Origin: Candidatus Rokuibacteriota bacterium
GTDB taxonomy: Bacteria > Methylomirabilota > Methylomirabilia > Rokubacteriales > CSP1-6
Direction: 5' to 3'
Length of the DNA stretch: 64,000 nucleotides
Assembly (NCBI GenBank): GCA_003221695.1
Contig: QHSX01000056.1
Span: 1-64,000 of the forward strand
Numbering within the stretch: position 1 is the first letter of the stretch; each line of letters starts with the position of its first letter. This document shows, piece after piece, positions 1-64,000 of this stretch. The translations under genes and the position numbers were made by a program. The notes under the pieces were generated by a model. It saw only the letters and a program-made list of their open reading frames with translations. It made no database searches and was not told the origin of the DNA.

Positions 1-794
1 AGCACCAGCAGCGTGAGCGACTGCACGAGCCCGATCAGGAGCCCGCCGGCGAAGGCGCCCGGAATCGAGCCGAGGCCCCCGAGCACGACGGCGACGAACA
101 TGAGGACGATGAAGTTGACGGCGACCGTCGGCTCGATCGGGTGGTAGGTGGCCAGGAGCCCGCCCGCGGCCGCGACGAGCGCGATGCCGACGCCGAAGGC
201 GAGGCCGTGCATGGCGCGGACGTCGATCCCCTAGTAGCCCGCGGCCTCCGGGTCATCCGCCGCCGCGCGCAGCGCCTTGCCGAGATCGGTCCGCGTGAGG
301 AACACGTAGACGACGCCGGCGAGCACCAGCGCCATCAGGAAGGCGTAGGAGCGCGCCTCGTTCAATAACACGGGGCCGACGGCGAAGGCCTGCGTCGCGT
401 AAGCCGTCTTGATCCCGCGCGGCATGGGCGTGAGCAGCATGGTGGTGCCGTTGGTGATGATCAGCGAGAGCCCGAGCGTGAGGATGAGCTGCGCGTCCAT
501 CAGGCGCTGCGGGTCGCCGCCGCCGGTGACGCGGACGAGCAGCGCACGGTGGACCCCGACCCCGACGAGAAAGAACGGCGGGATCGTCAGGAGCGCGCCG
601 AGCAGGGGATCGACGCCCGAGACGACCGCCAGGAAGTACGTGAGGTACATCCCCAGCATCATGAAGTCGCCCTGCGCGAAGTTGACGACGCGCATGACCC
701 CGAAGATCAGGGCCAGGCCGATGCTCATGAGCGCGTAGACGCCGCCCACGAGCAGGCCCGTCACCACATACTGCGCGAGGTCGCTGACCGACAT
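1..794 (-). pseudogene. livH: LivH-type branched-chain amino-acid ABC permease, interrupted by in-frame TAG and cut by window edge
   Basis: Membrane permease of a branched-chain amino-acid (HAAT) ABC transporter. Translation from 794 gives a normal LivH start (GGVYALMSIGLALIFGVMRVV) with several hydrophobic segments. At the conserved cytoplasmic loop (AADDPEAAGY) a TAG at 233-231 stops the frame. The same frame continues perfectly after it (GIDVRAMHGLAFGVG, then VVLGGLGSIPGAFAGGLLIGL) to position 1, where the window cuts it. In LivH proteins this loop reads like AA..MGIDV, so the TAG replaces one residue, probably Leu (TTG). It is either a recent nonsense mutation or a sequence error. Stop reassignment is unlikely because many genes here end in TAG. 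It lies just downstream of its binding-protein gene. Confidence 0.85.
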
Positions 795-801
795 GACGCC
801 G

Positions 802-2016
802 CTACTTGGCGCCGTGCCAGATGGGTTTCTTGGTGGCGTACTCCACCGGCACGACGGTGAACGGCTCGCCGTTCTGCCACTGCACGATGATGGGCGCGGC
901 GCCCACGCGGCGGCCGCGCTCGTCGTACTTGATCCGCCCCGGCGCCAGCGTGCTCGCCGCCGGCCCCGATTTGAGGTCGAGCTTCGCCACGGCGTCGCGG
1001 ATCGCCTTCGGGTCGGCGGACTTCGCCATCTCCGCCGCCTCCTTGATGATCCAGACGTGGGCGTAGGTCATGAGCGGGTCTTGCGTCATGAACGGCTCGC
1101 CGGTGCGCTCCGTGAAGCGCTTGACCAGCTCCTCCTGGCCCTTGAGCGGGTGGGCGGCGGTCACGGTCATGATGTTGTCGAGCAGCTCCTTGCCCACCGT
1201 CTTGACGTACTCCGGCGTCACCAGCCAGGCGCCCACCCCCTGGATCGGCACGTTCAGGCCGAACTCCTTGACCTTCTGGAGCACCTGGATCGAGTCCGGG
1301 AAGTTGGTGGCGCCGTAGAAGACGATGTCCGGCTGGGTCGAGCGCACCTTCTGGACGATGGCCGTCGCATCGGCGAGCGGCGGCGTCCAGATCTCGTCCA
1401 CGACGATCTCGATCCCTTTGGCCTTGAGGAGCTTCTCGCGCAGCGGCTTGAAGAAAAAGACGGTGGCGGCGGTGTTGTCGCCGACGATCGCCGCCTTCCT
1501 GAGCGTCTGCTTGTTGCGCTTCGCCAGATCAACGACCAGATCCAGCGCCTGCTCGGCCTGCAGCGAGGAGACCGGACTCGTCTGGAATGTGTACTTGAAG
1601 CCGCGCTCCGTGATCGAGTCGGCGTAGGAGAGCGTGAACCACGGCACCTCGAGCCGCTCGGCCACCTCGGTGACGCCGAGGGTGAAGGAGCTGAGCCACG
1701 CGCCGATCCCCGCGCTGATCTTCTCGCGCGACAGCGCGCGCTGGGCCGCGCTCACCGCCTTCTCCACGCTGTCGCCCGCATCCGCCTCGCGCAGGACGAT
1801 CCGGGCGCCGCCGAGCGCCTTGATCCCGCCCTGGGCGTTGATCTCCGCGATGGCCATCTCCGCGCCCATCTTCTTGAGCTGGCCCTGGCGCGCCCACCGG
1901 CCGGAGAGCGGCGCCACCAGCGCGATCTTGAAGTCGTCGGCCGCATCCGCGGCGGGAGGGGCGAGCAGCATCGGGGCCGCGGCGAGCACGGCCAGCAGGA
2001 TCGCGTGTGGCTGCAT
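802..2016 (-). CDS. Branched-chain amino-acid type ABC transporter substrate-binding protein
   Basis: Periplasmic binding protein of about 404 residues with a Sec signal peptide (MQPHAILLAVLAAAPMLLA, cleavage near AADAA) and the type I periplasmic fold typical of Liv/HAAT systems (KIALVAPLSGRWARQG at the mature N-terminus; GAWLSSFTLGVTEVAE; DIVFYGATNFPDSIQVLQKV). The ATG at 2016 is preceded by GAGGAG with 7-base spacing. The frame is open further upstream, but that part overlaps the crotonase gene and has no protein character. It sits 7 bases before a LivH permease, so it should feed that transporter. The ligand cannot be read from sequence; a neighbouring enoyl-CoA hydratase and quinone oxidoreductase hint at an organic acid destined for CoA-dependent degradation. 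Confidence 0.9.
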   Translation of the reverse strand: MQPHAILLAVLAAAPMLLAPPAADAADDFKIALVAPLSGRWARQGQLKKMGAEMAIAEINAQGGIKALGGARIVLREADAGDSVEKAVSAAQRALSREKISAGIGAWLSSFTLGVTEVAERLEVPWFTLSYADSITERGFKYTFQTSPVSSLQAEQALDLVVDLAKRNKQTLRKAAIVGDNTAATVFFFKPLREKLLKAKGIEIVVDEIWTPPLADATAIVQKVRSTQPDIVFYGATNFPDSIQVLQKVKEFGLNVPIQGVGAWLVTPEYVKTVGKELLDNIMTVTAAHPLKGQEELVKRFTERTGEPFMTQDPLMTYAHVWIIKEAAEMAKSADPKAIRDAVAKLDLKSGPAASTLAPGRIKYDERGRRVGAAPIIVQWQNGEPFTVVPVEYATKKPIWHGAK

Positions 2017-2027
2017 CGGTCTTCTCC

Positions 2028-2786
2028 TCACGTGTAGTTCGGGTTGCGCTTCTCGAGAAACGCCCGCACGCCTTCCTTGAAGTGTTCGCTCTTCCGCACG
2101 CGGTCGCCGAGCTTCTGCTCCAGCGCTTCGCGCGACGCCGCGTGGTCGGCGATGGTGCTGCTGATCTGCTGCTTGACCGCCTGCACGGCGGTCGGGCTGT
2201 TGGCGGCGATGGTCGCCGCCGTCTCCAGCGCCCACGGGATGAGCGCGTCCGCCTCCACCACGCGATTGACGAGCCCGATCCGCGCCGCCTCCGCGGCGTC
2301 GATCAGCCGGGCCGTCAGCAGCAGCTCCATGGCGTGGGCGTAGCCGATCTGCTGGACCAGCTTCACGGTCGCGCCGCCGAACGGATAGATCGACCAGCGG
2401 ACCTCGGGCAGGCCGAGGCGCGCGTGCGGCGCCGCCGCCCGGACGTCGGTCGAGAGCAGGAGTTCGAGGCCTCCAGCGACGCAATCCCCGTTCACTGCCG
2501 CAACGATCGGCTTCGCGTACGCGCGATTCTTGAGCAGCGCGTGATTGACGATGCTCGCCGTCTCCGGGTCGGCGGAGAGATCGCCGCTCATGTCGGCGCC
2601 CGAGCTGAACGCGCGCTCGCCCGCCCCGGTGAGGATGATGCAGCGACAGGTGCCGTCGAGCTCGAGCCTGTCCCAGAGTGCGGCCAGCTCCGCCATCATG
2701 GCGCGCGGCATGGCATTGCGGCGCGGCTGGTTGTCGATGGTGACGACGACGACGTGCGGCGCGTGCTGCCGGACGCGAAGCTCCAT
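2028..2786 (-). CDS. Enoyl-CoA hydratase/isomerase (crotonase) family protein
   Basis: Crotonase-fold enzyme of 252 residues, a usual length for the family, expected to hydrate or isomerise an acyl-CoA in the cytoplasm. The two oxyanion-hole segments are visible: AFSSGADMSGD near residue 62 and AAVNGDCVAGGLELLLSTD near residue 100. Both positions that hold the catalytic glutamates in enoyl-CoA hydratase are Glu (GGLEL and LPEVRW), so hydratase activity is plausible. Its ATG shares one base with the TGA of the upstream quinone oxidoreductase, and the binding-protein gene follows within 12 bases, so the three genes look like one operon. Exact acyl-CoA substrate unknown. Confidence 0.9.
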   Translation of the reverse strand: MELRVRQHAPHVVVVTIDNQPRRNAMPRAMMAELAALWDRLELDGTCRCIILTGAGERAFSSGADMSGDLSADPETASIVNHALLKNRAYAKPIVAAVNGDCVAGGLELLLSTDVRAAAPHARLGLPEVRWSIYPFGGATVKLVQQIGYAHAMELLLTARLIDAAEAARIGLVNRVVEADALIPWALETAATIAANSPTAVQAVKQQISSTIADHAASREALEQKLGDRVRKSEHFKEGVRAFLEKRNPNYT

Positions 2787-3769
2787 CAGGCCCGCAGCTC
2801 CGGCATGACGACGACCTTGCCGTGCGCCTTGCGGTCGGTGAGCAGGCGAATGGCCTCGGCGCCGCGCTCGAGCGGCAGCCGATGGGTGACGAGCGGCTTC
2901 AGCGTGCCCTTCGCGTACCACTCGAGCAGCTCCTCGACAGACCGACGGAGCTTGTCCGGCGCGTGCCAACGGAAGTAGCGAAGCGACGAGCCGAGCGCCG
3001 CCCGATGCTTCACGAGCAGCCGGTTGGCGGGAATATGCGGGACCCCCCCGACGAAGCCGATCAGAAGCATGCGTCCGCCCCAGCCGAGCGAGGACAGCGC
3101 GGCGTCGAAGCGATCGCCGCCGACGGGATCGAAGCACACGTCGGCGCCTTTACCGTCCGTGAGCTCCATGACACGCTCGGTCAGCTTCTCCGTGGCGTAG
3201 TCGATGCTCGCGTCCGCGCCGCGCTCGCGCGCCACCGCCAGCTTCTCCGCGGTGCTGGCGCCGGCGATGACGCGCGCGCCCATCGCCTTGCCGATCTCCA
3301 CCGCCGTCAGGCCGACGCCGCCCGCGGCGCCCAGCACCAGCAGCGTCTCGCCGGCCAGGAGCCGCCCCTGCCAGCGGATCGCCGCGTGGCTGGAGATGTA
3401 GGCGATCGGAAACGCGCCCGCCTCGTCGAACGGCATCGCCTCGGGGATGGCGAACGTCTCGGCTTCGTCCGCCAGCGCCTGCTCCGCGAACCCGCCGTAG
3501 GCGAGAATCGCCATCACGCGGTCGCCGGTCTTGAAGCGGGTCACGCCCGCCCCACTGCGCGTCACCACGCCGGCGGTCTCGAGGCCGGGACTGAAGGGGA
3601 ACGGCGGGCGCGTCTGGTAGCGGCCAGCCACCATGATGGAGTCCGCGTAGTTCACGCCCGTCGCCTTGACGTCGATCACCAGCTGGCCAGGGCCGGGCGT
3701 TGGCGGCGCCACGTCCTCGAGCTTGAGGTCGTCGACGGGTCCCCACGCGCGGCAGATCACGGCTCTCAT
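2786..3769 (-). CDS. Zinc-independent NADPH:quinone oxidoreductase-like MDR protein
   Basis: Medium-chain dehydrogenase/reductase of 327 residues without zinc-binding cysteines, as in the quinone oxidoreductase and crotonyl-CoA reductase-like branch. The N-terminal GroES-like domain has GVNYADSIMVAGRYQ and PFSPGLETAGVV. The Rossmann domain has the nucleotide motif LGAAGGVGLTAVEIGKAMGA, and FDPVGGDRFD follows. Start taken at ATG 3769 because MRAVICRAWGP matches the family N-terminus; the frame remains open 48 bases upstream. It is the first gene of the minus-strand block with the crotonase, and divergent from the luciferase-like gene. A paralogue lies at 45223-46197. Confidence 0.9.
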   Translation of the reverse strand: MRAVICRAWGPVDDLKLEDVAPPTPGPGQLVIDVKATGVNYADSIMVAGRYQTRPPFPFSPGLETAGVVTRSGAGVTRFKTGDRVMAILAYGGFAEQALADEAETFAIPEAMPFDEAGAFPIAYISSHAAIRWQGRLLAGETLLVLGAAGGVGLTAVEIGKAMGARVIAGASTAEKLAVARERGADASIDYATEKLTERVMELTDGKGADVCFDPVGGDRFDAALSSLGWGGRMLLIGFVGGVPHIPANRLLVKHRAALGSSLRYFRWHAPDKLRRSVEELLEWYAKGTLKPLVTHRLPLERGAEAIRLLTDRKAHGKVVVMPELRA

Positions 3770-3819
3770 TACCCCGGAAGGATACACGGGGGAGCCCGCT
3801 TGCGGTGGGCGGGTCACCG

Positions 3820-4881
3820 ATGCAGACTGCGGGGGTCGTGCCTGTCCGCGTCTACATGCGAGTGCCCGGAACCCAGCCGATGGAGCAGCTCATGCGGCTC
3901 GTCCAGGACATCGAGGCGGCGGGATTCGACGGCGTCGGCATTCTCGACAGTCAGCTCCTGTCCCGTGACACGTTCGTCGTCCTGGCGCAGGCGGCCACCT
4001 CCACGTCGCGCCTCACGCTCTTTCCTGCCGTTACGAACCCGCTGACACGCCACGCCTCCGTCCTGGCCGGCGCGATCCAGAGCGTCGAGGAACTGGCGCC
4101 GGGGCGGGTGAAGTTCGTGATGGGCACGGGTTACACCTCGGCCGGCACCATCGGCCGGCGCGCGGCGACGCGGGCGGAGATGCGCGAGTGCCTGCGCACC
4201 GTGCGCGCGCTGCTGGCAGGGGAATCGGTGGATTTCGGCGGGACGCCAGGGCGGCTCACCTTCGCGGCGAGGCGACCGATCCCGCTGATCATGGCGGCGT
4301 CGGGCCCAAAGGCGATCGAGCTCGCCGGTGAGATCGCCGACGGCGTGCTGCTGCTCGTCGGCTTCAACCATGGAATCGTGGAGCGCGCGCTCGAGCACCT
4401 GGAGCGCGGCGCCCGGCGGGCCGGGCGACGGGTCGAGGACCTCGAGGTCATCTGGGCGGCGCGGACGGCGACGGCGGCGACCACGGCCGGGGCGCGCCGG
4501 CTCGCGCGGCCGACGGCTGTTCACTGGGGCGTGCTGCGGTGGGGCGGGTACTGGCTGGAGCCGGCGGGCATCCGGCTGCCGAAGCTCGAGATTCCGGAGG
4601 CGGTCCACACGATCTATCCCGATCTGTCGCACGCACGGGACTGGGAGGCGGCGATCGACGCCACGTCGTTCGTCTCCGACGAGGTCGTCGCGCAGCTGTG
4701 CGATGCGCTCGGATTGATCGGGGCGCCGGAGGATTGCGCGGGGCGGATCGCGGAGATGGCGAAGCTCGGCGTGAGGAACCTCTATCTGATGCCGACGCTG
4801 ACCTTCGGGCCTCCGGAGCGGGAGATCGCCGCATTCCGCGACGTGGTGTTCCCACGGCTCCTGGAGGCTGGGCTCAAATGA
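3820..4881 (+). CDS. LLM-class flavin-dependent oxidoreductase (luciferase-like)
   Basis: TIM-barrel bacterial-luciferase-family protein of about 353 residues, likely using FMN or coenzyme F420 in an oxidation or reduction of an organic substrate. Family marks are QDIEAAGFDGVGILDSQ near the N-terminus, LFPAVTNPLTRHASVLAGAI, GRVKFVMGTGYTSAGTIG, and PLIMAASGPKAIELAGEIADGVL. The last segment is characteristic of the F420-dependent (methylene-H4MPT reductase-like) branch. ATG 3820 is chosen; GTG 3805 is an in-frame alternative. Divergent from the quinone oxidoreductase, so a shared promoter region of about 50 bases is likely. Substrate unknown. Confidence 0.85.
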   Translation: MQTAGVVPVRVYMRVPGTQPMEQLMRLVQDIEAAGFDGVGILDSQLLSRDTFVVLAQAATSTSRLTLFPAVTNPLTRHASVLAGAIQSVEELAPGRVKFVMGTGYTSAGTIGRRAATRAEMRECLRTVRALLAGESVDFGGTPGRLTFAARRPIPLIMAASGPKAIELAGEIADGVLLLVGFNHGIVERALEHLERGARRAGRRVEDLEVIWAARTATAATTAGARRLARPTAVHWGVLRWGGYWLEPAGIRLPKLEIPEAVHTIYPDLSHARDWEAAIDATSFVSDEVVAQLCDALGLIGAPEDCAGRIAEMAKLGVRNLYLMPTLTFGPPEREIAAFRDVVFPRLLEAGLK

Positions 4882-5572
4882 GCGTCTGAAGCCTGGCACC
4901 CACCTTTTCCACTGGCGTCACCGCTGCGACCGGTCACCCCACGCGCGCGACCGCGTGATGAATCGCGCTCAGCGTTTGCTCGGCCACCCGCTCCGAGGTG
5001 ATCGGGTTGTCCGCGAACGTCGCAAAGCCGCAGTCCGGTGTGAGGAGGACGCGCTCGGTCCCGAAGACGGACACGGCGCGCTCGATGCGCGGCGCGATTT
5101 CGTCGGGCGATTCCGGCGCTATCGCGACGCCGGAGCAGGCACCGGACACTGGCACCGCAAGGCAGTTCGCGACGGATTGGGTCGCGTGACGCGATCCGTC
5201 AAAAGGTGAACGCGCGTCGCCGCCCGAGCCCGCTGGGACGGTCGGTAACCGTCGCCGCGACGTGATTCACGGCGACGGCCTCCGCCCGTGTGTACCATCT
5301 CGCTGATGGCCGCGTGGCCCTCGGCCTCCAGCATCGGGTCAACGTAGCAGCCGCCGCTCGCCCACGCTCGAACCTCCTTGGTTGAGGTGAGTCGCTTCTG
5401 CGATCAGACTCACCGAGGCTTTGACCGACGGCAATTACCCGGCAGGTAACGATCTCAGGAGCCCGCGAGACGGCGCCTGAGCCGATGGCTCCGTGACCTC
5501 AGGGATTTACCTCACGCTCAATCAGTTGATCTCCCGATAGCTCCATACGGCCGGCCGCCCGAAGGTGACTCC
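4882..5572. other. 690-base non-coding stretch with decayed gene fragments and inverted repeats
   Basis: Contains the MetE-like remnant (4934-5125) and a second degenerate minus-strand stretch at about 5355-5199. The second has protein-like character only if the frame shifts near 5290, ending in an Arg-Arg-Ala-Phe-Thr-Phe stop. There is a perfect 8-base inverted repeat, GGTGAGTC at 5386-5393 with GACTCACC at 5407-5414, and a TTACC/GGTAA pair at 5435-5449 inside the region upstream of the hydrolase gene. No intact gene is seen. Confidence 0.5.
4934..5125 (-). pseudogene. C-terminal remnant of a cobalamin-independent methionine-synthase-like (MetE C-terminal domain) protein
   Basis: Only the last 60 or so residues of the gene survive (DEIAPRIERAVSVFGTER, then LLTPDCGFATFADNPITSE). 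The Pro-Asp-Cys-Gly segment is the conserved zinc-ligand cysteine region at the end of the MetE barrel. Upstream of this the frame has no matching sequence, no start codon and no ribosome site. It is read as a fragment left by deletion. The intact protein would be about 340 to 380 residues. Confidence 0.55.
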
Positions 5573-6865
5573 GTGAACCGGACCCTTGTCGTGTGCGTCC
5601 TTATACTGACCCTCGCCGCCGCCTCCTCGCCCGTCGTCGCCGCCGACTCGTCGCTCGCCGCCCTTGAGGAGTTCGGGGTGAGCAACGGTGCACAGTACGC
5701 GATGTTTGTCCCGGCGGCCTGGACCGGGCGGCTCGTCCTCTACGCCCACGGATTCGTGGACCCGGCAGCGCCCATCGCCCTGCCAGACGTCGCGCCGGCC
5801 GACGTCGCGCCGTGGGTGGTGCAGCTCAGGGAAACCCTCCTGAGCGCGGGATACGCGGTCGCGTACTCGAGCTACGCCGAGAATGGGTGGGCGGTGAAGG
5901 ACGGGGCCGCGCGGACGCACGAGCTGCGTGAGCTTTTCATCGGCCGCTTTGGAGCGCCGACGCACGTCTACGTCATGGGTCGGTCGCTGGGCGGGCTCAT
6001 CACCGTGTTCCTCGCCGAGAACTTCCCCGCGTCCTACCAGGGCGCACTCGCGCTGTGCGCGCCGGCCGGCGGTGGCCGTCTTGAGACGGATTACATCGGC
6101 AACGTCCGGGTGCTCTTCGACTTCTACTTTCCGGGGGTGATTCCGGGAGACGTTCTGCATGTTCCGGAGATGGAGTATTCGGCGGACAGCCCGGTGGTCA
6201 AGGCCATCGTCGCCGCCATCCTGGCCAACCCGCACAAGGCCGTCGCCCTCGCGTCCGTGGACCAGATCACGCTGCCGTTCACGACCCTGGGCCAGCTCGT
6301 CCTCTCGATCGTTCGCCCGATTGGCTACAACATCCGAGGCACCAATGACCTCCTGGCGCGAACCGGCGGCCAATCGCCGTTCGGCAACGTCGGCGTCTGG
6401 TACACGAGGCTCGGGCTGATCGATCCCTTCCTGAACGTGGGCGTCGGGCGGTTCGCTGCACAGGCCGGCGGCATCCGCTATCTCAACGACTACTACCAGA
6501 CCCGGGGCACCCTGGCGATTCCGCTGGTGACGCTCCACACCACACAGGACCCGGATGTGCCGTTCTTCCATGAGCGCGCTTACGCGAAGATCGTCGCCGC
6601 GGCCAGGACGTCGAAGTGGCTCGCCCAGCAGTCCGTCCAGCGCTATGGCCACTGCAACGTCGCCCCGGCCGAGGTGGCCACGACCCTCTCCCGGCTCGTG
6701 AACTGGGCGGAGAACGGCGTCAAGCCCGCGAGCGGGGACGTGACCCTCGACCTGGCGCTTGCGTCGCCGGACTCGACGACGACGGCGGCGGTCTCGGCGG
6801 TGACATGGGAGCTCGCGTTCGACGAGGCGATCCTGGCCGCGACGACCGGGCTCTCGTTGCCCTAG
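5573..6865 (+). CDS. Secreted alpha/beta hydrolase (orphan esterase-like), copy 1
   Basis: Exported protein of 430 residues with a Sec signal peptide (cleavage after PVVAA near residue 23). Alpha/beta-hydrolase marks: LVLYAHGFVDPAAP (oxyanion strand), the nucleophile elbow GRSLGG with Ser near residue 140, and a C-terminal candidate catalytic His in RYGHCN near residue 360. An Asp in TTQDPDVPF could complete the triad. GTG start 5573 has a weak GAAGG site 7 bases before. A paralogue at 41483-42718 shares the same blocks, including the motif between them GVIPGDVL and the RYGHCN ending, so these form a small family. The C-terminal 50 residues (after VKPASG) are an extra Ala/Thr-rich tail absent from the paralogue. 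Substrate unknown; esterase or polyester depolymerase activity is a guess. Confidence 0.8.
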   Translation: MNRTLVVCVLILTLAAASSPVVAADSSLAALEEFGVSNGAQYAMFVPAAWTGRLVLYAHGFVDPAAPIALPDVAPADVAPWVVQLRETLLSAGYAVAYSSYAENGWAVKDGAARTHELRELFIGRFGAPTHVYVMGRSLGGLITVFLAENFPASYQGALALCAPAGGGRLETDYIGNVRVLFDFYFPGVIPGDVLHVPEMEYSADSPVVKAIVAAILANPHKAVALASVDQITLPFTTLGQLVLSIVRPIGYNIRGTNDLLARTGGQSPFGNVGVWYTRLGLIDPFLNVGVGRFAAQAGGIRYLNDYYQTRGTLAIPLVTLHTTQDPDVPFFHERAYAKIVAAARTSKWLAQQSVQRYGHCNVAPAEVATTLSRLVNWAENGVKPASGDVTLDLALASPDSTTTAAVSAVTWELAFDEAILAATTGLSLP

Positions 6866-6897
6866 CGGCCCGAGCGGGCGTCCCTGGCGCCCGTGCC

Positions 6898-6954
6898 GAC
6901 CGGGGGGCGGGAGCCCCAGCGCCGCGAGAGACGGCGCGGGGGCTCGCCCCGGTC
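6898..6954. terminator. Long GC-rich hairpin between convergent genes
   Basis: GACCGGGG... at 6898 pairs with ...CCCCGGTC ending at 6954, with an inner GCGCCG/CGGCGC stem and small bulges. It lies between the convergent hydrolase (ends 6865) and SMP-30 gene (ends 6977), so it probably ends both transcripts. No T-run follows. Confidence 0.5.
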
Positions 6955-6976
6955 AGCCCAGCGGAGACCCGGTCGT

Positions 6977-8053
6977 TCAGCTCAGCGCTGCGCCGACTGC
7001 GTTCACGTAGAGCGCATAGATCGACGTGCTGCCGGTCATGAACAACCGGTTGCGCTTCGTACCGCCGAAGACGAGGTTGGCGATGACTTCCGGCGTGTGG
7101 AGAAACGCCAGCAGCGTACCGTCGGGCGCGTGGACCCGTACACCGTTGGTGTCCATTCCGCCCCAGCCCCAGCCGCACCACACGTTGCCGTCGGTGTCGC
7201 AGCGGATGCCGTCCGTGAACCCCGGCTTGAAGTCGGCGAACGCCTTGCCGCCGCGCAACGCGGTGCCGTTGCTCACGACGTCGAACACGATGATGTTCGC
7301 AGGGTACTGCGGCCCGTCCGTGGCGCCGGTGTCCACGACGTAGCACCGCTTGAAGTCAGGCGAGAAACAGATGCCGTTCGGGCGCCGCATCGGGCCTTCG
7401 GCCACGACCGACGCCTTGCCGCTGGGATCGAGGCGATACACGCGCGTGGGCAGCTCGAACTCGGCCTTGTGCCCTTCGTACGGCCCGAGGATGCCGTAGC
7501 CAGGGTCGGTGAACCAGATCGAGCCATCGGCATGGACGGCTGCATCGTTGGGGGCGTTGAGCTTCTTTCCCTCGTACTTGTCGATCAGCACGGTCCAGGT
7601 TCCGTCGTACTCGCGGCGGCGCACCTGGCGGGTATCGTGCTCCATGGCAATCAGCCGGCCCTGGTTGTCGCGCGTGTGCCCGTTCGAGTAGCCGGACTCG
7701 GTCTGAAACACGCTCACGTGGCCGTCGTCCTCGCTCCACCGCAGCGTGCGATGGTTCGGGATGTCGCTCCAGATGAGACAGCCCCAGTCGCCCATCCAAG
7801 CAGGTCCTTCGCACCAGAGCGCACGGTCGTTGCCCATGCCGTGCCAGATGCGCTGTAGCGTCGCGTTACCCTGCCGCGCGGTGAAGCGCTTGTCGAGCAC
7901 GTCCCACGCGGGCTCCGGGTAGGTGACCGGAGCCTCGCCCGTCCAGTCGCGGTCGCGCGCGAACTTGTCGGCCGCCGATGCCACGGAGGCAGCCGCCGCG
8001 GTCGCGGTGGTGATCGCGGCGGTTGTGAGGAAGTTGCGTCTACTCAGCTCCAT
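6977..8053 (-). CDS. Tat-exported SMP-30/gluconolactonase-like beta-propeller protein
   Basis: A 358-residue six-bladed propeller hydrolase of the SMP-30/gluconolactonase/LRE family, likely opening a sugar lactone or related ester in the periplasm. The N-terminus has a twin-arginine signal (SRRNFL followed by an Ala/Thr-rich stretch to about residue 28). Metal-site positions are present: Glu in ALWCEGPAW, Asn in LNAPNDAAVHADGSIWFTDPG, and Asp in GFTDGIRCDTDGNVWC. ATG 8053 is preceded by GGAGG. Divergent from the Liv operon, which may import the product. Confidence 0.88.
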   Translation of the reverse strand: MELSRRNFLTTAAITTATAAAASVASAADKFARDRDWTGEAPVTYPEPAWDVLDKRFTARQGNATLQRIWHGMGNDRALWCEGPAWMGDWGCLIWSDIPNHRTLRWSEDDGHVSVFQTESGYSNGHTRDNQGRLIAMEHDTRQVRRREYDGTWTVLIDKYEGKKLNAPNDAAVHADGSIWFTDPGYGILGPYEGHKAEFELPTRVYRLDPSGKASVVAEGPMRRPNGICFSPDFKRCYVVDTGATDGPQYPANIIVFDVVSNGTALRGGKAFADFKPGFTDGIRCDTDGNVWCGWGWGGMDTNGVRVHAPDGTLLAFLHTPEVIANLVFGGTKRNRLFMTGSTSIYALYVNAVGAALS

Positions 8054-8210
8054 GTTCTGTCCTCCAGACTGGGTCAGTGAGGCAGTCTGCCTCCTCTGAC
8101 GAGAGGTGCACTGCATGCGAACCCCATCGGCCCGCCGGGCGCCGCGCGGGCAAATGTGTATCAGCGGGGGTCGCATATGCAATCTGAATTTCATGGGCTC
8201 GTTGGTCCCC

Positions 8211-8240
8211 TTGACTCGGGCGCGGGCGCGCCCCCATAGT
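8211..8240 (+). promoter_or_regulatory. Candidate sigma-70 promoter of the Liv operon
   Basis: TTGACT at 8211-8216 and CATAGT at 8235-8240 are separated by 18 bases, predicting a start near 8247, about 55 bases before the ATG at 8303. Only the two hexamers support it. Confidence 0.4.
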
Positions 8241-8302
8241 GGGGCGATTTCGCATCGGACCGCGTGTCGCCCGACACTTCCAATCTTCCGAAGGAGGATG
8301 GT

Positions 8303-9451
8303 ATGACGCGTCGGACATCACTCGAGAGGAGCGTATGGGCTGTCGCGGTGGCGCTCGGGCTCTGCACCGTCGCACCCGCGGTGGAGGCGCAGCAGGCCGT
8401 GAAGATCGCGGCGGGCGTGCCCCTCACGGGCCCGCTGGCCAAGCAGGGGCAGGAGGTCGCGAACGCGGTCAAGCTCGCCGCGGAGGAGTGGAACAAGAAG
8501 GGCGGGGTCCTCGGAAGGAAGATCGAGGTCCTCGAAGCCGACGACCAGGGGAACCCGCAGGTCGGTGTCGCCGCCGCCGAGAAGGTGGCGGCGGATGCAG
8601 CCGTCCTCGGCGCGGTGTGGGGCATCACGAGCGTCACGTGCATCCCGGTCTCGGAGGTGCTCGAGCGCAGCAACCTGGTCCTGATCAGCCCCGGGTGCAC
8701 CAACCCGAAGGTCACCGATCGCGGGCTCAAGAACACGAACCGTGTGTGCGCTCGGGATGACGCCCAGGGCCCAGCGGGAACCATCTTCGCCGTCGAGGAT
8801 CTCAAGGCGAAGAAGATCGCCGTCTTCGACGACGGAACCACGGGTCCGAAGGGTGTGGCCGACGAGGTGGAGAAGAAGGCCAAGCAGCTCGGCGTCCAGG
8901 CGCTCCGATACGTGATCCGCGCCGGCGACAAGGACTTCCGGGCCATCCTGGCCACCGTGCCGAAGGACGTGAACCTGATCTACGCCAGCCTGTGGGCGCC
9001 GGACGCCGCGCTCATCGCCAAGCAGCTCCCCGACGTCGGCCTGAACGTCCGCATGATCGGACCCGACGGGCAGTTCGAGCCGGTCGACTACATCCAGGCG
9101 TCGGGAGGGGCGGCCGAAGGCAACTACGTGAGCTTCCTGGTCCCCGACCTCAAGAAGATCCCGGCGGCGACTGCCTTCGTGAAGGCCTTCGAGGCCAGGT
9201 ACGGGCCGGTCAGCTCCTACGGCCCCCTCGCCTACGAGGCCGCCAACATCATCCTGGAAGCGATCAAGAAGGTCGGCAAGGCCGACCGTGCCGCGGTCCG
9301 CGACGCCGTCCGCGCCACCAAGAGCTACAAGGGCATCCTCGGCATGCCGATCGCGTTCGACGACAAGGGAGACGTGGCTGGCGGCGTGATCTACTTCTAC
9401 CAGGTGAAGGGGTCGGGCTTCGAGCAGGTCAAGGCGATCACCGTGAAGTGA
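8303..9451 (+). CDS. Branched-chain amino-acid type ABC transporter substrate-binding protein
   Basis: First gene of a complete five-gene Liv-type uptake operon. It is 382 residues long with a Sec signal (cleavage near VEAQQ, residue 29). The mature N-terminus VKIAAGVPLTGPLAKQGQE and GPDGQFEPVDYIQASGG are typical of LivJ/LivK-like proteins. ATG 8303 is fixed by a perfect AAGGAGG 5 bases upstream. Cys pair in TSVTCIPV and SPGCTNPK could form the disulfide common in this family. The ligand may be a branched-chain amino acid, but HAAT systems in this kind of organism often bind other small organic acids. Confidence 0.92.
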   Translation: MTRRTSLERSVWAVAVALGLCTVAPAVEAQQAVKIAAGVPLTGPLAKQGQEVANAVKLAAEEWNKKGGVLGRKIEVLEADDQGNPQVGVAAAEKVAADAAVLGAVWGITSVTCIPVSEVLERSNLVLISPGCTNPKVTDRGLKNTNRVCARDDAQGPAGTIFAVEDLKAKKIAVFDDGTTGPKGVADEVEKKAKQLGVQALRYVIRAGDKDFRAILATVPKDVNLIYASLWAPDAALIAKQLPDVGLNVRMIGPDGQFEPVDYIQASGGAAEGNYVSFLVPDLKKIPAATAFVKAFEARYGPVSSYGPLAYEAANIILEAIKKVGKADRAAVRDAVRATKSYKGILGMPIAFDDKGDVAGGVIYFYQVKGSGFEQVKAITVK

Positions 9452-9476
9452 CCGCGGGCAAGCCGGACCCTGGAGG

Positions 9477-10251
9477 ATGGCGCTTCTCGAGACCGAGGGC
9501 CTGACGAAGGACTTCGGCGGCCTCCGGGCCGTGCACGATCTCGCACTCCGGGTCGAAGAGGGCGAGATCGTCGGACTCATCGGGCCCAACGGCTCGGGGA
9601 AGACGACCGTCTTCAATCTGATCACCGGCCTCTACCGGGCGACGGAGGGTCGAATCCGGTTCGATCACGGTCGGCGGGAGCTGGTCGGCCTCGCCCCCCA
9701 CGTCGTCACGGGCCTCGGCATTGCCCGAACGTTCCAGAACCAGCGCCTCTTCAGTCACATGACCGTGCTGGAAAACGTGCTCGTCGGCATGCACTGCCGG
9801 ACGCGGGCCGGGATCGCCACCATCCTCCTCAGCACGCCGGGATCACGTCGAGAGCGCCGGCGCGCCGAGGCGCGGGCGGCCGAGCTGCTCGGGCTCTTCG
9901 GGGATCGGTTGCTCCCGCGGGCGGCCCGCCCGGCGTGGACTCTCTCGTACGCCAACCGGCGACGCCTGGAGATCGTCCGGGCCCTGGCCACCGAGCCTCG
10001 GCTCCTACTCCTGGACGAGCCCGCCGCCGGGATGAACCCTACCGAGACGCGTGAGCTGATGCGCGACATCGAGCGGGTCCGCGATCGCGGCGTGACGATC
10101 CTGCTCATCGAGCACGACATGGGGGTCGTTCGCGTCATCTGCGAGCGGGTCGTCGCCCTCGACCACGGCACCAAGATCGCCGAGGGGCGCTTCGAGGAGG
10201 TGCGGCAGAACCCGGCCGTCCTGGAGGCGTACCTCGGGCGGCGGGCGGGTC

Positions 10252-10259
<8 letters not shown>
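9477..10259 (+). CDS. livG: High-affinity branched-chain amino-acid ABC transporter ATP-binding protein LivG
   Basis: Cytoplasmic ATPase of 260 residues. Walker A GPNGSGKT near residue 40, Q-loop ARTFQNQRLF, a diverged signature (TLSYANRRRLEIVRAL instead of LSYGxQR), Walker B LLLLDEPAAGMNP and the switch His in LIEHDMGVV. The LivG-specific insert before the signature is present. GGAGG abuts the ATG directly, an unusually short spacing. It overlaps livF by 8 bases. Confidence 0.93.
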
Positions 10260-10965
<706 letters not shown>

Positions 10966-10969
10966 CGCC

Positions 10970-11911
<942 letters not shown>

Positions 11912-11913
11912 GC

Positions 11914-12882
<969 letters not shown>

Positions 12883-12989
12883 GTTGACTGGGCAAAATCT
12901 CCTACACACTGTGACGTCGTTTGCAGAACCGGCCGACTCCACGCGGCGATAACTATCGGATCGTAGAAGCCTTTGGATCTGGCGAGGGC

Positions 12990-13004
12990 TGGCACGCCTT
13001 TGGC
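12990..13004 (+). promoter_or_regulatory. Sigma-54-like (-24/-12) promoter before small orphan gene
   Basis: CTGGCACG...TGGCT: GG at 12991-12992 and GC at 13003-13004 are exactly 10 bases apart, and the -24 block TGGCACG is consensus. The -12 block is TGGC instead of TTGC. Predicted start about 13015, followed by GGGAGGGGG and ATG 13032, so geometry fits. Confidence 0.45.
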
Positions 13005-13031
13005 TTTGTAGCAGGCGCGTGGGAGGGGGCA

Positions 13032-13283
13032 ATGTTCCGTAATTCGGCGAAGGCAGTCACGGTCCCTCTGCTCCTCATCGTCTCGCGCACGGAGCTGGCA
13101 CGATACGCTCATCTCAAGTTCACATTCGACAGCCAGACCGGAGACGTCGTCCTCGACCGTCGGGTCGGGGAGCGGCGCTGGCGCCAGAAGCGAGTGGGTG
13201 CCGAGAAGCGCAGCGTCGACCGGCGCCAACAGGACATCACCAGAGACCTCGAAGCCTCCGGCTGGGCTCTGGTGAGCCGCTAG
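13032..13283 (+). CDS. Small basic protein with repeated ERR/DRR motifs, function unknown
   Basis: An 83-residue protein not assigned to a family. The N-terminal third is mildly hydrophobic (AVTVPLLLIVSRTE). The C-terminal half is very basic, with a repeated pattern RRVGERRWRQKRVGAEKRSVDRRQQD, like the arginine-rich linkers seen in short proteins of this lineage. Start at ATG 13032 is supported by GGGAGGGGG 3 bases before. Followed 8 bases later by another small gene; both may form one sigma-54-driven unit. Confidence 0.6.
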   Translation: MFRNSAKAVTVPLLLIVSRTELARYAHLKFTFDSQTGDVVLDRRVGERRWRQKRVGAEKRSVDRRQQDITRDLEASGWALVSR

Positions 13284-13291
13284 GAGAGCTC

Positions 13292-13543
13292 ATGTCCCGG
13301 ATGGTCGTCCTTCTGTTCGGGACGCTCGTGCTTCTCACGGGGATCCGGCCCGACCAGCACGGAGCGGCGCCGCGGCCCGTCCAGGAGGAAGACTTCTGGG
13401 ACAGCTACCAATGGCGAGTGGCGTACGAGGACTGGAGGCGTGAGCATCCCGGCGCGGCACGGATGCTCGATCAGTTTGAACGGGAGATCAACGAGCAGCG
13501 GGGGCGGGCTCTCCCGGAGGACTGTAGCGTCGACTGTCAGTGA
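13292..13543 (+). CDS. Small exported protein, function unknown
   Basis: An 83-residue protein beginning with a short hydrophobic segment (MVVLLFGTLVLLTGI) that may be a signal peptide, then an acidic Trp/Tyr-rich stretch (EEDFWDSYQWRVAYEDWRRE) and two Cys at the C-terminus (CSVDC). AGGAG lies 6 bases before the ATG. Co-directional with the preceding small gene. Confidence 0.55.
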   Translation: MSRMVVLLFGTLVLLTGIRPDQHGAAPRPVQEEDFWDSYQWRVAYEDWRREHPGAARMLDQFEREINEQRGRALPEDCSVDCQ

Positions 13544-13552
13544 TCCCGGCGT

Positions 13553-13990
13553 TCAGCGTTGGCGCTCGACGGCGGGACGCCAATCCTGACGGGAGCGTGT
13601 CACGGCTTCCGAGAGCATCCGGCGCAGACGCTGGTCCTCGACCGGCTTGACGAGGTAGCCGTAGGCGCCCATCTCGCGCGCTGCGCGGATCAGCGTAGGA
13701 TCGTCGGCGGCCGTCACCATGATCACCGGCACCGTCGCATCCAGCGTGCGCATATGCTTCAGGACTTCCATACCGCCGAGCGGGCGCATCATGACGTCGA
13801 GCAGCACGACGTCGGGACGTACCAGGCGAGCCGCCATGAGGGCATCCGCACCGTGCGAGGAGTGGTCCACGACGTAGCCCAACGCCACGAGAGACGCCCT
13901 GAGGATCTCGGAGGACTCGACGTCGTCATCGACGATCAACACTCTCGGCGGGTTGGCCGTGAAGCTACCGCGTGAGCCCAACGCCTCCAC
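13553..13990 (-). CDS. Single-domain response regulator (CheY-like receiver)
   Basis: A 145-residue receiver with no output domain. The acidic pair is in VLIVDDDVESSE near residue 20, the phosphoacceptor Asp in VVLLDVMMRPLGGMEV near residue 64, Thr in IMVTAADDP, and the conserved Lys in YLVKPVEDQ. GTG start at 13990. It faces a second receiver gene (14190) of similar build, so the two may be targets of the same unlinked kinase. No kinase is adjacent. Confidence 0.88.
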   Translation of the reverse strand: MEALGSRGSFTANPPRVLIVDDDVESSEILRASLVALGYVVDHSSHGADALMAARLVRPDVVLLDVMMRPLGGMEVLKHMRTLDATVPVIMVTAADDPTLIRAAREMGAYGYLVKPVEDQRLRRMLSEAVTRSRQDWRPAVERQR

Positions 13991-14189
13991 ACCTTCTCCC
14001 CGCGTTTAAGATCATCGAGGACGGGTCGACCAGGGAACGTGGACCGGCCGCACTGTACGCTCGGCGAGGGATCCGCCTCAATCCGGAGTTTCCCGGAGTG
14101 GGATAGGGGAAAACCCCCAGGTCGGGAGTGGGCGCGCGTCAAGCGTGTGGGAAGTCACCGCAGCGATTTGGTATGTTAGCGCTGGCTCA

Positions 14190-14597
14190 ATGTCGAGCGT
14201 GACGAGCAAGCCACCTCGTATCCTCGTCGTTGACGACGACAGCGCGGTCGTTGACCTCATGCGACAGTTCTTCATGAACGCCGGTTATCGTGTGGAGTTC
14301 GCCCACCACGGGGGCGATGCCCTGACGCTGGTCCAGCATGATCCGCCCGATGTCGTGCTCCTCGACGTCACGATGCCGGGAATGAACGGTGTGGAGGTGC
14401 TGGAGCGGATCCTCGCCTTACATGCCGCGCTCCCGGTCATCATCGTCACGGCAAGGTCAGACCGCGCCCTGGCCGCGCAGACTCGAGCGTTGGGGGCCTT
14501 CGAGTACGTCACCAAGCCATTCGAGTTCGCCTACCTCGCCCAGGTGGTGAACCGCGCTCTGACACGCGCCGGCGAGGACGCGGGCGAGGTCGGGTAG
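14190..14597 (+). CDS. Single-domain response regulator (CheY-like receiver)
   Basis: About 135 residues comprising one receiver domain: ILVVDDDSAVVDL, phosphoacceptor Asp in VVLLDVTMPGMNGVEVLE, Thr in IIVTARSD and Lys in YVTKPFEFAYL. The first in-frame ATG fitting the domain is 14190; no clear ribosome site is present. Divergent from the receiver at 13553-13990. Confidence 0.85.
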   Translation: MSSVTSKPPRILVVDDDSAVVDLMRQFFMNAGYRVEFAHHGGDALTLVQHDPPDVVLLDVTMPGMNGVEVLERILALHAALPVIIVTARSDRALAAQTRALGAFEYVTKPFEFAYLAQVVNRALTRAGEDAGEVG

Positions 14598-14700
14598 GGC
14601 TCGAGCTCGTCCCTCACGGCCGGTCCGGGGGGTTCTCCGTGCGGCGATTCCGGGATTGTCCGAATTGCCGCGTGCCCCGGCCCGCCAGCACCATGGGAGT

Positions 14701-14898
14701 ATGGAAGTAGTGACGGCACACTACTGGGTGGATAACAGACTCTATGAGGCTGACTACTACAAGGCCATCAGACACGACGGCCGAACTCAGTTCGTCAAGG
14801 TGTACATGTCCGAGCGGGAGTGCCAGTGCCCCGGCCATGAGGTGCTCGAGCGTCGACGGCACGGGGCACGCGAAGTCTGCCCGAGCCCAAGCACCTGA
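14701..14898 (+). CDS. Small protein, function unknown
   Basis: A 65-residue frame (MEVVTAHYWVDNRLYEADYYK, then CQCPGHEVLERRR). GGGAG is very close to the ATG. No family recognised. The Cys-x-Cys-x2-His group might bind metal. Reality as a gene rests on its place in a run of small genes. Confidence 0.4.
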   Translation: MEVVTAHYWVDNRLYEADYYKAIRHDGRTQFVKVYMSERECQCPGHEVLERRRHGAREVCPSPST

Positions 14899-15098
14899 GC
14901 GGAGCCACTCACGGGTGGGGTAACGTCCGTGAGCGGGTCGCGATCGAAATCTTCCGAGGGATTTCCAGAATTTCAAGATCGCGATCGCAGTGACGGTACA
15001 CAATCCCGCAGTCAGAGCCACTGGACACGATGGGCCCAGCGAACAAGCGCGGCTGCCGCTGTAGCGGGTCGGAGAAGACCTCGGGCGGGCAGGAGCCG

Positions 15099-15317
15099 AT
15101 GGGTCTCCCACGCGGATACTGCGGCCTGTGCGTCGTGTGCGGGGAGCCGGGCCACATTCGGCACCACCCCGGGGCGGGGCGGTTCACCGGAACGTGGTGC
15201 GATTTCCACTATCGCGTTCTCGCGTTCACGCACCCGCTCGCGCCTCTGGGCACCTTCCTCTGGCTCACCGTGGTCGCCAGCGCCATCTTCGCGGCGCGGC
15301 ACTTCGTACACTACTGA
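15099..15317 (+). CDS. Small cysteine-rich protein with C-terminal membrane segment
   Basis: A 72-residue protein: CGLCVVCGEPGHIRHH near the N-terminus and TWCDFHY look like a zinc-binding knuckle, followed by a hydrophobic segment (PLGTFLWLTVVASAIFAA). ATG 15099 has AGGAG 3 bases upstream; an earlier ATG at 15030 lacks one. The stretch before it (14938-14987) holds GATCGCGATC-type palindromes. Function unknown. Confidence 0.45.
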   Translation: MGLPRGYCGLCVVCGEPGHIRHHPGAGRFTGTWCDFHYRVLAFTHPLAPLGTFLWLTVVASAIFAARHFVHY

Positions 15318-15367
15318 GGCCAGAGACGAGCAGCGGCGCGAGCCACGAGGAAGTGACGGCTCCCCGC

Positions 15368-15760
15368 TCAGACGACGGCGATCGCCTCGACCTCGATGAG
15401 GTAATCGGGGTGAGCCAGGGCGCTGACCTCGACCATAGTTGACGCCGGGCCCTTGGCGCCGAAGAACTCTTCCCGAACGGCGCGAAACTCCGGACGGTAG
15501 CGGGCGTCGGTCACGTAGGTGTTGATCTTGACGACGCTGGCGAGGGTGCCGCCCCCCGCCTCGACGAGCGCCTTGACCGCGGCGAAGACCTCGCGCGCCT
15601 GCGCCTTGAAGTCGCCACGGTGCTTCACGCTGCCATCCTTGTCGTAAGCAACCTGCCCGGCCAAAAAGAGGATCGTCTGTGCCCCCGTGACTCTGACGCC
15701 CTGGCTGTACCCGGGAGGGTCGTACACGCCTGCCGCGGAGTATTTCTCGATCTTCGCCAT
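15368..15760 (-). CDS. RidA family protein (YjgF/YER057c/UK114)
   Basis: A 130-residue RidA-fold protein that may deaminate reactive enamines or imines. Marks: FLAGQVAYDKDGSVKHRGDFKAQ, SVVKINTYVTDARYRPEFRAVR, and the C-terminal PASTMVEVSALAHPDYLIEVEAIAVV. The arginine that binds the carboxylate in classical RidA (R in the segment before STxxxV) is replaced here (GPASTMVEV), so the substrate may differ. Strong ribosome site GGGAGGAG. Last gene after a PQQ dehydrogenase and a blue copper protein. Confidence 0.85.
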   Translation of the reverse strand: MAKIEKYSAAGVYDPPGYSQGVRVTGAQTILFLAGQVAYDKDGSVKHRGDFKAQAREVFAAVKALVEAGGGTLASVVKINTYVTDARYRPEFRAVREEFFGAKGPASTMVEVSALAHPDYLIEVEAIAVV

Positions 15761-15783
15761 GGTCGGCTCCTCCCGGCGTCCGT

Positions 15784-16581
15784 TCAGCGGCCGCCCTGCC
15801 CGATCTGCTCGTTGATCAGGAACAGCGCCCGGTCGAGGGGGATCTCGAGGCGGTCCTGGTAGTGATAGAAATCCTCCAGCCGCGCCTTGTAAACGCTCGG
15901 CGCAAAGGGGAGCGTGGGGCGCTGTTCCTCGAGGAAGCCCGACAGGAGCGCGAGCTTCTCGCGTTCGCCGAGCCGCCGCCAGGCGTGGCCGTCGTAGGCG
16001 AACAGGCGCTTCGTCTCCCCCGCGGCGCCCTTCCGCGTGACCTGGACGCTCGGGCGCGTCGCCTCCTTCGAGACGACCAGGTAGTCCCACATCCCTGCCA
16101 CCCCGTGGCCGGTGACCCCGCAGAAGAAGAGGAAGCGCCCCTCCTTGTTCGCGACGAACTCGAACGAGTCCGTCTCGCCGGCCAGGAGACCGGGGACGAG
16201 CCTGACGGTCAGGGCGCGAGGAAAGGCGGGCACGCCGTCCTCGATCGGGAGCGGCGTGACCGGGTCGATGATCGCGAGGCTGTGAGGGAGCGCCGCCAGG
16301 CCCTTGTTCTCGAAGTCCACGTGCACCGTCCAGCCGAACGGGACGATCACCTGCATCTCGCCCTGGGCATACCCGTTGAAGTTCATCGTGCCGTTCGTGC
16401 CGTCGGCGGACCCGACGAGCTGCAGGCGAACGGTCCGCTTGTCGGCGTCGACCTTCATCCACGCGGGTGCCGTCTCGTCGGCGTGGACGGGGAGCGCGCA
16501 CGCGAGCACCAGAGCGAGGCCCGCGAGCCGACCGGCCCTACCGCCTCTTCGGCAGGCCAAAGACGTAGACGCTGCCGCCAT
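15784..16581 (-). CDS. Exported sulfocyanin-like blue copper protein
   Basis: A 265-residue exported cupredoxin with a signal peptide ending near PVHADE. The core resembles sulfocyanin: NFNGYAQGEMQVIVPFGW, the His ligand in LPHSLAI, and the C-terminal ligand loop CGVTGHGVAGMWDYLVV with Cys-x4-His-x4-Met spacing. These four residues make a type 1 copper site. A C-terminal extension of about 85 residues, ending FLINEQIGQGGR, is not part of the fold. The start overlaps the end of the PQQ dehydrogenase gene by 44 bases, so it very likely accepts electrons from that enzyme in the periplasm. Confidence 0.82.
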   Translation of the reverse strand: MAAASTSLACRRGGRAGRLAGLALVLACALPVHADETAPAWMKVDADKRTVRLQLVGSADGTNGTMNFNGYAQGEMQVIVPFGWTVHVDFENKGLAALPHSLAIIDPVTPLPIEDGVPAFPRALTVRLVPGLLAGETDSFEFVANKEGRFLFFCGVTGHGVAGMWDYLVVSKEATRPSVQVTRKGAAGETKRLFAYDGHAWRRLGEREKLALLSGFLEEQRPTLPFAPSVYKARLEDFYHYQDRLEIPLDRALFLINEQIGQGGR

Positions 16582-18229
16582 ACGGGAAGCGGAGCTGGAA
16601 GTTGCCGCCGGCCGCGACGGCGATGAATTGCTCCCCGTCGACCTCGAACGAGATCGGGGCAGCGTTGACGCCGGCGCCGCACTGGAACCGCCAGAGCTCT
16701 TTGCCGGTCTTGGCGTCGAACGCGTAGAAGTTGCCGGTGCCGTCGCCGCCGGTGAAGACCACGCCCCCCGCCGTGGCGAGGGCGCCGCCGATCAGCGGGT
16801 CAGGAAGCTTGTTCTGCCAGGCGATCTTCCCCGTGTTGACGTCGATCGCAGTGAAGGTTCCCCACTGCTCCTCGGTGGGGATCGCGACGAAGGCGCTCCC
16901 GAGCCAGAGCTTCCCGCGGTCGAAGGGGGCCGAGTGCGCGATGTAGTTCATCGGCTGATGCAGGCCGAGGACGTAGACCATCTGGGTGTCCGGGCTGTAG
17001 GCGACCGGTGACCACTCGGACCCGCCGTTGGCTCCGGGGAGCATCCGCACGCCGGTGGCCGTCGGCTGCGCGAACATGTTCTCCTGCGGGACGAAGGCCT
17101 GAGACTTCCGGATGAGCCGGCCGGTCGCGCGGTCGTGGACGTAGAACCAGCCGGTCTTTCCAGCGTGACCGACGGCCTTCACCGACCGACCGTCCGCCAC
17201 CGTCTCGAACAACACGGCCGGGCTGACCGCGTCGAGGTCCCACACGTCGTGGGGCACATACTGGTAGTGCCACTTGTACTTCCCCGTCGTGACGTCGAGC
17301 GCGACCATGGACTCGGTGTAGAGGTTGTCGCCGGGCCGAATGGAGCCATCGAGATCGGGCGAGGGGTTACCCACCATGATGAAAACGGTGTCGGTCGCCG
17401 GGTCGACGGCCGGCGTCATCCAGGTCGACCCGCCGCCCCGCTGCCAGGCACTGCTGTCCCGCGCGAAGTCGGCCTTCTCCTTGTCGAGATCGCGGTTGAG
17501 CCTCTCACCCTCCGGGGTGGTCGGGCTCCACTTGCCCTCCCAGCCGGTGTCGGGGATCGTCCAGAACCGCCACACCTGCTTGCCGTCGGTCGCGTTGTAG
17601 GCGTCGACGAAGCCGCGAACGCCGTACTCGGCGCCCGAGTTGCCGACGATGATCATCCCCTTGTAGGCGAGAGGGGCGATCGTCAGGCTGTAGCCGGCGG
17701 TAGGATCCGCGACCTGGACATCCCAGACCACCTTGCCGGTCTCCTGGTCGAGGGCGACCAGGTGGGCATCGAGGGTCGCCATGTAGACGCGGCCGTACGC
17801 GACGGCGAGGCCACGGTTGTTGGGGCCGCAGCAGATGATCGGATTGCTGCTCTGCTTGTGCTCGTAGCGCCAGACCTGCCTGCCCGTCCGCGCGTCGAGC
17901 GCGATGGCATGGTTGAACGGCGTGGTGAGGTACATGACGCCGTCGACCACCAGCGGCGTGGTCTCAAAGGAGCCGATCGGGCCCCCGGTCTGGTACACCC
18001 AGCGTGGGACCAGCGCCCCGACGTTCTGGGTGTCGATCTGCTTCGAGCTCGTGTAGCGCGTGTTGCTGTAATCCTTGCCGTACGAGGACCAGTTCCTGGC
18101 GTCGGCGGCGGCGTTGGTGAGCATCCGGTCGGTGACGGAGGTGTGGCTGACCGACGGCCGCTGGGCCTGGGTCGTTACCGCGCAGGCGGCAACCATCAAC
18201 ATGACGGCAACGCAGATCACGACTCTCAT
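16538..18229 (-). CDS. PQQ-dependent alcohol dehydrogenase-type quinoprotein with lanthanide-type Asp
   Basis: An eight-bladed PQQ propeller dehydrogenase of 563 residues with a signal peptide (cleavage near TTQAQ). The blades begin WSSYGKDYSNTRYTSSKQI and contain AxDxxTGxxxW repeats. It keeps the vicinal disulfide (IICCGPNNRG) that sits on PQQ in methanol dehydrogenases. The catalytic Asp lies in PHDVWDLDAVS. The second Asp of the D-x-D is the residue that distinguishes lanthanide enzymes (XoxF, ExaF) from calcium enzymes. No haem c domain is present. GAGGAGG lies 7 bases before the ATG. The blue copper protein downstream is the probable electron acceptor. Confidence 0.85.
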   Translation of the reverse strand: MRVVICVAVMLMVAACAVTTQAQRPSVSHTSVTDRMLTNAAADARNWSSYGKDYSNTRYTSSKQIDTQNVGALVPRWVYQTGGPIGSFETTPLVVDGVMYLTTPFNHAIALDARTGRQVWRYEHKQSSNPIICCGPNNRGLAVAYGRVYMATLDAHLVALDQETGKVVWDVQVADPTAGYSLTIAPLAYKGMIIVGNSGAEYGVRGFVDAYNATDGKQVWRFWTIPDTGWEGKWSPTTPEGERLNRDLDKEKADFARDSSAWQRGGGSTWMTPAVDPATDTVFIMVGNPSPDLDGSIRPGDNLYTESMVALDVTTGKYKWHYQYVPHDVWDLDAVSPAVLFETVADGRSVKAVGHAGKTGWFYVHDRATGRLIRKSQAFVPQENMFAQPTATGVRMLPGANGGSEWSPVAYSPDTQMVYVLGLHQPMNYIAHSAPFDRGKLWLGSAFVAIPTEEQWGTFTAIDVNTGKIAWQNKLPDPLIGGALATAGGVVFTGGDGTGNFYAFDAKTGKELWRFQCGAGVNAAPISFEVDGEQFIAVAAGGNFQLRFPYGGSVYVFGLPKRR

Positions 18230-18326
18230 GGTGTGCCTCCTCGATGAGGGCCCCCTGCAAGCGCGGCTCAGCCGGCAGGGCAAGATAAAGCATCGGGCCG
18301 GGAGAGTTGTCAAGGCCGCGCAGGGC

Positions 18327-19235
18327 TCAGTGCCGCGCAGGGCTCAGCGCCCGCGGCAACTCGAACGCGCTCGCATCGAGCGACCTCTCCTCGATGCGCG
18401 TGATCTCACCCCGCTCCCGGACGAGCGTCGCCTGGAGCTCGCCCCGGCGCGGTCCCGAGAACACGCGTTCCCAGCGGAGGGCGACGCCGCCCAGCCGCTG
18501 CTGCTCGCGCTCCAGCAACCGATGCATCAGCTCGAAGACCGCGAAGACGTCGCGCCGGCGGGCGAAGACGCGGAGCTCGCGGTCGAGCGTCGGACCGCGC
18601 TCTCCGGTGAGGTCGCCGATCCGCGCCTCGAGTGCTTGCGCCTCGGCCACGGCCCGCGCGGCGGGGGTGAGGCAGAGATCGAAGGTCATCGCGAATCGTG
18701 ACGGCGTCGTCGACGCCTCCGGCGCGCCACGCCCGGCCACGACGACGATCTCTCGCGTCGATCGGAGCACGACCCGCTCGCAATCCCGGCCGTGGACCCG
18801 AAGCCGCTCGCCGGTCCGATCCACCGACACCGGGAGCGCAGGGGGCGCCTCGACGGCATCGATCCCGAGGGCCTTCTCTGCAGCAGCGAGCGCCGTCTCG
18901 CGGCGCTGCCGGCCGTCCGCGAACGTCTGCTCGACATAGGTGCCGGCGTCCGGGGCGATCTCGAACCGGCGCCCGCGGTCGAGCTGAGCGAGCGTCAGGC
19001 TCTGGCCCGGCTTCTCGTAACGCGCGCCGCGCCGGGTCTCCACCGTGCGGGTCCCGGTCGCCTCCTGGCGCAGCCGGTCGCCCTTGACGCTGACGACGAT
19101 CCGCTCCTCGAGCTCGACCGTTCCGCCCCCGAGCAGGTCCGACGTCCGGAGCAGCATCTCGTAGGTCGTGTCGGCGCGGACCGTCGCGGGAGCCAGCAGG
19201 AGCGCCGCACCCAGGCCGACCCCGAGGAGTCTCAA
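18327..19235 (-). CDS. Exported protein, function unknown, following the ThuA-like gene
   Basis: About 302 residues with a signal peptide (RLLGVGLGAALLLAPATVRA). Mature part starts TYEMLLRTSDLLGGGTVELEERIVVSVKGDRLRQE, suggesting a beta-rich LolA-like or DUF4412-like start, and later segments are rich in charged residues. TTG 19235 overlaps the stop of the upstream gene (TTGA), which fits a coupled start; no ATG/GTG is available nearby. No enzyme motifs seen. Confidence 0.6.
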   Translation of the reverse strand: MRLLGVGLGAALLLAPATVRADTTYEMLLRTSDLLGGGTVELEERIVVSVKGDRLRQEATGTRTVETRRGARYEKPGQSLTLAQLDRGRRFEIAPDAGTYVEQTFADGRQRRETALAAAEKALGIDAVEAPPALPVSVDRTGERLRVHGRDCERVVLRSTREIVVVAGRGAPEASTTPSRFAMTFDLCLTPAARAVAEAQALEARIGDLTGERGPTLDRELRVFARRRDVFAVFELMHRLLEREQQRLGGVALRWERVFSGPRRGELQATLVRERGEITRIEERSLDASAFELPRALSPARH

Positions 19236-20053
19236 CGCGCGCCGATCGCCCAGCGGATTCCCTCGAGCAGATGGCGGCGGAAGCGCTCGTCCTCCCAGAC
19301 CTCGCGGCCGTGGCCCAGGGCGGTGTAGAAGACGCGACCACGTCCGTGATGCCTGATCCAGGAAAGCGCATAATCTTGGTCGGCCCGCTTTCCCTTGCCG
19401 ACGTCGACCGAGCTCGGATCGAGCCTCAGCAGCACGTGGACCTTGTCCCGCGACCAGCTTCGGAACTGGTAGATCTCGTCGGTGATCTCGAAGCCGGGCC
19501 CGAGGTGCTTCGTCGAGGAATGGGTGGGATCCTCGACGACGAGCCGGACGCGCTGGGTCCACGGGTGGCCGTCGAAATAGGCGCCGACGAGCTCGCCGTA
19601 CTCGGGCACCTCGTACCAGGTGTCCGTGGCGCAGTGGACGCCGACGAACCCGCCGCCACGCTGGACGAAGCGGAGCAAGGCTTGGCGCACCTCCGGCCGG
19701 AACGGCGGGGCGCCGGTCGTGTAGAAGAGGACGGCGCGAACCTTGGTGAAGATGTCCGCAGAGAGACGCTCGACATCCTCGCGCGAGTAGAGCCGGGTGA
19801 CGTCGAACGCGCCCGACTGCGCCCCGAGATCCTCGGCGGTCTGCTCGGCGAGGGAGCGGCGGTCCGGCGACGCTCGCCGAACGACGTCGTGCTGGTAGCC
19901 GCCCGAGTACGTCACCATCAACAGACGCGGCCGCGCCGGCGCTTGTGGACTCGCGTCCGGGGCCCAGGCGAGCACGGCCGCCAGGAGCAACAGACCGAGT
20001 CGCGCGCCCCGGCGAAGCGCCGGACGCCTGGGTGCGGTCACGACGTCGCACAT
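19232..20053 (-). CDS. ThuA-like domain protein (trehalose-utilisation family), exported
   Basis: About 273 residues with a hydrophobic N-terminus (LGLLLLAAVLAWAPDASPQ). ThuA marks: LLMVTYSGGYQHDVVRRA, AVLFYTTGAPPFRPEVRQALLRFVQRGGGFVGVHCATDTW, VGAYFDGHPWTQRVRL, and GRVFYTALGHGREVWED. The family has a glutamine-amidotransferase-like fold but its biochemistry is poorly known; it is often found with PQQ dehydrogenases or carbohydrate genes. ATG 20053 is preferred over GTG 20059. Followed, with overlap, by the exported unknown protein. Confidence 0.85.
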   Translation of the reverse strand: MCDVVTAPRRPALRRGARLGLLLLAAVLAWAPDASPQAPARPRLLMVTYSGGYQHDVVRRASPDRRSLAEQTAEDLGAQSGAFDVTRLYSREDVERLSADIFTKVRAVLFYTTGAPPFRPEVRQALLRFVQRGGGFVGVHCATDTWYEVPEYGELVGAYFDGHPWTQRVRLVVEDPTHSSTKHLGPGFEITDEIYQFRSWSRDKVHVLLRLDPSSVDVGKGKRADQDYALSWIRHHGRGRVFYTALGHGREVWEDERFRRHLLEGIRWAIGAR

Positions 20054-20143
20054 CTCCACCGCGGTGTTGTACCAGAGGCCAGGCCGGACTTCCAGACCGC
20101 GCGTTCCACGATCTCAAGTCGCTCGTCCGGCCATGGGCGTAGA

Positions 20144-20371
20144 ATGAGCGCGATGGCGGACGCCGGTGGCGATTCTTCTTCTTGCACTCCGCCCGCACCC
20201 CGGTCGTTTGGAGCGCCCGGTCAGTACGACGACAACGGCGTGGACCTGTCGCTCATCCGCGCCAATATGCGCGTCACGCCGACGGAGCGGGCGCGCCGGG
20301 CAGAGCGTGCACGGCGGGCCGCGCTGAGGGTGCAGGCGATTGGACGAGCGGCTCGAGCAAAGCCCGCTTGA
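20144..20371 (+). CDS. Small helical partner protein of nucleotidyltransferase (antitoxin-like)
   Basis: About 75 residues ending in a basic helix (DLSLIRANMRVTPTERARRAERARRAALR). Short proteins of this form, with LIRxxLxxTPxERL, commonly precede nucleotidyltransferase-fold genes. It overlaps the next gene by 32 bases. ATG 20144 or 20153. By analogy with MNT/AbiE-like pairs one partner may be an antitoxin, but that is inference. Confidence 0.55.
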   Translation: MSAMADAGGDSSSCTPPAPRSFGAPGQYDDNGVDLSLIRANMRVTPTERARRAERARRAALRVQAIGRAARAKPA

Positions 20372-20852
20372 ACGCTTCTGCGAAGTGCTCGCCGAGCACG
20401 GTGTGGAGTTCATCGTCGTCGGCGGGCAAGCTGAAGCGCTCATGGGCAGCTCTCGCGTCACCTACGACGTCGACCTTTGCTATCGACGCACCCCCGACAA
20501 CCTCGAACGCCTGGCGTCGGCCCTGGGGACCCTGAACCTGACCCTGCGCGGCGCTCCCCCCGATCTGAAGTTCCGGCTGGACGCGCAGGCTCTCGCGCTC
20601 GGTCAGAACTACACGTTCGAGGTCGATGGCGAGTACCCCCTGGATTTCCTCAGCTACCTGGAGCCGATCGGGACGTACGAGGACCTGCTGGCCCACGCGG
20701 AGACCGTGTCCGTCGGTGGCCGTCCGACGCGCGTGATCGGCCTCGACGACCTCATCCGCATCAAGCGATATCTCGGCCGACCGAAAGATAAAGAGTCGCT
20801 GCTCGCGCTCGAGGCCATCAAGCGCCTGCGTGAGCAGGAAGGCTTGCGTTGA
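20340..20852 (+). CDS. Nucleotidyltransferase-fold protein (AbiEii/MNT-like)
   Basis: A 170-residue protein with the minimal nucleotidyltransferase core: FIVVGGQAEALMGSSRVTYDVDLCY, in which Gly-Gly and Asp-x-Asp form the metal and nucleotide site. A C-terminal GLDDLIRIKRYLGRPKDKESLLALEAI block is typical of this group. TTG 20340 is inferred as the start and overlaps the preceding small gene. It may modify a tRNA or protein as a toxin, or be housekeeping. Confidence 0.75.
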   Translation: MDERLEQSPLERFCEVLAEHGVEFIVVGGQAEALMGSSRVTYDVDLCYRRTPDNLERLASALGTLNLTLRGAPPDLKFRLDAQALALGQNYTFEVDGEYPLDFLSYLEPIGTYEDLLAHAETVSVGGRPTRVIGLDDLIRIKRYLGRPKDKESLLALEAIKRLREQEGLR

Positions 20853-20920
20853 CGTTTCCCCGCGGAGGTCCTACGATGGCCGCCGCCACTCGAAGCCCGG
20901 ACCCAAGGAGGAGAGGGAAG

Positions 20921-22660
20921 ATGATCGGTCAGACGAAATTCAAGAGCGCCGCGGCGGTCCTCGGCGTGCTGGTCGTCGTGGCGCTCGCGACCGGCCTGGC
21001 CTGGGCCGTCGACCCGAGTCGACTCGTCAACGCCGAGAAGGATCCGAATAGCTGGCTCTCCTACAACGGAACCTATCACGCGTGGCGCTACAGCTCGCTG
21101 GGGCAGATCAACCGCGCCAACGTGGGGAATCTCAAGGTCGCCTGGATCTTCCAGCCCGGGATGCCGGCGACGGAACACGGACTGGAGGGGACGCCGCTCG
21201 CGGTGGACGGAGTCGTCTACGTGTCCGGGTCGTACAGCCGCGTGTGGGCCCTGGATGGCGCCACGGGGAAAGTCCTGTGGTTCAACTACCCCAAGATCGA
21301 CATGCAACTGAAGGCCCGTCAGACTCACGTGCCTTACAACCGCGGTCTCGCCGTCGGCCACGGCCACGTGTACGTGGGCACCATCGACGGACGCCTGCTC
21401 GCGCTGGACATCAAGAGCGGCAAACAGGTCTGGGAGAGCCAGCTCGTCGACTCCAAGAAGGAGACCGTCGGGTTCACCGGCGCGCCGCTCGTCGTCAAGG
21501 ACATGATTCTGATCGGGTCGCAGGCCGGCGAGTGGCCCACCCGGGGACGGATCTTCGCGGTGGATTCGAAGACGGGCAAGGAGCGGTGGAAGTTCTGGAC
21601 CGTCGGCGGCCCCGAGGATCCGAAGGCCCAGGCGACGTGGGGTGGCGACTCGTGGAAGACCGGCGGCGGCGGCGGGTGGATGACGGGCTCCTACGATCCC
21701 GACCTGAACCTGGTCTACTGGGGCACCGGCAACCCGGCGCCACTGTATGACTGGGCGGCGGGCGACTGGATGACCAAGGGCCCGCGACCCGGCATCAACC
21801 TCTACATCACCTCCATCGTCGCCCTCGACGCCGACACGGGAAAGCTCAACTGGTACTTCCAGGAGCTGCCACACGACCCGTGGGATTTCGACAGTTCCGT
21901 GGGAGAGATGCTCCTGCTCGATCGTGACGGAAAGAAGCTCCTGGTCCACGCCAACAAGGGCGGCCCCGTGTTCGTGCTGGACCGGACCAACGGGAAGGTG
22001 CAGAACGCCTACATGGGGAACCGCGTGTTCAACTTCATCAAGGGCGTGGATGCCAAGACGGGGAAGCTCATCGAGCCGTGGTACCCGACGGAAGGGAAAG
22101 TTCACCCCTGGTTCTGCCCGTGGATCGCCGGCGCCTACAGCTGGAACTCGGGTGCGTACAACCCCAAGGCCGGCCTCTGGTACAAGATCGTTCAGGAAGG
22201 CTGCATGGACCTCGAGATCGTGCGGACCACGCCGATCACCGAGCCCTACGCTCAGCTGAACATCGGCGCGAACTTCAACTTCAAAGGAACACCGGACGGC
22301 CCGGCGTACGGGCACCTCGACGCCCGCGAGCCCGTGACCGGCGCGCTCAAGTGGTCGGTGAACTATCCGGTGCCTCCGCTCGGAAGCCTCCTCGCGACCG
22401 GGGGGGAGCTGGTCTTCCTCGGCGACATGGAAGGACGCGTCCACGCGCACGACGCCGAGACGGGTCAGGATCTCTGGAGCTTCAACAACGGATCCGGGCA
22501 CCGCGGCGGCATCATCAGCTACGCCGTCGGCGGCAAGCAATACGTCGCCGTCGCGTCGGGGACCGGATCCCTGGTCGCCGACGCCTATGCCGGCCTGTAC
22601 CCGGAGCGGCTCGGGCACTACGCGTACAGCGCGGCGGTGGTCGTCTTCTCGCTCCCCTGA
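20921..22660 (+). CDS. PQQ-dependent dehydrogenase, XoxF-like, first gene of an F-G-J type cluster
   Basis: A 579-residue exported quinoprotein with signal anchor (AAAVLGVLVVVALATGLAWA). Propeller start WLSYNGTYHAWRYSSLGQINRANV. The catalytic segment PHDPWDFDSSVGEML carries Asp-x-Asp, the lanthanide signature. Unlike the copy at 16538-18229 it lacks the vicinal Cys-Cys; the matching stretch is ARQTHVPYNRGLAV. A Cys pair in WFCPWIAG/EGCMD may stabilise it otherwise. ATG 20921 follows AAGGAGGAGAGGGAAG. Cytochrome c and a periplasmic binding protein follow on the same strand, the arrangement of xoxF-xoxG-xoxJ. Physiological alcohol unknown. Confidence 0.85.
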   Translation: MIGQTKFKSAAAVLGVLVVVALATGLAWAVDPSRLVNAEKDPNSWLSYNGTYHAWRYSSLGQINRANVGNLKVAWIFQPGMPATEHGLEGTPLAVDGVVYVSGSYSRVWALDGATGKVLWFNYPKIDMQLKARQTHVPYNRGLAVGHGHVYVGTIDGRLLALDIKSGKQVWESQLVDSKKETVGFTGAPLVVKDMILIGSQAGEWPTRGRIFAVDSKTGKERWKFWTVGGPEDPKAQATWGGDSWKTGGGGGWMTGSYDPDLNLVYWGTGNPAPLYDWAAGDWMTKGPRPGINLYITSIVALDADTGKLNWYFQELPHDPWDFDSSVGEMLLLDRDGKKLLVHANKGGPVFVLDRTNGKVQNAYMGNRVFNFIKGVDAKTGKLIEPWYPTEGKVHPWFCPWIAGAYSWNSGAYNPKAGLWYKIVQEGCMDLEIVRTTPITEPYAQLNIGANFNFKGTPDGPAYGHLDAREPVTGALKWSVNYPVPPLGSLLATGGELVFLGDMEGRVHAHDAETGQDLWSFNNGSGHRGGIISYAVGGKQYVAVASGTGSLVADAYAGLYPERLGHYAYSAAVVVFSLP

Positions 22661-22684
22661 CCGGGTGTAAGATACCGAGAGACA

Positions 22685-22715
22685 AGAGGGCGGGAGGCAG
22701 CGGTTCCCGCCCTCT
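22685..22715 (+). terminator. Perfect 11-bp hairpin between quinoprotein and cytochrome c genes
   Basis: AGAGGGCGGGA (22685-22695) pairs perfectly with TCCCGCCCTCT (22705-22715) around a 9-base loop, 9 bases before the cytochrome ATG. No T-run follows, so it may act as a weak terminator, RNA stabiliser or translational block setting the ratio of dehydrogenase to cytochrome. Confidence 0.55.
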
Positions 22716-22723
22716 CGTTCGTT

Positions 22724-23128
22724 ATGCGCATACTCCTCGGAGCCGTTCTGGCCCTCGTCGCGATCCTCGGCGTGCCGCGTGACGGTCAGCCACAGATGGG
22801 CGGCACGCCCGCGCAGGGCGCGCAGAGTCAGTCTCAGGGAGCGGGAGCAGCGCCGCCCTTCGATCTCAAGGACGAGGCGGTCGTCAAGCAGGGGGCCACG
22901 CTGTTCGCGACGACGTGCTCCTATTGCCACAAGGGACATCCCGGGGCGGGGGGCGCGGGCGTGCCGACGCTCAGAGACCAGACCTACGACAAGGAGTATC
23001 TCTACAAGATGATCTCCGATGGGCCGCCGTCGGGGCGGATGCCGGCGTGGAAGCAGCAATACTCACCTGAGCAGATCTGGAAGCTCGTCGCCTACATCCT
23101 GAGCCTCAAGCCCACGGAGAGTCAGTGA
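22724..23128 (+). CDS. Exported mono-haem cytochrome c (XoxG-like electron acceptor)
   Basis: A 134-residue class I cytochrome c with a signal peptide, a Gln/Gly-rich linker, haem site CSYCH near residue 65 and the axial Met in SGRMPAWKQQYSPEQIWKLVAYI near residue 107. It lies between an XoxF-like quinoprotein and a MxaJ/XoxJ-like protein, so it most likely takes electrons from the dehydrogenase. No ribosome site is visible because a hairpin occupies that position; its stop overlaps the next start (GTGA). Confidence 0.87.
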   Translation: MRILLGAVLALVAILGVPRDGQPQMGGTPAQGAQSQSQGAGAAPPFDLKDEAVVKQGATLFATTCSYCHKGHPGAGGAGVPTLRDQTYDKEYLYKMISDGPPSGRMPAWKQQYSPEQIWKLVAYILSLKPTESQ

Positions 23129-23910
23129 GCATGGTCCGGACTCTCGCCGGCGGGTCCCTGCTCCTCCTCGGCGTGGCCCTGGCTCCCATCTCGACTCGAG
23201 GCGCGACGCTCGCCGAGGTGCAGGGCGACACGGGACTGCGCCTGTGCGCGAACCCGGAGGCGCTTCCGTTCTCGGGTCAGGACCTGGCGCGGCCCGGGAT
23301 CCAGCTCGAGCTCGCTCAGAAGATTGCCGGCGCGCTCGGCGTCAAGACCTCCGTGAGCTGGATCTTCGATCGGCGCGCGGCCGGGGCAGCCGGGTGCGAG
23401 GTCTTCATGAGCGCGATCGTGACGCCCCGACCCAGAGCTCCGCTACGGCTGACCCGGCCCTACTCCGGCAGCGGGTACGTGCTCGTCGTTCCGCGGAATG
23501 AAAACGGGGCGAAGACGTTCGCGGACCTCTCGGGGAAGAAAATCGGGGTCCTGGTGCAATCAGTCGCCCAGTGGGTGCTCACCAAGCGGGGCCTCACGAC
23601 GACCCCCGCGTTCACCGACGAAGAGGTGGTCGAGATGGTCCTGACCGGCCAGGCCGCCGCCGGGGCGGTCAGCATGCCGTACGCCGGATGGTATTTGAAG
23701 GAGCACCCGAACGCCCCGCTCAAGATCGCCGAGGGTTACATGCCAGAGCCCGAGCTCAGATGGAACATCGCCGTGGGGGTGAGGAACGCCGACCAGGCGT
23801 TGCTCGACGCGGTGAACCGCGTCCTCGACGACCTCCGCCGGGACGGCACCATCCAGGCGACGTTCGCCAGGTACGGCGTCCCGTACTACCAGCCGTTCCC
23901 CGCGGAGTGA
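23125..23910 (+). CDS. Quinoprotein-associated periplasmic substrate-binding-like protein (XoxJ/MxaJ-like)
   Basis: A 261-residue exported type II periplasmic-binding fold. Marks: LRLCANPEALPFS at the mature N-terminus (the usual LRVCADPNNLPFS of this family), TRPYSGSGYVLVVPR, KTFADLSGKKIGVL and a C-terminal LDDLRRDGTIQATFARYGVPYYQ. Such proteins accompany PQQ methanol dehydrogenases and are thought to help assemble or mature the enzyme rather than feed a transporter; no permease is here. GTG 23125 overlaps the cytochrome stop; ATG 23131 is an alternative. Confidence 0.85.
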   Translation: MSMVRTLAGGSLLLLGVALAPISTRGATLAEVQGDTGLRLCANPEALPFSGQDLARPGIQLELAQKIAGALGVKTSVSWIFDRRAAGAAGCEVFMSAIVTPRPRAPLRLTRPYSGSGYVLVVPRNENGAKTFADLSGKKIGVLVQSVAQWVLTKRGLTTTPAFTDEEVVEMVLTGQAAAGAVSMPYAGWYLKEHPNAPLKIAEGYMPEPELRWNIAVGVRNADQALLDAVNRVLDDLRRDGTIQATFARYGVPYYQPFPAE

Positions 23911-23923
23911 GGCGGCGGGTCAC

Positions 23924-24583
23924 TCACTTCCCGGGCGCCTCGCCCTTCGACAGCCGCACCAGGAACTTCGCCAGATCGCGCGCCATGTCGTCGAAGGACT
24001 CCTGCAGGTGCCCCTCGTCCGAGCCGCCGAACCAGCCGATGGAGGCGATTCTGCGATCGGCCGTGACCATGACCACGCGACCCGATGACGCCTCCACGAA
24101 CCGCATGTCCGCCTGGGCCCGGGCCCGCCCCGCCCCGTAGAGGCCGGCGAAGTAGCGCGCCACTTGTGATCCCCGGCCGAGCCGCGTGATCGCTCCCTGG
24201 AGACGAAGGGCCGGTTGGGCACCCGGCTTGAACTGCGTCTGGCTCGTGTTCACCACGGTCTGGAAGAGGCCGCTGGTCTTGAGACGGCGCACCAGCTCGA
24301 GGTGGAGGAACCCGGCCATCTGGGCTGCGAACCGGCGGTCGCCCTCGTCCTTGCTCGTGGCGTCGGTGACCGGGAACGGCTCGACGGCGACGACCTTGTA
24401 GCGCTTGAGGTCGAAGCCCGGGGCGACGGCGACGAGCCCGGCGTCCTTGTCCTCCACGTTCGGCATCAGGCCGCCGGCGCCCGTGGGGTTGTCGGGGGTG
24501 GACTGCATGGCGCCGCAGCCGGCGATACCGACCAGGAGCACGCCGAGCCAGACACCGGTCAGAAGAATCTGGGTTCTGGTCAT
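23924..24583 (-). CDS. DUF4410-like lipoprotein
   Basis: A 219-residue predicted lipoprotein (lipobox GIAGC at about residue 23). The body YKVVAVEPFPVTDATSKDEGDRRFAAQMAGFLHLELVRRLK and the repeated patterns around RRIASIGWFGGSDEGHLQESFDDMARDLAKFLVR resemble DUF4410 proteins, an outer-envelope family of unknown role. ATG 24583 has GGAGGAGGG 7 bases before. Transcribed away from the secreted operon at 24791. Confidence 0.75.
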   Translation of the reverse strand: MTRTQILLTGVWLGVLLVGIAGCGAMQSTPDNPTGAGGLMPNVEDKDAGLVAVAPGFDLKRYKVVAVEPFPVTDATSKDEGDRRFAAQMAGFLHLELVRRLKTSGLFQTVVNTSQTQFKPGAQPALRLQGAITRLGRGSQVARYFAGLYGAGRARAQADMRFVEASSGRVVMVTADRRIASIGWFGGSDEGHLQESFDDMARDLAKFLVRLSKGEAPGK

Positions 24584-24790
24584 GACGGTTTCCCTCCTCC
24601 GTTCAAGTCTCTCCCGAGACCCCCCGAAAGAAGGCAGAGAAAGAGCAAAGTGGCCCTGAGCGCCCGCGCGCCTGGGCGGCCTGCCTCGCCCGGTGTGCAC
24701 CCGGTCCACTTCTCTTGCGGCCCGGCGTCGGCGAACTCCGAATAGTGGCCATCGCTTGCGGGTATCGCAGCGGGCGGCGCGGTTTTTGCG

Positions 24791-27358
24791 GTGCCTTTCT
24801 CTATGGGCTCACGCCGGCCGCCGTCCGCGACCGTCTTCCTGATGCTCACCCTCGGACCGATCACGGCGTACCAGCCGATCGCCGCGCTCGCGCCGGTCGA
24901 GACCGTCCTCGAGGGGCGCGACGAGCTGATCGGTGTCGCCGTGACCGCGGAGGGCACGCGCTACGTCTCCGACCGTGGGGCCGGCATCGTCTATCGACTC
25001 TCCTCGAGCGGCGCGCTGAGCCGAGCGGCCGCCGGGCTCGATCGCCCCGCCGGTCTCGCCCTCGACAGCGGGGGCCGGCTCCTCATCGCGGAGGAGCACG
25101 CGGGGCGCATCCTGCGTCTCGAAGACGCCGGGGCGCTGACTGTCCTGGCGACCGGCATCAAGAGCCCGCGCTGGCTGGCCGTCGCCTCCGACGGGAGCCT
25201 GTACATCGGCGCCCATCGCCTCGTCGCGCCCGATGGTCTCGACGCCGATGAGGGCTGCGTGATCCTCCGACTCGCTCCCGACGGCAGTCTCACGACCGTC
25301 GCCGCAGGCATCCGACGGCTCGAAGGCCTCCTGCGCGTCAACGACGCGCTGGTCGCCGCGACCACGGGGCTCGAGGGTGGGCCCGACTCTCAGGGCACGA
25401 TCCTGCGCTACTCCATCCTTCACGATGGCACGCTCGGTGCGCCGGCAACTCTGGTCGACGCGGGTCTCAAGCGACCCATTGGCCTGGCCCTCGACGCCCT
25501 CGCCGCAATCTACGTCTCCACGAGGCGGCTGACCGTCGAGACCGAGATCGCCAGGCGGGCCATCGGCAAGATCCACACGGATGGGCATCTCACCGACTTC
25601 GCCGGCCACCTCATCGATCCCCAGGGATTGGCTTTCGACGCCGGCGGCGCGCTCTACCTCGCTGACGGCAAGGCCGGGCGCCTTCTGAAATTCCGCGCGC
25701 CCCCCGCGCCGACGCTGACGGCGCCCGCGTTTGCCGACCGCTCGCCGCTGACGATCACCGGAGCCGCCAATCCGGGCGCGCGGGTCGATCTCTACGTCGA
25801 CGCTGCGACGACGCCGGCGACGGTGATCGCGGACGAGGCCGGCGTCTTCGCGGCGTCGCTGACCCTCGCGCCCAATCACGCGAACTTCCTCATGGCCTTC
25901 GCGTCGACCCACGTCGGCGACGGCCTCACGTCGGGGGCTGCCGAGGCGACGATCGTGCACGACAGCGTCGCCCCCACGCTCGATTTCCAGGCGCCGCCGC
26001 GTGGGAGCCACGTGCGGCTCAACGTGAGCCTCCAGGCCCAGGCGCGGGACAGCGGGAGCTCGGTCGCCGCGCTCGTGCTCAGCGTCGGCGGCCGGTCGCT
26101 CAGCAGCACGGTCGACCCATCCCTGCCGGCGCCCGGCGCGACGGCCACGGCCATGTGGCTCACGTCCGCGATGCCCGACGGCTCGCACACGCTCGGCGCG
26201 ACCGCAACCGACCGAGCGGGAAACTCCGCGACGACCACGCGGATCGTGATCGTGGACAATTCCCCGCCCGTCACCGAGATCACCGGCGGACCCGGTGGCG
26301 TGGCGCCGGTCACGCCGGCGACCTTCACGTTCACGGGCACGGACAATCTCACACCGGCCTCGGGGCTCCAGTTCGCGTGGCGACGCGACGGCGGCATGTG
26401 GTCCGCGTTCACCACGGAGCACAGCGCCACCCTGAGGGGGCTCGCGCCGGGCGGCCACCTCTTCGAGGTCAAGGCGCGCGATCTCGCGGGGAACGAGGAC
26501 CCGACGCCCGCCCAGCGCTCGTTCACCGTGGCGCGTGGCGTCGGGGTGACGATCACTGACCCGGCCGACGGCGCAGCCGTTCCGGCGGGCTTGCTGCTCG
26601 TGAGAGGGACGGTGGACGCCGGTGGGCAAGAGGCGGGAGTGACGGTCAACGGTATCGTGGCCGCGGTCGAGGCGCCGGTGTTCGCCGTCCAGGTTCCCGT
26701 GACGGTCGACACGACCGTGCTGACCGCGACGGTGACGGGATCGAGCGGGACGACGACCAGCCCCAGCGTAACTGTCAGCGTCTTCACGTCACCGACCCCC
26801 GTCGGGTCTCTCACCCCGACGCCCGTCGCGGGAGTGGCACCCTTGACGGTCGAGTTCACGCTCGGAGGAATCGCCGCGAGGAACGTCACCCTGGACGCGG
26901 ATGGGGATGGGCTCACCGACTTCACCGGCGCGAGCTTGGAGGGCCAGCGATTCGTTTACCCTCAACCGGGGTTGTACTTTCCTGCCGCGACGGTCAGCGA
27001 TGGGCAGGGGGGACAGTTCACCGCCGCGACCGTGGTCCTGGTCGAACCGCCGACCGCCGTGAACGCTCGGTTCGAGAGCCTCTGGAACCTGTTCAAAGAC
27101 CGGCTCGTCGCTGGCGACATCCCCGGAGCGCTTGCGCACCTCTCGCCGGCAATCCAGTCACAGTTCAGCGAAGTCTTCCAGGCCCTGGGATCGAACCTGC
27201 CAGACATCGCGGCGAGCCTGGAGAGACTGGTCGTCGTGGAGCGGGTGGACGACCTGGCCGAGGCGGCGGTCGTGCGACAGGAGGGAGCCACGGCGTTCCT
27301 CTACTTCATCTACTTTCGTCGGGATCGTCTGGGGCGATGGCTGATCGAGGAAATGTGA
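24791..27358 (+). CDS. Large secreted protein: NHL-like propeller, Ig-like repeats, PKD-like domain and C-terminal alpha/beta domain
   Basis: An 855-residue secreted protein. After an N-terminal signal (SATVFLMLTLGPITAYQ), residues 40-310 form a propeller of repeats like LIGVAVTAEGTRYVSDRGAGIVYRL and GLALDSGGRLLIAEEHAGRIL. Three Ig-like beta-domains (about 315-595) follow, with GTDNLTPASGLQF-type repeats also seen in cell-surface proteins. A further beta-domain and a PKD-like segment (FTLGGIAARNVTLDADGDGLTDF, near residue 700) come next. The last 90 residues (NARFESLWNLFKDRLVAGDIPGAL) are helical. GTG 24791, ATG 24803 alternative. First gene of a three-gene overlapping unit. Confidence 0.75.
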   Translation: MPFSMGSRRPPSATVFLMLTLGPITAYQPIAALAPVETVLEGRDELIGVAVTAEGTRYVSDRGAGIVYRLSSSGALSRAAAGLDRPAGLALDSGGRLLIAEEHAGRILRLEDAGALTVLATGIKSPRWLAVASDGSLYIGAHRLVAPDGLDADEGCVILRLAPDGSLTTVAAGIRRLEGLLRVNDALVAATTGLEGGPDSQGTILRYSILHDGTLGAPATLVDAGLKRPIGLALDALAAIYVSTRRLTVETEIARRAIGKIHTDGHLTDFAGHLIDPQGLAFDAGGALYLADGKAGRLLKFRAPPAPTLTAPAFADRSPLTITGAANPGARVDLYVDAATTPATVIADEAGVFAASLTLAPNHANFLMAFASTHVGDGLTSGAAEATIVHDSVAPTLDFQAPPRGSHVRLNVSLQAQARDSGSSVAALVLSVGGRSLSSTVDPSLPAPGATATAMWLTSAMPDGSHTLGATATDRAGNSATTTRIVIVDNSPPVTEITGGPGGVAPVTPATFTFTGTDNLTPASGLQFAWRRDGGMWSAFTTEHSATLRGLAPGGHLFEVKARDLAGNEDPTPAQRSFTVARGVGVTITDPADGAAVPAGLLLVRGTVDAGGQEAGVTVNGIVAAVEAPVFAVQVPVTVDTTVLTATVTGSSGTTTSPSVTVSVFTSPTPVGSLTPTPVAGVAPLTVEFTLGGIAARNVTLDADGDGLTDFTGASLEGQRFVYPQPGLYFPAATVSDGQGGQFTAATVVLVEPPTAVNARFESLWNLFKDRLVAGDIPGALAHLSPAIQSQFSEVFQALGSNLPDIAASLERLVVVERVDDLAEAAVVRQEGATAFLYFIYFRRDRLGRWLIEEM

Positions 27359-28047
27359 GGTCGGTGCGACACGGCCTGGCCATCGCGGCCGTCTTGATGG
27401 GTTGGAGCGCGCCGGCCCTCGGGGCGCAGACGGACCAGCCCTGCGATGTCGTCCCCATGGACTGCACGTTCGAAGCATTGCCGTTCGAGTTCACGGTCGT
27501 CGATGCCGAGACGCACCGGCCCTTGGCGGACGTGCACGCGCTGGCCGAGTGGCAGATCCACGGCGTCGGTGGCCGGCCGAACGGCCCGCTGATGGTCCTG
27601 GAGGCCGTGAGCGGTCAGAACGGCGTCCTCAACTTTCCCGGCTGGGGACCAATCACCGGCCCGGTGACGGGGATAGGCATCGGCCGCGATCCGGTGATCA
27701 CGCTGTTCAAGACCGGGTATCGGACGCTGGTGATCAATAACGGCGACCCGCCCGGGACGAAGGAGACGCAGCGCGTGCGCCGGTTCGGCCAGCACGGCCG
27801 GACCTACGCGCTCGAGCCGTTTCGCGGCGCGCCGCCGGAGTGGCTCCAGGAGCTCGAGCGAGTCTACGCGGGAATCGCATTTCCACGGAGCGACGACCAG
27901 TCGCTCCAGTTCCGTGGACCCTACCTGAATCGACTCCGTCGCGTGTGGGCCGAGCGCGAGAAGGTGCCAGAGGGGTTCCGCGGTGAGCGGGACCTCTTCT
28001 GGTTCGTCGAGAAGAGAATGAAATTCCTTGAGGAGGGACACCGATGA
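27355..28047 (+). CDS. Exported protein with carboxypeptidase-regulatory-like domain
   Basis: About 230 residues: signal peptide (AIAAVLMGWSAPALGAQ), two Cys (CDVVPMDC), then a beta-sandwich segment FEFTVVDAETHRPLADVHALAEW that resembles the carboxypeptidase-regulatory-like or CNA-B-type fold. A charged helical tail ends the protein. The GTG overlaps the stop of the large secreted protein, and its own stop overlaps the next ATG, indicating translational coupling. Function unknown. Confidence 0.65.
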   Translation: MRSVRHGLAIAAVLMGWSAPALGAQTDQPCDVVPMDCTFEALPFEFTVVDAETHRPLADVHALAEWQIHGVGGRPNGPLMVLEAVSGQNGVLNFPGWGPITGPVTGIGIGRDPVITLFKTGYRTLVINNGDPPGTKETQRVRRFGQHGRTYALEPFRGAPPEWLQELERVYAGIAFPRSDDQSLQFRGPYLNRLRRVWAEREKVPEGFRGERDLFWFVEKRMKFLEEGHR

Positions 28048-29576
28048 GCGGTCGCTCCGCGCTTGTCGCGTGTGCCACGAGCCTCCAGCTCCTGGTGGCT
28101 GCGTGGAGCGCACAGGCCTACCACCTTCTGACCCACGCATCGGTTTCTCAGCAGGCGTTCGACCTCTCGGCGCGCTTGCGGGACTACGCCGAGGACGTGG
28201 CGATCAACACGGACGACATCTTCGACCCCGACGGCGACGCGGCGGCGTCCACGGAATTTGCCGGCTTTGCCCACCGCGGGACTCTCCGCGACTGGTTTGC
28301 CACCGGCGCCATCCGCGAGGACGACTATCTGCCGCATCCCGTGTTCGAGAGCCTCTTCGGTTGTGAGCCGCCGCTGAATCCTCAGTCGCCCGACGAGCAG
28401 CTCGACCGCCCCAAGCATCACTTCTTCGACGTCCAGCGCGAGGGTGCGGGGTTCACGCTCGTCGGCGGCCTCCCCGCGCTCGACTGGGCGCAGGGGCTCC
28501 AGGGACGGGGGCCGACCCCCCAGCAGAATCACTTCTCGCTTCCCGATGCTCGCGTCTATCAGCTCCGCTCGCTGACGGGGAGTCGTCGTGTCGAGCGGGA
28601 CCGAAACCTCGCGAGGCTGTTCCGCACACTTGGGCACATCGCCCACGTCCTCCAGGACATGGCCCAGCCGCAGCACACACGTCACGACCCTCACCTCGGG
28701 TGCACGAGCGCCGTTCTTGAGTTTGTCGCCGGGGGAAAGAGCTGGTACGAGACATACACAGAGACGCGCGCGCGGAATCAGCGCTACCGTTCCCGAAATG
28801 ACGCGAGCCGGCCCTTGGTGCTCTCGGGCTATGGTCCCGTCGGGTTTCACGCGTATCGAGACTACTGGGCCAATGCGAGCGGGTCGGGTCTGGCGGACTT
28901 CTCGAGCCGTAACTTCTTCTCGGCCGGGACCAATCTGGGGAGCTTCTCCGTTGCCGGCGCCTGTGGCGGACTCCCACAGCCGGTCTGCGACTCCCACGCT
29001 TACCGAACCGAAGACGTGCCCTTCACGATTCCGACGCTGATCGGAGATGCGTTGACCGGTCGCGTACGATTCTTTCTGCGCGACGTCGCCGACCCTGTGA
29101 CCGGCCAGGTGGTCCAGAACGTCAGGGTGTCGAGCCGCTCGCTTTGGGACCAGCACCTCGAAACGAGTCGGCAGCCGCCGAAGTTCTCCCTGACCACGTA
29201 CAACTACGACGTGATGGCCGACGTCCTGCTGCCGCGCGCCGTGGGCTACTCCGCCGGCGTTCTCGACCGTTTCTTCCGCGGCCGACTCGACGTGGATCTC
29301 GTCCACGACGGTGCCGACCCGTCGGTCGCTCGCCTCACAGGCACGAACGCTTCCCCCGAGGCGCTCGTCGACGGCACGCTGACCCTCTACGCCGAGGACA
29401 CGATGACGGGCACACGCTCCGCCGTGACCGCGCTCGATTCGACGGCGATCACGGGCGTCGCGCCCGGAGGCGCCGTGGTATCGGCGCGGTTTCAGATTCC
29501 CGACGGCGCCGAGCGCTTCGTGGCAGTCTACGAAGGGACCCTTGGGACCGAGGTCTCGCCAAGCGGGTCCCGCTGA
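28044..29576 (+). CDS. Exported zinc-dependent phospholipase C/S1-P1 nuclease-like protein
   Basis: A 510-residue exported protein. The mature N-terminus begins YHLLTHASVSQQAF and a central helix has LGHIAHVLQDMAQPQHTRHD, the spaced His/Asp pattern of the trinuclear-zinc alpha-helical fold (phospholipase C, S1/P1 nuclease). The Trp1 ligand of the classical family is replaced by Tyr-His just after the predicted cleavage site (SAQAYHLL), which fits a processed N-terminus. The C-terminal 110 residues are a beta-domain. Start ATG overlaps the previous stop. Probably a secreted phosphodiesterase; substrate unknown. Confidence 0.65.
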   Translation: MSGRSALVACATSLQLLVAAWSAQAYHLLTHASVSQQAFDLSARLRDYAEDVAINTDDIFDPDGDAAASTEFAGFAHRGTLRDWFATGAIREDDYLPHPVFESLFGCEPPLNPQSPDEQLDRPKHHFFDVQREGAGFTLVGGLPALDWAQGLQGRGPTPQQNHFSLPDARVYQLRSLTGSRRVERDRNLARLFRTLGHIAHVLQDMAQPQHTRHDPHLGCTSAVLEFVAGGKSWYETYTETRARNQRYRSRNDASRPLVLSGYGPVGFHAYRDYWANASGSGLADFSSRNFFSAGTNLGSFSVAGACGGLPQPVCDSHAYRTEDVPFTIPTLIGDALTGRVRFFLRDVADPVTGQVVQNVRVSSRSLWDQHLETSRQPPKFSLTTYNYDVMADVLLPRAVGYSAGVLDRFFRGRLDVDLVHDGADPSVARLTGTNASPEALVDGTLTLYAEDTMTGTRSAVTALDSTAITGVAPGGAVVSARFQIPDGAERFVAVYEGTLGTEVSPSGSR

Positions 29577-29678
29577 CGCGAGGAGCTGATCGCGACCGAC
29601 TTCGGCTTCACCCGACGCGAGCTGCGCGCGCTCCGCGCCCTCCGCACGCCCCGCGGCGTCCAGCGGGCGCTGGACGCG

Positions 29679-30203
29679 ATGCCCTACCATCTCGCGGACA
29701 CGGCGTGGTCGCCGCGGCGGGTCCTGGGCAAGCGCACCGCACACTGCCTGGAGGGCGCGATCTTCGCGGCGGCCGCGCTGCGCGTCCTCGGGTTCCCGCC
29801 GCTCCTGCTCGACCTCGAGGCCGTGCAGGACACCGACCACGTGCTCGCGGTGTTCCGGCTCCGGGGGCACTGGGGGGCGATCGCGAAGTCGAACTTCTCG
29901 GGCCTCCGCTACCGCGAGCCCATCTACCAGAGCCTCCGCGAGCTGGTCATGAGTTACTTCGAGGGCTACGTGAACCTGCGCGGCGACCGGACGCTCCGGG
30001 CCTTCTCCCGGCCCGTGAATCTCGCGCGCTTCGACCGGACGCACGCCGGCTGGATGACCTCGGCCGATGACCTGTGGTTCATCCCGATGCACCTGGTCGG
30101 GATCCCGCACACGCGGCTCGTGACGCGGGCGATGGCGCGGCGCCTGTCGCGCGTCGACCGGCGCTCGCTCGCGGCCGGGCTCGTCGGCTACCGCGAGCAC
30201 TGA
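29679..30203 (+). CDS. Transglutaminase-like protein, start uncertain
   Basis: At least 174 residues. A candidate catalytic Cys in RTAHCLEGAIFAAAAL and His in DTDHVLAVFRLRGHWGAIAK match the transglutaminase-like fold; the third residue is not clear. ATG 29679 is the first standard start, but the same frame is open and clearly protein-like back to 29577, directly after the in-frame TGA of the preceding gene (ELIATDFGFTRRELRALRALRTPRGVQRALDAMPYH). Either a CTG (29586) is used or the TGA is a mutation that split a longer gene. Confidence 0.65.
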   Translation: MPYHLADTAWSPRRVLGKRTAHCLEGAIFAAAALRVLGFPPLLLDLEAVQDTDHVLAVFRLRGHWGAIAKSNFSGLRYREPIYQSLRELVMSYFEGYVNLRGDRTLRAFSRPVNLARFDRTHAGWMTSADDLWFIPMHLVGIPHTRLVTRAMARRLSRVDRRSLAAGLVGYREH

Positions 30204-30270
30204 GCCCGGACGTCAGATCCCCGTTGCGCCCCCGGGCGTCTTTGGATACTTTGGGCGAACGAGGTCCCCT

Positions 30271-31836
30271 GTGCCACCGCGGTGCCTTCCCGTCTTCTTC
30301 CTTGCGTCGCTGGTGCTGGCGCTCGGTTCGCGCGCGGCTGCCCAGACGACCGAGGCCGACGTCCACGTCGCCCAGGCCATCATCGCCATCGACGAGCGAC
30401 GGTACGACGCGGCGCTCGCCGACCTGAAGCGCGCCCTCGAGATCGCGCCCGACCACGTCGAGGCGCTCTACTACACGGGGGTCGTGTACGCGGCGCAGCG
30501 CCGGCCTGACCTCGCCGTGCCGTTCCTCGAGAAGGCGCGGGCGAAGGCGCCCACGGACCCGGCGATCGGCTTCCAGCTCGGCCTCGCGTACTTCGCCCGG
30601 CAACAGTACGACCGGGCGGGGCCCGTCCTCGAGGCGGTCTTCAAGACGAACCCCGAGCTCGACGGCCTCGGCTACTACGTCGGCTTCCTGCGCTACCGCG
30701 CCAAGGACTACCGGGGCGCGCTGGCCGCGTTCCGCACCGGGCGCGCGAGCGATCCGGAGATCCTGCAGCTCACGCGCTTCTACTCGAGCCTGGCCCTGGC
30801 CATCCTGGGCCTGCCCACGCAGGCGGCGGCCGAGGTCGAGCAGGCCCTGCGCCTGGCGCCGGGCTCCGCGGTGACTGGCCCCGCCGAGCGCCTGCGCGAC
30901 ACGATCGTGGCGGCGCGCGCGAGGGAGCGGCGGCTGGCGCTCGATGTGCGCGTCGGCCTCACCTACGACGACAACGTGCGCGTCGTGCCGAGCCCGAACG
31001 GTCGCGAGCCGCTCGTGCGGGACCTCCGGAGCCCGCACCACACGTCCGTGGGCGAGCTGTTCGGCGTCCGCGCGGACTACGCGTGGTGGCGGACGGAGGA
31101 CTGGGAATCATCCATCGGCTACGCGTTCTTCACGACGTACAACAACGACCTGCCGAAGTTCAACGTCCTCGATCACCTCCTCAACGGGAGCCTGGTGCGC
31201 AAGCTCGCGCTGGGGTCGTATCCGGCCCAGGTCGCGCTCCAGTACTCGTACGAGTGGCTCGGGCTCGAGGGCGACGAGTTCCTCACGCGGAACACGGTGG
31301 TGCTCTCCGGCGCGGTCGTCGAGGGCGAGCACCATCTCACGCAGGTCTTCGCGCGCTACCAGGACAAGGACTTCGCCGAGGGCGCCGCGCGGCCGCCGCG
31401 GCAGGAGATCCGCGACGCCAACAGCTACATGGCCGGGTTCCTCCACGTGGTGCGCTTCGCGGAGGACCGCCACTTCGTGAAGGCCGGGTACCAGATCGAC
31501 TGGGACCTGACGGACGGGCGAAACTACGAGTACGTCGGCCACCGGCTGAGCGCCGGCGCCCAGTACACGCTACCGGTCGGCGGGGTGCGCTTGAAGTACG
31601 ACTTCGACGTCCACCTGCGCGGCTACCGGCACGCGAGCTCGATCCTGCCGTCGTACGCGCCCGGCACGCGGCGCCGCGTCGACGAGGAATACACGCACGT
31701 CGGGCGCGTCGAGTTACCGCTGCCCGGAAACTTCACGCTCGCCGCCGAGGTCCTCACGACGAACGCGCGGTCGAACATCGAGGTGTTCGACTTCGACCGC
31801 CACGTCTTCTCGCTCGTCCTCTCCTGGGCCTACTGA
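30271..31836 (+). CDS. TPR-containing outer-membrane beta-barrel protein
   Basis: A 521-residue exported protein. Residues 28-210 hold about five TPR repeats (LADLKRALEIAPDHVEALYYTGVVYAAQRRPDL and similar). Residues 220-521 consist of alternating amphipathic strands (YDDNVRVVP, VALQYSYEWLG, VKAGYQIDWDL) and the chain ends with an aromatic residue (LVLSWAY), the usual signal of outer-membrane barrels. GTG start 30271. It is convergent with the FecR gene that precedes the CHASE2 cyclase; in this arrangement it could be a sensor or exporter of the same envelope system. Confidence 0.75.
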   Translation: MPPRCLPVFFLASLVLALGSRAAAQTTEADVHVAQAIIAIDERRYDAALADLKRALEIAPDHVEALYYTGVVYAAQRRPDLAVPFLEKARAKAPTDPAIGFQLGLAYFARQQYDRAGPVLEAVFKTNPELDGLGYYVGFLRYRAKDYRGALAAFRTGRASDPEILQLTRFYSSLALAILGLPTQAAAEVEQALRLAPGSAVTGPAERLRDTIVAARARERRLALDVRVGLTYDDNVRVVPSPNGREPLVRDLRSPHHTSVGELFGVRADYAWWRTEDWESSIGYAFFTTYNNDLPKFNVLDHLLNGSLVRKLALGSYPAQVALQYSYEWLGLEGDEFLTRNTVVLSGAVVEGEHHLTQVFARYQDKDFAEGAARPPRQEIRDANSYMAGFLHVVRFAEDRHFVKAGYQIDWDLTDGRNYEYVGHRLSAGAQYTLPVGGVRLKYDFDVHLRGYRHASSILPSYAPGTRRRVDEEYTHVGRVELPLPGNFTLAAEVLTTNARSNIEVFDFDRHVFSLVLSWAY

Positions 31837-31855
31837 GCGGCCTGACCGTCTCCGC

Positions 31856-32713
31856 TCAGTCGATACACACAGGCAAGGTACAACCGCCGGTGACTCTGGG
31901 CTCGATCGTCTTGAACGGCAGCAGGGGGACGACCACACGCGTCGGGGCGCCGTCACAGGTCGTCGATCCAGTCGGGAATCCGACGCAGCGATGCGCGTCG
32001 GCCTCCACGGCGGAGAGCGCATCGATAAACGACGCGCGCGCGGACCCGACCGCCTCATCCTTCGCGGGTTCCTGACCCGCGTTCACCTGTTGCGCTTTCG
32101 TCTGGAGCCCCGCCAGCGCGCGTGCCCGAAGGTCCGCCGTCATCGGGCCCTGCGTCGGCGGCTCGGAGGCCGTCGCACTCAGGAACGCGCCCGGCAAGAG
32201 CCTGAAGGTCTGGTTCGCTGCGGTCACGAAGACCTCGCCGGTAAAGCCGTAGAAGGTGCTCGTGACGCTCGGCGCGCGCGTGACCTCCACGACGAACACG
32301 GTGCCCCGGACGGCGGCGACCGCGTTGGGGGTCTTGACCTCGATGGTGTCGCCCGGCTTCATCTTCTCCCGCGCGACTGCGACCGCGATCTTGCCGGAAT
32401 CCAGGTCGATCGTGGAGCGGCCGGGGATCTCCGTGATGGTCAATGCGGAGCGCTCGCGGACGGTCACGACGGCCTTGCCGCCGAGCAGGAGCCGGACGAT
32501 CGAGCGATCGGCGGTCACGATCCGGTCGTTGAGGAAGACGTCGTCCTTGAACTTCAGGGCGACGGGCTGGGGGAGGGCGACCCGTGCCGCGGTGACGCGG
32601 CCTTCGAGCGTGGTGACCACGCCCGCCCGGCTCTCCTGAGCCTGCCCGAGCGTCGGACAGCACAGGGCGAGCGGAACCAGGAGGCCGAGGGCTCGACGTC
32701 GAATTCTCAGCAT
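31856..32713 (-). CDS. FecR-domain exported protein
   Basis: A 285-residue periplasmic protein with signal peptide (LGLLVPLALCCPTLGQAQ). The FecR core is clear: GGKAVVTVRERSALTITEIPGRSTIDLDSGKIAVAVAREKMKPG and TPNAVAAVRGTVFVVEV. The C-terminal part contains a short disulfide-rich tail ending in CTLPVCID. FecR domains often bind or sense envelope signals. Divergent from the CHASE2 cyclase with 144 bases between, a pairing seen in related bacteria. GAGG precedes the ATG. Confidence 0.85.
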   Translation of the reverse strand: MLRIRRRALGLLVPLALCCPTLGQAQESRAGVVTTLEGRVTAARVALPQPVALKFKDDVFLNDRIVTADRSIVRLLLGGKAVVTVRERSALTITEIPGRSTIDLDSGKIAVAVAREKMKPGDTIEVKTPNAVAAVRGTVFVVEVTRAPSVTSTFYGFTGEVFVTAANQTFRLLPGAFLSATASEPPTQGPMTADLRARALAGLQTKAQQVNAGQEPAKDEAVGSARASFIDALSAVEADAHRCVGFPTGSTTCDGAPTRVVVPLLPFKTIEPRVTGGCTLPVCID

Positions 32714-32797
32714 GGTCGCCTCACTCTGAGTGTGCCCGGTCGTGTCCGGGACCGTCCCTTCACCGCAGGCGCCGAGTATTGCCCGGCCTCCAGGGCT

Positions 32798-32850
32798 TGT
32801 CAACGGCGCGATTGTGACGGGCTGTCAACGACCGGGTTGTGGGGTAGAGT
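32798..32850 (+). promoter_or_regulatory. TGTCAACG direct repeats and weak promoter of the cyclase gene
   Basis: TGTCAACG occurs at 32798-32805 and 32823-32830. TGTCAA with TAGAGT at 32845-32850 (16-base spacing) would predict a start at about 32857, making the mRNA nearly leaderless. Weak evidence. Confidence 0.3.
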
Positions 32851-32857
32851 GGCGGCA

Positions 32858-34960
32858 ATGGCACGATTCTGGGAGTCGGGGGTGAAGCTGGCCCGGCAGC
32901 TCGCCGGCGGCATCGGCGCCGCGGCGGTCACGGTCGCGCTCGTCCACGGGGGTCTGCTCGAGCCCCTCGAGACCTGGTCGCTCGACCGGCTCTTCGAGCT
33001 CCGGGGCGCGCGGGCGCCGAGCGCGCCGATCGTCATCGTGACGATCGACGAGTCCTCGAACGCCGAGCTGAACACGCAGTGGCCGTTTCCCCGCGCGATG
33101 CACGGCGCGCTGCTCGACCGGATCAGCGCGGGCGGGCCGCTCGCGATCGGCATCGACCTCATCTTCGACACGCCGTCGTCGCGCGGACCCAAGGACGACC
33201 AGGCCCTCGGCGCGGCCGTCGCGCGGGCGGGCAACGTGGTGCTGGCCGACGCGCCCAGGATGGACGAGCAGGCCTTCTACCGCCGCGTGGACATCAACCC
33301 GCCGCTGCCGGTCATCCGGCGGGGCGCGGCCGGCGATGCGCCGGTCAACGTCTTCTACGACGCCGACGGCCTGGTCCGGCGCGTGCCGATGAGGGTCCGC
33401 GTCGGTGACACGACCCTCCCGGGCTTCGCTGCCGCGCTCCATCGGGTCGCCGCGAAGGCGGGCCTGGCCGTCAAGCCGCTGCCCGACGCGCCAGAGATCC
33501 TCGTCAACTTCCGCGGCGGCCCGCGGACGTTTCCGTGGATGCCGTACTACCAGGTGCTGCGCGGCGAGGTCGGGCCCGCGGCCTTCCGCGGCAAGATCGT
33601 CCTCGTGGGCCCGACGAGCGCGATCCTGAAAGACCTGTTCGCCACCCCCTTCGCGCGCGGCAGCGAGCGGCCCGGGGTCGACGAGATGCCCGGAGTCGAG
33701 ATCCTCGCCAACGCCCTCGACACGCTGATCGCCGGCGACGCGATCCGCGAGGTCCCCCGGTGGGTCACCACGAGCGTCGCGCTCGTCGCCGCCGTGCTGG
33801 GCGCGGCGCTCGTGCTGCGCCTCCGGGCGCTGCGCGCGCTCGGCGCCGCGGTCCTCGTGTGGGGCGCCCTCGCGCTCGGCGCCTTCGCCGGCTTCGCGCT
33901 CGGCGACCTCTGGCTGCGCGGCATGGCCGCCACGCTCGCCCTCGTGCTGGGCTACGGCTCGACCGTGCTCGAGCACTTCGTGCGCGAGCAGCGCGAGAAG
34001 CGGCGGCTCTCGCGCTTCTTCTCGCCGGACGTCCTGCGGGCGGTCGTCCGCGGGCGTGACGAGCGGAGCCTGGGCTCGAGTCGGCGTCTGGTCACCGTCC
34101 TCTTCTCCGACCTGCGCGGCTTCACCTCCATCTCCGAGAGGCTCGAACCCGAGCAGGTGGCGGCCATGCTGCGCGAGTACCTCACCGAGATGACGGAGAT
34201 CGTCTTCGCGCACGACGGCGCCGTCGACAAGTACATCGGCGACTGCGTGATGGCCCTCTACAACGTCCCGGTCGAGGACCCCGAGCACGCGATCAAGGCC
34301 GTGCGGACCGGGCTCGCGTTCCAGGAACGGACGCTCGCGGCGGCGGCGCGCTGGGAGGCGAAGTACGGCGTCACGATCCGGAACGGCGTCGGGATCAACA
34401 CGGGCGAGGCGGTCGTCGGCACGCTCGGCTCGCAGCAGCGCCTCGAGTACACGGCGATCGGCGACACCGTCAACCTCGCCGCGCGCCTCGAGTCCATCAC
34501 GAAGGACCACGGCGTCTCGATCATCATCAGCGAGTCCACGTACGAGTACGTGAAGGGCGTGTTCGCGACGCGGGAGCTTGGCGCGGTGACGGTGCGGGGC
34601 AAGTCGGTGCCGGTGAAGATCTACGCCGTCCTGGCGACGGACGTTCGCAAATACCCGCGCGCCGTGCTCGACGCGGCGGCGGCGCTCACCGACGTGGCCA
34701 CCGGGCTCGTCTGCCGCGTGTGGACCGTCGACATCAGCGAGGGCGGGCTCGCGCTCGCGGAGGTGCCGGCGGACTGGAAGGTCGACAGCACGGTCCGGCT
34801 CCGTCTCGAGGGTGGCGCACTCGCCATGCCCATCGTCGCCGAGGGCACGATCGTCTGGCGGCGCGGCGCTAACGCCGGGCTGAGCTTCACCTCGATCGAG
34901 CCGGAGTCGGTGCCGGTCGTCGCCGAGTACGTCGCGGGCCACAAGAGGGCGGCGGAGTGA
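32858..34960 (+). CDS. CHASE2-domain class III adenylate cyclase with C-terminal PilZ domain
   Basis: A 700-residue membrane protein. CHASE2 sensor in the periplasm (residues about 35-310, with IVIVTIDESS and PFPRAMHGALLDRISAGGPLAIGIDLIFD), then three membrane segments (about 310-370), then a class III cyclase domain (about 405-585): metal Asp in VLFSDLRGFTS and GDCVMALYN, Lys in VDKYIGD, and catalytic Asn/Arg in GDTVNLAARLES. Lys and the Thr region fit adenylate rather than guanylate specificity. The C-terminus (about 610-690, GLVCRVWTVDISEGGLAL) is PilZ-like, so c-di-GMP input is possible. ATG 32858. It overlaps a cytochrome c gene (GTGA). Confidence 0.9.
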   Translation: MARFWESGVKLARQLAGGIGAAAVTVALVHGGLLEPLETWSLDRLFELRGARAPSAPIVIVTIDESSNAELNTQWPFPRAMHGALLDRISAGGPLAIGIDLIFDTPSSRGPKDDQALGAAVARAGNVVLADAPRMDEQAFYRRVDINPPLPVIRRGAAGDAPVNVFYDADGLVRRVPMRVRVGDTTLPGFAAALHRVAAKAGLAVKPLPDAPEILVNFRGGPRTFPWMPYYQVLRGEVGPAAFRGKIVLVGPTSAILKDLFATPFARGSERPGVDEMPGVEILANALDTLIAGDAIREVPRWVTTSVALVAAVLGAALVLRLRALRALGAAVLVWGALALGAFAGFALGDLWLRGMAATLALVLGYGSTVLEHFVREQREKRRLSRFFSPDVLRAVVRGRDERSLGSSRRLVTVLFSDLRGFTSISERLEPEQVAAMLREYLTEMTEIVFAHDGAVDKYIGDCVMALYNVPVEDPEHAIKAVRTGLAFQERTLAAAARWEAKYGVTIRNGVGINTGEAVVGTLGSQQRLEYTAIGDTVNLAARLESITKDHGVSIIISESTYEYVKGVFATRELGAVTVRGKSVPVKIYAVLATDVRKYPRAVLDAAAALTDVATGLVCRVWTVDISEGGLALAEVPADWKVDSTVRLRLEGGALAMPIVAEGTIVWRRGANAGLSFTSIEPESVPVVAEYVAGHKRAAE

Positions 34961-35460
34961 GCCGTCGCGTCGCGCTCGCCCTCGCCGTGCTCGTCGCCGC
35001 CGGCGGCGCCGCGCCGCCGGGCCACGCCCAGCACCGCATGCCGGAGCACGGCCAGCACCGGATGCCGGAGCCGGCGCAGGGCCAGCACCACACGCCCGAG
35101 GGCTGGACGTTCGGTCTGCCGAAGGGCGAGCCCGCGAAGGGGCGGCAGGCGTTCGCGAAGTTCGAGTGCTACAAGTGCCACGAGGTCAAGGGGGAGACGT
35201 TCCCCGCCGCACAAGACCGGGAGAACGTGGGGCCCGAGCTGTCGATGATGGGCCCCATGCACGACGCCGAGTACTTCGCCGAGTCGATCGTGAACCCGAC
35301 CAAGGTGATCGACCCGGGCAAGGGCTACGCGGCGAAGGACGGCTCGTCGAAGATGCCGTCCTTCAACGACTCGATGACCGTGCAGGAGCTGGTCGATCTC
35401 GTCGCCTACCTCAAGAGCCTCCGGCCGCCCGGCGGCGCCTCGGGTCATACGCAGCACTGA
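34957..35460 (+). CDS. Exported mono-haem cytochrome c with His/Met-rich N-terminal segment
   Basis: A 167-residue cytochrome c with signal peptide (VALALAVLVAAGGAAPPGHA), then a tandem His-Arg-Met-Pro-Glu segment and a His-rich C-terminal tail (SGHTQH). The haem site is CYKCH near residue 72 and the axial Met in SSKMPSFNDSMTVQELVDLVAYLKSL near residue 130. His/Met clusters like this often bind copper. The GTG start overlaps the stop of the CHASE2 cyclase by 4 bases, so the two genes are likely co-translated, an unexpected pairing. Confidence 0.8.
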   Translation: MSRRVALALAVLVAAGGAAPPGHAQHRMPEHGQHRMPEPAQGQHHTPEGWTFGLPKGEPAKGRQAFAKFECYKCHEVKGETFPAAQDRENVGPELSMMGPMHDAEYFAESIVNPTKVIDPGKGYAAKDGSSKMPSFNDSMTVQELVDLVAYLKSLRPPGGASGHTQH

Positions 35461-35501
35461 GTCCGCCGCGGGATACAATGAGGTAGCGCAAGGAGGACGA
35501 C

Positions 35502-37136
35502 ATGCCGAACGCGATCGTCTCCGTGCCACCCCCGCGCAACGAGCCCATCCTCGCGTATGCTCCCGGCAGCCCCGAGCGCAAGGCCTTGCGAGCCCAGCTC
35601 GCCAAGATGTCGAGCGACGTGGTCGAGATCACACCCCGCATCGGCGGTCGGGGCGTGGCGACCGGACGGACCGCCGAGGTCGTCATGCCGCACGACCACC
35701 GCCACGTCCTCGCCGTCTGGCACAAGGGGGGCGCCGCCGAGGTCGCGCACGCGATCGACGCCGCGCTGGTGGCGCACCGCGAGTGGTCGCGCATGGCCTG
35801 GCGGGACCGCGCGACCATCTTCCTCCGGGCCGCGGATCTCCTGGCGGGGCCGTACCGCATGCTCCTCAACGCGGCGACGATGCTCGGGCAGTCGAAGACC
35901 GCTCATCAGGCGGAGATCGACGCCGCGTGCGAGCTGATCGATTTCTGGCGCTTCAACGTCGCCTTCGCCGAGGAGATCTACCGCCAGCAGCCGCTCTCGT
36001 CGCCCGGGTGCTGGAACTTCGTCGAGCACCGGCCGCTCGAGGGATTCGTCTTCGCGGTCACGCCGTTCAACTTCACCTCGATCGGCGGCAACCTGCCGAC
36101 GGCGCCGGCGATCATGGGCAACACCGTGCTGTGGAAGCCCGCGTCCACGGCCGTGTACGCCGCCCACGTCATCATGGATATTTTGGAGGCGGCGGGGCTC
36201 CCGCCGGGCGTCATCAACATGGTGCCGGGCGCCGGCGGCGAGGTCGGCGACCCGGCGCTCGCCTCGCCCGACCTCGCGGGCATCCACTTCACCGGCTCGA
36301 CCGCGACCTTCCAGGCGATGTGGGAGACCGTCGGCAGGCGCATTCGAGCGTACCGGAGCTATCCGCGGATCGTCGGTGAGACCGGCGGCAAGGACTTCGT
36401 CCTCGCCCACCCCTCGGCCGACGTGGCCGCGCTCGCGACCGCGCTCACGCGCGGCGCCTTCGAGTACCAGGGCCAGAAGTGCTCCGCCGCTTCGCGGGCC
36501 TTCATCCCCGCCTCGCTCTGGCCCGAGGTGAAGAAGCGGCTCCTGGAGCAGATTTCAGAGATCCGGGTGGGCGATCCGACCGACTTCACCAACTTCATGG
36601 GCGCGGTGATCGACCGGAACGCGTTCCGGACGATCACGGGCTACATCGACGTCGCGCGCCAGTCGCCGGATGCCGAGGTCCTCGCCGGCGGCGGCGCGGA
36701 TGACGCCAAGGGATACTTCGTCGAGCCGACGGTCGTCCTGGCCAAGCGGCCCGACCTCAAGCTGATGCGCGAGGAGATCTTCGGCCCCGTGCTGACGGTC
36801 TACGTCTTCGAGGACTCCGATCTCGACGAGGCGCTGGCGCTCGCCGACCGGGGCTCCCCCTACGCGCTCACCGGCGCGATCTTCGCGCGCGACCGCGCCG
36901 CGATCGCGCGGATGACGGAGGCGCTCACGTACGCCGCGGGCAACTTCTATATCAACGACAAGCCGACGGGGGCCGTCGTCGGCCAGCAGCCCTTCGGCGG
37001 CGCGCGCGCGTCGGGGACGAACGACAAGGCGGGGAGTCTCGTGAACCTCCTGCGCTGGGTGAGCCCGCGGGCGCTCAAGGAGACGTTCGTCCCGCCGACC
37101 GATTTTCGCTACCCGTTCATGCAGCCGGGCGAATAG
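35502..37136 (+). CDS. pruA: L-glutamate gamma-semialdehyde (1-pyrroline-5-carboxylate) dehydrogenase
   Basis: An ALDH4-type dehydrogenase of 544 residues, the length of stand-alone P5C dehydrogenases. It oxidises glutamate semialdehyde to glutamate with NAD+, the second step of proline breakdown. Catalytic Cys in FEYQGQKCSAASR, general-base Glu in GETGGKDFVLAHP, cofactor segment FTGSTATFQAMWETVG, and the C-terminal GQQPFGGARASGTNDKAG of the P5CDH subfamily. AAGGAGG 5 bases before the ATG. No proline dehydrogenase is adjacent. Confidence 0.93.
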   Translation: MPNAIVSVPPPRNEPILAYAPGSPERKALRAQLAKMSSDVVEITPRIGGRGVATGRTAEVVMPHDHRHVLAVWHKGGAAEVAHAIDAALVAHREWSRMAWRDRATIFLRAADLLAGPYRMLLNAATMLGQSKTAHQAEIDAACELIDFWRFNVAFAEEIYRQQPLSSPGCWNFVEHRPLEGFVFAVTPFNFTSIGGNLPTAPAIMGNTVLWKPASTAVYAAHVIMDILEAAGLPPGVINMVPGAGGEVGDPALASPDLAGIHFTGSTATFQAMWETVGRRIRAYRSYPRIVGETGGKDFVLAHPSADVAALATALTRGAFEYQGQKCSAASRAFIPASLWPEVKKRLLEQISEIRVGDPTDFTNFMGAVIDRNAFRTITGYIDVARQSPDAEVLAGGGADDAKGYFVEPTVVLAKRPDLKLMREEIFGPVLTVYVFEDSDLDEALALADRGSPYALTGAIFARDRAAIARMTEALTYAAGNFYINDKPTGAVVGQQPFGGARASGTNDKAGSLVNLLRWVSPRALKETFVPPTDFRYPFMQPGE

Positions 37137-37139
37137 GTC

Positions 37140-37424
37140 GTGCCGGCCGTCGAGGACCGCCGGGCGGCGAAGATCCGCGAGAAGCTCGCCGACGGCAAGC
37201 TGCCGCGCGCGTTCCCGTCGGGCCCGCGCCCGGGGATCGACACGAATCCCCCGAGCGTCCGCCTCGTCATGGGCGCGCCGGAGGTCTGCTCGGGCTGCGA
37301 CGAGGCGATCCGCGCGGGCGAGCCCCGCTGGGAGTTCGAGTACGCCGCCACGCTCCGGGTGTGTTTTCACGAGACCTGCGAGCGTCTCTGGGAGGAGGCG
37401 CTCGGGCTCGACCAGGGCGAGTGA
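37140..37424 (+). CDS. Small protein with Cys-x2-Cys...His-x3-Cys metal-site candidate
   Basis: A 94-residue cytoplasmic protein. MGAPEVCSGCDEAIRAGEP and VCFHETCERLW provide Cys-x2-Cys and His-x3-Cys spaced about 28 residues apart, a plausible zinc ribbon. Start GTG 37140, 3 bases after pruA, so part of the same transcript. Convergent and nearly touching the hybrid kinase gene. Function unknown. Confidence 0.6.
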   Translation: MPAVEDRRAAKIREKLADGKLPRAFPSGPRPGIDTNPPSVRLVMGAPEVCSGCDEAIRAGEPRWEFEYAATLRVCFHETCERLWEEALGLDQGE

Positions 37425-37428
37425 GCCC

Positions 37429-39858
<2,430 letters not shown>

Positions 39859-39860
39859 GG

Positions 39861-40790
39861 TCACTCCTCGCTCGGGGTCAGCCGGACCCTGATCAGGTCG
39901 CTGCGGCGGCCGACGAGGTCGATCCGATGGTCCGTCCCGTTGCCGCCGATGAACCCATGGGTGAGGCCGTCGGGATGGGCGGCCAGGCGGAAGTGGTCGA
40001 ACTCGAATCGGGGGATCCGGACGAGGAACCTCCCGGTGCGCTGATCCACAGAGGCTGGGTCGACGCACTGCCAGAGTCGCGCATCCATGCCCTGGCGCTT
40101 CACCTCGTCCCCCACAACGTCGGGGTCCGCGTCCGGGTCGTAGTTGGCGCAGCTGCTGGCCCTCTCGGAGAGGGGGTACTGACCGATGAACGTGCGGAGC
40201 CATGTCGTCGTCACCCTCACCGTATCCAGACAGCCCCCGGTCGCGTCGAGTGACGTCGGGACGCACTGCTTGATGATGTTCTTGTTGGACACGGGGGCTT
40301 CACGGATCAGGTCGTAATCCAGCGTGAGCGTGACCTGTCCATCCCCGTTCGCATCGGTGACGAACGTCGCGCCCGGGTCGAAGCCGACGCCCGAGGTGAA
40401 CTGGTCGCCGAGGCGGGCCAGCGGCGAGACCGCGTTGCCGTCCAGGGGAAATCCGGGGCGCTTGGCGGCCGAGTCCAGTGGGACTTCAAAGCCTTTGTGC
40501 GGTAAGGGCCAGCGCAGGACGCCAAAGACCGTCCAGATCGTGTAGAGCGTGTTGGGATACGCGTGGCGAACGGAGAAGCGGACGCGCGTCTCCCCGCCAT
40601 CTGGCCTGAGCGTGATCCCCATCGTGGCCCTCGCGCCCGGCGGCGCGTTCTGCGTCGGGATGAAATGAATGACGTAGGCCTCGCGGGGCCCGCCACGCTC
40701 GGGCTCTGCCATGGCGCTTTCGGATTGCACCGCCAGCAGAGCGCCGAGCCCACACAGAATGACCACAAGCTTTCGAGGTGCCCAATTCAC
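39861..40790 (-). CDS. Exported protein, function unknown
   Basis: A 309-residue exported protein with a signal peptide (VVILCGLGALLAVQSESAMA). The body is beta-rich: VRFSVRHAYPNTLYTIWTVF, TFVTDANGDGQVTLTLDYDL and four or more Cys likely in disulfides (KQCVPT, GGCLDT, SSCANYD, LWQCVD). No known domain recognised. GTG 40790 with GGAGGG 8 bases before. It sits 2 bases before the hybrid kinase gene and so might report to it. Confidence 0.6.
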   Translation of the reverse strand: MNWAPRKLVVILCGLGALLAVQSESAMAEPERGGPREAYVIHFIPTQNAPPGARATMGITLRPDGGETRVRFSVRHAYPNTLYTIWTVFGVLRWPLPHKGFEVPLDSAAKRPGFPLDGNAVSPLARLGDQFTSGVGFDPGATFVTDANGDGQVTLTLDYDLIREAPVSNKNIIKQCVPTSLDATGGCLDTVRVTTTWLRTFIGQYPLSERASSCANYDPDADPDVVGDEVKRQGMDARLWQCVDPASVDQRTGRFLVRIPRFEFDHFRLAAHPDGLTHGFIGGNGTDHRIDLVGRRSDLIRVRLTPSEE

Positions 40791-40832
40791 TTTTCGTCCC
40801 TCCGGCGATGAGGCCTTACGCCTTGCTCGGGT

Positions 40833-41456
40833 CTAGCACCCCGTGGATCCCAGGCAGATCTCGAACTTCACCATCGGCTCGTCAAGCGCCCTCTCGTGGG
40901 CGCTCACGGGCTCCACCCCGCTCGCCTTGAGGCCGGTGAAACTCAGGTAGTACGGCGTGTTGCTGGGGTCATCAGGAAACGCGAACGGCAAGTGGAAGAT
41001 GCCCTTGAACGGGGAAGACATGCCGTCGATGCTCACTGTGCCGACGACGGTGCCGTACGGCTGCGGCGGCTTGAGTGCCAGGGCAGGAGAGAAGTCCATC
41101 TGACCGCTGAACCTGCCGCTGAGCACGCGAGCCTCAGGCCCGTCCACCGGGTTATCGCCCTGGACGACCACCGTGAGGTACCCGCCGAAGGTCCCCTTCC
41201 CCGTGGTGACCTCCACGCTGGACGTCCCGAGGCCGTTGAGGGTGCACGTCGTGGGCAAGGGGCAGAGCAGCGTGCCGGGGCGCGCCGTCCCCTTGATGGC
41301 GGCCCAAGCCTGCCGATACGTCCGTCCGTCCTTCTGGACGATCGACATGCTTTCGAACAACTCGTACATGGTGGCGTCGGCCGCGGCGGCCGGGCTGGGC
41401 CCGACCGCCACGGCGAGCAGGGAGAGCAGCAGGAGCACCGCGTTCCGTGCGTACAT
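40833..41456 (-). CDS. Exported protein, function unknown
   Basis: A 207-residue exported protein with signal peptide (AVLLLLSLLAVAVGPSPAAAA). Four Cys include CPLPTTC and the C-terminal CLGSTGC, likely disulfides. Beta-rich segments such as GYLTVVVQGDNPVDGPEARVLSGRFSGQMDFSP. ATG 41456 fits GAGGGG 7 bases before; ATG 41486 would overlap the upstream hydrolase stop. It lies just after the second alpha/beta hydrolase gene and may be its partner. Confidence 0.6.
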   Translation of the reverse strand: MYARNAVLLLLSLLAVAVGPSPAAAADATMYELFESMSIVQKDGRTYRQAWAAIKGTARPGTLLCPLPTTCTLNGLGTSSVEVTTGKGTFGGYLTVVVQGDNPVDGPEARVLSGRFSGQMDFSPALALKPPQPYGTVVGTVSIDGMSSPFKGIFHLPFAFPDDPSNTPYYLSFTGLKASGVEPVSAHERALDEPMVKFEICLGSTGC

Positions 41457-41482
41457 GATCCGACCCCTCAACCCTGGGATCC

Positions 41483-42718
41483 TCATGGCGCCAGGGCGCC
41501 GCCGACGGGCTTCACGCCGCGCTTGACCCAGTCCGCCAGCCGGAGGAAGGCGCTCGCCGTCTCGGCCGGGCTGAAGTTGCAGTGACCGTACCGGTTGTAG
41601 GACTGCTGCACGAGCTTCCTCGACGCCCCCGCCTTCGCGACAATCGCGGCCAGGCTCGCTTCATGGGAGAACGGCACGTCCGGGTCGAGCGTCGTGTGGA
41701 GGGTCAGGACGGGAATGTCCAGGGCCCCCTTGGGCTGGTAGTAGGCCTTGAGGTAGTTGAAGGCTTGCGTGCTTCCCGCGAACCGGTCGACACCGGCATT
41801 GAGTGCGGCGTCGAGGGTTTGGAGCCCCGTGCCCGTGTAGGTCGTGCTTCGGTTCTCGAAGGGCGAGGCGCCGCCCGTTCGCTCCAGCAGATCATTCGTC
41901 CCCAGAATGTTGTAGCCGAGCACCCGGAGGATCGAGTTGATCAGGGTCCCGTCGGTGAAGTCGCCCGTCCACGGCAGCTCGACCTGATCCACCGAGGCAA
42001 GGGCCACCGCCGCCGTCGGGTTTGCCAGGATCGCCCAGTAGATGGCCGGGACCAGCTCGCTCGAGTAGTTCAGCTCCTTCGGGACGTCGAGGACGTCCCC
42101 CGGGATCACTCCCGGATAGAAAAAGTCGAAGACGGCGCGCGTGTGGCCGACGTAGTCTGTCTGCTTGCGCCCTCCCCCCACGGGGCCGCACAGTGCGAGG
42201 GCACCGTCTATCACGCGCTCGCTCGAGCTGATCGTAACCAGTCCGAAGAGGGAGAGGCTGGTTTTGGTCTCGACCGCGTACTTCTCGACGAGCAGCATGG
42301 TGGTGAGCGCACCGAGCGACCGCCCGATGACGTAGGTCCGATCGGGCTTGTAGAAGTAGTGGGTGAAGAGCGGCCGCAGCTCACGCGTTCGCTGAGCGGC
42401 GTCGTTCACCGCCCACCCATTTTCGGAAAAGCTCGAATAGGCGACGCCGTAGCCCGCCTGCAGCAGGCGTTCACGGAGCTCCACGACCCACGGCGCGACG
42501 TCGTCCGGCGCGGCGTCCGGCAGGGCCACCGGCGCCGCAGGGTCGATGAAACCGTGGACGTAGACGACCAGGTCCCCGTTCCAGTTGTCGGGGAGGAACA
42601 GGGCGTACTGCGCGCCGGTCGTGCCGACGCCGACAACCTCCCGCGTGGCGAAGGCGACGCCACAGCTCGCGACGAGGATCAGCGCCAGGGCGGATACGGC
42701 GACAGATAGTTTCTTCAT
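41483..42718 (-). CDS. Secreted alpha/beta hydrolase (orphan esterase-like), copy 2
   Basis: A 411-residue exported protein paralogous to 5573-6865. Signal peptide with Cys near the lipobox position (LILVASCGVAFA), so it could be a lipoprotein. Nucleophile elbow GRSLGALTTM, core LVVYVHGFIDPAAPVALPDAAPDDVAPWVVELRE, GVIPGDVLDVP and the C-terminal RYGHCNFSPAET. Compared with copy 1 it has a short insertion after the elbow (KTSLSLFGLVTISSSER) and lacks the long tail. AAAGGAGAG precedes the ATG. Direct repeats upstream suggest regulated expression. Confidence 0.8.
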   Translation of the reverse strand: MKKLSVAVSALALILVASCGVAFATREVVGVGTTGAQYALFLPDNWNGDLVVYVHGFIDPAAPVALPDAAPDDVAPWVVELRERLLQAGYGVAYSSFSENGWAVNDAAQRTRELRPLFTHYFYKPDRTYVIGRSLGALTTMLLVEKYAVETKTSLSLFGLVTISSSERVIDGALALCGPVGGGRKQTDYVGHTRAVFDFFYPGVIPGDVLDVPKELNYSSELVPAIYWAILANPTAAVALASVDQVELPWTGDFTDGTLINSILRVLGYNILGTNDLLERTGGASPFENRSTTYTGTGLQTLDAALNAGVDRFAGSTQAFNYLKAYYQPKGALDIPVLTLHTTLDPDVPFSHEASLAAIVAKAGASRKLVQQSYNRYGHCNFSPAETASAFLRLADWVKRGVKPVGGALAP

Positions 42719-42743
42719 TCGGCTCTCCTTTGGTGTTCGCTGT

Positions 42744-42777
42744 CTCACGTTGACTTTCTTCCGCGCTCGCGTTGACT
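42744..42777 (-). promoter_or_regulatory. Direct repeat upstream of the second hydrolase gene
   Basis: CTCACGTTGACT at 42744-42755 and CTCGCGTTGACT at 42766-42777 differ at one base and are 22 bases apart, two helical turns. On the minus strand this reads AGTCAACGYGAG, 26 to 59 bases before the hydrolase ATG at 42718, a position fitting an activator or repressor site. Confidence 0.4.
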
Positions 42778-43029
42778 GCGCGCGCCGTTTCAGTGTGGCG
42801 TCGATCATCGCCGCGGCCCGCGCGGCGCGTCTACTGGACCTTGGGACTAGATCCGAGGTACGACGACGTTTCCGGAAGGCGAATGACGACCGCCTTGCTC
42901 AGAACCCGCCAGGCGCGGATCGAATGTGGACACCGAGCGCACGAAGATGGCCGCACGGCGCATTCGTGATCAGTGGTTAAAGGCCTGACAATTCTCGGTG
43001 GAGGCTTTACCGGAAACTACGGAATCCCG

Positions 43030-43045
43030 TGGCACTTCGCTTGCT
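43030..43045 (+). promoter_or_regulatory. Consensus sigma-54 promoter before a LuxR-type response regulator
   Basis: TGGCAC (43030-43035) and TTGCT (43041-43045): GG and GC are exactly 10 bases apart and both blocks match the -24/-12 consensus. Predicted transcription start near 43056, giving about a 100-base leader to the ATG at 43157. The 438-base stretch 42719-43156 contains no gene; an in-frame start at 42998 would run through this promoter. Confidence 0.6.
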
Positions 43046-43156
43046 TGGAAAACTAGCGCGGCGCGGCCGTCAGGATTGCGCGGAGGGGAACACAGTGCGA
43101 CCAGCGACAGGGCGATGATCAGAACTTCTGCCAGCGAGGTCGGATCCAACGGGGCC

Positions 43157-43888
43157 ATGAGGGCGAATCACAGGACGCTCTCACGGTCGATCGCGGAAAC
43201 ACGCGCGGCGGTCCCCGTCGAGACCGTTCTGGTGCGCCCGGCCGACGTGCTCATCGCGAGCGCCGACCGGGCCCTGCGAAGACGGCTCGCCCAGAGCCTG
43301 GCAAGCGAGCGCGGCCTCCGGCGACTCCGCGAGGCCGGCGACCGTGCCGAGATCGAACGGCTCATCCCCGAGCTCACCCCGGCGGTTTTTCTGCTCGACC
43401 ACCCGATCCCCGGATATGCCGGGCTCGAGAGCCTCCAGACGATCCGGGCCCTGAGTCCCACGACGCGAACGGTCCTGCTGGTCGCCCGGCCCGACGACGC
43501 GGACGCCGTCGCGGCTCTGAAGCAAGGCGCGAGCGGCTACTGTTCCCGCCAGAGCGAGCCCACGCTCTTGCGCAGAGCCCTCCAGCGGGTACGCGCCGGA
43601 GAGATCTGGGTCGGACGGAGCGTCACCGGGCACCTCCTGGAGGAGCTCGCCGCGCTCTCGCAGCGTCGCGGCCCGGAGACGTCCCAGCGACTCCGGCGTC
43701 TCACCGCTCGGGAACGTGAGCTCGTCGCCATCGTCGCGGCCGGCGCCAGCAACAAGGAGATCGCCGACCGCCTGTCCATCGCCGAGCGAACCGTCAAGGC
43801 CCATCTGACCAGCATCTTTGCGAAGCTCGGGGTGTCGAGCCGCCTCCACCTGGCGGTGTACGCGCTGGAGGCGCACGCTCCCGCCTAG
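43157..43888 (+). CDS. LuxR/NarL-family response regulator
   Basis: About 243 residues. The receiver (DVLIASADRALRRRLAQSL) has an Asp in VFLLDHPIPGYAGLESLQ at the phosphoacceptor place and Lys in AALKQGASGYCSRQ, but the usual N-terminal acidic pair is replaced (ASADRAL), so phosphorylation is uncertain. The C-terminal HTH is intact: RLTARERELVAIVAAGASNKEIADRLSIAERTVKAHLTSIFAKLG. The start is set at ATG 43157, after the sigma-54 promoter. Followed by a related truncated regulator. Confidence 0.85.
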   Translation: MRANHRTLSRSIAETRAAVPVETVLVRPADVLIASADRALRRRLAQSLASERGLRRLREAGDRAEIERLIPELTPAVFLLDHPIPGYAGLESLQTIRALSPTTRTVLLVARPDDADAVAALKQGASGYCSRQSEPTLLRRALQRVRAGEIWVGRSVTGHLLEELAALSQRRGPETSQRLRRLTARERELVAIVAAGASNKEIADRLSIAERTVKAHLTSIFAKLGVSSRLHLAVYALEAHAPA

Positions 43889-43951
43889 AAGAAGGTCGGA
43901 CAGACCAAAGTCCAATAGACCGCCGCCACAGCTCCTGGTAACTCTTGGGCG

Positions 43952-44449
43952 ATGACGCCTATCACCGTGGTCGTTGCCGGAGAGCCTCGAGACCGAGTCC
44001 TCTGGCGGAGACTCCTGGAGCCCGCTGGCGGGATCTCGGTCGTCGCCGACGTCGAAGCCGGCCAGGCCGCTTGGGCCGTGGTCGCGCGGCTCCGGCCCCG
44101 TGTGCTGCTCCTCGACCTCAGGCGACCCCGGCTCGACGTGCTGGCCGTCTTGCGGCGCATCCGGCTCGGAAGGCCCGGCACCCGAGTGATCTTGCTCACG
44201 AGCCGCAGCACACCCATCGCGTTGATCCTCGAAGGCTTGCGGCGGGGCGCGCGGGGCTACCTGGACCGTGCGGCCCTTCGCGCGTTCCTCCCGAAGGCCG
44301 TGCGTGCCGTCGACTCTGGCGAGGCGTGGGTGGAGCGGCGGATGGTGTCGCGAATCCTGGATCAGCTCGTTCGCCTGGGGGCGAGTGGGCTCAGTGCCGG
44401 ATCGCCCCGGTCTCCGCATATGGCGGCGCGTAGATCACAAGCACCTTGA
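43952..44449 (+). CDS. NarL-type receiver without DNA-binding domain (truncated response regulator)
   Basis: A 165-residue protein made of a receiver only: ITVVVAGEPRDRVLWRRLL, candidate phosphoacceptor in RVLLLDLRRPRLDVLAVLRRI, Thr/Ser in ILLTSRST and GLRRGARGYLDRAAL. The segment VDSGEAWVERRMVSRILDQLVRL is the linker that normally leads into a LuxR HTH, but the chain then ends with about 25 unrelated residues and runs 59 bases into the convergent cupin gene. Probably lost its HTH by rearrangement; it could still act as a decoy or partner of the preceding regulator. Confidence 0.7.
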   Translation: MTPITVVVAGEPRDRVLWRRLLEPAGGISVVADVEAGQAAWAVVARLRPRVLLLDLRRPRLDVLAVLRRIRLGRPGTRVILLTSRSTPIALILEGLRRGARGYLDRAALRAFLPKAVRAVDSGEAWVERRMVSRILDQLVRLGASGLSAGSPRSPHMAARRSQAP

Positions 44450-44771
44450 CGGGCTCGTCGCTGATCGTCGTGAAGACGTGCGGCACGCCCGCCGGAAAGA
44501 ACACGGCGTCGCCCGGCCCGACCTCGTCGACGTAGTCGCCTCCGACCTCGACGCGCGCCCGCCCTGCGAGCACGTAACAGGCCTGCTCGATCCCGGGATG
44601 GGAGTGCTTGAGCGCGCCTCCCCCTTTGGCGACGACGCCGAGGACGACTTCGAGGTTGCGGGCGCCGACGTTCTCGCGGCCGACGAGGCGCCGGTTCACC
44701 GTGTCCGCGTGGTTGAGCGGGGAGTAGGGCATGACCGTATCCTGTCGGACGACGTACGCGCTTCGACTCAT
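44391..44771 (-). CDS. Cupin-domain protein
   Basis: A 126-residue single cupin. Motif 1 ALKHSHPGIEQACYVLAGRARVEVG and motif 2 PGDAVFFPAGVPHVFTT carry the metal ligands His, His, Glu and His. AGGAGGAG precedes the ATG. Located just before dUTPase on the same strand. Substrate unknown; small cupins of this type bind or oxidise small acids. Confidence 0.88.
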   Translation of the reverse strand: MSRSAYVVRQDTVMPYSPLNHADTVNRRLVGRENVGARNLEVVLGVVAKGGGALKHSHPGIEQACYVLAGRARVEVGGDYVDEVGPGDAVFFPAGVPHVFTTISDEPVKVLVIYAPPYAETGAIRH

Positions 44772-44791
44772 GGCGCTCTCCTCCTGAGGGA

Positions 44792-45226
44792 TCAGCAGCC
44801 GGTGGAGCCGAAGCCGGCCGCGCCGCGCTCGCTCGCGGGGAGCTCGTCCACGGGGACGGGCTCGGCGCGCTCGACGCGCTGGACGACGAGCTGGGCGACA
44901 CGCTCGCCGCGGCGGAGCGTCACCGTCGTCTCGGCGTCGTGGTTGACGAGCAACACCTTCAGCTCACCGCGGTAGCCCGCGTCGATCAGCCCGGGCGCGT
45001 TGAGGATCGTCACGCCGCGGCTCAGGGCGAGCCCCGAGCGCGGCAGGACGAAGCCGGCGTGCCCCGGGGGAATGGCGACGGCGAGGCCGGTCCCGACGAG
45101 GGCCCGGCCCCCCGGCGGGAGCGTGACGTCGTGCGCGGCGTGGAGGTCGAGCCCGGCGTCGCCTTCGCGAGCGTAGGTCGGCAGCGGGACCGCCGGGTCG
45201 AGCCGCTTCACGCCGACCCGGATCAC
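44792..45226 (-). CDS. dut: Deoxyuridine 5'-triphosphate nucleotidohydrolase
   Basis: dUTPase of 144 residues, normal for the trimeric enzyme; it hydrolyses dUTP to dUMP and pyrophosphate, keeping uracil out of DNA. All five motifs are present: [48 protein letters not shown] and the C-terminal GAAGFGSTG that closes the active site. GTG 45226 overlaps the quinone oxidoreductase stop (GTGA). Confidence 0.95.
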
Positions 45227-46197
45227 GGGACGAGGACGACCTTGCCGTAGCTCTCGCGCGAGGCGATGGCGGCGAGCGCGCGGGTCGCCTCGCGCAGCGG
45301 GAACGTCTTCGAGACGACGGGCTTGAGCTGGCCGGCCTCGGCGAGCTTGAGGAGCTCGACCATCCAGCGGCGGACCAGCACGGGATCACGCTCACTGTAG
45401 AGCCCCCAGTGCACGCCGACGATGCTGACGTTCTTGAGGAGCACGCGGTTGGTGGCGACCTCGGCAATGCGGCCGCTCGTGAACCCGATGACGAGCAGGC
45501 GCCCCTCGAAGGCGATGCACCGGGTGGAGCCGTCGAAGACGTCGCCGCCGACGGGGTCGTAGATCACGTCCGCGCCGCGCCCGTCCGTCTCCTTCTTCAC
45601 GCGCTCGATCCACTCTTCCGTCCGGTAGTTGACGAGCACGTCGGCGCCCGCGGCGCGCGCGACCTCGAGCTTCTCGCGCGACCCCGCGGTGGCGATGACG
45701 CGTGCGCCGAGCGCTTTCGCGAGCTGCACGGCGGCGAGCCCGGCGCCGCCCGCGGCGCCGTGGACGAGCAGCGTCTCGCCCCGGCGGAGGGCGGCGCGGC
45801 GGACGAGGCCGCACCAGGCGGTCTGGTAGGCGAGGCCGAAGGCCGCGCCCGTCTCGAAGGTCATGAAGCCGGGCAAGGCGTAGGCGTGGTGCTGGTCCAC
45901 GACGACCTGCTCGGCGTACGCCCCCCAGTCCATCAGCGCGAAGACGCGCTCGCCGATCCCGACCTGCGTGACGCCGGCGCCCACGTCGCGGACGACGCCC
46001 GCCACCTCGGCGCCCGGGCTGAAGGGCAGCGGTGGCTTCTTCTGATACTTGCCCTGGACGATCAGGATGTCCGGGAAGTTGCAGCCGATCGCCTTGACGT
46101 CGATCAGCACCTGACCAGGCCGCGGCGCCGGTGGAAAGACCTCCGTGTACTCGAGCATCGCCGGCTCGCCCCACATGCGCGCCACAACCGCTTTCAT
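45223..46197 (-). CDS. Zinc-independent NADPH:quinone oxidoreductase-like MDR protein
   Basis: A 324-residue MDR protein, paralogous to 2786-3769: [35 protein letters not shown], nucleotide-binding [33 protein letters not shown]. No structural zinc cysteines. GAGGAG 7 bases before the ATG. Upstream of dut with translational overlap and divergent from the CoA-transferase gene; may act in CoA-dependent degradation, for example as an enoyl-CoA or quinone reductase. Confidence 0.9.
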
Positions 46198-46248
46198 GGC
46201 CGTCTCCTCGCTCGCCGGTCGACTCGATCCTAGCACGGCCGGGGTAAG

Positions 46249-47469
46249 ATGACCGGCGTGACCGACTCCGCCATGCCCCTCGACGGCGTCACCGTGCTCG
46301 ACCTCGCGACGTTTCTCGCCGCGCCGCTCTGCGCGACGTTCCTCGGCGAGTTCGGCGCCGACGTCATCAAGGTCGAGCAGCCCGGCGTCGGCGACGATCT
46401 CCGCCGCCTCGGCCCCTCCGCCGACGCGTCCGGCAGCTCCTACTGGTGGTTCGTCGAGGCGCGCAACAAGAAGTCCATCACGTGCAACCTTCGCGATCCC
46501 GAGGGGCAGGGGCTGATCCGCCGCCTCGTCGCGTCGACCGACGTCGTGACGGAGAACTTCCGGCCGGGCACGCTCGAGGGCTGGAACCTCGGGTGGAGCG
46601 AGCTCTCCCGCGTGCGGCCTTCGCTCGTCATGGTGAGGATCTCGGCGTTCGGCCAGACGGGCCCCCGTCGCGCGCGGCCGGGGTTCGGGCGGATCGCCGC
46701 CGCGGTCGGCGGCCTCTCGTACGTCTCGGGCTATCCCGATCGGCCGCCCGTCACGCCGGGGACGCCGACCGTCCCGGACTACCTCGCGGGCGTCTTCGGC
46801 GCCCTCGGCGCGCTCCTGGCGCTCCGCCACGCGGACCGGACCGGCCAGGGGCAGGTGGTGGACCTCGGGCTCTACGAGCCGGTGCTCCGCATCCTCGACG
46901 ACGTGATCGCCGTGCACGGCGCGACCGGGCGCGTGCGCGAGCGGATCGGCTCCGGCACCGAGAGCGTGGTGCCCCACAACCACTACCGGTGCCGCGACGG
47001 ACGGTGGATCGCGATCGCCTGCACCAACGACCGCATGTTCGAGCGGCTCCTCCAGGCGCTCGGCCGGCCGGAGCTCAAGGGCGACGCGCGCATGGCTTCG
47101 GCGCGCGCGCGTCTCGAGCACCGGGAGCTGGTCGACGGCCTCGTGGCCGACTGGGTCGGGGAGCGCGACGCCGCCGAGGCGCTCCGGGTCCTCGAGGCGT
47201 GCGAGGTCCCGTCGTCGTTGGTGGCGAGCGTCCGTGACCTCTTCGAGGACCCGCAGGTGCGCGCGCGCGAGAACATTCTGCGGCTCGCCGCGCCGTGGGT
47301 CGGCGCGCTGACGATGCCCGGGGTGGTGCCGCGCCTCACGTTGACGCCCGGTCGGGTCGAGCGCGTGGGGCCGACCGCGCCCGGCGAGCACAACGAGGAG
47401 ATCTACGGGGGACGGCTCGGGCTCTCGGGGGCGGAGCTCGCGCGCCTGAGGGCGCGCGGCGTCATCTGA
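46249..47469 (+). CDS. CaiB/BaiF family CoA-transferase (class III)
   Basis: A 406-residue class III CoA-transferase, expected to move CoA between organic acids. N-terminus GVTVLDLATFLAAPLCATFLGEFGADVIKVEQP is typical; RNKKSITCNLRDPEGQGLIRRLV and the catalytic Asp in VPDYLAGVFGALGALLALRHAD (near residue 175) are present. ATG 46249 (46273 alternative). It convergently overlaps the protease gene by 8 bases. Confidence 0.93.
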   Translation: MTGVTDSAMPLDGVTVLDLATFLAAPLCATFLGEFGADVIKVEQPGVGDDLRRLGPSADASGSSYWWFVEARNKKSITCNLRDPEGQGLIRRLVASTDVVTENFRPGTLEGWNLGWSELSRVRPSLVMVRISAFGQTGPRRARPGFGRIAAAVGGLSYVSGYPDRPPVTPGTPTVPDYLAGVFGALGALLALRHADRTGQGQVVDLGLYEPVLRILDDVIAVHGATGRVRERIGSGTESVVPHNHYRCRDGRWIAIACTNDRMFERLLQALGRPELKGDARMASARARLEHRELVDGLVADWVGERDAAEALRVLEACEVPSSLVASVRDLFEDPQVRARENILRLAAPWVGALTMPGVVPRLTLTPGRVERVGPTAPGEHNEEIYGGRLGLSGAELARLRARGVI

Positions 47470-49423
47470 CGCTGCCGGCCTCCGCGCGCTCCTTGTCGGT
47501 GGCGACGACCAGCTTCGACAGGCGCTTCAGGAGCTCGACGGTGAGCTGGGGGCGGTTGCGGATGAGCCACTCGAGCCGCTCGTCTTTGATGATGAGGAGC
47601 TCCGTGTCGCTCGTGGCCACGGCGCTCGCCGATCGCGGTCCCTTGCGGAAGAGCGCCAGGTCGCCCAGGAGCTCGCCCTCGCCGAGCCGGTTCAGAACCC
47701 GTTCCGCCCCGTCGAAGCTCCGCCGGATCTCGACCGCACCGGCGTGGACCACGTACGCTTCGCCGTGCGCGTCGTCGCCCTCGCGGAAGATGACGTCGCC
47801 CGTCCGGAACTTCCGCCGCTCGACGTCGCCGAGCGAGAGGTTCTTGTAGATCTCGAGCCCGATCGAGGGTAGGGAGGACTTGGCCTCGACGGGGAGCCGG
47901 GCGTTCGTCCAGCCGCCGAGGCCGCCCTTGAGGATGCGCACGCTCTTGAAGCCGCGCGCGCGGAGCACCTGGATGACGCGCGCGCTCGTCGCCTCCTCCG
48001 GGCTCGTGCAGTAGAGGACGATGAGCTGGCCGGGCTCGAGGCCGAGGTTCGCCGTCGGCGCGCTCTCCGGCTCGAGCCGGACCGCGCCGGGTAGCTTCAG
48101 GGGGCTCGTCTCGTAGTCGGTCTTGGTCCGCACGTCGAGCAGGACCGGGTTGAACCCGCGCTCGATGAACGCGATCACCTGCGTCGGCTGGATGCGGAAC
48201 CGGTTCTTCCACCAGCGGCGGCCCCACATCCCGCCGTAGGTGCCGACCGAGAGGAGCGTGACGCCGAGGGTCGCCCACGCCCAGGGGAACGGCCGCGGCG
48301 GCGGGTTCTTCACCTTGTCCTCGGCCTCGGCGAGCAGGCGCTTGACGTCGGTGAGCCCGGGCAGGAGCTTGTTCACCTCCTGGAACTTCGCCACCGCGGT
48401 GGAGTAGTGGCCGTCCAGGAGCGCCTCGATGCCCGCCACCCACACCGGATTGAACGTGCTCTCGCCGGGCTTCGTCACCTCGGTCCCCTGGAGGAACTTC
48501 GTGACGTCCTTCGCCGGGATGAGGAAGTTGAAGCCCTGGACTTCGCTGCCGGACGACGAGAGCGAGATGAACGTCATGACGCCGACGACCGTGGCGTCGT
48601 CGGTGACGGCGGGGCCGCCGCTGTTGCCGTGGGCCGCCGGCGCGTCGGACTGGATCACGGCCTGGCCAATCTGGTCCTGCTTGAAGCCCGACACGGCGCC
48701 GTTGGTGACCGAGGCCTCGAGCGCCGCGCTCTTGTTCAAGAGCTCGTGCGAAAGGACGACGCCCGGGAAGCCGAGGATGTGGACGGGATCGCCGATCTGG
48801 CTGTCGCGCTTCGCGAGCGCGATCGCCGGGTAGACCCCGTCCTTCACGCGCAGGAGCGCCAGGTCGCGCCCGGAGTCCGGGAGCGGGCGGTTGTTGTTGT
48901 CGAGGAGGAGCGGCGGGCTGAACTTTTTAACCTCCGCCGTCAGCTTCGTGCCGTTGGAGAGCATCACCGTGATCCTCGGAACCGGCGTGACCTTTGCGGT
49001 CGCGAGCCCCTGGTCGGAGGCCTGGCGGCGGATCTGCTCCTCGACGTCGGGACGCTGGCCGTGCATGAGCCCCTTGGCGCGCAGCGCGGGCTCGACGCAC
49101 GCCTGCTCGATCGCTTTCTTCTTCAGCTCGTGCGTCACCCACGGCGGGAGCCGGTGCGCGGGGTCCACGACGTGCGCGTTGGTGATGAGGAAGCCGCGGC
49201 CGTCGACGAACCAGCCCGTGCCGGTCTCGACGAACGGCGCGGGGCTCACCTCGACGGGCCCATGGCCGCAGTTCATCGTGACGTCCGCGCGGATCTCGGC
49301 GGTGACGAGCGCGACGCCGGGTTTGGCTCGGAGGATCGCTTCCTGGACGCTCAACGCGGCCGCGGCGGGGGGCTCGGCGAGCCACGCGGTCGCGAGTAGG
49401 AGCCCTGCGACGACGGCTCTCAT
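47462..49423 (-). CDS. Membrane fusion protein: trypsin-like protease, rhodanese and cyclic-nucleotide-binding domains
   Basis: A 653-residue protein with three modules. A signal peptide is followed by a periplasmic HtrA-like trypsin domain (about 30-310) with triad His84 (TNAHVVD), Asp187 (SGRDLALLRV) and Ser268 (HGNSGGP). After a short helical repeat (about 318-370) comes one membrane segment (about 380-397). The cytoplasmic part has a rhodanese domain (about 405-515, LLDVRTKTDYETS, active Cys472 in LYCTSPEE) and a cNMP-binding domain (about 530-640, RTGDVIFREGDDAHGEAYVV, LLGDLALFRKGPRSASA). The usual Glu of the phosphate cassette is Asp, but the Arg is kept. Predicted to link a cyclic nucleotide signal inside with proteolysis outside. 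Confidence 0.88.
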   Translation of the reverse strand: MRAVVAGLLLATAWLAEPPAAAALSVQEAILRAKPGVALVTAEIRADVTMNCGHGPVEVSPAPFVETGTGWFVDGRGFLITNAHVVDPAHRLPPWVTHELKKKAIEQACVEPALRAKGLMHGQRPDVEEQIRRQASDQGLATAKVTPVPRITVMLSNGTKLTAEVKKFSPPLLLDNNNRPLPDSGRDLALLRVKDGVYPAIALAKRDSQIGDPVHILGFPGVVLSHELLNKSAALEASVTNGAVSGFKQDQIGQAVIQSDAPAAHGNSGGPAVTDDATVVGVMTFISLSSSGSEVQGFNFLIPAKDVTKFLQGTEVTKPGESTFNPVWVAGIEALLDGHYSTAVAKFQEVNKLLPGLTDVKRLLAEAEDKVKNPPPRPFPWAWATLGVTLLSVGTYGGMWGRRWWKNRFRIQPTQVIAFIERGFNPVLLDVRTKTDYETSPLKLPGAVRLEPESAPTANLGLEPGQLIVLYCTSPEEATSARVIQVLRARGFKSVRILKGGLGGWTNARLPVEAKSSLPSIGLEIYKNLSLGDVERRKFRTGDVIFREGDDAHGEAYVVHAGAVEIRRSFDGAERVLNRLGEGELLGDLALFRKGPRSASAVATSDTELLIIKDERLEWLIRNRPQLTVELLKRLSKLVVATDKERAEAGSVR

Positions 49424-49478
49424 GCCCTCGCCAACGTATCACGGGCGCACGGCAGGGACAATGGCGCGGCGATTCCGG

Positions 49479-51467
49479 TTATTCGCCCTTCCGGCCGAGA
49501 GCCTGCTGATAGTGCTCGGTCGCCTCGGCGAGCTTGCCTTGCCGAGCGAGCGCTAGGCCCAGGTTGGCGTGAGCTTGGGCGAGGTCGGGCTGGACGCGAA
49601 GAGCCTGCTGGGGGTGCTCGATCGCCTCGGCTGGCTGACCCTGCTGGAGGAGCGCGGCGCCCCAGTTGCTGCGGGCGAGGGCCAAGTCGGGATCGATGCG
49701 CAGCGCCTGCTGGAAGTGGTCGATCGCCTCGGCCGGCTGACCCTGCTGAAGGAGCGCGGCGCCCCAATTGCTGTGAGCGAGGGCAAAGTCGGGATTGAGG
49801 CGCAGCGCCTGCTGGAAGTGATCGATCGCCTCGGCCGGCTCGCCCAGCTGACCGAGCGCCGTGCCCCAGTTGTTGTGGGCGATGGGGAAGTCGGGTTTGA
49901 GGCGCAGCGCGTGCTGGAAATGGTCGATCGCCTCGGCCGGCCTGCCCTGAGCTTTGAGCGCCATGCCCCAGTTGTTGTGAGCGAGGGCATAGTCGGGCTT
50001 GGTGCGCAGCGCGTGCTGGAAATGGTCGATCGCCTCGGCCAGCCTGCCCTGACGATCGAGCAGCTCTCCGAGGTTGGTGTGAGCGATGGGAGAGTTGGGG
50101 TCGATCGAAAGGGCGTAGGTCCACAGCCTCCCCGAGTCGTGCCAGATCTGGACCTGGTTCCAGGTGAGGACTCCCAACGCGATGACGATACCCGTGGCAA
50201 TGCCGGCAACCCCCCACGTCGTCGGTGCCCTCGTCGAGCTCGTGGAGAGGCGCCAGCAGGACAACAGGCCGGCGCCGACCAGGATCGCCCATCCGGGGGC
50301 GGCGAGATAGGTGTATCGATCGGCCGCAATCTGCGGGCCGTTCTGAGCGATGCCGAGCACCGGCAGGAGGACGACCACGTACGCCAGCCACGCCGCCGGC
50401 AGGCCGGGGCATCGACGGCGGAGTGCCAGAGCGATCGCCGTGACGGCAAGCACCCCGCCGTAACTCACGATGAACGGCGTCGCCGCGGGATTCACCGTCT
50501 GCGGCAGCATGTAGAGCGGCGAGAGGTCAAGGGGCACGACCGTCTTCCAGAGATAGAAGCTCAATCCGTACGTGGAGACCGCGAGCCGGTCCAGCGCGCT
50601 CAGGTGAGCCACGGAGACCATGCCGCGGTTCGAGAGCTGCGCCATGAGGGCGATCGCCGACGCGGCAGCGGCCAGCAGGACGAATGGGATCTTCTCCACG
50701 TAGACCCGCCGTGCGGACGCCCTCGACCATCCGAGGGACCCGCCGAGGCGTCGGAGCGGATAGACCTCCAGGATCAACAGCACGACGGGAAGGCTCACCG
50801 CCATCGATTTCGAGAGGAGCGCACAGCCGAACAACGCCACGGACAGCCAGTACGATCGTCGGCCGGGCGCACCCCGCTCGCAGGCCCGCAGGTACATCAG
50901 GAGCGTCAACAGATAGAAGAGCCCTGAGAGCACATCGCGCCGTTCGGTGGCCCAGGCGACGGATTCGACGCGCAGGGGATGGATCGCGAACACGAGGGCG
51001 GCAAACCCCGCCGACACCGTGAGCGCGTGGCCTCGTCCCGAGGCTCGGGGTAGCGCAAGGGTCAGAAGCCTGCGGGCCAAGAAGAAGAAGACGACCGCGC
51101 TCGTGGTGTGCAGGAGGAGGCTGGTCAGATGATACCCGACGGGATTCATGCCCCAGAGCAGGTAGTCCATGCCGAGCGTCATCCAGGTCAGGGGAATGTA
51201 GTGGGCCATGTGAAACGTGGTCCACATCCAGTGGAGCTTGCTCCAGCCGAGCCCCCGATAGTGGGGGTTGTCCAGGAAGTTCACGTCATCGTCCCAGTTC
51301 ACGAACTGGTTGTGCAGCGTTGGGAGGAAGGCCACGAGGGTGACGAGGGCCACCAGCGAGGGCGCGAGCCAGCGGACCCATCGCTGCGCCGAGGTAGGAA
51401 CCACGGAGCGATCGCCCGGTGATGGCCTCGCGGCCGCTCCGAGCCTGCGCGACTCACGCTTGGTCAC
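49479..51467 (-). CDS. Polytopic membrane protein with C-terminal TPR array (O-mannosyltransferase-like)
   Basis: A 662-residue protein. The first 430 residues contain about ten hydrophobic segments and an Asp-Asp motif near the N-terminus (NQFVNWDDDVNFLDNPHYRG), as in TMTC/PMT-like glycosyltransferases. After the last membrane segment (about 440) come six TPR units of 34 residues (AEAIDHFQxALRxxPDxALAHxNWGxAL). This layout, membrane transferase plus TPR, is common in bacterial proteins of unknown substrate. GTG start 51467; weak ribosome site. Gene ends 55 bases before the protease gene start. Confidence 0.75.
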   Translation of the reverse strand: MTKRESRRLGAAARPSPGDRSVVPTSAQRWVRWLAPSLVALVTLVAFLPTLHNQFVNWDDDVNFLDNPHYRGLGWSKLHWMWTTFHMAHYIPLTWMTLGMDYLLWGMNPVGYHLTSLLLHTTSAVVFFFLARRLLTLALPRASGRGHALTVSAGFAALVFAIHPLRVESVAWATERRDVLSGLFYLLTLLMYLRACERGAPGRRSYWLSVALFGCALLSKSMAVSLPVVLLILEVYPLRRLGGSLGWSRASARRVYVEKIPFVLLAAAASAIALMAQLSNRGMVSVAHLSALDRLAVSTYGLSFYLWKTVVPLDLSPLYMLPQTVNPAATPFIVSYGGVLAVTAIALALRRRCPGLPAAWLAYVVVLLPVLGIAQNGPQIAADRYTYLAAPGWAILVGAGLLSCWRLSTSSTRAPTTWGVAGIATGIVIALGVLTWNQVQIWHDSGRLWTYALSIDPNSPIAHTNLGELLDRQGRLAEAIDHFQHALRTKPDYALAHNNWGMALKAQGRPAEAIDHFQHALRLKPDFPIAHNNWGTALGQLGEPAEAIDHFQQALRLNPDFALAHSNWGAALLQQGQPAEAIDHFQQALRIDPDLALARSNWGAALLQQGQPAEAIEHPQQALRVQPDLAQAHANLGLALARQGKLAEATEHYQQALGRKGE
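49497..50108 (-). repeat. Six tandem 102-bp TPR-encoding units
   Basis: A recurrent CAGCGC-CTG/GTG-CTGG block starts at 49497 (diverged), 49599, 49701, 49803, 49905 and 50007, giving an exact 102-base period (34 codons). Units 49701 and 49803 are close to identical, suggesting recent duplication. Confidence 0.85.
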
Positions 51468-51611
51468 GATGGTAGTTTCTCACGCACGGCTCGGATGGGT
51501 CGTACCGACCCGAGCCAGAACTCAATCTCTCGTAGGTTCGCGCCCCGCGTATACCAGGCTTGCCACTTGTCGTCGTCGAAATTATCCCCGGAGACCAGGA
51601 TATCGAAAACC

Positions 51612-51639
51612 TTGACCGGGGGCGGGCCGGCAGGATAAT
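51612..51639 (+). promoter_or_regulatory. Sigma-70 promoter of the fluoride riboswitch unit
   Basis: TTGACC (51612-51617) and GATAAT (51634-51639) with 16-base spacing. Predicted start about 51646, 9 bases before the aptamer begins at 51655. The 280-base gap 51468-51747 holds only this regulatory unit. Confidence 0.6.
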
Positions 51640-51654
51640 CGGGGAGATAACGAA

Positions 51655-51711
51655 GGGCGATGGGGTTCGCCCGAAACCGCCTCGCGGCTCGCGAGGCTGA
51701 TGACCCCTACC
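51655..51711 (+). ncRNA. Fluoride riboswitch (crcB motif) aptamer
   Basis: The aptamer has the crcB-motif order. P1 GGGCG/CGCCC (51655-51659 with 51668-51672) closes a loop with ATGGGGTT. Then CGAAAC and an 8-bp hairpin GCCTCGCG/CGCGAGGC (51679-51697) follow, then TGATGACCCCTACC. The loop bases GGGGT (51662-51666) can pair with ACCCC (51703-51707), forming the pseudoknot that binds fluoride with magnesium. The order GGGCGATG, GAAAC and CTGATG(A)..CTAC matches known fluoride riboswitches. The 3' strand of the pseudoknot is also the left arm of the downstream terminator, so fluoride would favour read-through. Confidence 0.88.
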
Positions 51712-51735
51712 GGGCAAGCACCGGTAGGGGTTTTT
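51703..51735 (+). terminator. Intrinsic terminator forming the riboswitch expression platform
   Basis: ACCCCTACCGG (51703-51713) pairs with CCGGTAGGGGT (51721-51731) around GCAAGCA, followed by a T-run (51731-51735). It overlaps the aptamer's pseudoknot strand, the usual design of a fluoride ON switch. The gene's ATG lies 12 bases downstream. Confidence 0.85.
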
Positions 51736-51747
51736 AATCGGGGGCGG

Positions 51748-52905
51748 ATGGAAAACCTCCTGATCGCCGTGATCGCGGGGCTGCTCGTCCTCCTGGCGAG
51801 CGTGGCCTCCGTCGAGCTCGGCGTCTCGGTCGCGCTGATCGAGATCAGCCTGGGCGTCGTCGCCGGGAACTTCCTCGGCCTGACGAGCCCGCCGTGGATG
51901 GACTTCCTCGCGGCGTTCGGCAGCATCCTCCTGACCTTCCTCGCCGGCGCGGAAGTCGATGCGCGGGTCATGCAGGAGAAGCTCAAGGAGAGCGTGCTGA
52001 TCGGCGGCCTCTCCTTCGCGGCCCCGTTCGTGGGCGCCTGGCTCTTCTGCGCCTGGGTGCTCGGCTGGTCGACGCCCGCGGCGCAAATCGCCGGCGTCGC
52101 GCTTTCAACGACGTCCCTCGCCGTCGTCTACACCGTGCTGGTCGAGACCGGGCTGACCCTGACGCCGATCGGCAAGCTCATCATGGCCTCCACCTTCGTG
52201 ACCGACTTCGGCACCGCGTTGGCACTGGCGCTCCTCTTCATCCGACCGACATGGTGGCTCGTGCCGTTCCTCGGCGTCTCGGTGCTGGTCATCTGGGCCA
52301 TGGTCGCGCTCCAGCCGTGGTTTTTCGCGCGTTACGGCGAGCGGGTGATCGAGCCCGAGATCAAAGGGGCCGTGGCCGCTCTGCTCGTGCTGATGTTCTT
52401 CGCGGACAAGGCGCAGAGCCACGCCGTCCTCCCCGCGTTCGTGCTTGGGCTGGCGGTCGCGAGGATCTTCCACGAGCATCCCGAGCTGACGCGCCGCTTC
52501 CGCGTCGTCGCGTTCGCCCTGCTCACACCGTTCTTCTTCCTCAAGGGCGGCATGAACGTCTCGCTCAAACTGGTCTGGGCGAATCTCGGCCTGCTGGGGC
52601 TCCTCTTTACCGTCAAGCAGGTCACGAAGATTGCGGGCGTGTACCCGCTGGCGAAACGCTGGGTGCCCGTCAACGCGATGTTCACCACATTGCTCATGTC
52701 CACGGGGTTGACCTTCGGGACGATCTCCTCACTCTACGGCCTCAACGCGGGCATCCTCGACCGGGCGCAGTTCTCGGTGCTCGTGACCGTGGTCGTGGCG
52801 AGCGCGGTGATCCCGACGGTCATCGCCCAGCGCTGGTTCTCTCCGGGTCCGGCGCTCCGTCGTGCCGCTCCGCCCTCGGCGAGCCCTGCTCCCCCGGGGC
52901 GATGA
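51748..52905 (+). CDS. CPA2-type cation/proton antiporter under fluoride riboswitch control
   Basis: A 385-residue membrane antiporter-like protein with about ten to twelve hydrophobic segments. CPA2 marks: IEISLGVVAGNFLGL, ILLTFLAGAEVDARVM, LSTTSLAVVYTVLVETG, TFVTDFGTALALALLF and FFLKGGMNVSLKLVW. ATG 51748 with GGGGGCGG before. Na+/H+ antiporter-like genes are a known class of fluoride-riboswitch-regulated genes besides crcB/fluc and ClC-F. The C-terminal 20 residues are Pro/Ala-rich. Function probably fluoride (or related anion or pH stress) relief; transported ion unproven. Confidence 0.85.
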   Translation: MENLLIAVIAGLLVLLASVASVELGVSVALIEISLGVVAGNFLGLTSPPWMDFLAAFGSILLTFLAGAEVDARVMQEKLKESVLIGGLSFAAPFVGAWLFCAWVLGWSTPAAQIAGVALSTTSLAVVYTVLVETGLTLTPIGKLIMASTFVTDFGTALALALLFIRPTWWLVPFLGVSVLVIWAMVALQPWFFARYGERVIEPEIKGAVAALLVLMFFADKAQSHAVLPAFVLGLAVARIFHEHPELTRRFRVVAFALLTPFFFLKGGMNVSLKLVWANLGLLGLLFTVKQVTKIAGVYPLAKRWVPVNAMFTTLLMSTGLTFGTISSLYGLNAGILDRAQFSVLVTVVVASAVIPTVIAQRWFSPGPALRRAAPPSASPAPPGR

Positions 52906-52982
52906 GGTTCGCCACACACCGTCGGCAACGAGGTGGCGCATCGAGTAGGGCCCTTGCGAGCGTAGTCGCAGCCGCCGTGACA

Positions 52983-53550
52983 CTACCGTTGTTCTGCGCG
53001 GCCGTCCCGGCGGCCCACGTCGTCCCCGCCGGCCCGCGGGCGAAAGCCGATCGTGCGGTGCCCGACGGTTCGCGGCGACATGAGTTGCCGAATGGCGTCG
53101 AAGACGACTTTGAACTGAGCGTCGTATTTTTTCTCGAGTGCGCCCAGCTTGCGGGCGAGCGATTCATTCGAGGTGAGCAACCCACGCAGTCGCACGAAGG
53201 CCCGTATGATCGCAATGTTGGCCTGGATGGCACGAGGACTCCGAAGGACGCTCGACAGCATAGCGACGCCATGTTCGGTGAAAGCGTATGGCAGCTAGCG
53301 CCTGCCGGCCCCGTCCCACGTTTGAGGTCACGATTTGTGACCTCAAACGGACGGCCTCTTCGGCCGTCAGTCGGAACATGAAATCACCAGGGAAGCGAGC
53401 CGAGTTACGCTTAACCGCCTGTATGAGGACTTTCGTCGGCACGCCGTACAGTACGGCGAGATCGGCATCTAGCATGACCTTCTGAGCGCGGACCAGAAGT
53501 ATCGCGCGCTCGATACGCTGGGCTGCGAGGATCGCGTTCCGCGTGGGCAT
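52983..53550 (-). pseudogene. ORF6N (KilA-N-type) domain protein, broken by frameshift and nonsense mutation
   Basis: The N-terminal part (from ATG 53550) is a normal ORF6N domain: ERAILLVRAQKVMLDADLAVLYGVPTKV and KRNSARFPGDFMFRLTAEEA. After SNVGRG the frame shifts at an extra C. The continuation [17 protein letters not shown] and its helical tail ([18 protein letters not shown]) lie in another frame, preceded there by a TAG where a Tyr is expected. Thus one frameshift plus one nonsense change. Such genes are usual on phages and mobile elements; the intact protein would be about 185 residues. Confidence 0.75.
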
Positions 53551-53620
53551 CGAATGCCATGGTAGCTGGCGCCGTTAGCTCGAGGGAATGTCTAACTTTC
53601 GATACACCCCGCGTTTGAGG

Positions 53621-54169
53621 TCAGCGACCGGGGACGGGGGCGCCCCAGCGGGCCTCGTGGTAGATCCGGCGCTGGTCCTCGGTGAGAAGGTCGCGCGTCT
53701 TGAGGTGGGTGAGCAGGTGGACCAGGCGTACCTCGCTCCGCGCGCGATCGACCTCGGCGACGGCGGCGCGCACCGTCGCCTCGTCCGCGGCGTGCTCGAC
53801 GAAGAGGTGCCGGAGCCGGGCGTCGGCCTCGAGCAATCGCGCGCTCTTGGGACGCGACTCGGCGAACATGGCGTGCGTCAGCTCCTGTACCTTCGCCTCC
53901 TGGTCCGCGGTGAGCTTGAGGCGGTCACGGAGCTCGACGATGTGCATCGGGCCGGGGTAGCCGTTCTGGTCGGCCGCGAACGCCAGGCCGAAGCCGCGGC
54001 CGTCGCCGACCACCTTCTCGAATTCGTTCGCGCACGCCTGCGCGGTCTTGTGTCCGTCTCCGCTGGAGCCGTCGTGGCCGTGCTGAGCCCACGCAACGGC
54101 CGCGAACGCCGCGAGCGTGACCACCCCGAGCGCGACCACCACGACTCCGCCAGACGTCACTCCGCGCAT
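53621..54169 (-). CDS. Exported Spy/CpxP-like periplasmic protein
   Basis: A 182-residue protein with signal peptide (VVVVALGVVTLAAFAAVAWA) and a His/Gly-rich segment (QHGHDGSSGDGHK) right after cleavage, suggesting metal binding. The helical body (LRDRLKLTADQEAKVQELTHAMFAE, LTHLKTRDLLTEDQRRIYHEAR) has LTxxQ repeats of the CpxP/Spy/CnrX group. AAGGAGG precedes the ATG. May sense or buffer envelope stress or metals. Confidence 0.8.
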   Translation of the reverse strand: MRGVTSGGVVVVALGVVTLAAFAAVAWAQHGHDGSSGDGHKTAQACANEFEKVVGDGRGFGLAFAADQNGYPGPMHIVELRDRLKLTADQEAKVQELTHAMFAESRPKSARLLEADARLRHLFVEHAADEATVRAAVAEVDRARSEVRLVHLLTHLKTRDLLTEDQRRIYHEARWGAPVPGR

Positions 54170-54212
54170 GCTCGATCCTCCTTGAATCGTGGAGACCCGG
54201 CGAGCGTCGAGC

Positions 54213-56780
54213 TCAGCCGAAGTGCCTGAGGTACTTCGCGAGCGCCACGCCGTCGCGCGTGCGCAGCGTGACCGCGATGCGGAGCTGCTCGAGGTACTGC
54301 GCGAGGGTCTTGCCGCCGAAGTCGATCTTTCGCGCCCGGACGAACGCGTGGACGTCCCGCTCGAGCTCGGGCGTGGCGAGGGCGATGACGCCTTCGGCCA
54401 GGCGTCGGAGGCCGTGCTTCGGATACTGGCGGTCCATCGCGTCCCAGTTGGTCTTGACGAAGTCCCACGCCAGCTCGCGCGCGTGGACGTTCGTGAGGAG
54501 CGCGCGGACGACGAACGGCGCGTCCTGCGTCCGGATCTCGCCATTGAGCGTGCGCGCGAGCGTCTGCGTGAGCAGCTCGGGTCGCCGGAAGCCGGCGAGG
54601 GCGTAGAGGTAGCGTTGCTCCTCCTGGGGCGTCGTGGCCGCGCGGAAGCGGCGCAGGAAGGCGTCGTAGCGCGCGCTGTCCCCGACGTGCGCCAGGATCG
54701 CGATGAGCGCGGGGAGGACGTTCGGGTCCACGTCACCGCCGCGCTCGTACGCGGCGTAGCGCTCGGCGGCCTCGCGCTGGACGGCGGTGTCGTCGCCGAG
54801 CGTGCCCAGCGCGCGGGCCAGGTCCCCACGGAGCTGGCGCGTCAGCTCGTCCTCGTCGGGGCGCGCCGTCCAGCCGAGAGCCGCGAAGGCCGGTGCCAGG
54901 CAGTCGCGGACGAACGCCGCCAGGTGGGGCCGGTCGGCGGGCTCGACGATCCGGTTCAGCGCGTGGAAGGACGCGATCAGGACAGACCAGACGTTCCGGT
55001 CGCGCTCGCCGCGGAAGCGCGCCGTCAGGTCGAGATAGTCGAGAAGGCTCCCGAGGCCGGCGACGGCGACCGCCCAGGCGTCGTTCACGAGGTTGAAGCG
55101 CTCGATCGGCGCGAGCCCGTCGCCGAGCCGCCGGACGACGCCCTCCAGCAGCTCCGGCGTGTACCGCACCCGGTAGAAGCCGTGGCCACCCTCGTTGACG
55201 ACGACCGCGTCGAGCTTTTCCGGGATCGGGACCCGCGCCTCGGCCTCCGAGAGCATCACGCGCGCGACCGACCGTTTGCCTCCTGCGTGAATCCGAACCT
55301 GCGCCGGCACGCACCAGCGTTGGCCGCGCTCGCCCGTCGACTCGACGCCGTCCGGCGGCTCGGCGAGATACACGAAGCGCTGCTGGCTCAAGACGAGCTC
55401 GCGTCCCTCGAGCCGCGCACTGACGAGGGGGTAGCCCGGCTTGAAGATCCAGCCGTCCATTACCTCCGGGATCGGCTGGCGCGATGCCTTGCCGAGCGCC
55501 GCCCACAGATCGCCGGTGTCCGCGTTGCCGTACGCGTGCCGCCGGAGATAGTCGCGGACGCCGTCACGGAAGAGGTCGGCGCCGAGGTACTGCTCGAGCA
55601 TCCGGAGGACCGAGGCGCCCTTCTCGTAGGTCAGCGTGTCGAACATCGCGTCGGCGTCACGCGGCGCCCGCACGGGGAACTCGACCGGGCGTGTGGAGTG
55701 GAGCCCGTCCACCACGAGAGCGGCGGCGCGGGAGACCCCGAACGTGACCCACCGCTTCCACTCCGGCTTCCAACCGTCGACGGCGAGGATCTCCATGAAG
55801 GTGGCGAACGCCTCGTTGAGCCAGATGCCGTTCCACCAGCTCATCGTCACCAGGTCGCCGAACCACATGTGCGCGTTCTCGTGCGCGACCACGTCGGCGA
55901 CGCGCTCGAGCTCGGTGTGCGATGCGGCGCGCGCGTCCACCAGCAGCGCGGTCTCTCGGAACGTGATCGCGCCGAAGTTCTCCATCGCCCCCGCCGCGAA
56001 GTCGGGGATCGCAAGGAGGTCGAGCTTGTCGCCCGCGTACGGCAGGCCGTAGTACGCCTCGAAGAAGCGGAGCGAGGCGACGGCGATCTCGTGGCCGAAC
56101 GCGGCGAGGTGGCGCTTGCCCGGAACGCACCAGACGCGGACCGGCGCCTCGCCGACCGGCACGGGGTCGGTCGCCTCGAGCTCGCCGACGACGAAGGCGA
56201 CGAGATAGGTGGACATCGTGATCGTGTCCGCGAACGTGAGCATCTTCTTCCCGCGCTCCCGCCGCTCGGCGACGATGCGCGTGTTGGAGACGGCCGTCAG
56301 CGCCGGGTCGATCGCGAGCGTGACGGCGAATACCGCCTTGAAGTTCGGCTCGTCCCAGCACGGGAACGCGCGCCGCGCATCCGTCGCCTCGAACTGCGTG
56401 GCGGCCAGGAGGTGCGTGGCGCCGCTCGCGTTCTTGTAGCTCGAGCGGTAGAAGCCGCGGAGCTTGTCGTTCAGGTGTCCGGTGAAGACGAGGGAGAGCC
56501 GCCAGGCGCCGGGCGCGAGCGGCGATCGGAACGCGATGCGACAGCGCTCCGCCGCCTCGTCCATGGTCGGCGTGCCCCGCTGCGACTCGCCGCGGTCGTT
56601 CTGGATCGTCGCCTTCGTGATGGCGAGCTCGACGGCGTTGAGGACAATTTCGTCGGTTGCCTCGGTGACGGCGACCGTGACGGTCTCCTCGCCGCGGAAG
56701 GTGAGCGTCGTCAGGTCGGGTTCGAGCCTGAGATCGTAACGGCTCGGCATCACATGGCGCGGCAGACGGTACGGGTCCAC
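54213..56780 (-). CDS. M1-family zinc aminopeptidase
   Basis: An 855-residue metallopeptidase that removes N-terminal residues from peptides. The exopeptidase motif GAMEN is at 264-268, the zinc motif HENAH at 300-304, and the third ligand Glu near 323 (LNEAFATF). The rest has the beta-barrel and long alpha-helical ERAP1-like C-terminal domain of cytosolic M1 enzymes. No signal peptide. GTG 56780 with GGAGA upstream. A long antisense frame covers the same region but is a codon-bias artefact. Confidence 0.93.
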   Translation of the reverse strand: MDPYRLPRHVMPSRYDLRLEPDLTTLTFRGEETVTVAVTEATDEIVLNAVELAITKATIQNDRGESQRGTPTMDEAAERCRIAFRSPLAPGAWRLSLVFTGHLNDKLRGFYRSSYKNASGATHLLAATQFEATDARRAFPCWDEPNFKAVFAVTLAIDPALTAVSNTRIVAERRERGKKMLTFADTITMSTYLVAFVVGELEATDPVPVGEAPVRVWCVPGKRHLAAFGHEIAVASLRFFEAYYGLPYAGDKLDLLAIPDFAAGAMENFGAITFRETALLVDARAASHTELERVADVVAHENAHMWFGDLVTMSWWNGIWLNEAFATFMEILAVDGWKPEWKRWVTFGVSRAAALVVDGLHSTRPVEFPVRAPRDADAMFDTLTYEKGASVLRMLEQYLGADLFRDGVRDYLRRHAYGNADTGDLWAALGKASRQPIPEVMDGWIFKPGYPLVSARLEGRELVLSQQRFVYLAEPPDGVESTGERGQRWCVPAQVRIHAGGKRSVARVMLSEAEARVPIPEKLDAVVVNEGGHGFYRVRYTPELLEGVVRRLGDGLAPIERFNLVNDAWAVAVAGLGSLLDYLDLTARFRGERDRNVWSVLIASFHALNRIVEPADRPHLAAFVRDCLAPAFAALGWTARPDEDELTRQLRGDLARALGTLGDDTAVQREAAERYAAYERGGDVDPNVLPALIAILAHVGDSARYDAFLRRFRAATTPQEEQRYLYALAGFRRPELLTQTLARTLNGEIRTQDAPFVVRALLTNVHARELAWDFVKTNWDAMDRQYPKHGLRRLAEGVIALATPELERDVHAFVRARKIDFGGKTLAQYLEQLRIAVTLRTRDGVALAKYLRHFG

Positions 56781-56926
56781 GGTGTTCTCTCCGGAGAGAT
56801 CAAAATGACGGCGACAGGCCCCTACTGTACCCCAACTACGCGCGTATCATGAGGCTACATTCACGACGAGGAGCGGAGCGAGTGGGAGGTCGTCGATCGC
56901 GCTCGGAGCCCCTTCACCGGTGCATA

Positions 56927-56960
56927 TTGCCGTGGGGTTGAAATGCGTAGTACATTGTAC
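56927..56960 (+). promoter_or_regulatory. Promoter and palindromic operator of the toxin-antitoxin pair
   Basis: TTGCCG (56927-56932) and TACATT (56951-56956) with 18-base spacing, and the palindrome GTAC-ATT-GTAC (56950-56960) over the -10. A ribbon-helix-helix antitoxin could bind it and repress its own transcription. Predicted start about 56963 would make the message leaderless for ATG 56964. Confidence 0.45.
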
Positions 56961-56963
56961 GAC

Positions 56964-57182
56964 ATGAGATCTGCCGTGACCATCCGGCTGGACCCCGAGC
57001 TGGAAAAGCTTCTTGATCGGCTCTGCAAGCAGACCGGTAGGACCCGTAGCGAACTCGTTCGTGACGCCCTCCGGCGGCAGCTAAGCCTGCTGAGGTTTGA
57101 ACGGCTCCGACGTAGGGCACTACCGTTCGCTGAGGCGCGCGGGTACCTGACGGATGAGGATGTCGCCCGCGACGTCTCTTGA
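56964..57182 (+). CDS. Ribbon-helix-helix (CopG-like) antitoxin
   Basis: A 72-residue protein starting MRSAVTIRLDPELEKLLDRLCKQ, the strand that binds DNA in ribbon-helix-helix proteins, then GRTRSELVRDALRRQL. ATG 56964 is preferred over 56943, because the operator palindrome lies between them. It overlaps the toxin gene (TTGA). Neutralises the PIN toxin and autoregulates the pair, by analogy with other type II modules. Confidence 0.82.
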   Translation: MRSAVTIRLDPELEKLLDRLCKQTGRTRSELVRDALRRQLSLLRFERLRRRALPFAEARGYLTDEDVARDVS

Positions 57183-57583
57183 GGGTTTTCCTAGACACAA
57201 ACGTCTTGGTCAGCGCCCTTGCAACCCGGGGGGTGTGCGCAGATGTACTGCGCGTGGTGCTTGCCGAACACAGCCTCGTAACGAGCGAGGTGGTGCTGAG
57301 AGAACTTGGGCGCGTGCTGAGGAAGCGAATCGGCCTGCCGCCGGGGGCCATCAAAGAGATTGACGAGTTCCTGCGGGAGCACGAGGTGGCTCCGAAACCG
57401 GCAGCGCCAGCGGCGCTTCCAAAGCGTGACCCAGGCGATCAGTGGGTCCTGGCCTCTGCAATCGAGAGCCGCGCAGACGTGCTGGTGACTGGCGATCGAG
57501 ATCTTCTGGATATCGCTGTCGCCGCTCCCATCAAGATCATTGACCCTCGAGGGTTTTGGGACCTCGTCCGCAAGAACGGGTAG
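57179..57583 (+). CDS. PIN-domain toxin (VapC-like, COG1569-type)
   Basis: A 134-residue PIN nuclease: Asp in FLDTNVLVSAL, Glu in VVLRELGRVL, Asp in RDPGDQWVLASAI and Asp in LVTGDRDLLDI form the metal site, so catalysis is likely intact. TTG start overlaps the antitoxin stop. Such toxins cleave tRNA or rRNA. Its end overlaps the following cytochrome frame. Confidence 0.85.
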   Translation: MRVFLDTNVLVSALATRGVCADVLRVVLAEHSLVTSEVVLRELGRVLRKRIGLPPGAIKEIDEFLREHEVAPKPAAPAALPKRDPGDQWVLASAIESRADVLVTGDRDLLDIAVAAPIKIIDPRGFWDLVRKNG

Positions 57584-58785
57584 CAACTCCTTATGCGGCA
57601 GCGATCGCTGCGCTGGCGATGCTCGGCTTCGTCACCGCCGCCGGCGCCGACACGATCCAGGAGTTCCTCGTCCGCCACTGGCGCCAGCCGCTCGCATCCC
57701 AGGGCCCGCCGCCGGGGCGCTTCTCCACGCTCGAGGCCTCGCTCGCGCCCGAGGCGTGCGGCGCCTGTCATCCCGCGCAGCTCGCCGACTGGAGGACGAG
57801 CCTCCATTCGCGATCCATGGGGCCAGGGGTCGCAGGCCAGCTCGTCGAGATGCTCGAGAGCGATCCCGGGTCAGCGCTGAGCTGCTTCACGTGCCACGCG
57901 CCCCTCGCCGAGCAGGCGCCGCGCGTCGCCGACGGCGCGCGAGCTCGCGCGAACCCGGTTTACGATGCCGCCCTCGGCGCCAGAGGGCTCGTGTGCGCGG
58001 GCTGCCACGTCCGCGCCCACCAGCGATTCGGCCCACCGCGCCGCGACGGCTCGCTCACCCCGACCGCGCCGCTCGAGACCCTTCCGCACAACGGCGTGAC
58101 GCGCACCCCGGCGTTTCTTCGGTCCGAGTTCTGCCAGAGCTGCCACCAGTTCACGCCCGACGGCTTCGCGCTGAACGGCAAGCTCCTCGAGAACACGTAC
58201 CGGGAGTGGAAGGCGAGCCGCTTCGCGCGCGAGGGCGTCCAGTGCCAGGACTGCCACATGCCCGACCGCCGCCATCTGTGGCGCGGCATTCACGATCCCG
58301 AGATGGTGCGCTCCGGCCTCACGATCGACGCGAGCGCCGGCGCTTCACGTTACCGGCCGGGCGAGATCGTGTCCGTCACCCTCACCGTCGAGAGCACGCG
58401 CGTCGGCCACGCCTTCCCGACGTATGTCACGCCGCGCGTCGTGCTGAGCGCCGAGCTGGTGGACCAGGCGGGAGAGGTGATCGCGGGGAGCCGGCAGGAA
58501 AAGGTGATCGCGCGGGAGGTGACGCTCGACCTCGCCCGCGAAGTCGGCGATACGCGGCTCATGCCCGGCGCCAAGGCGGTCCTGCGCTATCAGTGGCGCG
58601 TCGATCGCGCGGGGGTTCGCGCTCGCCTCAGCGTCGTGGTGTACCCGGACGAGTTCTACACGCGCTTCTTCGAGAGCCTCCTGGCCCAGGGCGCCGGCCG
58701 CGGGGAGGCCCAGATCCGCGAGGCGCTCACGGCGACCCGCCGCTCGCCCTTCACGGTGTTCGACCGCGAGATCCCGCTGACCTGA
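57556..58785 (+). CDS. Multihaem cytochrome c with five CxxCH motifs, N-terminus compromised
   Basis: About 400 residues. Five haem motifs CGACH, CFTCH, CAGCH, CQSCH and CQDCH in the first 240 residues, as in cytochrome c-554-like and related proteins; the final 150 residues form a beta-domain (GEIVSVTLTVESTRVGHAFPTYVTPRVVLSAEL). The only upstream start (TTG 57556) lies inside the PIN toxin gene and gives a poor leader. The true hydrophobic signal (AAIAALAMLGFVTAAGA) lacks its natural start and ribosome site. Insertion of the toxin-antitoxin pair probably cut off the original start, so expression may be lost or driven by read-through. Confidence 0.7.
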   Translation: MGPRPQERVATPYAAAIAALAMLGFVTAAGADTIQEFLVRHWRQPLASQGPPPGRFSTLEASLAPEACGACHPAQLADWRTSLHSRSMGPGVAGQLVEMLESDPGSALSCFTCHAPLAEQAPRVADGARARANPVYDAALGARGLVCAGCHVRAHQRFGPPRRDGSLTPTAPLETLPHNGVTRTPAFLRSEFCQSCHQFTPDGFALNGKLLENTYREWKASRFAREGVQCQDCHMPDRRHLWRGIHDPEMVRSGLTIDASAGASRYRPGEIVSVTLTVESTRVGHAFPTYVTPRVVLSAELVDQAGEVIAGSRQEKVIAREVTLDLAREVGDTRLMPGAKAVLRYQWRVDRAGVRARLSVVVYPDEFYTRFFESLLAQGAGRGEAQIREALTATRRSPFTVFDREIPLT

Positions 58786-58875
58786 ACGCCCGTACGCGTC
58801 ACGTCACTGGAAGCGGCAGTATACCGTCGCGGAGAGCCGTCGGACGCGGGCGGTGCTGTTGGGCCGAAGGGCGGG

Positions 58876-58907
58876 GCCTCGCGGCCGGGAGTCCCCGGCC
58901 GCGAGGC
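58876..58907. terminator. Strong 14-bp hairpin between convergent genes
   Basis: GCCTCGCGGCCGGG (58876-58889) pairs perfectly with CCCGGCCGCGAGGC (58894-58907) across a 4-base loop, between the convergent cytochrome (ends 58785) and surface protein (ends 58921). Acts as a bidirectional terminator most probably. Confidence 0.65.
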
Positions 58908-58920
58908 TTCTTGGCGCGTG

Positions 58921-59946
58921 CTACCGGCAGGGCATCCGGTGGACCTGGATGTTCCCACCCCCGAGCGTTCCAGTTCGGATGTACGCGAGCGCGGGCACAT
59001 CGATCCTGAACGTGTCGCTGCCGGCACCCGGTTCCGCATTGTCCGTGACGGTGACCTGGAAATTTACCGAACCGCCGTTGGCGGTTCCTGAGATCGTGCT
59101 CGTACAACCGGGGATGAAGTCCGTAATGGACGTGCTTTGCAGGCTGAAGGCCATACCGTGATCGATGTAGACCACGTGGCCCTTGGTGATCGTTCCGTCA
59201 GTCGAGGCGACGAAGCCGAAGGTCCCCGTCGCCCCGGATGCAGGAATCCATCCACCGCCGGTCGTGGCGTCCCCCGGAGGGCCCGACCCCGCGTGGCAGT
59301 CGATCATCGCGTCCGCGATGGCGAGCTGGACGTCGGCGAGGACCTGGCCTGTGATCGCGTCGATGGTGATCACGTGCAACGCGACGACCCTGAGCTCGGC
59401 AGTGCTGCCGGCGACGGCCGGCGTTTGCTCGTTGATGGTCGCCGTGCCGTTCGGCAACGAGACGGTCTGATTCGGGTTGCCCGTGACGGTGATTGGCTGA
59501 CCGTTGATGACGAGGTTCTGGAGCTGAGAGCTGCCCGCGACCGCTGGCCCGCAGCTCGCGTTGCTCCGGGCCATCACGAAGTCGGACGTGATCCCGTTGC
59601 CCGAGACGGTGAGGTCCACGTTCGCCATCGAGGTCTCAGTGTCTGTTTCGTCCAGGCCGACGGCGACGCTGTGGAGCGTCCCGGCGGCGAGCGCAACCAC
59701 TCCACCCGTCGCGCTGCCGGGAATGTCCCCTGAGAGGAGCGACGCGTCGACCTCGCCGCCGGTCGGGGGAAGCTCACCGCTGGCGGCCTTGATGGTTAAG
59801 CCGGTGGCCGGCACGAACACCTGCACACCCGTCGCCTGCCCACCGAAACTCGACACCGCCTGCGCGCGGCTGGGCGAGATCAAGAAACCGAGCGACACGA
59901 CCAGCACCGTGATGACAGTGGCGCGACAAGACCACTGTAGCCTCAT
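58921..59946 (-). CDS. Secreted choice-of-anchor-type surface protein
   Basis: A 341-residue secreted beta-rich protein with signal peptide (TVITVLVVSLGFLISPSRAQA). It resembles the choice-of-anchor P group and the post-anchor domain with DATTGGGWIPASGATGTFGF followed by a Cys-containing strand (CTSTISGTA). It begins with SSFGGQATGVQVFVPATG, a typical mature start of this family. AAGGAGG 6 bases before the ATG. Function unknown, likely surface display. Confidence 0.7.
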   Translation of the reverse strand: MRLQWSCRATVITVLVVSLGFLISPSRAQAVSSFGGQATGVQVFVPATGLTIKAASGELPPTGGEVDASLLSGDIPGSATGGVVALAAGTLHSVAVGLDETDTETSMANVDLTVSGNGITSDFVMARSNASCGPAVAGSSQLQNLVINGQPITVTGNPNQTVSLPNGTATINEQTPAVAGSTAELRVVALHVITIDAITGQVLADVQLAIADAMIDCHAGSGPPGDATTGGGWIPASGATGTFGFVASTDGTITKGHVVYIDHGMAFSLQSTSITDFIPGCTSTISGTANGGSVNFQVTVTDNAEPGAGSDTFRIDVPALAYIRTGTLGGGNIQVHRMPCR

Positions 59947-60082
59947 AAGCCCTCCTTGTGGGTTTTGCCGCGGGAGGCGCTCGCCTCGGCGGCGGAATGG
60001 AGTGAATCGTCTGCGGGAGATCTTTGGACATCCACCCGATCCCGTCTATTCCCAAGGAGGGTTCGTCCGAATGGATTAGCCG

Positions 60083-60721
60083 TTACGGGCTGCTCATCAT
60101 GATCTTCGCCACGATCGCCGCGCGGGAAGTCACCTCCATCTTGAGCATGATCAGTCGCAGGAAGGCCTTCACCGTGTTGGGGCTGACGTTCATCCGACTC
60201 GCGATCTCCTTGTTGCTCAGGCCTTGGAGCAAAGACTCCAGCGCCTCACGTTCCCGTCGCGTGAGGTTGAATTGCTCCGACACGGGCGACAAGGGGATCA
60301 CGCCGTACGGGGGCCGTTCGAGCAGGACGGCGATGCTTGCGCGCAACGGACCTTTGGCGTCCGAGTCCAGGGAAAAGGGCCGGCAAAGATAGCGCCTCCG
60401 CCCCGACCTGAACTCGGCGACGAGGGGCGATTCGCGCGACGGCTCCGGATTGAGCAGGCTTTCGCGAATCCTCTCGGCCAGGAAGACGTCGGCCGGCCGA
60501 ACATTTACGAGCCGGTCTGGATAGCCGAGAACCCTGATCGCCTCGGCGTTGAACGCGACGGGGCGCAGCGAGGAGTCCAGCAGGAGGAAGCCAACCGCAG
60601 ACCTGGGTCGATGCCCCACGTCGGGCTTCCGGGATAGGGTCCTCGTGAGCGGATGGCCGTTCGAGTTCGGGCGCTGCGCGACGGACAGCGGCGAACCGTT
60701 ACTGAGCATCATGGCCTCCAT
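60083..60721 (-). CDS. PAS-LuxR transcriptional regulator
   Basis: A 212-residue regulator. The N-terminal half is PAS-like (VGFLLLDSSLRPVAFNAEAIRVLGYP, RSGRRRYLCRPFSLDSD). The C-terminal HTH is of the LuxR type (LTRREREALESLLQGLSNKEIASRMNVSPNTVKAFLRLIMLKMEV). No receiver, so it likely senses a ligand. Divergent from the small membrane gene at 61098; 136 bases beyond its end begins the surface-protein gene in the same direction. Confidence 0.85.
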   Translation of the reverse strand: MEAMMLSNGSPLSVAQRPNSNGHPLTRTLSRKPDVGHRPRSAVGFLLLDSSLRPVAFNAEAIRVLGYPDRLVNVRPADVFLAERIRESLLNPEPSRESPLVAEFRSGRRRYLCRPFSLDSDAKGPLRASIAVLLERPPYGVIPLSPVSEQFNLTRREREALESLLQGLSNKEIASRMNVSPNTVKAFLRLIMLKMEVTSRAAIVAKIMMSSP

Positions 60722-61097
60722 TGAACTTCGAGTGTGTCGTCTCTCCGTGCCTCTACGGGCCCCGGGGATGCTCTACGGGGAATCTCCCTACGCACTTTGC
60801 AGGGTTAACCGGGCTAGACCCATCCGGCGGAAGCCCCAAAATATAGATGGAATATCCCTGAAGTTGTGATGCGGTATTCCCTCATCAATCCTTCCGGGAG
60901 AAACCAGTAGAGAATGCTTGAGAAGCTTGGAATTTTAGTGTGTTGAGCGAGATCGGTCGTTACCGCTCCGACACCTCGTGAGTGATGGATCAGGACTCTC
61001 GCGGGCTACGCAGGTCGGTCTAGCACCACAGCGATCAGTTTCGCACCAGGCCACGCATGAACGTACACCTGGCCGGTCGCTCCCGTAAGGTCAGGCC
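60722..61097. other. Non-coding intergenic stretch with AT-rich segment
   Basis: A 376-base gap between divergent genes. The part 60836-60960 is clearly AT-richer than the surroundings and has the near-repeats GGAATATCCCT and GGTATTCCCT. No open frame, tRNA or known riboswitch consensus is seen. It may hold promoters for the divergent genes. Confidence 0.4.
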
Positions 61098-61343
61098 ATG
61101 CTGAGTGCCAGGACCCTGCTCTACGGCTTCGCGGCGAGCCTAGTGCTGTTCACGATCGTGATGGCGATCGAGCAGATCTACCTGCGCGAGGTCGACGCGG
61201 TCATCGCCGCCTCCCACCCGCCGCGCAATGCCAAGCCGGGGTGCCGCGGGTTCGAGGCGCGTCCGTTTCCACCGGGGGCAGCTGACATCGAGGCTGCGCC
61301 TGAGGACGGCACCGTCGACCCCGGACGGTCAGGGTCGCTCTGA
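61098..61343 (+). CDS. Small membrane-anchored protein, function unknown
   Basis: An 81-residue protein with one membrane segment (LLYGFAASLVLFTIVMAIEQIYL) and a hydrophilic C-terminal tail. ATG 61098; no strong ribosome site. No family recognised. Confidence 0.45.
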   Translation: MLSARTLLYGFAASLVLFTIVMAIEQIYLREVDAVIAASHPPRNAKPGCRGFEARPFPPGAADIEAAPEDGTVDPGRSGSL

Positions 61344-61434
61344 ACGGTCAGGTGGTCGGCAAGGACACCTTCGAGCTCCTTTCGCGCGACTAGCCCTCAC
61401 GTAGTCCGGCTCGTCCCTTCGTTCGTCGTGGTCT

Positions 61435-62220
61435 CTACGCCATCAGCATCGCGGTGCCGACATCGGCCCGTCGGTGAAAGACGACCGTGAGGCCCGCAGC
61501 GCGGGCTTCGTCGTCGAGCTCGCCTTCCTGGAACTGGTGCTCGTAGCGAAGCGCGCGCACGTCGGCGGTGACCGGCCCGAGAACGTCGCCGAGTTCGGGT
61601 CGCCAATCGGATCGCGTGAGACGGGCGACGGTCCGTGTGAGCGCGATCGGCAGCGCCCGCGGCGGCCGTTCGGCCGGGACATAACCGATGAGGATGCGGC
61701 CTCCGGGCGTCAGAACCCGCCTGACGTTGCGGAGTGCCTCGATGCGAGTCGCCGCCTCGGGGATGTAGCCATAGCAGAACCACGAGAAGATCACCGTGTC
61801 GAACGTCCCCGGCGGCACGATCTCCTCGATCGGGCCGGTGTAGAGCCCGGCTGAGAGACGTCGCCGTTCGAGCACGCGACGTGCGAGCTCGATGGCGCGA
61901 CCACTGATGTCGAGGCCGTCGACACGATAGCCGAGCTCGAGCAGCGCGATCAGGTCGCGCCCCGTTCCGCAGCCGACTAAGAGGATGTGATCCGCGGGCT
62001 TGAGCACGCGCTCGTACCACGCCTTCTCCCAGGGCATCAGACCCGAAAGGATCTCGGCGTCGCTGCGAGAGAACTCGTCCCAGGTTCTGGTGATCGCGGC
62101 CTTTAGCGCCTGACGACGAAGTGTTCCGGCGGCGACGTACAGCGAGGCCCGCGATGCGAGATCAAGGACCCGAGCGCTGCCCGAGAGGAAAGCGAACGCA
62201 GCGTTCCGCCAGCCGCGCAT
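61435..62220 (-). CDS. SAM-dependent class I methyltransferase
   Basis: About 261 residues. The SAM site is ILLVGCGTGRDLIALLELGYRVDGLDISGRAIELARR, and the post-II segment FDTVIFSWFCYGYIPEAATRIEALRNVRRVLTPGGRILIGYVP is typical of UbiE/Methyltransf_11-type enzymes. ATG 62220 is used; GTG 62247 is an alternative. Substrate unknown. Confidence 0.85.
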   Translation of the reverse strand: MRGWRNAAFAFLSGSARVLDLASRASLYVAAGTLRRQALKAAITRTWDEFSRSDAEILSGLMPWEKAWYERVLKPADHILLVGCGTGRDLIALLELGYRVDGLDISGRAIELARRVLERRRLSAGLYTGPIEEIVPPGTFDTVIFSWFCYGYIPEAATRIEALRNVRRVLTPGGRILIGYVPAERPPRALPIALTRTVARLTRSDWRPELGDVLGPVTADVRALRYEHQFQEGELDDEARAAGLTVVFHRRADVGTAMLMA

Positions 62221-62335
62221 GCGACATGATACGGCGGCCGACGCCACGGCCCCGCTCGGGCGCCCGGTCAGTCTGTGACCAACGGCGACCAGCTTGGCAC
62301 CGGCCGGAGCGGTGCCGACCTCCGACCTCGGCCGT

Positions 62336-62360
62336 AAGCTGCTGCCGAATAGCAGCTTTT
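62336..62360 (+). terminator. Hairpin followed by T-rich stretch, upstream of the sigma-54-like promoter
   Basis: AAGCTGCT (62336-62343) pairs with AGCAGCTT (62351-62358) around GCCGAAT, followed by TT-CTT. A second stem GGCACCG/CGGTGCC lies at 62296-62316. The hairpin is placed to stop read-through from upstream before the next promoter. Confidence 0.5.
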
Positions 62361-62374
62361 CTTGGGCTCAGGTC

Positions 62375-62390
62375 TGGCACGCTCGTTGCG
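62375..62390 (+). promoter_or_regulatory. Sigma-54 consensus promoter before secreted propeller gene
   Basis: CTGGCACG (62374-62381) and TTGCG (62386-62390): GG (62376-62377) and GC (62388-62389) are exactly 10 bases apart and both blocks match consensus. The start would fall at about 62400, so an ATG at 62403 would be nearly leaderless. Confidence 0.5.
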
Positions 62391-62402
62391 TCCACCAAAG
62401 GC

Positions 62403-64000
62403 ATGGAACGCTGGCAATCGCGGCCGCTCGCTCGGTGGGGATTCGCAGCCCTCCTTTGCTTCGCGCTACTCGGCCTGATCCCCTCCGCGGCATTGGCGGC
62501 CATCTCCTTGGTCCAGCAAAATAACGGGAGTTCGGCCTCGGCGACTTCGCTCCCGGTTCCCTTCACCACCGCACCGACAACCACCGCGGGCAACGTGCTG
62601 ATCATGGTCGGTGGCACCTCGACTGGATCCCTGTCCGGCGTGAGTGGGGGCGGTGTCGGCAATTGGTTCAAGGCCCAATCGTCGACGACGAACACGCACA
62701 TCGAGATCTGGTACGGCGCGGTGGACGTCGCCACGCTCACCTCCTCGACGCCGGTGACGATCACGGCTGCAACGGCGGGCGGCATGTGGATGACCCTCAT
62801 GGAATGGAATGGCGTGTCGCTCACGATCGACAAGAGCGCCGCCCAGGCCGGGACGTCCAGCCCGGCATCCGCGCCCTCGATCACGACGACCAACGCGAGT
62901 GATCTCGTGATCCTCGGTATCGCCGACAACATCGGGAATACCTTCGGGAGCCCGTCAACTGGAAGCTGGACGGCACTGACAGCGGTCACCACGCCTGAGG
63001 CGCAAACGACCTGGTATTCGATCGCCGCCGCCACCGCGACGTTCAACCCGACGGTGACCGAGACGGCCAACACCTGGGACGCGGCCATCGCGGCGCTCAA
63101 GGGGTGCGCGGCGACCACCTCTGATGCGAGCTACCTGACCGCCAACGGCCAGAACGGTGTGGTCAGTATTTACTGGGCGAGCCCGAACCCGGTGCTCATT
63201 CTCCGCGACACGACGAACAGCTTCACCACCGCGCCGACGAACGGGAACGCGTACAAGGTGGGTGACGCGAACCTGGGGACGGCCACCATCGTCTACAGCG
63301 GCTCCGGCAATGTCGCGCCAGGCACTTTCAATCAATCCGTTGCGAACCAAACCTGGTACTACAAGGTCTACACGAATTGCGACCTGGTCTACTCGACGGG
63401 CGTCGTCCTCACCGTCGCTCCGGCCACCACCTCGCTGTGGAGCTACTCGATGCCCGTGGCCGCGCTGACCACGCCAGGAATCGACGACCAAAACGTCGTG
63501 ATCTTTGCCGATAACAACGGCAAGGTCCACGGCGCGGACGCGACCTCCGGCACGCTGGAGTTCCCGGTATTCACGCAGGCGGGCGGCGCGATCCAGGCGC
63601 GGCCGACGATCATCCCCGCCGCTTACTCCCAGACGAATGTGAACGTCGCCTATGCCAGCTCTCAGGACGGGTACGTCTATGCCTTGAATACGGCCACCGG
63701 CGCGTCGGTGTGGTCGAATCCGACTGCATGCTCCGGGACAGGGACGAGGAGCTGCGTGCCGGGGAGCAACAACCTCCAGGGCGGGGCGGCGGTCTGGCTT
63801 CAGGCGATCCGGCAGCTGCCGATCTGTGGAGTGTACGTTGACGCGGTCTTCGTCGGCAGCCGCATCTCAGGCAACAACACCGGCAACAGCGTCTACGCGC
63901 TCAATGGCGGCACCACACCCGTGACAAGCGGTGGCGGCAACAAATGCCGGGCGAGCGGCACCGTCGTTCAGCCGGGCGACTACCTGTGGCAGTTCACCGG
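62403..64000 (+). CDS. Secreted protein with C-terminal PQQ-like propeller repeats, cut by window end
   Basis: At least 532 residues, open to the last base. Signal peptide (WGFAALLCFALLGLIPSAALAA), then a Ser/Thr-rich beta-domain (FTTAPTTTAGNVLIMVGG, TNASDLVILGIADN) repeated in character through residue about 240. A fibronectin-like segment follows (NSFTTAPTNGNAYKVGDANLGTATIVYSG). From about residue 345 propeller blades begin (DQNVVIFADNNGKVHGADATSGTLEFPVF; YVYALNTATGASVW), the PQQ-like repeat. Probably a surface or extracellular protein; the end is unknown. Confidence 0.75.
   Translation, partial: MERWQSRPLARWGFAALLCFALLGLIPSAALAAISLVQQNNGSSASATSLPVPFTTAPTTTAGNVLIMVGGTSTGSLSGVSGGGVGNWFKAQSSTTNTHIEIWYGAVDVATLTSSTPVTITAATAGGMWMTLMEWNGVSLTIDKSAAQAGTSSPASAPSITTTNASDLVILGIADNIGNTFGSPSTGSWTALTAVTTPEAQTTWYSIAAATATFNPTVTETANTWDAAIAALKGCAATTSDASYLTANGQNGVVSIYWASPNPVLILRDTTNSFTTAPTNGNAYKVGDANLGTATIVYSGSGNVAPGTFNQSVANQTWYYKVYTNCDLVYSTGVVLTVAPATTSLWSYSMPVAALTTPGIDDQNVVIFADNNGKVHGADATSGTLEFPVFTQAGGAIQARPTIIPAAYSQTNVNVAYASSQDGYVYALNTATGASVWSNPTACSGTGTRSCVPGSNNLQGGAAVWLQAIRQLPICGVYVDAVFVGSRISGNNTGNSVYALNGGTTPVTSGGGNKCRASGTVVQPGDYLWQFT

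Follow-up and report, generated by a model that had tools for sequence, protein, structure and literature searches.

A fluoride riboswitch is predicted to control, as its sole target, an antiporter of the Na_H_Exchanger superfamily in the window (the whole stretch of DNA that was analysed, 64,000 nucleotides), and this protein falls into a discrete clade that tends to occur where the exporter CrcB is missing. The case for this antiporter being a dedicated, switch-controlled fluoride-detoxification transporter, most likely working by F−/H+ antiport, stands about even. Currently, fluoride export is credited to two protein families only, CrcB and CLC-F, which are still the sole exporters listed in a 2026 paper (PMC13104614), and antiporters linked to the riboswitch are interpreted as aids to pH control. 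That fluoride riboswitches may precede antiporters is already known, and Na+/H+ antiporters were ranked in a 2024 review as the next most common associated class after exporters (PMC11139923). Such an antiporter had been assigned by the original prediction to a 'rarer class', which understates a class that comes next in frequency and includes a distinct clade in many phyla. The components of the unit are listed below, with positions in the window.

51612 to 51639, + strand: sigma-70-type promoter, TTGACC-16-GATAAT (consensus scan; hexamers kept in most close relatives)
51612 to 51617, + strand: −35 hexamer TTGACC, followed by the 16-nt spacer
51634 to 51639, + strand: −10 hexamer GATAAT, ending seven bases 5′ of the aptamer
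51647 to 51716, + strand: fluoride riboswitch aptamer (crcB RNA motif; Rfam RF01734, 54.7 bits, E 2e-12)
51655 to 51672, + strand: first aptamer hairpin (MFE fold; one pair covarying), its loop carrying the pseudoknot strand GGGGT at 51662–51666
51679 to 51697, + strand: second aptamer hairpin, GCCTCGCG-GCT-CGCGAGGC (MFE fold; covariation at two of four counted pairs)
51703 to 51707, + strand: pseudoknot strand ACCCC, partner of 51662–51666, within the left arm of the terminator (covariation)
51702 to 51735, + strand: intrinsic terminator, 12-bp stem 51702–51713/51721–51732, 7-nt loop, T5 at 51731–51735
51740 to 51744, + strand: possible ribosome-binding site GGGGG near the start codon (sequence only)
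51748 to 52905, + strand: antiporter ORF, Na_H_Exchanger superfamily, 385 aa, fluoride-riboswitch-linked clade (Pfam PF00999, E 4.6e-31)

The covariance search with RF01734 gave a significant match, above the gathering score of 34 bits and over the full length of the model (1–64); among Rfam families, only the Fluoride model is matched in the 64-kb window. Across 34 aligned sequences, 98.9% of the aptamer cells pair, a level that shuffles and slid registers came nowhere near. In the five-pair pseudoknot helix (GGGGT/ACCCC), all 170 cells are standard pairs in the 34 sequences and both sides have changed at four of the five pairs; the terminator helix follows a similar pattern, its stem being retained with covariation in 34 relatives. 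When loop, pseudoknot strand and terminator segment are read together, the triplet GGGGT/ACCCC/GGGGT is found in 15 of the 34 switches and GGAGT/ACTCC/GGAGT in 10, while the remaining nine display eight further combinations in which the segments vary in concert. Since ACCCC pairs with the loop GGGGT or with the right arm of the terminator, but never with both, the logic is that of an ON switch. A transcriptional ON switch is thus well supported by the three-way covariation and the Rfam match, which also uphold the earlier placement of the pseudoknot strand in the left arm of the terminator.

The MFE fold of 51647–51737 consists of the two aptamer hairpins and the terminator (−53.1 kcal/mol, z −6.2), and the terminator on its own reaches −24.1 kcal/mol (z −6.0). 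Rfam score, shuffles and covariation rule out a chance hairpin. The consensus terminator scan did not list the 51702–51732 stem, probably because the T-run overlaps the end of the stem, and its terminator-like match on the minus strand is the first aptamer hairpin. The promoter agrees with the consensus at 10 of 12 positions (one found versus 0.1 expected in shuffles); in most close relatives both hexamers are retained and the spacer between them differs, a pattern expected of a functional promoter, and from its position transcription would start near 51646–51647. Promoter, pseudoknot and overlapping terminator are located where they had been predicted to be, as judged by consensus scan, covariation and stem energy, and the spacing given for the terminator is correct, with 12 bases separating the last T of the T-run (51735) from the antiporter ATG (51748).

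Aptamer, pseudoknot and overlapping intrinsic terminator are likewise combined in RF01734, and terminators overlapping the crcB motif were already described in 2010 (PMC2864571). The differences are at the level of detail only, with GGGGT/ACCCC instead of the consensus pseudoknot GGAGT/ACTCC, and G+C-rich stems. Decay or repurposing of the aptamer, with loss of switching, is very improbable, given that conserved aptamer positions, pseudoknot, terminator and promoter are all intact and covary in relatives. By analogy with its Rfam family, the RNA at 51647–51716 is expected to respond to fluoride. When fluoride is absent, the 51702–51732 hairpin would form and transcription would stop 12 bases 5′ of the start codon; when Mg/F− is bound, the pseudoknot would sequester the left arm of the terminator, so that the antiporter would be made.

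The host is a soil bacterium, and those of its relatives that bear a name belong to Candidatus Rokubacteria. Its genome (4.6 Mb, 109 contigs, 100% complete) contains exactly one fluoride riboswitch. Searches that detect CrcB and CLC in most control genomes found neither CrcB/Fluc nor CLC here, and no known exporter turned up in another part of the genome. The sole-target claim is thereby upheld and even strengthened. Two other Na_H_Exchanger genes are present in the genome, and no fluoride riboswitch lies within 1.5 kb on either side of them; the second of these paralogues (C91) was left out of the motif comparison because its reading frame was wrong. The antiporter seems to be transcribed on its own; the gene downstream is convergent with it. 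This neighbour is an interrupted ORF6N-domain gene (window 52983–53550, − strand), apparently split by a frame change, with the domain in 53164–53550 and the second part, 52983–53261, in another frame. Farther away, 57556–58785 (+ strand) probably encodes a multihaem cytochrome, with several motifs resembling CxxCH.

The antiporter matches PF00999 with 108.5 bits against a cut-off of 26.2. This is its sole Pfam match, and no PF02537 or PF00654 domain (CrcB/Fluc and CLC-F families) is present. Its start, M/V-E-N-L-L, is conserved in close relatives. The AlphaFold2 model (pLDDT 86.5, pTM 0.85) has a CPA fold with NapA as the best PDB matches, and no solved structure is closer, in sequence (profile E 8e-15) or in fold, than NapA of Thermus (PDB 4bwz, 5bz2 and 5bz3). 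The label 'CPA2' given to the protein in the original prediction holds insofar as PF00999 fits well; the NCBIfam CPA2 subfamily model TIGR00932, however, gives only 92 bits against a cut-off of 238.3, and the ion-site motif is unlike that of NapA. For these two reasons plain 'CPA2' needs care, and by sequence the protein is best described as CPA2-like through its relationship to NapA only. A phage origin was rejected, the matches being weak and partial.

Identity to NapA is ~20–22%. NapA has a D-D pair at the ion site and M at the position equivalent to 266, whereas the antiporter lacks the pair and has T152-D153: the second Asp is retained, the first is replaced by T/N in the clade, K/R is usually added at 266, and STGLTFG stands in place of an RGE-containing stretch. 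The TM10 lysine of NapA is kept, its counterpart being K294, and K266 is typical of the clade. Among 59 clade members, D153 and K294 are invariant (59/59), T or N occupies position 152 in all 59, and K or R occupies position 266 in 54, the other five having N or V; a stretch MSTGLTFGTIS is near-constant. An ion site that has lost the first Asp but kept two basic residues would be suited to an anion; T/N-D, however, is also compatible with an electroneutral cation antiporter.

This last point introduces a serious rival, quite plausible in our estimation, according to which the protein is an ordinary electroneutral Na+ or K+/H+ antiporter that is induced by fluoride as a helper and moves no fluoride itself. 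It could restore cytoplasmic pH after HF entry or, working in reverse, admit H+ and thereby reduce the pH gradient by which F− is trapped inside. The nearest solved folds, NapA, PaNhaP and KefC, speak for it, as the solved relatives are cation/H+ antiporters. The N-D motif, which T/N-D resembles, is also found in electroneutral cation/proton antiporters. The K+/H+ exchanger KefC (8bxg and 9emb) shares the fold of the antiporter (TM ~0.73) and is likewise reported to have a single Asp at the ion site, but has a C-terminal regulatory domain that the antiporter lacks, and a PDB sequence search with the antiporter returned no KefC match. In the 2024 review, riboswitch-linked Na+/H+ antiporters are taken to act in pH homeostasis, with acidification as an adaptation (PMC11139923). 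CrcB/Fluc channels and CLC-F F−/H+ antiporters, for their part, have folds unrelated to that of the antiporter and share with it a likely role and riboswitch control.

The antiporter gene recurs in Rokubacteria, Acidobacteriota, Chloroflexota, Bacillota, Armatimonadota, Eisenbacteria and KSB1, and more distant clade members on plasmids of Enterobacteriaceae, Rubrobacter, Rhizobium and Methylocystis. By sequence comparison the clade is discrete and well supported, and it covers at least eight phyla in addition to plasmids. In the tree all members are united on a long branch (SH-aLRT 100), while the exact neighbour is unsure owing to a quick method and long outgroup branches. Among the plasmid matches listed, identities are ~40% or more (E <1e-46) or else, over the length of the domain, ~32% or less (E >1e-8), the gap between being empty save for one short fragment.

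Most clade members sit behind a fluoride riboswitch. Acidobacterial homologues have one over the Rfam cut-off in the fetched neighbourhood in 22 of 25 cases, and so does each of the five plasmid loci tested initially, from Enterobacter, Rubrobacter, Rhizobium and two Methylocystis; at a sixth, of Methylocystis iwaonis, no fluoride riboswitch was found within 4 kb. Riboswitches over the cut-off were also found at L042, L044 and L045, among the Armatimonadota, Eisenbacteria and KSB1 homologues, and sub-threshold matches in the right position at L040, L041 and L043. No riboswitch accompanies clade copies L035 and L038, and none lies in the stretch fetched for L066 and L068. The antiporters outside the clade, among those checked, have no fluoride riboswitch in front. 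The Chloroflexota homologue L040:3001-4110, where the riboswitch match is weak, departs at several residues that are invariant elsewhere, with D153 replaced by G, STTS by SDTS, and an altered MSTGLTFG, and is possibly decaying.

In Rokubacteria the riboswitch lies either directly 5′ of the antiporter or 5′ of an operon that opens with a DUF6062- or dynamin-family gene and continues with the antiporter; these operons often include a universal stress protein and sometimes CrcB and DUF190. The universal stress protein, and enolase or MutS as partners elsewhere, show a broad response to fluoride damage, which would suit a protein that exports a fluoride complex (e.g. metal-fluoride), another toxic fluoride by-product or HF instead of free F−. 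Such a cargo is nevertheless improbable, the sequence giving no hint of a larger substrate and the length and fold being standard for CPA proteins.

Among 95 genomes of the phylum, CrcB is found in none of the 20 with a close homologue versus 29 of the 75 others (Fisher p 0.0002). The effect persists when labels are permuted within genus (p 0.0056, or 0.00035 when a second branch of ~45% identity is included), and in genus g6 six genomes have CrcB only and three the antiporter only. Assembly gaps are an unlikely cause, as 15 of the 20 close-homologue genomes are at least 90% complete and CrcB is in none. A CLC match occurs in two of the 20 (G067 and G001), one of them fragmentary. Among six non-Rokubacterial genomes with a homologue, four lack both CrcB and CLC. 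In Acidobacteriota, an independent phylum, CrcB accompanies the clade in 5 of 24 genomes versus 198 of 372 without it (p 0.0017), and 2 of 11 when only closer homologues are counted (p 0.025); both figures are uncorrected for relatedness, and the test counts mostly the branch able to sit beside CrcB. Clade members share an operon with CrcB in two Rokubacteria (G039 and G062), in Methylocystis sp. MJC1 and in one acidobacterium, so that the two proteins are not strictly interchangeable. Moreover, CrcB absence alone proves little, because many genomes are devoid of CrcB, CLC and the clade antiporter alike.

How these data divide the two main readings can be stated briefly. The adjacency of some clade members to CrcB favours a cation/H+ helper, as does the crcB-eno operon of a Listeria plasmid, which includes a canonical DD antiporter. 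This explanation alone, however, does not account for CrcB replacement within single genera, nor for a genome with two other Na_H_Exchanger genes that keeps one such gene behind its sole fluoride riboswitch; in addition, canonical antiporters near fluoride genes have DD and no K/R266. It is chiefly the within-genus replacement of CrcB that places fluoride export slightly ahead. Concerning fluoride export, we infer the transported ion, its direction and the roles of D153, K294 and K266. The antiporter would take the role held elsewhere by CrcB/Fluc or CLC-F, its CPA fold coupling expulsion of F− to entry of H+; D153 would carry the proton, and an anion would be favoured by K294 and K266, two conserved basic residues (position 266 being K/R in most members). 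By extension, and with a likelihood just short of even, the clade may represent a third, unrecognised class of bacterial fluoride exporters, namely CPA-fold F−/H+ antiporters replacing CrcB in whole lineages.

The riboswitch-associated Na+/H+ antiporters of Baker 2012, as cited in PMC11139923, present the same gene association and may include clade members. Relative to that set, as it is cited there, the present case adds a discrete clade with its own signature, CrcB depletion, and a sole target in a CrcB/CLC-free genome. In the literature searched, mostly without subscription papers, no description of the clade, of its signature or of complementarity to CrcB was found, and the literature found holds no transport or growth results for the clade. 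With a single switch on one antiporter in an exporter-free genome, together with CrcB depletion, the cargo of these antiporters, a long-standing question, becomes directly testable. If the cargo is fluoride, a cation-moving fold has been turned into an anion exporter, and the signature T/N-D, K/R266 and STGLTFG could re-annotate many 'cation:proton antiporter' genes, including plasmid genes of Klebsiella, Enterobacter, Citrobacter and E. coli.

The idea that all antiporters near fluoride genes form one clade is refuted by canonical DD antiporters on Listeria and Priestia plasmids. Together with that of Lactococcus, these show DD and the RGE stretch and lack a basic residue at 266; no fluoride riboswitch lies in front of the Listeria or Priestia plasmid antiporters, the Priestia plasmid riboswitch preceding crcB instead. 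On the Listeria plasmid, the canonical DD antiporter belongs to a crcB-crcB-eno operon, and its start is overlapped by a marginal match to the Na+ riboswitch RF03071 (L132:2314-2357, 40.9 versus 40.5 bits).

Several loci merit mention in their own right. On an Enterobacter plasmid (L078:5720-9352), a fluoride riboswitch, a clade antiporter, a universal stress protein and MutS adjoin arsenic resistance, and a 94% copy of the first part of this unit occurs in 1 of 5,426 E. coli genomes, on a plasmid from wastewater. DUF6062 proteins lie repeatedly 3′ of Rokubacterial fluoride riboswitches (L097:2762-3859, L083:4806-5873, L093, L095:2246-3307 and L096:4499-5323), often as the first gene before the antiporter; they have a CPVC motif near the N-terminus, and Pfam PF19538 was matched in the one tested. 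The best matches of a literature text search for DUF6062 with fluoride do not name DUF6062. Dynamin-family GTPases occur directly behind fluoride riboswitches or later in the operon (L085:3375-5066, L092:30-1817, L094 and L095:4408-6132), followed in one case by the antiporter, CrcB and DUF190. Finally, four fluoride riboswitches are found within ~4.3 kb, on both strands, in a single genome (L087; G079:C6:33047-37357), and in an acidobacterium (L039) two riboswitches, 2614–2680 (− strand) and 2745–2819 (+ strand), stand back to back, 64 bases apart.
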